A stretch of 36,610 nucleotides of DNA from Thermoplasmata archaeon (GCA_021792595.1 JAJYUI010000004.1:1-36610); one strand, 5' to 3'. Shown: positions 1-36,610, counted from the stretch's first letter. Numbers and translations: made by a program. Notes: a model not told the origin generated them from the sequence alone.

Positions 1-485
1 TTTCGATCCATTCCAATATCTCTCAAAAGATCTGAAAGTGATTCCGTGGACACATGGGCATCCGGAACCGTTTCAGAAAGATAAGATGTTGAATAGTGGA
101 ATTCAACATTTTTCAGTGGTGATACATGGATGAGCCTCATCATCGAGAATATGAATATCTCTTTCCACTGTGGAAAGTGTTTCTTCAACGATCTGATCAT
201 GTCACCTGATATGTGATTCACGAGAAATGATGCACCATATTCCTTCACAGCTATCTGGCTGTAAAGTTTCATTACACGCTTTGTCTTCGGTTCAATGAGT
301 CCATCGGGCGTTATCCTTCCCAGATACTCTCCAGTTTTCATCTGTGATCTCTTCTTTTCAGGATTCCATTTACTGCTTACCCTGTAAAGATAGTAATGAT
401 CCCTCCTCCTCATGACAAGTGTCCCCTCGGTCCAATATTTCAACACCCAGTCCGGATAATTGTTTCTTGTTTTGTGGTTAATCAT
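1..485 (-). CDS. IS transposase, N-terminal part (runs off window edge)
   Basis: An open frame of 161 codons starts at ATG 485 and is still open at base 1, so only the N-terminal part is present. The translation starts MINHKTRNNYPDWVLKYW. It continues with a basic, tyrosine-rich stretch (RRRDHYYLYRVSSKW), then KTGEYLGRITPDGLIEPK, and reaches LSDLLRDIGMDR at the edge. This order resembles the N-terminal region of IS4/IS1634-type transposases that are common in Thermoplasmatales; the match is from memory and not from a search. The DDE catalytic residues would lie outside the window, so activity cannot be judged. The right end of the element should lie between 486 and 766, but I could not fix a terminal inverted repeat or target duplication. 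Transposase identity is fairly sure; the exact IS family is not. Confidence 0.75.
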   Translation of the reverse strand, partial: MINHKTRNNYPDWVLKYWTEGTLVMRRRDHYYLYRVSSKWNPEKKRSQMKTGEYLGRITPDGLIEPKTKRVMKLYSQIAVKEYGASFLVNHISGDMIRSLKKHFPQWKEIFIFSMMRLIHVSPLKNVEFHYSTSYLSETVPDAHVSTESLSDLLRDIGMDR

Positions 486-506
486 ATTATGCATATGCAT
501 AATATG
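483..506. repeat. 24-bp perfect palindrome over the transposase start
   Basis: Bases 483-506 equal their own reverse complement over all 24 positions, centred on 494/495. The inner core is ATTATGCATATGCATAAT. The palindrome contains the transposase ATG (485-483) at its left edge. A related piece, ATATTATGCA, recurs near 557-566. A symmetric site covering the translation start could be a self-regulatory operator or an RNA hairpin that limits transposase translation. The symmetry is directly visible; the function is inferred. Confidence 0.6.
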
Positions 507-766
507 CAAGCATAAAAGTCTTTCTGTAAAACATAGAAAATAAGGGGAAAATTTAAAATATATTATGCAAAAGTGCCAGAGTTAGAGTTTAACCAAACCC
601 GTCCGGATCCCCCCCAATGGCTTTGGTTTCAAGGGATTTGCCAGATCACACCATGATTCTCACATTTCGTGATAGAATGAAATCTGCAGTATCTGGAGTG
701 ACCATAAACTGTCCTGATGAATAGATAGATCAAGCATTCTCATTACGGGAGTTTTCTGTTTGAAAC

Positions 767-1330
767 TTAGTCAGGGCGTCTGTCAATAAGGTAATTGACT
801 ATATCAATAGTTGTGGCCGCAAGGTACTCCTCTTTTCCCAATGATACCCTCTTGCCATACCTCAGGACAAATTTTGAATCCTTGCGTGGAATCCCAATGT
901 GGTCCCCGAGTACGAAAAAGTTGTTTTCCGACAGATCACCCGGATCAAAGGGCTCTCCTTCCATGTCGAGAAGAAAAATGCTGTACCCTTCGGTTGACTT
1001 CTCCTTGATAACCCCCTGGAGAGATGATTTTGTCAAATTCACCCCTTCGTGGGATCTCCCGTTGAGCACATTCCTTAGAATATTCTCCCAGGATCTCTCG
1101 TCCACCCTCGCATCTCTCAGTTCATCCCCTGAGATTGAAAGATGCATTGGCGGCCGTGGAGGGCCGTTCAGTATCGCGTGGAAAACAACATCATGCCTGT
1201 GGGACCTTGACTTGAAGATCGACGTAAGTATGCACTGGTAGACAACATCCAGCCTGCCAGCTTCCAAAAGGCTCGTGAAATCTCCCGTCGTGTGTGCGCT
1301 GAGTGACTGAACCAAGAATTCCCTAAACAT
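767..1330 (-). CDS. trmY: tRNA (pseudouridine-54 N1)-methyltransferase TrmY
   Basis: The product would methylate N1 of pseudouridine 54 in the T-loop of archaeal tRNAs, using S-adenosylmethionine; it is a SPOUT-class enzyme. The 187-residue translation shows TrmY/DUF358 landmarks: AGRLDVVYQC near the N-terminus, a central DERSWENILRNVL, and the C-terminal knot region FVLGDHIGIP and VSLGKEEYLAATTIDIVNYLID. The frame is open upstream to 1345, but the second ATG (1330) is preferred: a strong Shine-Dalgarno, GGAGGGGG at 1343-1336, sits 5 nt before it, and the protein then starts MFREFLVQS as expected for the family. It is a single gene, read away from the 1875 cassette. Family assignment is strong; activity is inferred. 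Confidence 0.87.
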   Translation of the reverse strand: MFREFLVQSLSAHTTGDFTSLLEAGRLDVVYQCILTSIFKSRSHRHDVVFHAILNGPPRPPMHLSISGDELRDARVDERSWENILRNVLNGRSHEGVNLTKSSLQGVIKEKSTEGYSIFLLDMEGEPFDPGDLSENNFFVLGDHIGIPRKDSKFVLRYGKRVSLGKEEYLAATTIDIVNYLIDRRPD

Positions 1331-1344
1331 TTCTTCCCCCTCCA

Positions 1345-1367
1345 TTAGCGCCCTTCATAAGGGCTAA
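1345..1367. promoter_or_regulatory. Dyad upstream of trmY
   Basis: GCCCTT (1350-1355), loop CAT, AAGGGC (1359-1364) form a perfect 6-bp stem with a 3-nt loop. TTAG and CTAA flank it and extend the symmetry with a small offset. It lies just upstream of the trmY Shine-Dalgarno on the minus strand. It could be a leader hairpin or a repressor site. No T-run follows on either side, so a terminator is less likely. Confidence 0.4.
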
Positions 1368-1839
1368 AGCACACGGTTCATTTTCCGGCTCGAGACGAAA
1401 CCATGCAGTTTCCTGATTATCGGGTGAGTTTATAAAGTGTCCGGGTTTGAAGATGTTGTCTCACATTAGCCCCCACCTTCCAGTGAATCAAAGGAGGGCT
1501 GAAGGATGCCATTATGCTCATGCGGCAAGTCTCCAATGGTTTGCTTAAACCCGATGAATTATCCCCTGGCACCATTTGCACCAACCTCCATTACTTGAAC
1601 CATCCTTAATTCTCTTCGGCATCTGCAGTGCGATACGATTCAGGATAGGGGATGGAAATTCCGATATGGTGTGTTTCGCAGAGACAGTTGCTTGATTCAA
1701 CCCGGAAAACATACCACTCACGAACTGGCTACAATCACTGCAGACCTGTCGGTTTCTTGCATTGTCTGCGTGTTAATTCGTCGATCAGTGTAATCCACTG
1801 TCACTGGTGATCAGTAATCTCACTGCACATTCCGACATG
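1368..1839. other. Intergenic stretch without a recognisable gene
   Basis: About 470 bp lie between trmY and the promoter of the DNA-transfer-like cassette. Stop codons are frequent where I read it, and I see no tRNA, CRISPR repeat or convincing ribosome site. A weak imperfect stem (AGCCC near 1468, GGGCT near 1496) and a TATA-like TTTATAAA near 1430 are present, so a small RNA is possible but unsupported. The length is unusual in a window where most genes touch or overlap. It may hold regulation for the cassette or a decayed gene. Confidence 0.5.
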
Positions 1840-1847
1840 TTTTAATG
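1840..1847 (+). promoter_or_regulatory. TATA-like box for the VirB-like cassette
   Basis: TTTTAATG lies about 30 bp before the ATG at 1875. With the usual archaeal spacing from TATA box to transcript start, the mRNA would begin at or within a few bases of the start codon. Only a weak purine run (GGAAAG) precedes the ATG, which fits a leaderless first gene. Confidence 0.45.
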
Positions 1848-1874
1848 TATTGTAATTTTCCCGGAAAGTTATAA

Positions 1875-2147
1875 ATGTCACTAATTACACTTTTGACAAC
1901 TGCGACAAATTCATCTGCCCTGTCCGGAATTACCGGCCGGATCTACGAGATCATAATCTCAATTTCTGCAATACTGATTGCAGTGCTCTGGATCCCCATA
2001 GCAATCTCTTTCTTCAGCGAGGATGAAAACAGGAGGCTGAATGCCAAACTGAGGCTGAAGAATGCGATTATTGGCACAATCATCTATGTGCTGGCCGTCA
2101 GTGGCACCCTGTACACAGTATTTTACTACATTGCAACCGGCGCCTAG
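1875..2147 (+). CDS. Small two-helix membrane protein, VirB2/CedA1-like pilin candidate
   Basis: The 90-residue product has two hydrophobic helices, about residues 23-46 and 68-86. A short basic loop with SEDENRRLNAKLRLKNAIIG separates them. This helix, positive loop, helix layout, with a small-residue motif entering helix 2, is typical of VirB2/TrbC-type conjugative pilins and of the small Ced/Ted pilin subunits of Thermoproteota. I see no separate cleavable signal peptide. It is the first gene of a four-gene cassette, with its stop 2 nt before the next possible start. If the assignment is right, it would polymerise into a pilus or line a DNA-transfer channel. The topology is directly visible. 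The homology is inferred from topology, size and neighbours, since such short proteins are hard to place. Confidence 0.55.
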   Translation: MSLITLLTTATNSSALSGITGRIYEIIISISAILIAVLWIPIAISFFSEDENRRLNAKLRLKNAIIGTIIYVLAVSGTLYTVFYYIATGA

Positions 2148-2149
2148 GG

Positions 2150-3172
2150 GTGCCTGACGTGAACCTGGAACTTTCCTTGTCGATAATTTTCAGGACCGTA
2201 GAGTCTGCCCTATTCTCCTCAGCTGGAGGACTATGGTATGTAACGGTCAAGTATGGGTTATCCCCTGGTTATGCATATCTTGGCAGCGAACTGTCAGCCC
2301 ATGGGTACCTCAGAATCTACAATTTCTTTTTTAACACTTTCGTGAGCGAGATTGTCTATCTTGTGATGATACTGGCTGCCCTGTATCTACTTTTCAGGAA
2401 CTCCGTCGGAGAACCAGCGCCGTCCATTCCCACGCTCGCCCGCCTGTTTTTCTCATTTTCCCTTGCAATCTTTGCCTTCACCGTTTGCATTGACCTCATG
2501 CGCTATACAGATTCCATCTACACTTACACATGGAACGGCCTGGACACCGATTGGTATGCCCTCATGCCTCTTGGAAGTTCCAGCAACGCAACCGGAATCC
2601 AGGATTTGGGCTCGACGACTGTTATTTCTCTCCTCTTCATCACTTCATATTTTGTTGCCACCGGATCGCTCCTGTCTATGCTCGAGATCAGGCAGGCAAT
2701 CATTCTTGTCCTTATGGTGATACTGCCAGTCTCTTCGCTACTACTGGCGTTGCCGTTCACGGAGAAAATTGCAGCGGGGATGTGGAAGCTTTTCGCAGAG
2801 ATGACGGTGGTTCCCTTCATTGTACTCATCTGCATAGCGATAGCTGAATCAGTACATGGTGACCCGCTGCTGCAGATTGCCCTGATACTTCTTGCTTCGG
2901 GAAGCCCCTTCCTGCTGCACAATGGTTCAAGGATCCTTTACGGTGCAGGGATAATGGGTTCATTCACCGGCCTGATGGCTGGGATGGGATCAATGAGATA
3001 TGGAATCACGGGCCAGGTTGCAGGGATCTCGTCTGCCCTCAAACCGTCCCTGGGAGTTGCGATAAAGGGAGGAAGGGGGCCAATAGATACAAACAAGCAG
3101 GGGGAGTTCACCATTAACTGGAGAGAAGTCTTCAGGGACTCATTCAGAGGCTCGGGGGAAAGACGCGATTGA
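2150..3172 (+). CDS. Polytopic membrane protein, VirB6/CedA-like
   Basis: The 340-residue product has six or seven hydrophobic helices, roughly at residues 63-83, 95-115, 155-177, 183-203, 213-235, 240-258 and perhaps 265-285. The first 60 residues are only moderately hydrophobic and the C-terminal tail (about 55 residues) is polar and charged. VirB6 and archaeal CedA, the inner-membrane channel components of conjugation-type machines, have this size and build. Two GTG codons can start it. GTG 2150 directly follows the upstream stop. GTG 2159 has AGGGGTG about 6 nt before it and may be the real start. The gene overlaps the next by 4 nt (TTGA). Function is inferred from topology and its place before a VirB4-like ATPase. 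Confidence 0.55.
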   Translation: MPDVNLELSLSIIFRTVESALFSSAGGLWYVTVKYGLSPGYAYLGSELSAHGYLRIYNFFFNTFVSEIVYLVMILAALYLLFRNSVGEPAPSIPTLARLFFSFSLAIFAFTVCIDLMRYTDSIYTYTWNGLDTDWYALMPLGSSSNATGIQDLGSTTVISLLFITSYFVATGSLLSMLEIRQAIILVLMVILPVSSLLLALPFTEKIAAGMWKLFAEMTVVPFIVLICIAIAESVHGDPLLQIALILLASGSPFLLHNGSRILYGAGIMGSFTGLMAGMGSMRYGITGQVAGISSALKPSLGVAIKGGRGPIDTNKQGEFTINWREVFRDSFRGSGERRD

Positions 3173-3858
3173 CAGAGGAGAGGACCCCACCCAATGTCAG
3201 CCTGTATGAATCAAAGATCGCTGGTCTTGACTGGAATGTTGCTGTCTTTCTTACACTTGCAATATCTGTATCTTCTGTGCTGAGCCTTGTTGACGTGACT
3301 GCGGGGCTTGTTGCATTCCTTACGGTTCCCGTTATCCTTGCACTTGGGTTGAATGGGTGGTCGCTCCCCTTGTCGATACTTGAGTCTGTAGCAAGGCACC
3401 ATGAATGGATGGTCGAAGCCCCGATTTCCACCAGATTCATGAACGACCACTTGCTAATCCAAACCAGGGACTCTCTATGCGCTATAATCAAGCTTGTGGC
3501 ATCTGATCTCTCCCTCCTGTCACAGTCGTCGATTGACTCCGTGAGGAGAGGCCTCGCTTCATTGATAGAGCAGTTGAAGGTTGAAGCAAGCTTCATTTCA
3601 ATTCCGCATGGAATCGGGGATGGTTCACTCAAAGGACCGGATGAAGACTACAATCTGCTGGTCGATTTTGTGTTGAAGGACGTACATTACTTCAACACAT
3701 ACCTGATCCTGAAGGTTAGGAAATATGACGGAGATTCGGGGTTAATGGAACTCGAGGAGGAAGTGAACAGGACATTGGGGTTCCTCAGGCAATGCGGATT
3801 TTCAGCGGACGAAGTGACAGAAGATTCCTTGCGGGAAGTGATGAAGTGGAACCCGTGA
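3169..3858 (+). CDS. VirB3-like membrane segment plus VirB4 N-terminal domain
   Basis: The 229-residue product has two closely spaced hydrophobic helices (about residues 22-40 and 43-62), followed by a soluble domain. The soluble part carries LCAIIKLVASDLSLLSQSS and RRGLASLIEQLKVEASFISI, which match the pattern at the start of VirB4 proteins (VirB3-VirB4 fusions: two helices, then the VirB4 N-domain). It ends where the ATPase part of a VirB4 would continue, and the next gene supplies that part. The TTG start at 3169 overlaps the previous stop (TTGA), with a G-rich ribosome site just before it. The 3' end overlaps the next gene by GTGA. Either the VirB4 is naturally split or a frameshift near 3855 separates the halves. 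Confidence 0.55.
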   Translation: MTEERTPPNVSLYESKIAGLDWNVAVFLTLAISVSSVLSLVDVTAGLVAFLTVPVILALGLNGWSLPLSILESVARHHEWMVEAPISTRFMNDHLLIQTRDSLCAIIKLVASDLSLLSQSSIDSVRRGLASLIEQLKVEASFISIPHGIGDGSLKGPDEDYNLLVDFVLKDVHYFNTYLILKVRKYDGDSGLMELEEEVNRTLGFLRQCGFSADEVTEDSLREVMKWNP

Positions 3859-5117
3859 AGAAATTCAGGGTAGCAGGCAATGGGGTGATTTCCCCAGATG
3901 GCCTCTCCGGATATCTGAGCGTATCGGAGGCAAGAATCGTGCCTGACTTCCGTTATCTGAAGATCGTTGAATCCCTGGGGATCGGAGTGTCTCTCAGGTT
4001 GGATCTGAACCCGTATGACAATGGAAAATCGCAGCCTGTCATACGGAGAATGATTGCAGATCGGGCCTCAGAACTGAAGATTTCCAGGGTAATGAATAAC
4101 AGGGGGGCGATAGAGGAGCAGGTCGCTTTCCTGAGAAACCTGATTGGAAGGATCGAGAATAACAGGACCAGGGCGGTAAACGTTCAATACGTCGTCAAGG
4201 TGACGGAACACCATCCCGCGATTCTGAAGGATAGCCTGGGGCGTATTGAAAGCGCGTTCGCAGCGATGGGGATCAGGACAAAACTGTCCAGGTTCATCGG
4301 TCGCAGGAGATTGCTGTCAGTCACAAACCCGTTCTCCACCTCAAGAGGAAATTACCTGATGGACTCCACCACACTGGGAGGTATTCTCCCTGTTTCATTC
4401 AGCCCTGAACCTCACTTGGGGATACTTATCGGAATTGATGAAAGCAACGAGTATCCCGTGTTCCAGGACATATTCGAAGGAAACTCCTACAACTGCATTG
4501 TGTCAGGCGAGACTGGCAGCGGGAAGTCCTTCTTCACCAAGCTGCTTGTTTCCAGAATGCTCAGGAATGAGCTTGTAGGGGAAGTGCGAATTGTTGATCC
4601 TCTCGGGGAATATTCACCTGAACTGTTTCCCGGCTTCAGTGATAAAGTGGCAATAATCCATAGTGAAAACGTAGACGCAGAGAAACTGATCGGTGAGATA
4701 ACTGCAGGGTTTTCAGCCTCGGGAAGAAAACTTCTTGTGATTGATGAAGCCCACAGGCTTCTTGAGACCAGGCCTGCGAGAATAGCCCTTGATCGCCTTG
4801 CCCGACACTCCCGGCACAAGAACCTGTCCGTGATACCCATAACGCAGAACCTCACCGATTTCTTTGGAAGTGAAGAGGGCAGGTCGCTTGTTTCCAACTC
4901 AGGAAACATAATCTCCTTCAGGAACAAGCCCTTCCAGCTTTCAAAACTGAGTTCCGTGAGCGAACCTGGCACAGATTCACTGGACACGTCCGGGCTGATG
5001 GGTGGCAGAAGGGATCCGTATTCCGAATGCATATTCATTCATGGATCGGAGATCAGGAGGATTAGGGTAATATGTACCGTGAAAGAGCACCGGATGCTCA
5101 GTTATTCTGCTCCTTGA
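3855..5117 (+). CDS. VirB4/CedB/HerA-type ATPase of a DNA-transfer machine
   Basis: This would be the hexameric motor at the membrane that powers pilus assembly or DNA movement. In the 420-residue product, about 180 residues resembling the rest of the VirB4 N-domain come first. Walker A GETGSGKS is at about 218-225, Walker B LLVIDEAH at about 293-300, and the VirB4/HerA sensor motif ITQN at about 329-332. I chose GTG 3855, which gives a 4-nt GTGA overlap with the upstream gene. An in-frame ATG at 3792 lies inside that gene and lacks a clear ribosome site. The ATPase family call is strong. The link to DNA import rather than export rests on the neighbours and on the lack of a relaxase or VirD4-type coupling protein. 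The 3' end overlaps a converging gene by 20 nt. Confidence 0.8.
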   Translation: MKKFRVAGNGVISPDGLSGYLSVSEARIVPDFRYLKIVESLGIGVSLRLDLNPYDNGKSQPVIRRMIADRASELKISRVMNNRGAIEEQVAFLRNLIGRIENNRTRAVNVQYVVKVTEHHPAILKDSLGRIESAFAAMGIRTKLSRFIGRRRLLSVTNPFSTSRGNYLMDSTTLGGILPVSFSPEPHLGILIGIDESNEYPVFQDIFEGNSYNCIVSGETGSGKSFFTKLLVSRMLRNELVGEVRIVDPLGEYSPELFPGFSDKVAIIHSENVDAEKLIGEITAGFSASGRKLLVIDEAHRLLETRPARIALDRLARHSRHKNLSVIPITQNLTDFFGSEEGRSLVSNSGNIISFRNKPFQLSKLSSVSEPGTDSLDTSGLMGGRRDPYSECIFIHGSEIRRIRVICTVKEHRMLSYSAP

Positions 5118-5400
5118 GCCTCTTCTCTCTCTCCTTCTCGTCAACAAGCAGCAGGGTCAGAACCCCGAACACAAGGAGAACCACAACGAAGTCATAAAGA
5201 CCAACATCTCCCCATGTGTCGTAAAGAATGGACCAGACAAGATAGAAGCTGATGGCAATAATTATTGAAAGGAGCCCAAAGAAGCGGTAAATGTTTGGAA
5301 CCGTCACTTTCGAAAGAGCGAAACCTGCAGCCTTCCGGCCTGGAATCCTGCCAAGCTTCTCCCTTGCCTCTTTCATTGCCCTTGAGTTCCTTATCCCCAT
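5098..5400 (-). CDS. Small two-helix membrane protein, function unknown
   Basis: The 100-residue product has a basic N-terminus (about 33 residues rich in Arg and Lys). Two hydrophobic helices follow at about 38-57 and 67-85, and it ends in a highly charged tail with EKEREKRLKEQN. It has no motif I recognise. The gene converges on the VirB4-like ATPase gene and overlaps its end by 20 nt. Its ATG lies 92 bp from the divergent mptD start. A TATA-like TTTAATTA (5437-5430, minus) about 30 bp upstream would give a leaderless or very short-leader mRNA. It could be a Thermoplasmatales-specific membrane protein. A role with the adjacent DNA-transfer cassette is possible but unsupported beyond proximity. 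Confidence 0.65.
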   Translation of the reverse strand: MGIRNSRAMKEAREKLGRIPGRKAAGFALSKVTVPNIYRFFGLLSIIIAISFYLVWSILYDTWGDVGLYDFVVVLLVFGVLTLLLVDEKEREKRLKEQNN

Positions 5401-5461
5401 TCGTTCCGGCAGTGATATGAATCAGGCATAATTAAAGATTACATTCCAATATGACCCTGCG

Positions 5462-5472
5462 AAAATAAATAA
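5462..5472 (+). promoter_or_regulatory. TATA-like box for mptD
   Basis: AAAATAAATAA is centred about 26 bp before the GTG at 5493. The spacing predicts that transcription starts at the start codon. It sits in the 92-bp region shared with the divergent 5400 gene. Confidence 0.5.
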
Positions 5473-5492
5473 CCTCTCTGCAAATTACGGAT

Positions 5493-5867
5493 GTGCTGAA
5501 TCAGATAAACGACCCTGCATCAGGATACTTCCACTGCACTAACAGGGAAAGGGCAATCTTTGAGGCAGGAATCAAGTTGGGTACGATATATCACCAGTAC
5601 GTTGGTGTTCCCATAAACCTGAGTAATCTCACATCGCTGGAGAACGCCATAAAGGAGAGTGTCATGGTGCAGCCCTTTGTTGTTGATGCCAGCGTGAAAA
5701 TTGACTCTGAAGTCGTGAAGAAGAGGCAGGGTGTCTACAAGTACATAACCTTGTCCGGGGATATGCTCGCCGTATCTGTAAAAATCAGGTACGAGGATGC
5801 GGAAGTGACGGGTTTTCTCCATTACGTGGAGAAAATGGATTATCCACTTATGTACGTGGGAGATTAG
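5493..5867 (+). CDS. mptD: Archaeal dihydroneopterin aldolase (MptD family)
   Basis: MptD cleaves 7,8-dihydroneopterin to 6-hydroxymethyl-dihydropterin in archaeal pterin (folate or methanopterin-type) synthesis. The 124-residue product shows the DUF372/MptD pattern: YFHCTNRERAIFEAGIKLG near the N-terminus, then IYHQYVGVPI, and a central block with AIKESVMVQPFVVDASV. The length fits the family. The GTG start is placed by the TATA-like box 26 bp upstream; an overlapping ATG two bases earlier meets a stop at once. It is the first gene of a run with the THEP1-like gene (7-nt gap) and trm1. A folate-using partner, folD, lies near the end of the window. Family identification is from recalled motifs; good but unverified. 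Confidence 0.75.
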   Translation: MLNQINDPASGYFHCTNRERAIFEAGIKLGTIYHQYVGVPINLSNLTSLENAIKESVMVQPFVVDASVKIDSEVVKKRQGVYKYITLSGDMLAVSVKIRYEDAEVTGFLHYVEKMDYPLMYVGD

Positions 5868-5874
5868 AGTAAAG

Positions 5875-6417
5875 ATGGCAGTTAAGGTAGGTATAACAGG
5901 CCCCACCGGGGCTATCAAGGCCGAGGTTTTGAAAAAGATCATCGAGATACTGGAGAAGGAGGGGAAGATTGTTCAGGGCGTCCTGGTCAGCGAAATCCTG
6001 AACGCAGGGAAACTCACAGGATATTCCCTGTATGATCTCAACACGAAGAAGAAGGTACTATTTGCGGATGCCTCCATTTTGTCGAGAGTGAAAATAGACA
6101 AGATTGGCGTGGATACCAGGCTTCTGGAGGAAACCCTGATCCCGAGCCTTGAAAAGGCAAGAGAAGCTGCGGACTACATCGTTATAGACGAGATTGGGAA
6201 ACTGGAGGGGACCACAAAGCTGGTGCAGAAGGAGATCAACAATACCCTGGAATTCGACAAGCCGCTCGTGCTTACACTTCACAAGAAAAGCAGGAACCCG
6301 GTTCTGCAGGAAATCAGGAGCTTGGAAGGAGTCCGTGTATTCGATCTCACCCCGATAAACAAGAACCTTCTTCCCTTCAAGGTCCTCAGGGTCCTTAAAG
6401 GAGAAGAAGGATCCTGA
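5875..6417 (+). CDS. THEP1-like nucleoside-triphosphatase with degenerate P-loop
   Basis: The 180-residue product has the length and fold order of THEP1 (COG1618) nucleoside-triphosphatases. A P-loop starts at residue 9, GVLVSEIL follows where the family has its second conserved block, and the Walker B is typical (YIVIDEIGKLE). The C-terminal block (PLVLTLHKKSRNPVLQEI) also fits. The oddity is the P-loop, GPTGAIKA. The second glycine and the Ser/Thr after the lysine, both needed in the GxxxxGK[ST] pattern, are Ile and Ala. Nucleotide binding may be weakened or altered. It sits 7 nt after mptD and 1 nt before the trm1 start, so it is probably co-transcribed. Family call is strong; catalytic activity is doubtful. 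Confidence 0.8.
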   Translation: MAVKVGITGPTGAIKAEVLKKIIEILEKEGKIVQGVLVSEILNAGKLTGYSLYDLNTKKKVLFADASILSRVKIDKIGVDTRLLEETLIPSLEKAREAADYIVIDEIGKLEGTTKLVQKEINNTLEFDKPLVLTLHKKSRNPVLQEIRSLEGVRVFDLTPINKNLLPFKVLRVLKGEEGS

Positions 6418-6418
6418 G

Positions 6419-7450
6419 TTGATCATACAGGAAGGGCTTGTTCGGGTAGAGGTTCCAGATGAGCACCGGGTCAGGGGACCTGGCAAAAGGGGGCCCGGTT
6501 TCTACAACGCTGACCAGAAGATAAACAGGGACCTGACCGTAGCCTATGTCAGCACCGTAAGGCCTTCCTTCTTTCTGGACGCATTTGGCGGATCCGGAAT
6601 CAGGGGTATACGCGTGGAGAGGGAGACTGGCACAAGAACGGTGATCAGCGAGATTAATCCAGTTTCTGCAGCCACGATAGAAGAGAACATTTCCAGGAAC
6701 GGTTCCAGATGCACCCTCATCGGGGATAACTGTGAAACTGTGATGTCGGAGTTCAAGTTCGATTTCATTGACATCGATCCGTATGGATCTGCGCTCCCAT
6801 ACATTGACAGTGCCCTCAGGAACGTGAAGAATGGTGGGCACATAGGGGTGACAGCTACAGATCTCAGTGCGCTTACAGGTTCTGCAGGAAAGGTCACCAG
6901 GAGACGGTACAGTGCAAATCTCACTGTCGATAGCCTGAAGCATGAGAAGGGAATCAGGCTCCTCATTAGGGCAGTCATTGAACGTGGCGCGCAGTATGAG
7001 ATGGCGGCAGAACCAATGATGTCGTTCTGGCATTCCCACTTCTACAGGGTGATATTCAGGGTAACCAGGGGTGCAGGAAGGTGCGACCGGCTTCTGGAAG
7101 AGATATCGCCCATCCTGTTGAATGGCCGTGAAGAGGGGCCACTGTGGCTTGGAAAGCTTGAGACGCGTTTGCTGGACCGCACACTGAGGGCGCCAGAACA
7201 TGTCGCGTCAGATATCAGGGCAGGGAGGTTCCTCAGAAACCTTCCCGACGAGGACCTGATGCCCCTGTTCATAGACCTTGGAGACCGCGAGATTTTCAAC
7301 GGAGGGGACATTCCCTCCGTTTCTAGGACTGTTGCAAGGTTGGCCGAAAACGGTTTTGCTGCATCGAGGACTCATTTTTCACCCACTGGGATTAAGATAG
7401 GAGGAGAGTGGGACATATCCGAGATAAGAAAAATTGCTTACGCCAAGTAA
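6419..7450 (+). CDS. trm1: tRNA (guanine-26 N2)-dimethyltransferase Trm1
   Basis: Trm1 transfers two methyl groups from S-adenosylmethionine to N2 of G26 in tRNA. The 343-residue product has the SAM-binding DAFGGSGIRGIR (about residues 54-65), INPVSAATIEENI for the ribose-binding strand, and the catalytic DIDPYGSALPYIDSAL followed by GVTATDLSALTG. All are recognised Trm1 signatures. The TTG start at 6419 lies 1 nt after the upstream stop. A purine-rich GGAGAAGAAGG precedes it and the N-terminus IIQEGLVRVEVP fits the family. It is somewhat shorter than usual (about 380). It ends just before the ubiA-family gene, which has its own TATA-like box overlapping the stop codon. Confidence 0.92.
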   Translation: MIIQEGLVRVEVPDEHRVRGPGKRGPGFYNADQKINRDLTVAYVSTVRPSFFLDAFGGSGIRGIRVERETGTRTVISEINPVSAATIEENISRNGSRCTLIGDNCETVMSEFKFDFIDIDPYGSALPYIDSALRNVKNGGHIGVTATDLSALTGSAGKVTRRRYSANLTVDSLKHEKGIRLLIRAVIERGAQYEMAAEPMMSFWHSHFYRVIFRVTRGAGRCDRLLEEISPILLNGREEGPLWLGKLETRLLDRTLRAPEHVASDIRAGRFLRNLPDEDLMPLFIDLGDREIFNGGDIPSVSRTVARLAENGFAASRTHFSPTGIKIGGEWDISEIRKIAYAK

Positions 7451-7456
7451 TATAAG
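7448..7456 (+). promoter_or_regulatory. TATA-like box for the ether-lipid gene pair
   Basis: TAATATAAG overlaps the trm1 stop codon and is centred about 29 bp before the ATG at 7482, consistent with leaderless or near-leaderless transcription of the ubiA-family gene and the GGGP synthase gene after it. Confidence 0.5.
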
Positions 7457-7481
7457 AAAGTAATCATACCTCAGAGTCTGG

Positions 7482-8297
7482 ATGAACCCTTGGATTCGCA
7501 TTACAAGACCGGTTAACGGAATCATGGGAATTGCTGCAACCATAATCTCCGCCTACATTGGCACTGGGTCCCTGTTCCTCTCGTTTTACATGGAGATTGC
7601 AGCAGCCTGTGCATGTGTATTCATGGTCACTTCCGGTGGAAATGTGATAAACGACATAACTGACGTGGAAACAGACAGGAAGAATCACCCGGACAGGCCG
7701 ATCCCAACCGGCATGATCTCACTTGACGCTGCGAGAAATTACTCCATTGCCCTGTTTGCAATCCCTCTTGCCCTCTCTGCGATATTCCTCCCCATAGATG
7801 CGTTGATAGTGGTTGCCCTTGCTGAAGGGGTGCTTATCTCATACGAGTTCAGGACGAAGAAGCTTGGGCTCTCTGGAAACGTTTCGATAAGCATCCTGGT
7901 AGGGTTGATCTTCCTCTTTGGCGGCATCGCGGTCGGTTCCTTTGAGAGGATGCTGATACTATTCGGCATGGCATCGCTTGCAAACCTTTCGAGGGAACTG
8001 ATAAAGGAGGTGGAGGACATAGAGGGAGATGTGGACAGGAATACCTTTCCCAAGAAATACGGGAGAGGCATGACCACAGTCCTTGCAGGATTTTCCGTAA
8101 TAGCTGCAGTATCTCTTTCGGCGCTCCCATACCTTCTCGGGATTTTCACCTGGTTTTATCTCATACCTGTTGCCATTTCTGATGCGTTGTTTCTCTCCAC
8201 CATAGGCATGGTCTCGGCGAGACCTGCGATGGGACAGCAGGTATCGAAGCTGGCAATGATTATTGGACTGGTTTCGTTTGTAGTGGGTGCAGTATGA
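7482..8297 (+). CDS. UbiA-family prenyltransferase, digeranylgeranylglyceryl phosphate synthase
   Basis: The enzyme would add the second geranylgeranyl chain to GGGP, forming DGGGP, the core of archaeal ether lipids, in the membrane. The 271-residue product is very hydrophobic (eight or nine helices) and carries both aspartate-rich UbiA motifs. The first is NVINDITDVETDRKNHPDRP, at about residues 51-70. The second is KEVEDIEGDVDRNTFP, at about 175-190. The next gene makes the substrate (GGGP) and overlaps by 4 nt (ATGA), which strongly supports the lipid role over other UbiA roles such as quinone or heme side chains. The ATG fits the TATA-like box at 7448. Confidence 0.9.
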   Translation: MNPWIRITRPVNGIMGIAATIISAYIGTGSLFLSFYMEIAAACACVFMVTSGGNVINDITDVETDRKNHPDRPIPTGMISLDAARNYSIALFAIPLALSAIFLPIDALIVVALAEGVLISYEFRTKKLGLSGNVSISILVGLIFLFGGIAVGSFERMLILFGMASLANLSRELIKEVEDIEGDVDRNTFPKKYGRGMTTVLAGFSVIAAVSLSALPYLLGIFTWFYLIPVAISDALFLSTIGMVSARPAMGQQVSKLAMIIGLVSFVVGAV

Positions 8298-9031
8298 CCG
8301 TTCTAGAGGACATAAAGATCGAATGCAGCAAGGGCAAGGTGCACATGACACTGATAGATCCGGCCGCCCAGGACCCCGATAAGTCAGCAACCATAGCTGG
8401 TGAGGCAGAGCGTGCAGGAACGGATTTCTTTATGGTTGGTGGTTCCACGGACATTGACGGGAAGAGACTGAGCAGGTGTATTGAAGGGATCAAGAGTTCC
8501 GCGGACAAGCCTGTGATAATTTTTCCCGGTTCCTCATCGATGATCAGCCCTCTTGCGGATGCAATCTACTTTATGTCGCTGCTGAATTCCAAGAGCATTG
8601 ACTTCCTCATGAGGCACCAGGTCACTGCGGCAGTACCCCTCAGGAAAATGAAGATAGAGACTATCCCAATGGGATACATCATCGTGGAGCCGGGCATGAC
8701 CGTGGGAAGGGTGGGACAGGCTGATCTCGTTCGTAGGGATGACGCTGCCTCGGCAGTTTCCTACGCTGTCGCCGCACAGATGTTCGGGATGTCGCTGGTT
8801 TACCTGGAGGCAGGAAGCGGATCTCCGGAACATGTTCCTGGGAGCATAATAAGAAGGGTAAAGGAGAGCCTCGACATTCCGCTCATAGTTGGAGGGGGAA
8901 TACGCACTCCGGAAGCGTCAGCAGAAGTGGCCCGTGCAGGAGCGGACGTGATTGTCACCGGAACTGTCGCCGAGAGGGCACAGGATGTTTACAGCACCCT
9001 GGAGCCAATAATCAGGGCGGCCAAACTGTAG
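8294..9031 (+). CDS. Geranylgeranylglyceryl phosphate (GGGP) synthase
   Basis: This soluble TIM-barrel enzyme joins geranylgeranyl diphosphate to sn-glycerol-1-phosphate, the first committed step of archaeal lipid synthesis. The 245-residue product shows family landmarks. LIDPAAQDPDKS lies at the start of the barrel, DFFMVGGSTDID and IIFPGSSSMISPLADAIYF follow, and YLEAGSGSPEHV and IVGGGIRTPEAS form the phosphate-binding end. AGADVIVTGTVAER comes last. The ATG overlaps the upstream stop in ATGA, so translation is coupled to the next enzyme of the pathway. The length is normal and no key motif looks missing. Confidence 0.93.
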   Translation: MTVLEDIKIECSKGKVHMTLIDPAAQDPDKSATIAGEAERAGTDFFMVGGSTDIDGKRLSRCIEGIKSSADKPVIIFPGSSSMISPLADAIYFMSLLNSKSIDFLMRHQVTAAVPLRKMKIETIPMGYIIVEPGMTVGRVGQADLVRRDDAASAVSYAVAAQMFGMSLVYLEAGSGSPEHVPGSIIRRVKESLDIPLIVGGGIRTPEASAEVARAGADVIVTGTVAERAQDVYSTLEPIIRAAKL

Positions 9032-9102
9032 ATTTCCCAGGAATTCCCTGTTCAATCGCCATTTAGAACCACCGGATTGTTGCGTGCTCCCTTGAGAGAG
9101 CA

Positions 9103-9112
9103 TTTTAATTTA
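9103..9112 (+). promoter_or_regulatory. TATA-like box for purS-purL
   Basis: TTTTAATTTA lies about 22-25 bp before the ATG at 9130 and supports a leaderless purS mRNA. It argues against the TTG three codons earlier (9121) as the start. Confidence 0.5.
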
Positions 9113-9129
9113 GAATTGCATTGCAGTAT

Positions 9130-9366
9130 ATGGGAAAAATCCGGGTGGAAGTGCGATACCTTCCCGGGGTTGAAGACCCCGAGGCCATTACAATTTCCAG
9201 GAATCTGCAGATCCTGGGTTATGATTCTGTTGGATCTGTTTCCGTAAGCAAGGTATACCAGTTCGAGATCGGCAACAGGGAGAACGGAATGAAGCAGGTC
9301 AATGAAGTGGCGAGGAAGCTCCTCTGCAACGAAGTGATCCAGGAATATGACATCAAAGAAGAGTAA
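9130..9366 (+). CDS. purS: Phosphoribosylformylglycinamidine synthase subunit PurS
   Basis: PurS is the small subunit that bridges PurL and PurQ in the FGAM synthase complex (purine synthesis, step 4). The 78-residue product has the typical start KIRVEVRYLPGVEDPEA, then LQILGYDSVGSVSVSKVYQFEI, and a short C-terminal helix with VARKLLCNEVIQEY. ATG 9130 is preferred over the in-frame TTG 9121 from the TATA-like box and family length. The gene overlaps purL by 20 nt, showing co-expression. No purQ, which supplies the ammonia, is in this window. Confidence 0.92.
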   Translation: MGKIRVEVRYLPGVEDPEAITISRNLQILGYDSVGSVSVSKVYQFEIGNRENGMKQVNEVARKLLCNEVIQEYDIKEE

Positions 9367-11656
9367 TCCCCGATCAGAGATCATAAGGATAAGGGATCTC
9401 GATCAGGTTGAGCTGGATACCCTTAGCCTGAGAATGGGCCTTGCCCTGTCCCAGGGTGAAATGTCACAGCTCAGGGGATATTTCAGGTCAATAGGGAGAG
9501 ACCCCACTGACGTGGAGATACAGGCAATGGCCCAGGCATGGAGCGAACATTGCTGCTACAAGTCGTCAAGGTTCTACCTGAAGAAGTATCTCTCTGGCCT
9601 CAGGAATGAGAGCGTGATACTGGCCATGGAAGACGATGCAGGAGTGGTTGAATTTGACGGGGAGCACGCTTACGTCGTCAAGATGGAAAGTCACAACCAT
9701 CCTAGTGCGCTCGAGCCGTATGGCGGTGCAGCAACAGGTGTTGGAGGCATTATACGCGATGTCCTGTGCATGGGAGCACAGCCAATCGCAATTCTTGATT
9801 CCCTTTACTTCGGCGACCCTTCCTTCGGAGGAGACGACAGGGGTTCGCATTCCTCAAGGTTCCTTTCCGGCGGCATAGTGCGTGGCATAAGGGACTACGG
9901 AAACAGGCTAGGGATACCTACAGTGGCCGGATCAACAACGTTTGACAGTTCATATAACCGGAACCCGCTGGTCAACGCGGGATGCATAGGGATAGTGAGA
10001 AAGGATCACGTGATCCGTAGCAGGGTGTCCGCTGAAGGGGAGATTCTGCTGCTGATTGGTGGAGGCACGGGAAGGGACGGGATCCATGGAGTGAATTTCG
10101 CCTCCAGGTCCTTTGGCCATGACAGGGCCGAATCGACAAGGTCGGTGCAGCTGGGCAACCCCATCGTGGAGGAACCCCTTATTCACGGGATTATTGAACT
10201 GGTGGATCTTGGCATAGTCTGCGGGATGAAGGATCTCGGGGGAGGGGGGCTCTCAAGCGCAGCTGGCGAGATGATGTATGCTGCAGGCCTGGCAGGAACA
10301 ATCGAGCTTGACCGCGTTCACCTTAAGGAGAAGGACATGCAACCATGGGAGATTTGGGTTAGCGAGAGCCAGGAAAGGATGCTGGTCTCCATGGACCCCC
10401 CCGACCTTGATAAGGCAATAGGGGTGCTGAAAAAGTGGGATCTCAATTACTCGGTTATCGGGCATGTCACGAAAGGCGAGAACCTCAAATTGACATACGG
10501 GGGAGAAACTGTACTTGATCTGCCCCTTTCATTCCTTACTTCAGGCCCGACATATGCCAGAAGCTACACTGAAAAGAAACCGGACAGGACAATTGTACTT
10601 CCGGAGGAAACCAGAGATTACAACACCCTGCTGAAAGAGTTTCTGTCTTCTCCAAACGTGGCTGCACGTTTCAGGATAATAAGGGAGTACGACAGGACAG
10701 TCCGGGGCAGTACCATAATATCTGGGGAAACCGGAGTACCTGGATTTCCCACGCATTCAGACGCTGCAGTAATCAAGCCCCTTCCTGATTCCAGAAGGGG
10801 CCTTGTGCTGACTTCCGGATGCCGAGTAGCAATGACCCGTGCAGATGCGTATGCGGGAACGCTCAATTCATTTTCTAAGGCCGTGAGGAACATACTTTCC
10901 ATGGGAGGAATTCCACACAGTGTTGTGGACTGCATGAACTTCGGCGACCCGGAACAGGAGGATGTCATGGGAGATTTCGTGTCATCGCTGAGAGCACTGT
11001 CTGATTCATGCCGTGAGCTAGGCCTTCCGGTTGTCTCCGGCAACGTGAGCCTCTATAACAGGACTGACGAGACGAATATACACCCAAGCCCAACAATAAT
11101 GATGACCGGGATCATGGAGGACGTGGAAAGGACAATAAGCCAGGATTTCAAGGAAGAGGGAAACAACGTATACCTCCTTGGCCGCATGATCCCGAACCTG
11201 AACGGAAGCGAGTACCTGTCTTACAGGGGATATGATTCCCCTGGCGCCCCGTATTGCGATCTCAAGGAACTCTCAAGTGAGGTTGGGGTGATGCATAAGC
11301 TGGCTTCCACGGGAATTATCGCTTCCGCCCATGACGTGTCGACGGGCGGGCTCGTCACTGCTATTTGCGAGATGGCGTTCGGTTCAGGGATCGGGGGGGA
11401 ATTTGATCTCACCAATCTGGGCGGCATGAGGTCGTCCGTCAAGATGTTCTCCGAGGGGGGAAACATGATACTGCTTGAGGTTAGGGAGGCGGACAGGGAA
11501 AAATTCCTGAAGGAATGCATGCCGTTTGAACCTGTGCTGCTTGGAAAAACCACCGGGGACAGGATAAGGATCGATGATACTGGGATGAACCTTGTAGATT
11601 GCCCTGTAAGTTCCCTCTTCGATCCCTGGAACAGCGGCCTGGAGAATATCTTTTGA
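9347..11656 (+). CDS. purL: Phosphoribosylformylglycinamidine synthase subunit PurL
   Basis: PurL is the ATP-using synthetase subunit that converts FGAR to FGAM with ammonia from PurQ. The 769-residue product is of the small (PurS/PurQ-dependent) type. The N-terminal block has WSEHCCYKSSRFYLKKYL with its conserved histidine. Next come ESHNHPSALEPYGGAATGVGGIIRDVLCMGA and the first Mg-ATP region DLGGGGLSSAAGEM. The second half repeats the fold, with VDCMNFGDPE, VSGNVSLYN and SAHDVSTGGL. The length is a little above the usual 720-740. The ATG overlaps purS by 20 nt. A short imperfect stem (CTCTCC / GGAGAG, about 11661-11696) follows the stop and could help end the transcript. Confidence 0.95.
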   Translation: MTSKKSNPRSEIIRIRDLDQVELDTLSLRMGLALSQGEMSQLRGYFRSIGRDPTDVEIQAMAQAWSEHCCYKSSRFYLKKYLSGLRNESVILAMEDDAGVVEFDGEHAYVVKMESHNHPSALEPYGGAATGVGGIIRDVLCMGAQPIAILDSLYFGDPSFGGDDRGSHSSRFLSGGIVRGIRDYGNRLGIPTVAGSTTFDSSYNRNPLVNAGCIGIVRKDHVIRSRVSAEGEILLLIGGGTGRDGIHGVNFASRSFGHDRAESTRSVQLGNPIVEEPLIHGIIELVDLGIVCGMKDLGGGGLSSAAGEMMYAAGLAGTIELDRVHLKEKDMQPWEIWVSESQERMLVSMDPPDLDKAIGVLKKWDLNYSVIGHVTKGENLKLTYGGETVLDLPLSFLTSGPTYARSYTEKKPDRTIVLPEETRDYNTLLKEFLSSPNVAARFRIIREYDRTVRGSTIISGETGVPGFPTHSDAAVIKPLPDSRRGLVLTSGCRVAMTRADAYAGTLNSFSKAVRNILSMGGIPHSVVDCMNFGDPEQEDVMGDFVSSLRALSDSCRELGLPVVSGNVSLYNRTDETNIHPSPTIMMTGIMEDVERTISQDFKEEGNNVYLLGRMIPNLNGSEYLSYRGYDSPGAPYCDLKELSSEVGVMHKLASTGIIASAHDVSTGGLVTAICEMAFGSGIGGEFDLTNLGGMRSSVKMFSEGGNMILLEVREADREKFLKECMPFEPVLLGKTTGDRIRIDDTGMNLVDCPVSSLFDPWNSGLENIF

Positions 11657-11745
11657 GAAGCTCTCCACCCGCAATGGAATGAGTGGGAGAGTCTTATCAA
11701 ATACTGTTAAATATTCGATTCAGCTAACAGCATGGGGGTGGCGTT

Positions 11746-11817
11746 ATGCTGTACTTCGTCAGCAGGAAGGACTACGACGATGACGACGATTCAGATAGCG
11801 ATGATGACGAATTCTGA
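11746..11817 (+). CDS. Candidate acidic microprotein (23 residues)
   Basis: This is a short frame between purL and the Lhr-type helicase. It starts MLYFVSRKDY and continues as a nearly pure Asp/Ser/Glu tail (DDDDDSDSDDDEF), with 11 Asp among its last 15 residues. GGGGGTGG lies about 4-11 nt before the ATG, and a TATA-like TTAAATATT (11707-11715) lies about 35 bp before it, so it has its own plausible expression signals. The end sits just before the TATA-like box of the helicase gene. The tail could mimic nucleic acid or bind metal or a basic partner. Chance cannot be excluded for so short a frame; the signals raise the odds. Confidence 0.42.
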   Translation: MLYFVSRKDYDDDDDSDSDDDEF

Positions 11818-11822
11818 ACCAC

Positions 11823-11832
11823 TTTATATTTT
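11823..11832 (+). promoter_or_regulatory. TATA-like box for the Lhr-type helicase gene
   Basis: TTTATATTTT lies about 40 bp before the ATG at 11870. Transcription would start near 11850, leaving a short leader of about 15-20 nt. It would also sit close to the alternative TTG start at 11846. Confidence 0.45.
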
Positions 11833-11869
11833 ATTTCTTCTTTAATTGCGACCAGAGCGTACTTCAGGA

Positions 11870-14620
11870 ATGAGCAAAGACATTACGGAAGAGGAGACGG
11901 TCAGGTCAGGCATGGGCCCATTCAGCCTGCTCAACGAGCAGATAAGGGAGATGCTTGACAGGCTGGGCGTTGTAACGCCCACTGAAGCCCAGAAGAAGCT
12001 GATTCCTGAAGTTCTCTCGGGAAGGGACTGCCTGCTTGTTTCCCCCACAGGGTCTGGAAAGACGGAAGCGGCAATGTTGCCTATTTTCCACATGATCATG
12101 GCTGAAAGGCCAAGACCTGTTTCATGTATCTATGTCACACCGTTGCGTGCCCTTAACAGGGACATGCTTGGAAGGCTGCAGGACTACGGGAAGGAGCTCG
12201 GAATCAGGATCCAGGTGAAGCACAGCGACATCACGCAGGCACAGAGAAGGGAGATCGTGACAAAGCCGGCAGATGTCATCATAACCACGCCGGAATCCCT
12301 TCAAATCATGCTAAAGGGTAGCCGCCTCAGGCAGGTGATTTCCGCCGTCAAGTACCTTGTAGTGGATGAGATCCACGAACTAGCGCAGAATGAGCGTGGG
12401 TCCCAGTTCTCGGTGGTTGTTGAAAGGCTGAGGAATCTTACCGGCGGATTCCAGAGAATTGCCCTGTCGGCCACCGTGGGAAACCCTGAAGAGCTCGCAA
12501 GGTACCTTTCCACTGGAACTGAAGTATCCATCCTCAGCACGGATATTGAGAAGAGGTTCGAATTCAACGTATCGATTCCGGATAAGGCAGATGAGTCAAT
12601 TGCCGAGCTCATGGGATGCGACACGCAATACGCCGGATGCGTTAGCAGGATTTGGGATCTTGTGAACAGCCACAGCGGAACCCTTGTTTTCGTGAACACA
12701 AGAAGCACGGCCGAGGATCTTGCTTTCAGGCTTCACTCCTGGAAGGGCGAGATCCCGGTGGCCGTGCATCATGGGTCCCTTTCAAAAGAAAGCCGGGAGG
12801 CAGCGGAAAAGGACTTCAAGGAAGGGAAACTGAAGGCACTGATCTGCACATCATCCCTTGAGCTTGGGATCGACATTGGAACCGCAGACCTCGTCATACA
12901 GTTCAACTCACCCAGGCAGATCAACAAGATGCTGCAGAGGATAGGGCGATCCGGCCACTGGATCGGCAAGGTCTCAAAGGGAGATATCATCTGCGTAAAC
13001 CTTGTGGAACTTGAGGAATCTTCCGCCATAGTTTCACTTTCAGTGGACATGGTGCTGGAGCCAGTCCGCATAAGGAGGAATTCTCTTTCCACGCTTGCAA
13101 ACCAGATCATGCTGGAGCTTAACTGTGAGCCCAAGGTTAACCTGGAGGAATTCTTCGCCATCGTGAAGCGTGCATATGCCTTCAGCGACCTTACGGAGCA
13201 GGATTTTGCAGATACTGTTTATTTCCTGGAACAGACCAGGAAGATCTGGAGGGAGGGAGCCATGATCGGCAAGAGACATGGGGCGCTGGATTATTTCATC
13301 AACCACCTGTCCATGATCCCGAGCGAGAAGACATATAGGGTGATAGACCCTGCAGCCAGGAAGTTCATAGGGACCCTGGACGAGAGATACGTGGTCTCGG
13401 AGATCGAGCCGGGAAGTTACTTCATCATCAGGGGGGCAACATGGAGAACCATCATGATAAAGGAGGACAGGATTCTTGTCGAGCCTTTCCAGACTGCCGC
13501 GATCACCCCGAAGTGGACAGGGGAGGACATACCCGTCCTGAGGGACGTGATAGAAAGGATATCAGTGCTCAGGACCGTAAAGAAGGCCCCCGGTTTTGTT
13601 CCCGGCAACAGTGCAAGCCAGCTGGAAGAGTGGTACTCTGGCGACCTTGCACTCATTGATTCGCCCATAATAGAGGCGAGGAACGGGGAGATAGTCATAC
13701 AGATCCTCCTTGGAACAAGGGGAAATTTCGCCCTTGCCGAGATCCTTTCAGGCGCGATAACCGTGATCACGGGACAGAGCGTGGAGATAGACTATTCACC
13801 ATATCACGTCTATTTCAGGGCTTCGAGAAGCCTCAGCCCCGAGGAGATCAGGACAATGATCGTATCCATTGATCCAGCTACGCTGGAGAATTCCATACTG
13901 GGCATATGCAGGAGATCACGTTTCTTCTCCGGGGTGTTCCTGTATGAGGCGAGGAAGTTCGGCATCATATCGCAGGACGCAGACATTGGGAGAGTCAGGC
14001 TCTCCAAGATCATAGACTCATATGCGGATACCGTGCTTTACAGGGATTCCGTGAGGAAGCTCATCCATGATTACATGGACCTTGATGCCCTTCGTGATTT
14101 CCTCTCCCGCGCTCAGGACATGGAATTCAGGCTGAAGAGTGATATAGGCGAATCCACCAGGGTGTTTCTCAGGCATTATACAGAAAGGGTCATGCCCCTG
14201 GCACCGACCCGCACGATCCTTGAGTCCATAAGGAAGAGGATCCTGAATGAGACCACGATCCTCTACTGCACAGTCTGCAGGAACCAGAGGACCATGAGGG
14301 TTCGCGAAATAAACTCAATTAGGTGTCCTTCCTGCGGCAGCAGCCTCGTGGCTTCCCTTTCGCGATACGAAGCGGATGAGCTCAGGAAAATCGGCAGCGA
14401 CAAGTGGGATACCTCGCCGGCCAGGAAGAGGCTTTACAAGAATGCACATCTCGTCAGGGAGAGGGGCATGCGTGCAGTAATGGCAATGTCAGCACGGGGG
14501 ATTGGCCCGGAAACCGCAATCAGGCTTCTTGAAGTTTCATACATAAGCGATGAGGATTTCATAAGGGCAATACTGCTTGCAGAGATTGAGTATGCCAAGA
14601 ACAGGAGATTCTGGGACTGA
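11870..14620 (+). CDS. Lhr-family superfamily 2 DNA/RNA helicase
   Basis: This is an ATP-dependent helicase of the archaeal Lhr group (COG1201), implicated in DNA repair or RNA handling. Its 916 residues contain the Q-region (VVTPTEAQKKLIPEVLSG), Walker A SPTGSGKTEAA, motif Ib TTPESLQIML, motif II VVDEIHEL, motif III LSATVGN, motif IV LVFVNTRSTAEDLA, and HHGSLSKESREAAEKDF. Motif V is CTSSLELGIDIG and motif VI is QRIGRSGHW. The long C-terminal part is the Lhr-core region. It ends with a zinc-finger-like pair CTVCRNQRT and CPSCGSS about 20 residues apart, then a helical tail. ATG 11870 fits the promoter; TTG 11846 would add eight residues. Confidence 0.9.
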   Translation: MSKDITEEETVRSGMGPFSLLNEQIREMLDRLGVVTPTEAQKKLIPEVLSGRDCLLVSPTGSGKTEAAMLPIFHMIMAERPRPVSCIYVTPLRALNRDMLGRLQDYGKELGIRIQVKHSDITQAQRREIVTKPADVIITTPESLQIMLKGSRLRQVISAVKYLVVDEIHELAQNERGSQFSVVVERLRNLTGGFQRIALSATVGNPEELARYLSTGTEVSILSTDIEKRFEFNVSIPDKADESIAELMGCDTQYAGCVSRIWDLVNSHSGTLVFVNTRSTAEDLAFRLHSWKGEIPVAVHHGSLSKESREAAEKDFKEGKLKALICTSSLELGIDIGTADLVIQFNSPRQINKMLQRIGRSGHWIGKVSKGDIICVNLVELEESSAIVSLSVDMVLEPVRIRRNSLSTLANQIMLELNCEPKVNLEEFFAIVKRAYAFSDLTEQDFADTVYFLEQTRKIWREGAMIGKRHGALDYFINHLSMIPSEKTYRVIDPAARKFIGTLDERYVVSEIEPGSYFIIRGATWRTIMIKEDRILVEPFQTAAITPKWTGEDIPVLRDVIERISVLRTVKKAPGFVPGNSASQLEEWYSGDLALIDSPIIEARNGEIVIQILLGTRGNFALAEILSGAITVITGQSVEIDYSPYHVYFRASRSLSPEEIRTMIVSIDPATLENSILGICRRSRFFSGVFLYEARKFGIISQDADIGRVRLSKIIDSYADTVLYRDSVRKLIHDYMDLDALRDFLSRAQDMEFRLKSDIGESTRVFLRHYTERVMPLAPTRTILESIRKRILNETTILYCTVCRNQRTMRVREINSIRCPSCGSSLVASLSRYEADELRKIGSDKWDTSPARKRLYKNAHLVRERGMRAVMAMSARGIGPETAIRLLEVSYISDEDFIRAILLAEIEYAKNRRFWD

Positions 14621-14652
14621 CAGGTTGTTGCCGCTGTTCCAGCGGGTAATGA

Positions 14653-14659
14653 TTATAAG
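14653..14659 (+). promoter_or_regulatory. TATA-like box for the Toprim protein gene
   Basis: TTATAAG is centred about 26 bp before the ATG at 14682, the spacing expected for a leaderless transcript. The start has no ribosome site. Confidence 0.5.
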
Positions 14660-14681
14660 GGATCGAACCAATTAGCTCCTC

Positions 14682-15137
14682 ATGCCGGGCAGAGGCGAAA
14701 GGGTCCGGCAGAAACTGGACCGCTACAGGGAGGTCAACATGCACTTTCCCATAATCGTGGAGGGGATAAACGACGTGAAGTCCCTGAGAAAACTTGGCTT
14801 TGCCGGAAAGATCTTGCCGCTGAACAATGGCAGGAGCCTGCTGAGCTTCGCGGAGGAATATTCCAGGGAGTACAGGGAGGCAATTATTCTCACTGATTTT
14901 GACAGGAAGGGACTGGCTCTCAAGTCCGGGATTTCGTCGTACCTTGCCAGCCTTGGGGTCAGGCCGGATACGGAACTGTGGTCTTTCCTGAGGAGTTACC
15001 TGCCGGTGAGAACCATAGAAGAGCTTCCCCGGGCAGTGGCGAAAGTCCTGGAAGAGAACAGGAAGGAGGTCACTCTCCTCGCCATCGACAGGAGAATCAG
15101 GAGCCTGGGGAAATCGGGGAATAACCGGAGGGATTGA
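14682..15137 (+). CDS. Small Toprim-domain protein (UPF0292-like)
   Basis: The 151-residue product is little more than a Toprim fold. PIIVEGINDVKSLRKLGF carries the conserved glutamate (about residue 28), and IILTDFDRKG carries the DxD pair (about 71-73). Toprim domains bind Mg2+ and handle nucleic acid phosphates in topoisomerases, primases and small nucleases. Stand-alone versions of this length in archaea (UPF0292-like) have no established reaction that I can name. The C-terminal third is basic (RRIRSLGKSGNNRR), suiting a nucleic-acid partner. It stands alone between the helicase and RNase Z, with its own TATA-like box. A small hairpin (CCGGG 15198-15202 / CCCGG 15209-15213) follows. Confidence 0.75.
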   Translation: MPGRGERVRQKLDRYREVNMHFPIIVEGINDVKSLRKLGFAGKILPLNNGRSLLSFAEEYSREYREAIILTDFDRKGLALKSGISSYLASLGVRPDTELWSFLRSYLPVRTIEELPRAVAKVLEENRKEVTLLAIDRRIRSLGKSGNNRRD

Positions 15138-15259
15138 GAAATTGTGCCTCTGATCCAGTTCAGCATTCCAGGTTCAGGATTCATGATCATGGGTAAACCG
15201 GGAAACAACCCGGCTCAAAATATTAATCAACTCAAGTTAATGCTGGTCTGAGTCCTGAC

Positions 15260-16177
15260 ATGGCATCTCTGTTCAAATTGACATTTCTGGGAAGCGGCGG
15301 TTCCTGGCCCACGCCTGGAAGGGGAATGCCTGCGGTTGCCCTGCAGATCGACAATATCATTAACCTCCTTGACTGCGGGGAAGGTACCCAGAAGCAGCTC
15401 ATGAAGAGCAACCTTTCATTCATGAAGATCAGCAACATATTCATAACCCACTTTCACGGGGACCATTTCCTCGGCCTGCTGGGCCTGATCCAGAGCATGT
15501 CTTTCAACGGGAGAGAGCAGGAATTGCACATATTCGGCCCGATCAGGGCAAGGGAAGTGCTTACCAATGCCCTGAGTGTCGGGTACTATACACTATCATT
15601 CCCGATATATGTTCATGAGGTAAAACCGGGCGACTCCATTGATCTCGGTCTCTTCAGGGTATCGACCCTCAAGACGGACCATCCTGTCCCGGCCTTATCC
15701 TATTCGATTGAGGAACCGGATGCTGTCAGGATAGACAGGAAGAAAGTGGATGAGATCGGGGTACCGGACAGGCTCATTGAGACAATAAGATCGGTGGGAT
15801 ACGCCACCCAGGACGGAACGACATACACGCTTGACCAGATCTCCGGTGGGCTGAAGAGGGGAAGGAAGATCGTCTATTCCGGAGATACCAGGCCAATGAA
15901 AGAAATGGTCGACTTCTGCAGGGGCTCAGACGTCCTGATCCACGAAACATCCACCGATTCTTCATACGAGCCGAAGGTTAACGAATTTGGACACACTTCC
16001 TCCAGGCAGGCGGCAGAGATCGCACGTGACGCAGCTGTCAAAAGATTCTATCTCTATCACTACAGCCCAAGGATAACTGATGTAAGGGTGCTCGAGAAGG
16101 AGGCAAGAACCATATTCCCTGAGTCTTATGCAAGCAGGGAGCTTCTTGAGTATGAAGTGCCTTCCTCCAAACAGTGA
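15260..16177 (+). CDS. rnz: Ribonuclease Z (tRNA 3' processing)
   Basis: RNase Z cuts the 3' trailer from precursor tRNAs. It is a metallo-beta-lactamase-fold, zinc-dependent homodimer. The 305-residue product has FLGSGGSWPTPGRGMPAV at the N-terminus, the metal site FITHFHGDHFLGLLGL (HxHxDH at about residues 64-69), then YSGDTRPM with the conserved aspartate and EFGHTSSRQAAEIA. The final histidine is in LYHYSPR. All metal ligands appear present and the length is normal for the short archaeal form. A TATA-like AAAATATTAA (15217-15226) lies about 38 bp upstream, giving a leader of about 12 nt. Confidence 0.95.
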   Translation: MASLFKLTFLGSGGSWPTPGRGMPAVALQIDNIINLLDCGEGTQKQLMKSNLSFMKISNIFITHFHGDHFLGLLGLIQSMSFNGREQELHIFGPIRAREVLTNALSVGYYTLSFPIYVHEVKPGDSIDLGLFRVSTLKTDHPVPALSYSIEEPDAVRIDRKKVDEIGVPDRLIETIRSVGYATQDGTTYTLDQISGGLKRGRKIVYSGDTRPMKEMVDFCRGSDVLIHETSTDSSYEPKVNEFGHTSSRQAAEIARDAAVKRFYLYHYSPRITDVRVLEKEARTIFPESYASRELLEYEVPSSKQ

Positions 16178-16216
16178 AGGGATCCCGATCTCCTGTTATC
16201 CTGACCGAGATGCTTC

Positions 16217-16226
16217 AATATATATC
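16217..16226 (+). promoter_or_regulatory. TATA-like box for carA-carB
   Basis: AATATATATC lies about 40 bp upstream of the proposed CTG start of carA at 16261. Transcription would begin near 16247, leaving a leader of roughly 10-15 nt that just includes AAGGTG or part of it. Confidence 0.45.
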
Positions 16227-16260
16227 CCATTGACTGTTCAGGTTTAAGGTGGATGATTAA

Positions 16261-17304
16261 CTGAAGAGATTCCTCATCCTTGAAGACGGGACTATTTTTC
16301 AGGGTGAGGCTATCGGCTCTTCCTGCGACTCATTCGGCGAAGTGGTTTTCAACACTTCAATGACAGGCTACACCGAGATCATGACGGACCCTTCCTATCG
16401 CGGGCAGATAATGGTCTTCGCCGCCCCGACCGTAGGCAACTACGGTTGGAAAAGGGACCATATGGAATCTGATGCCGTGCAGGTTTCCGGAGTGGTAACA
16501 AGGTCTGCATATTCCGCCGCCGGTTATCTTGATTCAGCGCTGAAAGAGAGCGGTATACCAGGGATAGACAGGGTGGACACAAGGTCGCTTGTGCTGAAGA
16601 TAAGGGAAAAGGGCACCGTAAGGGGGGTGATAAGCAGCAGGATGGAGATTCCCTGGGATTTCCCGGACCCTATGAAACTTGATCTTGTTTCCGAAGTAGT
16701 TTCAAACGAAGTTTCCAGGATTTCCTCCGGCAGGAAGATCACTGCCCTTGTGGTAGATGCCGGTGCCAAGAAATCCCTGCTCAAACGTATGTCGGAGATT
16801 GCAGATCTCATTGTTGTACCCCACGGGATTGATCCGGCAGGTTACCTTGGAGAGGCAGATTTCATTTTTGTGTCAAACGGCCCCGGGGACCCCTCCCACA
16901 CTTCTCTGGAACCGACTGTGAAATTCATCGGAAAACAGATTGGGAAGAAACCTGTCACAGGCGTCTGCCTGGGACAGCAGGTAATTGCCCTTGCCTCCGG
17001 GTGCACCACGTACAAGATGAGATACGGGCATCGCGGTTCCAACCATGCGGTGACGGACGGAATGAACACCTGGATAACTTCCCACAACCATGGCTACGCC
17101 GTTTCAGAATCCTCAATGGAAGGTTCATGCCTGAATGTCCTGCAGCGTGACATTAATGACGGCACGGTCGAAATGGTAGGCAACGGCGAGGCCGGGGTGC
17201 TTGCTGCTCAGTATCATCCCGAGGGTGCGCCAGGTTCGCACGATCTCTCGTGGTTCTTTGAGAGGGTCAAGAAGATTGTGGAGGATTCAGTTGCCCGCGG
17301 ATAG
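16261..17304 (+). CDS. carA: Carbamoyl-phosphate synthase small subunit, probable CTG start
   Basis: CarA hydrolyses glutamine and feeds ammonia to CarB. The N-terminal CPSase domain includes GEVVFNTSMTGYTEIMTDPSYRGQ. The class I glutamine amidotransferase domain has VTGVCLGQQVIALASG with the nucleophilic Cys, and the AAQYHPEGAPGSHD His/Glu pair. The normal family start (M-K-R-x-L-x-L-E-D-G-T) aligns with KRFLILEDGTIFQGE, whose first codon is CTG at 16261. A stop (TAA 16258-16260) lies directly before it and no ATG, GTG or TTG occurs in frame until GTG 16342, which would remove 27 family-typical residues. AAGGTG (16246-16251) sits 9 nt upstream. CTG initiation is therefore likely, unless the base is a sequencing error. 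It overlaps carB by 14 nt. Confidence 0.9.
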   Translation: MKRFLILEDGTIFQGEAIGSSCDSFGEVVFNTSMTGYTEIMTDPSYRGQIMVFAAPTVGNYGWKRDHMESDAVQVSGVVTRSAYSAAGYLDSALKESGIPGIDRVDTRSLVLKIREKGTVRGVISSRMEIPWDFPDPMKLDLVSEVVSNEVSRISSGRKITALVVDAGAKKSLLKRMSEIADLIVVPHGIDPAGYLGEADFIFVSNGPGDPSHTSLEPTVKFIGKQIGKKPVTGVCLGQQVIALASGCTTYKMRYGHRGSNHAVTDGMNTWITSHNHGYAVSESSMEGSCLNVLQRDINDGTVEMVGNGEAGVLAAQYHPEGAPGSHDLSWFFERVKKIVEDSVARG

Positions 17305-20300
17305 GACAATAAGAAAGGTCCTGGTCATAGGGGCTGGACCAATAGTCATTGGACAGGCAGCCGAGTTTGACTATTCCGGATCCCAGGCCTGCTTCGCCCT
17401 GAGGGAGGAGGGAATTTCAACAGTGCTTCTCAACCCGAACCCCGCATCAATACAGACTGATTCTGAAGTGGCAGACAGGGTGTATCTTGAACCAGTCACT
17501 CCTGACTCCATCGAGAAGATCATACGGAGCGAATCCGTTGATTCAATCCTCGCTTCGGTTGGAGGGCAGACCGCACTCAACTCCATACTCCTGATCAGGA
17601 GGCTTGGGATGCTGGACTCTCTTGGGACAAGAATCCTGGGCACCCCCGTTGAGTCCATTGAGCTTGCAGAGGACAGGAAGCTCTTCCACGACCTCATGGG
17701 AAAGATCGGTGAACCTGTCGCCAGATCCGTGATGCTTTCCCGGGAAGACTACGGCATGATAGCCGACGACATAGACTATTACCCCGTCATCGTGAGGAGT
17801 TCATTCAGCCTTGGCGGGTCAGGTGGCAACATTGTAAGAGATTCCAGCGCGCTGAAGGCTGTGTGCAGGGATTACTTCCGTTCCAACCCTGAACAGTCAA
17901 TGGAGGTGGAGGAGTCCCTTGCGGGAATGATAGAACTTGAATACGAAGTTATCAGGGATTCCCAGGACAACTGTATCACCGTGTGCAACATGGAGAACAT
18001 AGACCCCATGGGAGTGCATACAGGGGAGAGCATGGTTGTTACTCCTGCCCAGACACTGAGTGACTGCGAGCACAACATGCTCAGGGATTCCGCCCTCAGG
18101 GTCATCAGAGCACTTGGCATAGTTGGGGCGTGCAACATCCAGTTTGCCCTGAACAGGGGAGACGGATCCTACCACGTTGTAGAGGTGAACCCAAGGACGT
18201 CAAGATCTTCTGCCCTCGCATCAAAGGCCAGCGGCTTTCCCATCGCCAGGGTATCCACCAAGATTGCTATGGGATACTCACTTGCCGAGATCAGGAACCC
18301 TGTCACGAGAGATACATACGCAGCCTTTGAACCGGCAATGGATTACGTTACGGTCAAGATCCCCCGCTGGCCGTTTGACAAATTCCAGGTTGACAGAACC
18401 ATAGGCGTCTCGATGAAGTCTATCGGGGAGGTTATGGGAATTGGCCGAACGTTCGAGGAGGCATTCATGAAGGCAGTTTCGTCACTTGAAAACTTCCTTT
18501 CACACAGCCTGAGGCTGAACGTCCCGGATTCCAGGCTGGAATCCTACCTGTCAAGACCATCCGATCTCCAGATCGCAGCCGTGTTTGAGGCAATTTTCAG
18601 GGGAATGAAACCTGAGCGAATTGCGGAACTGTCCGGGTACGAGACATACTTCATCCTGAAATTTTCCGGAATCGCGGCCAAACTGTCCGGTATAGAGATA
18701 GGTCAGGTACCGGAAAACCTGGAAGAATTGAAGGAGCTTGGCGTGAGCGATCTTTCAATAGGTTCCCTCACAAGGCTTGGGGAGAAGGGCATCGTGAGAG
18801 CAAGGCTGGACAGGGGTCTCCTGCCTTCTTTCAGGATAATCGACACGTGTGCAGGGGAATTCCGTTCTCAGACCCCGTACTTCTACTCGACGTACGGCGA
18901 ACAGGACGATGTTATCGCAACCAGCGGAAAGAAGAAAGTCCTCATACTCGGGGCAGGCCCAAACAGGATTGGCCAGGGCGTGGAATTTGACTACTGCTCG
19001 GTAAAGGCAGTCAGGGCCCTGAGAAAGCTGGGATACTCCGCAATAATGATCAACAGCAACCCCGAGACCGTGTCGACAGATTTTGACGTTTCAGACAGGC
19101 TCTTCTTCGAGCCTGTCACTCTGGAGCATGTGAGCAATGTCATCGTGAAGGAGAAGGTTGATGGCGTGATGATCCAGTTCTCCGGGCAGACCGGGCAGAA
19201 TCTTGCACAGGGATTGTCCGAGATTTTCGGCGGAGATATTGTCCTGGGAACCAGCCCCGACATGATAGAGATGATCGAGAACAGGGCGGAATTCTCTGGC
19301 AGACTTGCAGAACTTGGCCTCCGGCAGCCAGAGTTCACCTCGCTCTACAACCTGGAGGATGCCCTGGAAAAGACTGCGCTCATTGGACTGCCTGCCATAG
19401 TGAGAAGCAGTTTCGTGATTGGCGGGAGATCCATGGACATAATCTACGACGTTGAGGAACTTGTTCAGAGGGTTCGCGACATCTTCACCGAGAATCCCGC
19501 AAACCCTGCGATTGTCAGCAGATACCTGGAAGATGCCATGGAACTCGATGTTGACTTTGTTTCAGATGGGGAAAGAGCGTACATCTGCGGCATAATGGAA
19601 CATATTGAGGAGGCTGGCACGCATTCCGGTGATGCGACGATGATGTTCCCCCCTTCTATTCCCGACGTGTTGACAGAAGAGATCATACGCATCACAACCG
19701 TGATATCGTCCGAGTTCCGCATCACGGGGATTGCCAACCTGCAGATCGCGGTCAAGGACGGCGCTGTATATATCATAGAATTGAACGCAAGGGCCAGCAG
19801 GACCGTTCCGGTGATAGCGAAGGCTACCGGAATTGACTGGGTGGAAGTGGCCGTGAAGTTCGCAACAGGAAATACAGTGGCTGTGAGGGGGAATGCCATT
19901 CCCAGGGGAGTCTTCGTCAAAGTTCCAGTCTTTCCGTTTGAGAGGTTCCCGGATCTCGACATACTTCTTGGGCCGGAAATGAGGTCCACGGGAGAGGGAG
20001 TGGGCATAGGGTTGACAAGGGAGGAGGCGACCCTGAAGGCCTTCATGCTGAACAGGAGGAAATATGGCCGTCCCAGCAGGGTACTGGTAACGGTGGATGA
20101 TCGCCGCAAGGAGGCTGCACTTGAACTGGTAAGCTACCTTGTGCAGTCCGGAGTCTCCATACTGTCCACGCCGGGAACGCATGAATTCCTGAAGAGCAGG
20201 GGTATACCTTCTGAAATTGCCTACAAGCTGGAAGACGTCAGGAAACCGGACGTTGCCACCGTGATTGAGACTGGAGACCTGTCTGCCGTAATTAATCTCC

Positions 20301-20485
20301 TAGGTACTGGTTCCGGGACACTTAGGGACGGTTTTGAGATCAGGAGACTTGCGATATCGAAGAATATCCAGATATTTACAAACCTCAAGCTGGCATGGGC
20401 ATACTTCGGGGCCATTTTCAGTGGAACTGAGCCCGTTCCCAGAGAACTTTCCGACTATCAGCCCGGGAATCCCCGAAGAACGTGA
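17291..20485 (+). CDS. carB: Carbamoyl-phosphate synthase large subunit
   Basis: CarB makes carbamoyl phosphate for pyrimidine and arginine synthesis from bicarbonate, two ATP and ammonia from CarA. The 1064-residue product contains the two homologous ATP-grasp halves. The first opens with KVLVIGAGPIVIGQAAEFDYSG, and the second with KVLILGAGPNRIGQGVEFDYCS at about residue 550. Each half has its own GGSGGNI/GGRSMDI-type loop and ELNARASRT/EVNPRTSRS-type metal site. A C-terminal MGS-like regulatory domain follows (VLVTVDDRRKEAALELV onward). TTG 17291 is chosen because GGAGG ends 7 nt before it and it gives the family start; the frame is open further upstream inside carA. The length is normal. 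Confidence 0.95.
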   Translation: MPADRTIRKVLVIGAGPIVIGQAAEFDYSGSQACFALREEGISTVLLNPNPASIQTDSEVADRVYLEPVTPDSIEKIIRSESVDSILASVGGQTALNSILLIRRLGMLDSLGTRILGTPVESIELAEDRKLFHDLMGKIGEPVARSVMLSREDYGMIADDIDYYPVIVRSSFSLGGSGGNIVRDSSALKAVCRDYFRSNPEQSMEVEESLAGMIELEYEVIRDSQDNCITVCNMENIDPMGVHTGESMVVTPAQTLSDCEHNMLRDSALRVIRALGIVGACNIQFALNRGDGSYHVVEVNPRTSRSSALASKASGFPIARVSTKIAMGYSLAEIRNPVTRDTYAAFEPAMDYVTVKIPRWPFDKFQVDRTIGVSMKSIGEVMGIGRTFEEAFMKAVSSLENFLSHSLRLNVPDSRLESYLSRPSDLQIAAVFEAIFRGMKPERIAELSGYETYFILKFSGIAAKLSGIEIGQVPENLEELKELGVSDLSIGSLTRLGEKGIVRARLDRGLLPSFRIIDTCAGEFRSQTPYFYSTYGEQDDVIATSGKKKVLILGAGPNRIGQGVEFDYCSVKAVRALRKLGYSAIMINSNPETVSTDFDVSDRLFFEPVTLEHVSNVIVKEKVDGVMIQFSGQTGQNLAQGLSEIFGGDIVLGTSPDMIEMIENRAEFSGRLAELGLRQPEFTSLYNLEDALEKTALIGLPAIVRSSFVIGGRSMDIIYDVEELVQRVRDIFTENPANPAIVSRYLEDAMELDVDFVSDGERAYICGIMEHIEEAGTHSGDATMMFPPSIPDVLTEEIIRITTVISSEFRITGIANLQIAVKDGAVYIIELNARASRTVPVIAKATGIDWVEVAVKFATGNTVAVRGNAIPRGVFVKVPVFPFERFPDLDILLGPEMRSTGEGVGIGLTREEATLKAFMLNRRKYGRPSRVLVTVDDRRKEAALELVSYLVQSGVSILSTPGTHEFLKSRGIPSEIAYKLEDVRKPDVATVIETGDLSAVINLLGTGSGTLRDGFEIRRLAISKNIQIFTNLKLAWAYFGAIFSGTEPVPRELSDYQPGNPRRT

Positions 20486-20512
20486 AAGGGGCGAAAGCTG
20501 TTTCAGTATCCG

Positions 20513-21334
20513 GTGTATGCCGGGACATTGAATCGGGACGAGTATCAGTGCCCAGCATGCAGGGCCCTCTCCATGGACCCGGATAGATGCAGCAACTGTG
20601 GAAGCCCTATGAAGAGGAAATTCATTGAAGGGAGAACCAGGACGGATGAGCCTAGATACCGGAGGAGGGAATCAAGAGACACACTAAGAGCAAAAAGGCG
20701 TGCGGCAAGGCATACTCTCAAGGATGAGAAGATAGCCTTCTCGTTCACCAGTGATTACAGGTTCATACGCAGTAGCGTAAAGTTTGAGATTGCGGGGACC
20801 CTTGGTTTTCTTTCCATCATGATGCTGGCTGCCTTGCTTGATTCCTACCATGGAGTGATGGACACGTATGAGATGAATTTCTCCACTCTCCTTTACTTTC
20901 TTTCCACAGTTTTCACATTTTCAGCATTGATGTTTGAAACCTACATATACGGGTTTCGTCCCAGGAAGCTTACGTACCTCGGAACAAACATGCGGATGAT
21001 GATCCTAACGCCCCGCGGAAGGAGGATCGAATCCATATGGTACGGGAATGTGGTATCTCTGGTTATTGTGAATAGTGTGAGTGATGGGGTCTGCCTCCTT
21101 CTCCCCTACCCGTTTGAAGTGGAGAGAAGTTCCTTCCCGGAAGCAAAACGTTTTGGCGTGTACATAAGGAAGTTCAGGAAAACCATTGGGATCGGTATTG
21201 GAGAGGGCGTATGGAAACGCGTTGTCTCCTACGTGGACAGGTCGCGCGCACAGGAAGTGATTGATGCCGTTAATTCCAACTCCGCCGTCCCTGTAAAGGT
21301 GCTGGAGCTTTCTCTGGAAAATATCTCGCATTAG
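20513..21334 (+). CDS. Zinc-ribbon membrane protein with PH-like C-domain
   Basis: The function is not known. The 273-residue product begins with a zinc ribbon (CPAC about residues 13-16, CSNC about 26-29). A very basic linker rich in Arg (about 33-75) follows. Two hydrophobic helices come next, about 95-110 and 123-145. The soluble C-terminal half looks beta-rich and may be a bacterial PH-type (bPH2-like) domain (LTYLGTNMRMMILTPRGRRIESIWYGNVVSLVIV). GTG 20513 is the first standard start, 27 nt after carB. A CTG at 20498 has AAGGGG 6 nt before it and could be the real start, as seems true for carA. It is likely co-transcribed with carAB, but no metabolic link is evident. Confidence 0.65.
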   Translation: MYAGTLNRDEYQCPACRALSMDPDRCSNCGSPMKRKFIEGRTRTDEPRYRRRESRDTLRAKRRAARHTLKDEKIAFSFTSDYRFIRSSVKFEIAGTLGFLSIMMLAALLDSYHGVMDTYEMNFSTLLYFLSTVFTFSALMFETYIYGFRPRKLTYLGTNMRMMILTPRGRRIESIWYGNVVSLVIVNSVSDGVCLLLPYPFEVERSSFPEAKRFGVYIRKFRKTIGIGIGEGVWKRVVSYVDRSRAQEVIDAVNSNSAVPVKVLELSLENISH

Positions 21335-21343
21335 GTCAGCTAT

Positions 21344-21994
21344 CTAGCCCGGAGATGTCTCATCATTCCCATGTTTCCTAATCCCCGCGGAGAGTTTTTC
21401 AGGAGCAGCCATGAGGAAGCTCCCAAACACTATTTCCCAAAGGATCACCGGGTAATACAGCATCCTCTCCACCCCTCCTGAACCTGTGAAGGCCATGTAC
21501 TCCAGGCCCAGGTATCCACTGATGTAGACGCTGAAGGCAAAGAACCCCAGAGCATATGATATCTTCTTCAGGTGTCCTCCGATAAGGCCGGGACTGATCA
21601 GGCAGGATATTGCCCCGAATATGAACGCACTCTGTGCCCCTATTCCATGCAGGGTCGGACTCACATTCCATGGAGAGAGACTAACAATTATGAATCCCAA
21701 TCCTGCAAGGTAGAACACGATGGAATGGAGGAGTCTGCCCACTCTCCTGAAGAGCAGGTATGAACTTGTCACCCAGAGAATTCCGAAAACAAGCAGCCCT
21801 GCATTCCAGAATAGTGCAGTGGAAGCTCCTGCACCTCCAAGGTAACTGATTGCATCCGTCCTGATGCTATAGCCGGGAATTGCAGCTTCTGAAATCGTGA
21901 TTATCATGAAGATCATTACCCCTCCAAGCGCGAAGCCGGAACCGGGATTGATCTTCTCTTTCTCAGCCATGTTCGAAACGGAGTTCTCTGTCAT
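21344..21994 (-). CDS. DUF998 family membrane protein
   Basis: The 216-residue product has about six hydrophobic helices. It carries the DUF998 pattern: an early IPGYSIRTDAISYLGG loop after helix 1, then LFWNAGLLVFG, FYLAGLGFIIVSLSPWN and LHGIGAQSAFIFGAISC. The family's function is unknown. The second Met (21970) is an alternative start that would drop eight polar residues. The gene converges with the zinc-ribbon membrane gene (9-bp gap) and lies downstream of the dUTPase-like gene on the same strand, 62 bp away, so it may belong to that transcript. Confidence 0.75.
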   Translation of the reverse strand: MTENSVSNMAEKEKINPGSGFALGGVMIFMIITISEAAIPGYSIRTDAISYLGGAGASTALFWNAGLLVFGILWVTSSYLLFRRVGRLLHSIVFYLAGLGFIIVSLSPWNVSPTLHGIGAQSAFIFGAISCLISPGLIGGHLKKISYALGFFAFSVYISGYLGLEYMAFTGSGGVERMLYYPVILWEIVFGSFLMAAPEKLSAGIRKHGNDETSPG

Positions 21995-22056
21995 CCCAGA
22001 TGTGCCATGTATAGATTGGATAAAGCACGTGGCTATCCGTCGAAGAAATGGGCGAA

Positions 22057-22518
22057 CTATATGCGTATACCCCTGCTGTTCTGGTAGTTGCCCGATCTCT
22101 CGGAATATGGCTTCTCTGGACTAGACTCGAGGCGGCTGAAGACAAGTTGGGCGATCCTCTCCCCCGCTCTGATTTCCACTTCCTTCCCCGATGAATTGAG
22201 GAAAGACAGGGTGAGATTGCCCTTGAAACCGGCGTCGATGAATCCGAATGAACCGATCAGCCCCTTCCTGGCATATGAAGACCTGATCCATATCTGCCCG
22301 GTTACGTCATCGGGAAAATTGAAGAATTCCCTGCTTCCAACAAGGAAGAATGTTCCCGGTTTCACCATCACGTTCTCGTAGGTTGCTTCGCCGACACGGA
22401 CTGAACCGATTGTTATATCGTAGCCATTTGGAGTCAGGCTTCCATGGTTGAAGTTTTCCGATACCAGCAGGCCCTTTTCCACCGCTTCACTGATCTGAGA
22501 GTCGGTAAATATTCCCAT
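22057..22518 (-). CDS. dut: dUTPase of the dCTP deaminase fold (archaeal type)
   Basis: The product probably hydrolyses dUTP to dUMP, keeping uracil out of DNA. The 153-residue sequence matches the DCD/DUT trimer fold: SLTPNGYDITIG, IWIRSSYARKGLIGSFGFIDAGFKG, AGERIAQLVF and the C-terminal YSERSGNYQNSRG. dCTP deaminases carry a catalytic Glu in the strand after DAGFKG (pattern G-x-I-x-L-E-F-x-N). Here the same place reads NLTLSFLN, with Ser, which argues for dUTPase rather than deaminase. ATG 22518 is preferred over TTG 22524. The upstream permease gene ends 8 nt before it, so the two are probably co-transcribed. The exact substrate needs an assay. Confidence 0.72.
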   Translation of the reverse strand: MGIFTDSQISEAVEKGLLVSENFNHGSLTPNGYDITIGSVRVGEATYENVMVKPGTFFLVGSREFFNFPDDVTGQIWIRSSYARKGLIGSFGFIDAGFKGNLTLSFLNSSGKEVEIRAGERIAQLVFSRLESSPEKPYSERSGNYQNSRGIRI

Positions 22519-22526
22519 TGTCAAGC

Positions 22527-23942
22527 CTAAGCGGCCTGTCCAATTAACTCTTTTGCCCTGAACCTCCTTGAAACCATGGTGTACAGGATAATCGCTATGA
22601 AGAACGAGACAAAGTAACTGATATCAGCACCGCCAAGATATGTGGACACCGGCCCCTCAAATTCCAGGATGGTGTTGAAGCTCTGGTTCATGAACGGTAT
22701 GGACACAATCACTGCCACCAGGTATGAAGCGATCCCTTTCCAGTTGTACCGTTCGGATGACTCCCTGAATTTTCCCCTGTTCACGATGAAGAAATCCGCG
22801 ATCATGATTCCCAGCCACGGCGTAATCCAGTAATCGAGCAGGTACAGGAAAAATTCATAGGATTCTGCAAACTTGAGATAACCGAAGTAAGCGAACAGCA
22901 CAGCTATCGTCGATGTCAAAATGAGAATCCAGTGCCTCTTTGCCTTTATACCTATACCCTTGAATGATAGAGAATTGGAATATAGGTTCAGGGCATTGGC
23001 AGAAAGCCCACCGAGCAGGAGCGTGATCATCCCCAGGTACCAGAAGTTTCCAAGGAAGGACTGAAGCGGAACAGCAGGGTTGGCAAAGTCAGACGGGAGC
23101 ACCAGGACATATATGGCGATGCCCGCAAATTCAGCCCATAGCGTTGAAAGTACGGAGCCTGCAAGAGTCATCCCGAAAACGCTGGTACTGCTGGTTGATG
23201 TTTTCACATATCTTGAGTAGTCTGAGGCGTAAGGCCCCCAGCTCATGATATATGAAAATGAGAGGGCAAACACCCCTGCAAAGTAGAACGCAAGATCGGT
23301 GGCGGAGAGCGTTGCGGGGCTGTAAGATATCATGACAGACACTTTCTGGAAACTCACTGCAGTGATATAGAGGAAGAGCAGCCCTATGATAACTGACATC
23401 GCCTTCTCGAACCGGTGAACCATTCCATGCCCAAACAGGGCCAGCAGGAAAACCAGTACAGACACAACAAGGATCGGGATTAAGTAAAGCCCCATAGAAA
23501 TGCCTCCCAGGGTTATGAACCCGCCTGTGGAGGTAAGGAGTGCAAGCGCAGCAGCTGCTATGATGGCATTGAATACCAGCCAACCTGTAGTGTTCATCCA
23601 CTGCAGAAATGACATGATCGAGCCACCAACCTTTCCAAAGGGAGTCTTCCCGATGATCATCTGCGGATATCCGGCCTTTGGCCCCATCACGCTCATTATG
23701 GCGAGAAGAATTCCACCAGCCAGTGTGCCAAGAATCACGGAGGCAAAGGTCCAGCCCAGAGGCATTCCATACCATGCAGCAAGCATGCCCAGTGCGAAGT
23801 CGCCGATTGTGAGGTTTGAGCCGAACCATATGAAGAACAGTGAAGAAGGATTCTGGTTTCTTTCACTTTCCGGGACAAACTCTGTGTCCCTTTCCTTCTC
23901 TACCTCGGCAAGACGTTTTGCGAACATATGTTCGGTTTTCAT
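22527..23942 (-). CDS. NCS1-family nucleobase permease (CodB-like)
   Basis: The 471-residue polytopic protein, with about 12 helices, would import a nucleobase or related compound with protons or sodium. The N-terminal pattern FIWFGSNLTIGDFALGMLAAWYG, then GPKAGYPQMIIGKTPFGKVGGSIMSFLQWMNTTGW, matches the NCS1 (cytosine/purine/hydantoin) family. SFSYIMSWGPYASDYSRYVK in the middle also fits. ATG 23942 is used; an alternative Met is at residue 6. Substrate cannot be read from sequence. The dUTPase-like gene 8 nt downstream suggests pyrimidine salvage. It is transcribed divergently from otsA across about 115 bp. Confidence 0.82.
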   Translation of the reverse strand: MKTEHMFAKRLAEVEKERDTEFVPESERNQNPSSLFFIWFGSNLTIGDFALGMLAAWYGMPLGWTFASVILGTLAGGILLAIMSVMGPKAGYPQMIIGKTPFGKVGGSIMSFLQWMNTTGWLVFNAIIAAAALALLTSTGGFITLGGISMGLYLIPILVVSVLVFLLALFGHGMVHRFEKAMSVIIGLLFLYITAVSFQKVSVMISYSPATLSATDLAFYFAGVFALSFSYIMSWGPYASDYSRYVKTSTSSTSVFGMTLAGSVLSTLWAEFAGIAIYVLVLPSDFANPAVPLQSFLGNFWYLGMITLLLGGLSANALNLYSNSLSFKGIGIKAKRHWILILTSTIAVLFAYFGYLKFAESYEFFLYLLDYWITPWLGIMIADFFIVNRGKFRESSERYNWKGIASYLVAVIVSIPFMNQSFNTILEFEGPVSTYLGGADISYFVSFFIAIILYTMVSRRFRAKELIGQAA

Positions 23943-24027
23943 TGGATGGTAATCACGTCGTGCATTTAATGTATTCCATCTCCTGCATTACACACATTCT
24001 GGGATAGAAGTGGATCTGACACGCCGT

Positions 24028-24037
24028 CTTAAATAAG
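24028..24037 (+). promoter_or_regulatory. TATA-like box for otsA-otsB
   Basis: CTTAAATAAG is centred about 25 bp before the TTG at 24057, so transcription should start at the start codon. It lies in the short region shared with the divergent permease gene. Confidence 0.5.
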
Positions 24038-24056
24038 ATAAACCGATGATAAAGCC

Positions 24057-25415
24057 TTGGCATACATCGTAGTAACCACGCGGGCACCTTTCTCACACGA
24101 GAGAAGTTCAGGAAAGGAGACGGTGAGGTTCAGCACTGGCGGGGTTTCAACTAGCCTCAGGATGATTGTGGGAAGGGAAGGGGGAACATGGGTCTGCTGG
24201 GGCGATGGGAGCAACGACAGGGCATATCCGGAAGAAATAAAGGACAACGTGAGGATAGTCAGGGTCTTCATTGGCTCGAGGGAGAGAAGAGGGTTCTATG
24301 AAGGATATTCCAACTCTACACTCTGGCCCCTGTTCCACTACTTCAGGGACCGGTTGAAATTCTCCCGCAAGAACTTTCTCACATACAGGAAGGTAAACCA
24401 GGATTTCCTTGAGGCGATCAAGAAAGTATACAGACCAGGCGACACAGTCTGGATTCATGACTACCAGCTGGCCCTTCTTCCAGGCCTGGTCCGGAAGGAG
24501 TTCCCTGACGCCGGGATAATATTCACCTGGCATATTCCCTGGGTAACAGGAGAATTCTTCTCGATGTTGCCGGAGTCTGAGGAGATCCTCAGGTCCATTT
24601 GCAGCAGCAGCTTCGTCACTTTCCACACAGGGCTTTACGTTAGAAATTTCTTTGATTCCATGGATCAGATACTTGGCAGCCATGATTCAATGAAAGGAAG
24701 GGCCTTTTCAATTCCCCTTGGAATTGATTATGCCTACTACCAGAAGAAGTCTGAGGGAATACACAAGTCACCCTTTGCCGGTGACCAGAAGGCGATATTC
24801 TCGGTTGACAGGATGGACTATACAAAGGGACTGACAGAGAGGGCAAATGCAATTGAGACCCTCCTTGAGACTCACCCTGAACTGATTGGAAAATTTGTCT
24901 ACTACATGGCCGTGAGCCCAAGCAGGACAAACGTGAAGGAGTACCAGACCTTCAAGAGGGACCTGGAAATGAGCATAGGGAGAATCAATGGTAGATTTTC
25001 GTCAGTATCCTGGGTGCCCATTGTCTACATGAACAAGAAACTCTCCGACAACTTGCTCATTGCGTTCTACAGGTTCAGCCAGGTGGCGCTAATCACCCCT
25101 CTTTTCGATGGCCTGAACCTTGTGTCGAAGGAATTTATCGCAAGCTCGAGGGACGGTGTGCTCATAATTTCCAAATTCGCAGGATCAGCTTCCCAGCTAA
25201 ACGGTGCCATAAAGGTAAACCCGAATTCAAGGCTGGAGCTGGCAGAGTCCATCCATAGTGCGTTGAACATGGGGGCTGAAGAACGAAGGGTCAGGCTGGA
25301 AATGATGAAGAAGGAAGTCTCCAGGCATGACTCAGCGTGGTGGTCAAGGAGGATAAGGGACCTTGCCAGGAAGATTTCCTTTCCTGAGGGGGGCCGGGTT
25401 GTTGAGCAGCACTGA
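24057..25415 (+). CDS. otsA: Trehalose-6-phosphate synthase (GT20)
   Basis: OtsA joins glucose from a nucleotide sugar to glucose-6-phosphate, giving trehalose-6-phosphate, a stress solute precursor. The 452-residue product has the GT20 blocks VWIHDYQLALLPGLVRKEFP, FTWHIPW, FHTGLYVRNFF, SVDRMDYTKGLTERANAIE and ITPLFDGLNLVSKEFIAS (nucleotide-sugar site). The start is TTG 24057: it sits 25 bp after the TATA-like box, there is no ribosome site, and the protein then opens AYIVVTTRAPFSHE. Leaderless initiation at TTG is unusual. otsB follows with an overlap of about 17 nt, and the two enzymes act in sequence. Confidence 0.93.
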   Translation: MAYIVVTTRAPFSHERSSGKETVRFSTGGVSTSLRMIVGREGGTWVCWGDGSNDRAYPEEIKDNVRIVRVFIGSRERRGFYEGYSNSTLWPLFHYFRDRLKFSRKNFLTYRKVNQDFLEAIKKVYRPGDTVWIHDYQLALLPGLVRKEFPDAGIIFTWHIPWVTGEFFSMLPESEEILRSICSSSFVTFHTGLYVRNFFDSMDQILGSHDSMKGRAFSIPLGIDYAYYQKKSEGIHKSPFAGDQKAIFSVDRMDYTKGLTERANAIETLLETHPELIGKFVYYMAVSPSRTNVKEYQTFKRDLEMSIGRINGRFSSVSWVPIVYMNKKLSDNLLIAFYRFSQVALITPLFDGLNLVSKEFIASSRDGVLIISKFAGSASQLNGAIKVNPNSRLELAESIHSALNMGAEERRVRLEMMKKEVSRHDSAWWSRRIRDLARKISFPEGGRVVEQH

Positions 25416-26142
25416 TGCAACTTGGATAATAGATGCCTTCCGGGAGATATCGGGAGACAATCCAATCATCTTCCTTGACTACGACGGCACGCTGACCCCG
25501 ATTATGCCGAGACCTGAACTGGCGGCCCCGGATGACAAGTTGAAGGGGCTCCTCAAGGAGTTTGCTGAGAAGTTTGACACGGTGATCGTGACTGGCAGGA
25601 CGCTTGAGAGCATAATGGGATTCCTCGGGGATTCATATTCCTACGTTGCCATGCACGGTGCATTGTTTTTCGGCAATGGCAAGTTAACCGATCTTTCCGG
25701 GAAACTTGACGGTTACCTATCCATCACTGAAAGAATCACGTCGGGTTCCGCGGAATTGGAAGCAAGGTTTCCCGGGCTCAAGGTGTATGACAAGAGAGGG
25801 GGAGTCCTCTTCCACTATGGAGCAATGGAGAAGAACATATTCCCTGAACTCAGCAGTGAAGTGGAGAAGATCGCACTTGAAGTCTCTATGGAGACATACT
25901 ATGGAAAGAACGTGATTGAATTGAGGATCCCGGGCGTAAACAAGGGAAGCGCCATCTTTCGCCTGAGGAATGGAAGACCTGCGTTGATAGCCGGTGATGA
26001 CATCACTGACGAGGAGGCATTCAGGGCGAACCCTGACGCCATAACCGTGCATATAGGGACTTCGAAAACTGCTGCCAGGTACTCACTGGCAGACTACGCC
26101 GGAATGAGGAAACTGATGAGGCTAATGATCGATTTGGTCTGA
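25399..26142 (+). CDS. otsB: Trehalose-6-phosphate phosphatase
   Basis: OtsB removes the phosphate from trehalose-6-phosphate to release trehalose; it belongs to the HAD superfamily. The 247-residue product has HAD motif I FLDYDGTLTPI with the nucleophilic Asp (about residue 26). VIVTGRTLESIMGF is motif II, a family-typical MHGALFF follows, and GDDITDEEAF is the metal-binding motif. Two adjacent TTG codons (25399 and 25402) follow GAGGGGGG by 5-8 nt and are the likely starts; the frame is open further upstream inside otsA. Its 3' end overlaps the converging hydrolase gene by 21 nt. Confidence 0.92.
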   Translation: MLSSTDATWIIDAFREISGDNPIIFLDYDGTLTPIMPRPELAAPDDKLKGLLKEFAEKFDTVIVTGRTLESIMGFLGDSYSYVAMHGALFFGNGKLTDLSGKLDGYLSITERITSGSAELEARFPGLKVYDKRGGVLFHYGAMEKNIFPELSSEVEKIALEVSMETYYGKNVIELRIPGVNKGSAIFRLRNGRPALIAGDDITDEEAFRANPDAITVHIGTSKTAARYSLADYAGMRKLMRLMIDLV

Positions 26143-26886
26143 AGCTGGATTCCTCTGCTGCATAAGCGGGTAGTCCGCGTCATACTTACCCAGTAAATCC
26201 GTGTCTATGTCAACTTCCAGTATTCCAGGTTCGTTATTCATCTCCTCAATAACTTCTCCGTATGGGTTCACGACCATGCTGTGGCCCGTAAATCTCTCAC
26301 CGCACTGGGCTGCCGCAATAACGTAGCAGCCATTCTCTATGGCCCTCGCCCTGACAAGACTCTGCCACTGTGCAAGCTTTCCACTTCCCGCAAACCATCC
26401 TGCCTGATAGGTGATTATCCTTGCCCCTGAAAGTCGCAGGTTCCTGCAGGCCTCCGGAAACCGTATGTCATAGCATATCTGCATCGAGGCATTCTGACCC
26501 GATATGTTCGTGTTTCCTGGAAGTGTATTGCCCGGGGCATAGAAGTCGCTTTCCCTGCTCTTCCCGGCATCATAGAGGTGGATCTTCCTGTATCTGGAAA
26601 TTATCTGGCCGTCGTGTATTATAACTGAGGTGTTGTACGGCTTTTCGCCGCCTGATGGCTCAGGATAGTTAACATAAAGGTGTCTCCCCCTTGACAATGG
26701 ACCAAACTTCTCGGTTATGAGGGATTCCGGAACCTCCGGCACCCTGCCCCTGAAATCAGGAACATACACCTGGTATTCTGGAAATACAACAATCCCTGAA
26801 CTGTCGCCCACATTATTCAGGATGGCAAGCGACTCGTCGAGATTTCGCTGGATGTCCTGCCCTGATTCCATCTGCACAACGGACAA
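26122..26886 (-). CDS. Nitrilase-superfamily carbon-nitrogen hydrolase
   Basis: The product is a C-N hydrolase (amidase or omega-amidase type) with the Glu-Lys-Cys triad visible. Glu is in VVFPEYQ (about residue 37), Lys in YRKIHLYD (about 101) and Cys in ICYDIRFPE (about 138). The 254-residue length fits a single-domain Nit-like protein, and the substrate cannot be told. The TTG at 26886 is the first standard start, 8 nt after top6A. The family usually begins M-K-I-x-L-x-x-Q-M, and here that would be an ATA codon at 26898, preceded by GGAGGGG at 7 nt and overlapping the top6A stop as ATAA. The true start may therefore be non-standard. It probably shares the top6 transcript. Confidence 0.88.
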   Translation of the reverse strand: MSVVQMESGQDIQRNLDESLAILNNVGDSSGIVVFPEYQVYVPDFRGRVPEVPESLITEKFGPLSRGRHLYVNYPEPSGGEKPYNTSVIIHDGQIISRYRKIHLYDAGKSRESDFYAPGNTLPGNTNISGQNASMQICYDIRFPEACRNLRLSGARIITYQAGWFAGSGKLAQWQSLVRARAIENGCYVIAAAQCGERFTGHSMVVNPYGEVIEEMNNEPGILEVDIDTDLLGKYDADYPLMQQRNPASDQIDH

Positions 26887-26894
26887 CCAGATCT

Positions 26895-27980
26895 TTATTC
26901 CAGATCCCCTCCAGAAAACAACTTGTCCGGAAGGTATTTGTCGGTGACGTAATCCAGTCCATATTTGGCGAGGGCCTGTTGCTCAGCCTTCTTGTTGATT
27001 GAAAGCATTGTTTCAATCTCGCTCTTCCAGAATTCCGTCTGGAATCTCGGATCCTTCAATTCAGAGTTCAGTGCCTGTATGTCCCTGTCGCTCAACTTGT
27101 CCGTGGGAAGGTCGTAAGTCAGGATGTCGGATGCAGTTATTCCTATGTACTGGGCAGTAGGAACGGCAAGATAATTGGATATATGGGCAGTCTTTATTGC
27201 ACCGTATGCCACTGAAGCGAATATCCTGAATGACCATGGGTCACCGTCAGTGAACACGAAGACTGGCAGATTGAGTTCCTCATTCATTCTCTTGAGCAGC
27301 CTCCTTGTGCTCCTCGCGGGTTGTCCCTTCAGGTGGACCAGGATACCATTGTGCCTCTCGTCAAATCCATTCTCAACAAGCCTGTCGAACATCCCTCCGG
27401 TTTCCATCGCAAGAATGAAGGATGCGTTGGAACTCTTCAGCCTCAGTTTATCGGATTCCACGCTGTAAGGTATGGTGTACCCCCCATCCCCCACGTCATC
27501 CTTGCAGTTGATCTTCTTGAATTCTCCCTTCCTGTTCCTCTCCTCGAAAGTAACGTCGCCGATAACGCTCGCCCCATTCTCTTCAGGTCTCAAGCCAAAG
27601 TCCTCCCTGAGAAGTGCCGTGATGACCTCCAGATCCTCCGCCGTCATGTCGGATTCGTCCTGGGAATTGAACTTCCCCGGCCCCCAGCCTTCAGAAATGT
27701 AGTACATCTCCCTCAGGGTAGAGGTCTTGTGATTCCTGAGCATTTCCTCTATGAATTCCGAGACGTAAAGACTCTTGAGGATGTACTGGGCACCATCAAT
27801 AGTCTTGGCAGACCTAGTAACGCTATTGTCGCCATACTTCCATACCATGAACCTCTCGTCAAGAACTATGTTATCCCTGTTCCTTGACGGAAGTGAAAGG
27901 GACGGTATCTCACCCTCTTCCAATGCAGTATAAACGTTCCTGAGCACTTTCTCTTTCAACACTTCCTTGACTTCCTTCAC
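26895..27980 (-). CDS. top6A: DNA topoisomerase VI subunit A
   Basis: Top6A is the DNA-cleaving, Spo11-related subunit of type IIB topoisomerase, which relaxes and unlinks DNA. The 361-residue product has the 5Y-CAP block [13 protein letters not shown] with the likely catalytic Tyr at about residue 94. The Toprim domain has ETGGMFDRL (Mg-binding Glu) and [12 protein letters not shown] (DxD pair). The C-terminal [20 protein letters not shown] also matches the family. The ATG overlaps the top6B stop by 4 nt (ATGA), so the subunits are made together. The length is normal and catalytic residues appear intact. Confidence 0.96.
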
Positions 27981-29860
27981 TCACTCACCTCTTCCACCGT
28001 TACTCCGCCCATGCCCCAGTCAGCAGGCAATGGCTCCGCCCCCTGCACATAGACCGGGTCAATGCCTGTAAAGTAGTAATCAGCACCGTCGTAGTTCTTC
28101 GACACCCCTTTCACACGGTATTCAAAAGTGGCCGAATGGGAAGGTTCTATGGTTCCTGTATCATAGCTCTGCAAACCGTCCACCTCGCCCACAGGAGGAT
28201 CCGGGTATATCACAATTGCACGCGGAGCCCTGGTATAGTTGTAAACGGTGCACTTAACCTCTGCCGTTTCTTCTTCCACCCTGTATTCCTCGGTGACAAA
28301 TACAACATTTGCTATTTTTGAGATCACCGGGTCGATCGGCGGGGCAGGCATCTCCATGAGAGCCGAAACTTTCTCGCTGATAGATGGTATCAGGTCCCTG
28401 ATCAGCTTGAATTTCTCGTTGATCTGCTTCCGCTTCTCCTTCTTGTTCAGGAATCTCCTGACGTCTCTTGCCACGTAGCGGAGCGCGGCGGTTATCTCGG
28501 AAGATAGTTCACCGACTCCCGCAATCGCCTCCTTTGATTCTGAGGTGTAGGGGATCTTCGTACCAAGTATGTGCACCATCACTATCATCGGGCCAAATGG
28601 TATACCGGAACCCTGTTTCTGGTCGAGACCGAAATGCCTCCAGTCCATGTCCGCTATTGCCTTTGTAATGGCGCATGCTCCCTGCTGGAACAGCAGGGGC
28701 ACCTTGTTCACGAACCTGACAATCTTCACCTGTTCATCGGAGGGGAGATCCCCTCCAAAAACTATTCCCGCCTCAACCTGGAAGGGGTTCCCGTTGTACA
28801 CCGACGGCGATCTTAGAACTGGCCTGGAGTAGAAGGAAGGGTGCTGTTCCTCATAGTTGGACCTGAGCCCCTTCCTGATGAATTCCTGGCCAAGTGGGGA
28901 CAGGCAGTCCAGTGGTGGAGGGAGAAGCTTGACCTCACGAAAAGCCGCCATGAGCCCCTTGATCTGTGCAGTGGTCAACTCCGCCGGGTCCAGTTCCCCA
29001 GAAACTCTTGATTTCTCGAGAATTTCTGAAGCAACGTTTGCGCTCACCCTGTTGAAGCTATTCATGAGGAAATGCTTCATGTCCTTCTCCTCTGAGCTTG
29101 AAGCCATCTGCTGTATCTCTCCAAGTTCCAGGCCAAGAGGATGAGGCTTCACCGGTACAGATGGTTTCGGTGCAACCTTCACCGATCTCGGGAAATGGAA
29201 AACCTTTCCATCCGGGTCCCTGAACTTCAGATCCATGTGCGGGTTTGCAACGGACGTTTCCTTCAGGTACTCAAATACGCTCTGTCTTCCAACCTGGTAC
29301 CTGGATCTCAGTGTCACGCTGACGGAAGTTCCGTGATCCCTGTCCCAGACAGTTGCTTCCCTCTTGTGGATTATACCCTCGTTCCTGGTAATGTCGATGG
29401 AAATCTCGAACCGGTAGGCAACATCGTCTGTTTCCTCCTTGGTAACAACCACGGCATGCCTTCCTGTGGATATCTGGCCGTAAAGCACTGCAGCTGTGAT
29501 TCCAATTCCCTGCTGGCCGCGGGATTGCCTCATGGCGTGGAATCTTGAACCGTAAAGGAGTTTCCCGAACACGCTCTGTACTTCCAGTGGGGGGACTCCA
29601 GGCCCGTTGTCGAGAATTGTTGCCGTATACTCATCCTGAGCGACCTTCTCCAGTGTTACTTCTATATCCGGGAGAATCGAGTGTTCCTCGCAGGCATCAA
29701 GGGAGTTGTCAAGGGCTTCCTTGACAGTCATGAAAAGTGCTTTTGCGGGCGAATCAAAACCGAGTATGTGTCTGTTCTTCTCAAAGAATTCTGATATTGA
29801 AATCTCCCTGTTCCTTGAAAGTCCTGCAGTCTTCCTGACCATGATGAAGGCATATTGCAT
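27977..29860 (-). CDS. top6B: DNA topoisomerase VI subunit B
   Basis: Top6B is the ATP-driven clamp subunit. The 627-residue product has the GHKL ATPase blocks: KEALDNSLDACEE (N-box), ATILDNGPGVPP (G1) and SRGQQGIGITAAVLYG (G2). An H2TH-like insert follows, then the transducer domain with its switch lysine region (KQGSGIPFGPMIVMVHILG). The family's usual early motif ISEFFEKNRHILGF is present. ATG 29860 and ATG 29842 can both start it. A TATA-like GGGTATATGC (about 29898-29889, minus) lies about 33 bp before 29860. A C-terminal domain of about 120 residues follows the transducer, longer than in the shortest archaeal versions. Confidence 0.96.
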   Translation of the reverse strand: MQYAFIMVRKTAGLSRNREISISEFFEKNRHILGFDSPAKALFMTVKEALDNSLDACEEHSILPDIEVTLEKVAQDEYTATILDNGPGVPPLEVQSVFGKLLYGSRFHAMRQSRGQQGIGITAAVLYGQISTGRHAVVVTKEETDDVAYRFEISIDITRNEGIIHKREATVWDRDHGTSVSVTLRSRYQVGRQSVFEYLKETSVANPHMDLKFRDPDGKVFHFPRSVKVAPKPSVPVKPHPLGLELGEIQQMASSSEEKDMKHFLMNSFNRVSANVASEILEKSRVSGELDPAELTTAQIKGLMAAFREVKLLPPPLDCLSPLGQEFIRKGLRSNYEEQHPSFYSRPVLRSPSVYNGNPFQVEAGIVFGGDLPSDEQVKIVRFVNKVPLLFQQGACAITKAIADMDWRHFGLDQKQGSGIPFGPMIVMVHILGTKIPYTSESKEAIAGVGELSSEITAALRYVARDVRRFLNKKEKRKQINEKFKLIRDLIPSISEKVSALMEMPAPPIDPVISKIANVVFVTEEYRVEEETAEVKCTVYNYTRAPRAIVIYPDPPVGEVDGLQSYDTGTIEPSHSATFEYRVKGVSKNYDGADYYFTGIDPVYVQGAEPLPADWGMGGVTVEEVSE

Positions 29861-29938
29861 TTGTCATATAATGAGGTTTCCCAGAGTTGCATATACCCAT
29901 GCGGACTGGATTGAGCGTTTCTCGCTGAATCACACAGT

Positions 29939-29953
29939 TTTCGGTTCACCTAA
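29939..29953. promoter_or_regulatory. Candidate metal-repressor site 1, upstream of ZIP gene
   Basis: TTTCGGTTCACCTAA. Fourteen of these bases (29940-29953) differ at one position from the reverse complement of the site before the Nramp gene. The next copy lies 35 bp downstream. The half-site TTMGG...CCTAA resembles DtxR/IdeR-family operators. Confidence 0.5.
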
Positions 29954-29973
29954 TAAACTTTATGTCGCATAAA

Positions 29974-29988
29974 TTTAGGGACACCTAA
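29974..29988. promoter_or_regulatory. Candidate metal-repressor site 2, at the ZIP promoter
   Basis: TTTAGGGACACCTAA contains a perfect inverted repeat TTAGG-GACA-CCTAA (29975-29988). It overlaps the end of a TATA-like ATAAATTT (about 29969-29976) and ends 10 bp before the ATG at 29999. A bound repressor would block transcription. The direct repeat CACCTAATAAA occurs here (29982-29992) and in site 1 (29947-29957). Confidence 0.55.
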
Positions 29989-29998
29989 TAAATAATCC

Positions 29999-30856
29999 AT
30001 GAAGTTCACACTTCATTCGCAGGGCAATTCTGCCTTGACAGTAGGATGTTTAACTATGGACTACTACACTCTCCTTATCCTTGGCGCAATTTCAGGGTTC
30101 ACCATATACTTTGGCCTAATAATATCGAGAATATCCATTCTCAAGGACAGTACCAGGTACCTGCTAAGCTCCATAGCCACGGGTATACTTATCTTCCTGA
30201 TTTACGACGTTCTGAGCAATTCCTGGGGGCAATACGTTGAGGAGGCGGTAGTATATTCAGTACACACCGGCAGCGGTTATGGAACCACTGCACTTTACCT
30301 GGCGCTTTTCTTCACTGGACTTTCGCTCGGTGTGCTCGGATTATCCTTCTATGGGGAGAGGATGCTGAAAGCGACAGCCGAACAGGGGAACGAGAGTGGC
30401 AGTTCCTACAGGTTCGCACTGCTTATTGCGATAGGAATCGGCACTCACAACTTCGGTGAAGGCCTTGCGATTGGAACTTCGTTTGCGGCAGGATACATTG
30501 GTCTCGCGACTGTCCTTGTGATCGGTTTCGGGCTGCACAATTCCACTGAAGGTTTCGGCATTCTCGGTCCACTCATCAAGGATCGCAAGGTCCCAAATGG
30601 CAGGTTTCTCCTGACGGCCGGCCTTATTGGGGGTGGCCCGACATTTCTCGGGACGGTCATAGGCTCACTCTGGTCTTCTCCTTCTGCAGAAATACTGTTC
30701 CTGTCCTTCGCAGCCGGTGCATTGATCTATGTCACCCTCACCATGTACAAGGCCATAGCCCCGTTGTGTACAGGAAACAGGCTGATGGTTGGGATATTCG
30801 CCGGGGTTGTCCTCGGCTTCCTGACAGACCTCATAGTGTCGATAGGTGGAGCCTGA
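29999..30856 (+). CDS. ZIP-family divalent metal transporter
   Basis: The product is a membrane importer of zinc, iron or manganese. The 285-residue protein has about eight helices. The metal-site helices are recognisable: IGIGTHNFGEGLAIGTSF (HNxxEG, helix IV) and GFGLHNSTEGFGILGP (HNxxEG, helix V). Both keep the His and Glu ligands. ATG 29999 fits the TATA-like box at 29969, giving a leaderless mRNA. ATG 30056, with AGGATG before it, would drop 19 polar residues and is a real alternative. Two putative repressor sites lie just upstream, and one is shared in form with the Nramp gene at 33306. Metal specificity cannot be read from sequence. Confidence 0.85.
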   Translation: MKFTLHSQGNSALTVGCLTMDYYTLLILGAISGFTIYFGLIISRISILKDSTRYLLSSIATGILIFLIYDVLSNSWGQYVEEAVVYSVHTGSGYGTTALYLALFFTGLSLGVLGLSFYGERMLKATAEQGNESGSSYRFALLIAIGIGTHNFGEGLAIGTSFAAGYIGLATVLVIGFGLHNSTEGFGILGPLIKDRKVPNGRFLLTAGLIGGGPTFLGTVIGSLWSSPSAEILFLSFAAGALIYVTLTMYKAIAPLCTGNRLMVGIFAGVVLGFLTDLIVSIGGA

Positions 30857-30874
30857 AAATAAAGGAAAACTGGG

Positions 30875-31633
30875 TTATCCGAAGTATCCCAGATCTTCTT
30901 TCTTGGAAGCTTTATTCTGCAAGTCTTCCTGCATCCTGCCTGTAATCTGTTCTATCTGCTTGCTCCTTTCCTCGATCTCTGCAAGATCTATTGTGAAGCC
31001 AAGAATGCTGGAAAGCACCTTGAGGACTTCCATTGCTCCCCTTGGATCAGCAAAGTAACCGGAGGTTTCACCCATGAGGCAGGCTCCGTCAATGTCGAAG
31101 AGTTCCTTGGCAAGTCCGAGTAGTATTCCTGCAGACCCCACAATCCCTCCGCCTGGCTCTCCCTTGGGAAAGACAACGCCGTTCTCCTTTAGATTTCCAA
31201 GAATAGAGTTGTCTGTTACGGCTCCAAGAACTCTCGGTGTTTCCACTATTTTTCCCGTGCTGTATCCACCCAGTGTATAAACGAAAGAAAGGTCGAATTT
31301 CCTGAGCAGTTCCAGGACGTTGTAGGACATCTCGTACTGTCCTTCCTGGGTGGTTCCCTGGAAGTCACCCACCAGGATGAGGAGGTCTCTCTTGCCCGGG
31401 ATCTTCTTGTAGTAAAGGGTGTTCCTCGCAAGATACACCATCCCGTTTTCAGTAACGAAAACCTGAGGCGGAAGATACTGGGAGAATATTTCCGCGAGTT
31501 TCTGCATCTTGAGCTTTTCAATTATGTAGTCAGCAGCAATCTTGCCTATGTTGCCGATGCCGGGGAGACCTCCGATCAGTATCGAGTTGGTCAACCTTGG
31601 CTTCTTGTACTGTTTGATCAGTATTTTCTCCAT
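30875..31633 (-). CDS. PAC2-family protein (proteasome assembly chaperone-like)
   Basis: The 252-residue product matches the archaeal PAC2/COG2047 family, related to eukaryotic proteasome assembly chaperones. It has ILIGGLPGIGNIGKIAADYI near the start, LLILVGDFQGTTQEGQYEMS, then VYTLGGYSTGKIVETPRVLGAVT, and GAGCLMGETSGYF-like DGACLMGETSGYFADP. A C-terminal coiled region ends in an aromatic pair before the final residue (YFG). This is loosely like the HbYX tails that dock on the 20S proteasome, but the penultimate residue is Phe. The ATG directly abuts the nop10 stop. Its place at the end of the eL44-eS27-aIF2-alpha-Nop10 operon is a common archaeal order. A role in proteasome assembly is inferred from family. 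Confidence 0.85.
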   Translation of the reverse strand: MEKILIKQYKKPRLTNSILIGGLPGIGNIGKIAADYIIEKLKMQKLAEIFSQYLPPQVFVTENGMVYLARNTLYYKKIPGKRDLLILVGDFQGTTQEGQYEMSYNVLELLRKFDLSFVYTLGGYSTGKIVETPRVLGAVTDNSILGNLKENGVVFPKGEPGGGIVGSAGILLGLAKELFDIDGACLMGETSGYFADPRGAMEVLKVLSSILGFTIDLAEIEERSKQIEQITGRMQEDLQNKASKKEDLGYFG

Positions 31634-31786
31634 TTACATCCTCTCCTTTAATCTGTACTTCTGGAACCTGTCCGACGGGCTGTATCTCTGTGGGATCGCC
31701 ATACTTGTGCTGGCGGAGCAATCCGGACAGGAATCCTCCATGGTATAGCGACCGCAGGCAGTGCACTTCCTTATAAGCGATTTCAT
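31634..31786 (-). CDS. nop10: H/ACA ribonucleoprotein subunit Nop10
   Basis: Nop10 binds Cbf5 in the H/ACA particle that makes guide-directed pseudouridine in rRNA and tRNA. The 50-residue product starts MKSLIRKCTACGRYTMEDSC and has the zinc-ribbon cysteines CxxC...CPDC. Then comes the family block IPQRYSPSDRFQKYRL (family: P-x-x-Y/F-S-P-x-D-x-Y-x-x-Y-R). ATG 31786 lies 2 nt after the aIF2-alpha gene and its stop TAA abuts the PAC2 ATG. The length and neighbours are exactly as expected, so the call is sure despite the small size. Confidence 0.95.
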   Translation of the reverse strand: MKSLIRKCTACGRYTMEDSCPDCSASTSMAIPQRYSPSDRFQKYRLKERM

Positions 31787-31788
31787 CC

Positions 31789-32544
31789 CTAATCCCTTGA
31801 GAACTCTGCAACGACCTGGTTCTTCTTGCTTGTCTCAAGAATTGCCTGAACCGAGTTCTTGAGAATCTCCTCGGCAGACTTGAAATCTGCCTGTGTCACC
31901 GATATCCTGTATCTTGGGGAACCGGCGTACCTGATCTTCACGCTTTCCAGCAGGCCGGATTCAAGGGATTCCTTGATCCTCTCGACCCCGTCTGAACCCA
32001 GACAGTACATTTCAAGGTTTCCGCCGATGGAAACTGTCGGGGAAATTACGTTTTCCTTTGCAATCCTGATGAAAGCGCTCTTCCACTTTGCCTTGACTTC
32101 CGGCATCCATTCGTCAGACGCAGATGCATCCTCGAATGCCGCATAGAGTGTTCCATACTTTTCTATGAGATCGTTGGCAAACTCCTTCTCGCATTCGTTG
32201 ACTGTTTTCTTCAGGGACGTGGCTACAATCTCAAGCAACTTTTCCGCCTTCTGTTCCCCTTTCCACTCTGTTATCTTCTCTCTCTTCTGATGTGCATTGA
32301 CCCGTTTCAATGAAAGGTCAACGTTGCCTCTCTCTTGGTTGATGTTGATTACCTTGCAGACCGTCCTCTGGCCCACCCTGATGTAATCCCGGATGTGCTT
32401 GACCCACCCTGTCGCCACCTCGGCTATGTGAATGAAGCCCTCGACTCCTTCATAGCTCTCGAGCCTGCATTTGGCACCAAAGTTTCTGACCTCGAAAATC
32501 GTTACTACTACTAGTTCACCAACTTCAGGAAGTTCCCTCTCCAT
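31789..32544 (-). CDS. Translation initiation factor aIF2, alpha subunit
   Basis: aIF2-alpha is part of the heterotrimer that brings initiator tRNA to the ribosome. The 251-residue product has the N-terminal S1 domain (PEVGELVVVTIFEVRNFGAKCRLESYEGVEGFIHIAEV, then GQRTVCKVININQERGNVDLSLKRV). A helical middle domain and the C-terminal alpha-beta domain (VKIRYAGSPRYRISV) follow. ATG 32544 is chosen because the family starts M-E-x-x-L-P-E-x-G-E and it overlaps the eS27 stop by one base (TGATG). The open frame extends upstream into eS27, which is not expected to be translated. Confidence 0.95.
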   Translation of the reverse strand: MERELPEVGELVVVTIFEVRNFGAKCRLESYEGVEGFIHIAEVATGWVKHIRDYIRVGQRTVCKVININQERGNVDLSLKRVNAHQKREKITEWKGEQKAEKLLEIVATSLKKTVNECEKEFANDLIEKYGTLYAAFEDASASDEWMPEVKAKWKSAFIRIAKENVISPTVSIGGNLEMYCLGSDGVERIKESLESGLLESVKIRYAGSPRYRISVTQADFKSAEEILKNSVQAILETSKKNQVVAEFSRD

Positions 32545-32747
32545 CAGACTTCCCCAACAAACTCTCCGTAGGAAGTCAGCAGACCTCCTGTGGGTTCCGC
32601 CAGCAATGAACCGCATACTCCACAGTTGACCTTACTGGAAATCCTGGCAAAGACAACCTGCTCGTTATTGCAATCCCTGCACTTAATCCTGACAAACTTC
32701 CTCTTTCCGCCCTTGATCTTCTCTGCCACTTTCTCTCCTTCAGTCAT
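32544..32747 (-). CDS. rps27e: Ribosomal protein eS27
   Basis: This small-subunit zinc-finger protein is 67 residues here. FVRIKCRDCNNEQVVFARISS and VNCGVCGSLLAEPTGG carry the CxxC...CxxC metal site, and LLAEPTGGL is the family ending. The ATG overlaps the eL44 stop by 4 nt (ATGA), and its own stop overlaps the aIF2-alpha start by one base, so translation of the three is coupled. Confidence 0.96.
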   Translation of the reverse strand: MTEGEKVAEKIKGGKRKFVRIKCRDCNNEQVVFARISSKVNCGVCGSLLAEPTGGLLTSYGEFVGEV

Positions 32748-33031
32748 GCTTCCACCTCAACAAGCTCGAATTTCTTTGCTCTCTGGGTCGGAGAAGTCAC
32801 GGCTCTCTTGCATGTCACGCACCTGTACCGTATTGACACCCTCTTTGTCGGCTTCTCCCTGCCCTCATATCTTGGCCTGGGAAAACCACCGAAACCACTT
32901 GTCACCCTTCTGAACCTTCTCTGTCCAGCCTTAAGCTCGCTAGCCTTCTTCTTTCTCACCCTCTCGACTTCGTGGTCGGTGTGTTTCATACACTTCGGGC
33001 AGTACATCTTAACCATTTTTGGAAGCTTCAC
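32744..33031 (-). CDS. rpl44e: Ribosomal protein eL44
   Basis: This large-subunit zinc-finger protein is 95 residues here. MKLPKMVKMYCPKCMKHTDHEVE and the later YRCVTCKRA hold the four metal cysteines. The middle has GQRRFRRVTSGFGGFPRP and EGREKPTKRVSIRY, all typical. The start is GTG 33031, which gives the family N-terminus K-[ML]-P-K; the ATG five codons later is less fitting. It is the first gene of the translation operon. A TATA-like element near 33119-33113 (minus) would leave a leader of about 60 nt. Confidence 0.95.
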   Translation of the reverse strand: MKLPKMVKMYCPKCMKHTDHEVERVRKKKASELKAGQRRFRRVTSGFGGFPRPRYEGREKPTKRVSIRYRCVTCKRAVTSPTQRAKKFELVEVEA

Positions 33032-33126
33032 GTCTCAGTTCACCATCTCTCTCCGGGTATCAGGACATTCAAGAGATTGTCTGGCTGTCCCTCTACCTGA
33101 GTCTGCGTCGGTGGTTATATGGATGA

Positions 33127-33147
33127 CAGATATAAGTTTTGTATCTG
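33127..33147. repeat. Inverted repeat between the eL44 operon and the Nramp gene
   Basis: CAGATA (33127-33132), a 9-nt spacer and TATCTG (33142-33147) form a perfect 6-bp inverted repeat in the 275-bp region between two divergent genes. The spacer begins TAAGTTTT. It could be an operator or hairpin; its role is unknown. Confidence 0.35.
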
Positions 33148-33205
33148 AACCCCGATCCAACGCATTCATTTATTTTGCATGTAAGGTCATTGCAACTGAA
33201 GTTTT

Positions 33206-33221
33206 TTTAGGTGCACCGAAA
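33206..33221. promoter_or_regulatory. Candidate metal-repressor site upstream of the Nramp gene
   Basis: TTTAGGTGCACCGAAA matches its reverse complement at 14 of 16 positions, with the core GGTGCACC perfect. It lies 85 bp before the ATG and about 30-40 bp after a TATA-like CATTTATTTT near 33167-33176, so it would sit at or just after the transcript start. It closely matches the two sites before the ZIP gene. Confidence 0.55.
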
Positions 33222-33305
33222 TTACCTGCAGAGATAATTGTACCTGACTCTTGTTTGTAAGGTGGAAGCTTCTTTTGCGGAAGCCCTGGAGGCGGCACAG
33301 ATCTC

Positions 33306-34514
33306 ATGAAGTATCCATTCTTCAAGTCTTTCGGCCCTGCGTGGATTGTGATGATCGCTGACGTGGATGTGGCGTCCATCGTGACAGGCATACAGTCAGG
33401 AGTCTCCTTCGGGTATCACCTGATATTCATCGAGATCATCCTGACAGTTCCACTCGCAGTCATCCAATATGTTTCAGGCACTGTTGCCATACATACAGGC
33501 AAGGGAATTGCGGAGAACATAAGGACTGGATGGGGGAAACAATATGCTTACGCTTCCGCACTTCCAATGGCCGTTACCGACTTCCTATCATATGCAGCAG
33601 AATATTCTGGCATAGCCATTGGTTTCGAGCTGCTGGGAATGAGTCCTGTTCTCGGGATATTGCTGGCGTTCATTTTCCACAACATGGTGATCCTGTCAAG
33701 ACGGTTTGAGAGGGTTGAATTCCCCCTCATCTTGATCAGCTTTGTCCTGGTGGCAACATTTGCGGTAATTGCCTTCGCCTCAAGGCCTGATCCTTCCCTT
33801 ATTGTATCCCATGGACTTACGCCGATACAGCCATACGGAAACCATTCCTACCTCTATCTTGCGGTGGCAAACATAGGAGCAGTAGTGATGCCATGGATGA
33901 TCTTCTACCAGGCTGGGGCAAACGTTGAAAAATCCGTCAGGAGTGATCATTCAAGGGTTCACAGACTGGAAACAATCATAGGAGCCCTCGTCAGTGAACT
34001 CATAATGTGCGCCATAATCGTTGCAGCCGCCGGCCTCTCAATAAGGGACGGTTCCAGCGTTGAAGGGATACTCGCTGCCTTTGGCACGCTTGGTTCCGGT
34101 TACCAAGTACTTATGGCAATCGGGTTCATCTCTGCAGGTTTCCTTGCACTTGTTGTCATATCACTGTCGTCCGCGTGGGGAGTCTGTGAGGCAGCAGGGA
34201 TCAAGTTCAGGTTCTCCAGCAGGATTTCCGAAAGAAAGGGGTTCTACCTAATATTCCTCCTGGAGAGCTTTCCTGCAATGCTGCTCAGCCTCTATTCATC
34301 TTCAGATCTCATTACCCTTCTAATCAGCCTCATGGTGATTTACGTTGTGGTTGACATTCCCGTGCTGACAATGGTCGGGCTCATCGCGAGAAGAAACAGG
34401 ATCGTCGAGAAGGGACTCTTGTCAAGAACCACGATCTCTCTCTACTGGATTTTCTTCATGGCCATAGAACTGACGGGTTTTTACAGCATTTCAGTGAATG
34501 GAATACAGCTTTGA
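33306..34514 (+). CDS. Nramp (SLC11)-family divalent metal transporter, altered site motifs
   Basis: The product would carry Mn2+, Fe2+ or another divalent ion across the membrane with protons. The 402-residue protein has about eleven helices and the Nramp layout. The usual DPGN of helix 1 reads DVAS (Asp 21 to Ser 24, in MIADVDVASIVTG). The usual MPHN of helix 6 reads MPWM (195-198, in AVVMPWMIFYQAG). The first Asp and the helix-6 Met ligand are kept, while the helix-1 Asn and helix-6 His are not, so metal preference may differ from classic Mn/Fe importers. GGAGG (33288-33292) lies 13 nt before the ATG, and a putative repressor site lies further upstream. Family call is good; substrate unknown. 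Confidence 0.82.
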   Translation: MKYPFFKSFGPAWIVMIADVDVASIVTGIQSGVSFGYHLIFIEIILTVPLAVIQYVSGTVAIHTGKGIAENIRTGWGKQYAYASALPMAVTDFLSYAAEYSGIAIGFELLGMSPVLGILLAFIFHNMVILSRRFERVEFPLILISFVLVATFAVIAFASRPDPSLIVSHGLTPIQPYGNHSYLYLAVANIGAVVMPWMIFYQAGANVEKSVRSDHSRVHRLETIIGALVSELIMCAIIVAAAGLSIRDGSSVEGILAAFGTLGSGYQVLMAIGFISAGFLALVVISLSSAWGVCEAAGIKFRFSSRISERKGFYLIFLLESFPAMLLSLYSSSDLITLLISLMVIYVVVDIPVLTMVGLIARRNRIVEKGLLSRTTISLYWIFFMAIELTGFYSISVNGIQL

Positions 34515-34619
34515 AGCCTTGAGCCCCGCATCTTGTATGACGGAGTTGTGCTCACCCCATTGCCTGGTTTCTGCCGGGAGTGAGTTGTGAACTTGTCAGC
34601 ACTCATGGATATGCAGGCA

Positions 34620-34630
34620 AAATTATATTT
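34620..34630 (+). promoter_or_regulatory. TATA-like box for gdh-folD
   Basis: AAATTATATTT is centred about 27 bp before the ATG at 34652, supporting a leaderless transcript and that start. The frame is open 72 nt further upstream, but that part would lie before the promoter. Confidence 0.55.
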
Positions 34631-34651
34631 CTCATAGGAGAATTTGAACCC

Positions 34652-35728
34652 ATGACTGGAGTCAATGCAATAACAACAAAGGCACCTTCGGGAGGAGTGG
34701 AATACAGGAAGGTGGACATTGAAGAAAGCGGGCCTTTAGAACTAAGCCCAATATACACTGGGATATGCGGGACAGACAAGGGAATGGCAACAGGAAGGCT
34801 GGATTTTGCGTATAACCCCGATGGTCAGGATTTCATTGTGATGGGACACGAATCAATATGCACCGTGAAGAGTGCTGACAGTGGCACCGGGTTTCACCCC
34901 GGAGACCTGGTGGTGCCGGTGGTCAGGAGACCTGGCGGATGTATCAACTGCCTGGCCGGTAGGCAGGACAATTGCTCGGATGGAGACAAGCATGAAGCTG
35001 GAATAACCGGGAAGAATGGATTCATGAGGGAGACCTTTTACGACGTCCCTGAATATCTTGTAAGGATAAAGGATAGCGCACTTCGGGAGGTTGGAGTTCT
35101 CACTGAGCCTCTGAAGAACGTGGTGAAGGTATTTGAGGTGGTGGAAACAGTTTCCAGGAGGTCCATTTACACGTCGAGGGATTCCACCTACAGCGGAAAG
35201 AAGGCATATGTTGTCGGCACCGGTGCTGAAGGCTTCCTGTTCGCCATGATGGCAAGTGAGTACGGGTTTGATACAAGGATACTCAACAGGCACCCAGTTG
35301 AGGAGAACCGGCTGAAGATATGCGATGCATTCGGGCTCACCTTTACGGACTACTCGACTGGATCCATCGATGAGAGCGTTGACCTACTCATTGACACCAG
35401 CGGTGATCCTGGAACATTCCTGAACTTCATGAGGAAGATGAATTACAACTCAATCGGCATCATGTTCGGAACTAATGGAAAGGCACCAGCCGCTGAACTC
35501 ACTGGATCGGACATAGACAGGATAGTGGAGAGAAACATAACTCTTGCAGGATCTGTGGATGCGGCGAAGATTCATTATGAAAAGGCAGTCTCCTATCTTT
35601 CCAGATGGAATTCCGTGAACGCATCGGCTCTTGCCTCGCTTATCACTTCGAAACGCGACCCGTCAGAGACTTCACTGTTCACCGAAAGGGACCCCAATTC
35701 CATCAAGACCGTCATAAAGTGGACATGA
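34652..35728 (+). CDS. gdh: Glucose 1-dehydrogenase (Thermoplasma type, zinc-dependent)
   Basis: The product would oxidise glucose (and often galactose) to the lactone with NAD(P)+, the first step of the non-phosphorylated or semi-phosphorylated Entner-Doudoroff route in archaea. It is a 358-residue MDR-family protein that strongly resembles the Thermoplasma enzyme. IYTGICGTDKG holds catalytic-zinc Cys 39, VMGHES holds His 66 and Glu 67, and VVRRPGGCINC with RQDNCS holds structural cysteines 97, 100 and 108. HEAGITGKNGFMRE and VLTEPLKNVVKVFE follow, then the nucleotide fold VVGTGAEGFLF, and ITLAGSVDAAKIHYEKA ends the core. ATG 34652 is set by the TATA-like box and family length. folD follows after 4 nt; the pairing suggests shared transcription, not a shared pathway. 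Confidence 0.93.
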   Translation: MTGVNAITTKAPSGGVEYRKVDIEESGPLELSPIYTGICGTDKGMATGRLDFAYNPDGQDFIVMGHESICTVKSADSGTGFHPGDLVVPVVRRPGGCINCLAGRQDNCSDGDKHEAGITGKNGFMRETFYDVPEYLVRIKDSALREVGVLTEPLKNVVKVFEVVETVSRRSIYTSRDSTYSGKKAYVVGTGAEGFLFAMMASEYGFDTRILNRHPVEENRLKICDAFGLTFTDYSTGSIDESVDLLIDTSGDPGTFLNFMRKMNYNSIGIMFGTNGKAPAAELTGSDIDRIVERNITLAGSVDAAKIHYEKAVSYLSRWNSVNASALASLITSKRDPSETSLFTERDPNSIKTVIKWT

Positions 35729-35732
35729 TCGT

Positions 35733-36581
35733 ATGGAGATAATTGACTGCAGATCCATAGCAGGCGGAATTTCCAGCAATCTCAAGGAGGAATTCGACAA
35801 GCTGTCCGATCGGTTGGGAAGACCCCCGGTTCTTGCCGTGGTCACCGACGGTGATTCGAAAGAATCTGCCTCTTACCTGCGTTCAAGGAAGAAGTCAGCC
35901 GAAAAACTTGGGATTGTGGTGAGGGACATAACCTATGGATCAGGGAGCACCAAGAAAGAAATCCTTGAGATAGTAAGGAAGTCTTCCTCATCAAGCGAAG
36001 TTGATGGAGTCATGGTGTCGTTTCCCCTCCCATTCCCTGAACTTACCAGCGAGGTGGCCGATGTTATCCCCTGGAATAAGGACGTGGACTGCATTAATCC
36101 ACGGAACCATGGACTTATCATGGAGAACAGGGAATTTGTGGCCCCTGCAACAGCAATGTCTGTCATGAAGATCATTGAGAGTGAGGGGGTGAGGCAGGGA
36201 AGCACAGTTGCAGTGGTCAACCGCTCTGTTGTCATAGGCAGGCCACTCGCAATGATGCTCCTGAACCGTAACTATACCCCAATCGTTTGCCATACCAAAA
36301 CCGTCGACCTCAAGGGCGTGACACAAAGGGCAGACGTGGTGGTGGTAGGTGCCGGGAAAGCCAGGCTCGTTGACGCTTCATGGATCTCGGAAGGCACCAC
36401 AGTTATTGATGCAGGAATCAATGTGGTGGATGGCCATGTTGTCGGTGACGTGGATCAGGAATCGATGAGTTCCATTTCAGGAAGAATGACTTCCGTTCCT
36501 GGGGGAGTTGGCCCTGTCACGACCCAGATGCTTTTTTCCAATCTCCTCAAGTGCGCAGAGTCACAACTTGGGAACAGATGA
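35733..36581 (+). CDS. folD: Methylene-tetrahydrofolate dehydrogenase / cyclohydrolase
   Basis: FolD converts methylene-THF to methenyl-THF and then to formyl-THF, supplying one-carbon units. The 282-residue product has SYLRSRKKSAEKLGI (Tyr and Lys of the active site). MVSFPLPFP stands where most FolDs have QLPLP, and NKDVDCINPRNHGLI stands at the substrate site. The nucleotide-binding NRSVVIGRPLAMMLLNRNYTPIVCHTKT and the end motif PGGVGPVTTQMLFSN follow. The length is normal. The QLPLP-type segment differs (FPLPFP), which may reflect a modified folate. mptD at 5493 acts earlier in pterin synthesis. Bases 36582-36610 after the stop hold nothing I can name. Confidence 0.93.
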   Translation: MEIIDCRSIAGGISSNLKEEFDKLSDRLGRPPVLAVVTDGDSKESASYLRSRKKSAEKLGIVVRDITYGSGSTKKEILEIVRKSSSSSEVDGVMVSFPLPFPELTSEVADVIPWNKDVDCINPRNHGLIMENREFVAPATAMSVMKIIESEGVRQGSTVAVVNRSVVIGRPLAMMLLNRNYTPIVCHTKTVDLKGVTQRADVVVVGAGKARLVDASWISEGTTVIDAGINVVDGHVVGDVDQESMSSISGRMTSVPGGVGPVTTQMLFSNLLKCAESQLGNR

Positions 36582-36610
36582 AACAAATCTCTTATGGCCC
36601 TATCATGACG

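Follow-up and report, generated by a model that had tools for sequence, protein, structure and literature searches.

Four consecutive genes at positions 1875–5117 of a 36,610-nucleotide contig from a Thermoplasmata archaeon (GCA_021792595.1 JAJYUI010000004.1:1-36610; this whole stretch, contig 45 of a genome with 85% completeness, is hereafter called the window) point to a minimal type IV secretion system (T4SS), domesticated and passed on by vertical descent, which probably moves DNA between cells. DNA exchange is the best-supported function of the machine, with a direction and a substrate that we infer. The features of the locus are as follows:

1875..2147, + strand: gene 1, VirB2-like pilin of 90 aa, two transmembrane (TM) helices and a charged loop, without an N-terminal signal segment
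2150..3172, + strand: gene 2, VirB6/CedA/TedA-like polytopic membrane protein of 340 aa, 6–7 helices, GTG start
3169..3858, + strand: gene 3, 229 aa, TTG start within the TTGA overlap, VirB3-like two-helix N-terminus followed by the opening part of the VirB4 N-terminal domain
3855..5117, + strand: gene 4, VirB4 of 420 aa with a GTG start within the GTGA overlap, made up of the latter part of the N-terminal domain and an FtsK/HerA-superfamily ATPase domain
4506..4529, + strand: Walker A of gene 4, GETGSGKS, seen in the sequence and conserved in the alignment
4731..4748, + strand: Walker B of gene 4, LLVIDE, seen in the sequence, with E298 invariant in the alignment
4839..4850, + strand: ITQN motif of VirB4-type ATPases in gene 4, seen in the sequence, with Q331 invariant in the alignment
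5098..5400, − strand: convergent 100-aa two-TM protein, a conserved neighbour and possibly accessory, overlapping the end of gene 4

The tight order that an earlier note on this DNA had described is present as such, with all four reading frames on the + strand, a gap of 2 bases between genes 1 and 2, a TTGA overlap between genes 2 and 3, and a GTGA overlap between genes 3 and 4; the longest possible reading frame for gene 4 would begin at 3792, within gene 3. The three ATPase motifs likewise lie where that note had recognized them. The flanking genes, named by inspection, encode MptD-like, NTPase, Trm1-like, UbiA-like, and GGGP-synthase-like proteins, and their housekeeping appearance, also claimed before, agrees with both their sequence and the conservation of the neighbours. 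No integrase, relaxase, or mobile element was noticed in the flanks by inspection.

Pilin and VirB6-like genes

Gene 1 reaches 27.1 bits against the Pfam model PF18895 (T4SS_pilin), for which the curated cut-off is 26.6. Because this margin is small, 29 homologues from different genomes were scanned, and PF18895 was matched by 27 of them (best 9.9e-8), with TrbC/VirB2 also matched by 2. Two helices are found in almost every homologue from the window's family; elsewhere in the order, most homologues have a further hydrophobic segment at the N-terminus. When the pilin profile was aligned by hhalign with a single Saccharibacteria pilin, which matches PF18895 as gene 1 does, an E-value of 0.027 was obtained. 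In a profile search of PDB sequences, the solved CedA1 and TedC pilins showed no sequence match to the pilin profile, and neither this profile nor that of gene 2 gave any other meaningful match. The pilin is conserved at a median identity of 54%. Judged by sequence homology, gene 1 is thus a VirB2-type pilin, as its layout had suggested in the earlier note.

Gene 2 was proposed to be VirB6/CedA-like; the layout of 6–7 helices stands, and the evidence for VirB6 identity is weak. The best PDB match of its AF2 model (pLDDT 77) in Foldseek is TrwI/VirB6 of R388 (7o3v_G), at E 0.1, probability 0.72, and a TM-score of 0.2–0.3, and VirB6 chains account for 7 of the first 18 fold matches. A one-to-one hhalign comparison with Saccharibacteria VirB6 yielded an E-value of 0.0029 but a probability of 11, and two other polytopic proteins used as controls gave E 0.11–0.26. 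Moreover, gene 2 sits directly 3' of the pilin gene, as VirB6 does in the Saccharibacteria T4SS locus. Gene 2 is therefore likely, though not proven, to encode VirB6.

The putative VirB3-VirB4 pair

Genes 3 and 4 are fused in 24 loci into one protein of 597–758 aa with N-terminal helices; for this reason, gene 3 is regarded as the N-terminal part of VirB4, split off here. The soluble part of gene 3 matches a split VirB4-N/TrsD-like protein of a Saccharibacterium (hhalign E 1.4e-5), and its N-terminus matches a PrgI/VirB3-like protein of the same organism over 42 residues (E 0.0014), whereas unrelated control proteins gave E 0.33–0.45. Two N-terminal helices precede the VirB4 domain, and their matches to the PrgI, TcpE, and VirB3 Pfam models are weak, one-off, and near E 0.1. 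The earlier description of gene 3 as two helices plus a VirB4 N-domain is upheld by the fusions and by these alignments, in which the controls do not match. The 42-residue match suggests a VirB3-like segment in gene 3 that, if confirmed, would be an exception to the stated absence of VirB3 homologues in archaea (PMC11868833). A gene of 192–249 aa that precedes VirB4 in other families was considered as VirB8 and dropped; its N-terminus weakly matches PrgI, and it occupies the position of gene 3.

Gene 4 was compared with a range of ATPase models and matched TraC at 6.5e-19, the mycoplasma VirB4 model VirB4_plasma at 3.2e-16, conju_CD1110 at 2.3e-13, CedB at 1.2e-4, and HerA at 0.01–0.02, so that Gram-positive and mycoplasma VirB4 models fit this protein better than CedB does. 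Similarly, the CD1110 and TraC models match all 16 gene 4 homologues examined (best 1.5e-29), and VirB4 (4ag5) ranks first in a profile search of the PDB, at 7.9e-15. A model of the Ferroplasma acidarmanus fusion protein, built with 44 sequences that include the two pieces from the window, reached a pLDDT of 87.1 and a pTM of 0.81. The first 17 PDB matches of this fold are all VirB4, among them full-length R388 VirB4 (TrwK; E 5.4e-22, TMq 0.63) and Thermoanaerobacter VirB4 (1e-11); HerA-like structures appear only at 2.7e-7 or weaker, and TrwB at 5e-5. VirB-type homology of genes 3 and 4 is accordingly supported, and gene 4 is the VirB4 ATPase that the note had taken it for. On a quick tree, the pair changed between fused and split states at least 5 times, and the ATPase was never lost.

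Distribution, inheritance and unlinked partners

A profile built from the 29 pilin homologues matches 92 of the 117 genomes of the order, nearly always in one copy, and by a hand count from the genome table the pilin is present in 71 of the 77 listed members of the window's family, again nearly always once; fainter matches extend to another family of the class. A VirB4 query matches 56 of 61 relatives, some of whose weakest matches in other families are HerA-like proteins and not VirB4, and the pilin is the cleaner marker of distribution. The same arrangement of genes is seen across the order, including in Ferroplasma acidarmanus, Thermoplasma sp., and Cuniculiplasma sp.; this conservation, for which the earlier note had asked, together with the breadth of the pilin matches, indicates that the four reading frames are not a product of chance.

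The surroundings of the cassette are conserved as well. A homologue of the convergent two-TM neighbour sits at the equivalent position, likewise convergent, in 38 of 53 loci, the MptD-like and NTPase genes lie beside the cassette in 22 of 53, and Trm1 does so in 19 of 53. Over 16 loci, genes 1, 2, and 4 each give pairwise distances that correlate with the distances of the neighbouring Trm1 (r 0.80–0.89; 0 of 2000 permutations). Genes 2 and 4 diverge fast (median identity 26–29%). A conserved place and distances congruent with Trm1 are to be expected of a fixed chromosomal locus under vertical inheritance. As the cassette is near-universal in the family and usually found in the same place, it is likely to be a resident apparatus for cell-to-cell DNA transfer and not part of a plasmid. 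The chromosomal character claimed in the note is thus sustained, and the finding that it named as damaging, a cassette confined to conjugative elements with a relaxase, did not emerge: no PF03432 relaxase was found in the window's own genome or family.

The same note had reported no relaxase, coupling protein, or integrase nearby, which is correct locally and by inspection, but another contig of the same genome encodes a VirD4/TraD-like ATPase of 656 aa, whose scores against PF10412 (45.9 bits), PF02534 (30.2 bits), and PF12696 (29.2 bits) are all over the cut-off. PF02534 was discarded as a probe for coupling proteins, most of its matches in the family being HerA adjoining NurA, and the VirD4-like gene was therefore traced via the CedB search. 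This ATPase lacks N-terminal membrane helices and is unlinked to the cassette; in the window's family, its gene stands alone among metabolic genes (citrate synthase-like and FAA-hydrolase-like, named by inspection). Most genomes of the family encode it, but searches of the genera g10 (Ferroplasma), g18, and g19 did not turn it up; in a different family, f3, a more distantly related homologue lies directly 3' of VirB4. Since the gene is unlinked in the window's family, its involvement there is something that we can only infer.

HerA and NurA, the proposed source of single-stranded DNA in Ced and Ted (PMC9905601), occur together in most genera of the family, with canonical HerA as a separate gene adjoining NurA. 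In the window's genus and in g14 and g15, neither was found apart from divergent HerA-like proteins, the window's own genome being 85% complete, and these genera nevertheless keep the cassette. If the genomes are complete in this respect, the Ced/Ted source of single-stranded DNA cannot be general here.

Relatives, function and alternatives

Ced and Ted, both DNA systems (PMC9905601), are the nearest functional models, and monoderm conjugation systems are nearest by sequence. Ted of the Thermoproteales (TedA/TedB/TedC) is likewise chromosomal, with a pilin gene immediately followed by a seven-helix VirB6-like gene, a VirB4-like ATPase, and no dedicated relaxosome (PMC9905601). Compared with the description of Ted, VirB4 here follows directly after the VirB6-like gene, is in two pieces, and comes with the VirB3-like helix pair; TedC is processed at a signal peptide, whereas the pilin here has no extra N-terminal segment; and the cassette contains no HerA, Rad50, or ParA gene. 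Ced of the Sulfolobales and Desulfurococcales (CedA, CedA1, CedB, CedD) shares the three-part VirB2/VirB6/VirB4 layout, with gene 2 as the probable VirB6, and, as here, spreads the VirB4 N-domain over two proteins, with CedB and CedD covering different parts (PMC11868833). Unlike CedB and CedD, which are both ATPases, only gene 4 holds the ATPase domain here, and a VirB3-like segment appears to be retained.

A Ced/Ted-like set is therefore present, namely a chromosomal VirB2, a weakly supported VirB6-like protein, and a VirB4-like ATPase with no PF03432 relaxase. The label "Ced/Ted-type" used in the earlier note holds as an analogy in the three-part layout and not as membership: in the test for CedB orthology (NF041017), gene 4 reaches 20.8 bits where the cut-off is 700, a search of 21 genomes brought up nothing above that value, Gram-positive and mycoplasma VirB4 are closer, and the putative VirB3-like segment is kept. 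Those bacterial proteins are the best model matches, and the monoderm (MPF-FATA) T4SS of Patescibacteria/Saccharibacteria shows the same order of PF18895 pilin, VirB6, PrgI/VirB3-like protein, VirB4-N piece, and VirB4 ATPase, with gene 2 taken as the probable VirB6 and the start of gene 3 as the putative VirB3. It differs in that the cassette here lacks both an M23 peptidase and a linked coupling protein, and that the VirB3-like part and VirB4-N are fused.

The earlier suggestion that such a machine had yet to be described for the order stands only in part. The available portion of a 2016 paper (PMC5155288) already assigns Cuniculiplasma CSP5_1185-1189 (arCOG05340, arCOG04034, arCOG05369) to type IV secretion, listing a VirB4 and, separately, a VirD4-family ATPase, and this is almost certainly the same cluster as the cassette in the window. 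However, that portion is an annotation of one genus, with no assignment of VirB2, VirB3, or VirB6 and no proposal of a Ced/Ted counterpart; similarly, the portion available of PMC10354927 mentions VirB4 in E-plasma and contains no identification of a pilin, VirB3, or VirB6 and no Ced/Ted comparison. Relative to these portions of open-licence literature, the identification of the pilin, the tentative VirB3 and VirB6 assignments, and the comparison with Ced and Ted are new.

In the proposed mechanism, the product of gene 1 would polymerise into a VirB2-type pilus, gene 2 would supply the VirB6 membrane pore at its base, and genes 3 and 4 would together constitute a VirB3-anchored VirB4 ATPase, in two pieces here. 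The machine is fixed in the chromosomes of the lineage and, by analogy with Ced and Ted, would most likely move DNA, probably single-stranded, from cell to cell for recombination and repair, and the unlinked VirD4/TraD-like ATPase may supply the substrate in most genera.

A different use of the same minimal T4SS, the carriage of proteins or the connection of cells to other species such as ARMAN/Micrarchaeota epibionts instead of chromosomal DNA exchange, is rather unlikely. T4SSs can carry proteins, Thermoplasmatales pili and appendages of unexplained composition have been seen by cryo-ET to cross ARMAN cell walls (PMC4110969), and neither a PF03432 relaxase nor, in the window's genus, HerA-NurA was found; yet the closest characterised archaeal relatives by layout transport DNA (PMC9905601), and the cassette also occurs in families that are not known to meet ARMAN. 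It is a still more speculative idea, to be held with considerable doubt, that the VirB2-type pilus belongs to the pili or appendages that, in acid mine drainage, link Thermoplasmatales cells with one another and with ARMAN, and that it carries DNA across species. The cassette is very unlikely to be the remnant or core of a still mobile integrated conjugative element or plasmid, a reading to which the VirB4 and VirD4 homologues that form the known core of archaeal conjugative plasmids, likewise without recognised relaxases (PMC12857230), lend some appeal. It is already disfavoured by a copy number of one in almost all members of the family, with flanks that are conserved and distances that are congruent, in place of the patchy distribution of a mobile element, by the failure to find a full-length match on plasmids, and by the missing PF03432 relaxase.

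Decay into a non-functional relic might be read from the two pieces of VirB4 and the fast divergence of genes 2–4, but is highly improbable with Walker A, Walker B, and ITQN intact, with the repeated changes between split and fused states free of ATPase loss, and with the pilin still conserved. Finally, the match of gene 4 to the DUF87/HerA superfamily could be taken for a HerA-type DNA repair ATPase beside unrelated membrane proteins, which the note had named as the outcome that would overturn its proposal. This reading is hardly credible, given that VirB4 models and folds lead HerA by many orders of magnitude, that the fold search contradicts it, that canonical HerA is the separate gene adjoining NurA in other genera, and that a T4SS pilin stands in the gene order.

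If the reading as a domesticated T4SS for DNA exchange is true, domesticated conjugation machines would occur in an archaeal phylum besides Thermoproteota and would there belong to the core traits of a family. Hints as to which components such a machine can do without come from the repeated joining and splitting of VirB3-VirB4, from the VirD4-like ATPase being optional, and from the lack of HerA-NurA in some genera. Ferroplasma populations recombine heavily (PMC2704941), and the cassette could bear on this recombination as well as on the pili and appendages between Thermoplasmatales and ARMAN, offering named genes with which to approach two questions, the mechanism of DNA exchange in these archaea and the composition of the pili between their cells.

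Genes linked to VirB4

Window 5098-5400, strand -: two-TM protein, 100 aa, convergent with VirB4
L057, L062, L063 and L064 (loci of f3, another family): second ATPase, 677-679 aa

The 3' end of VirB4 is overlapped by the convergent two-TM gene, a homologue of which occupies the same position in 38 of the 53 loci compared, with none found there in the Ferroplasma-like loci; its product is a possible accessory subunit. In family f3, the VirB4 stop is overlapped by the gene for the second ATPase, which is a candidate linked coupling protein.

Unlinked ATPase and HerA-NurA

G000:C15:176-2143 (L154, window's own genome): VirD4/TraD-like ATPase, unlinked to the cassette

This ATPase, which lacks N-terminal membrane helices and is adjoined by a citrate synthase-like gene, is kept across most of the window's family, none being found in genera g10 (Ferroplasma), g18 and g19 when the family was searched. 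NurA and canonical HerA are absent from the matches in three genera of the family (genomes G000, G001, G002, G015 and G016); the HerA-NurA operon, proposed as the ssDNA source for Ced/Ted systems, is present in most relatives of these genera.

Other loci

Five pilin-domain matches stand in tandem within ORFs of 166-406 aa (G040:C1:1018831-1023507, near L061), close to the VirB4 of that single-contig genome (1,486,778 bases). Pilin-, VirB6- and VirB4-like genes occur together in the Thermoplasmata loci L117, L119 and L120, downstream of very large ORFs (1277-1380 aa).
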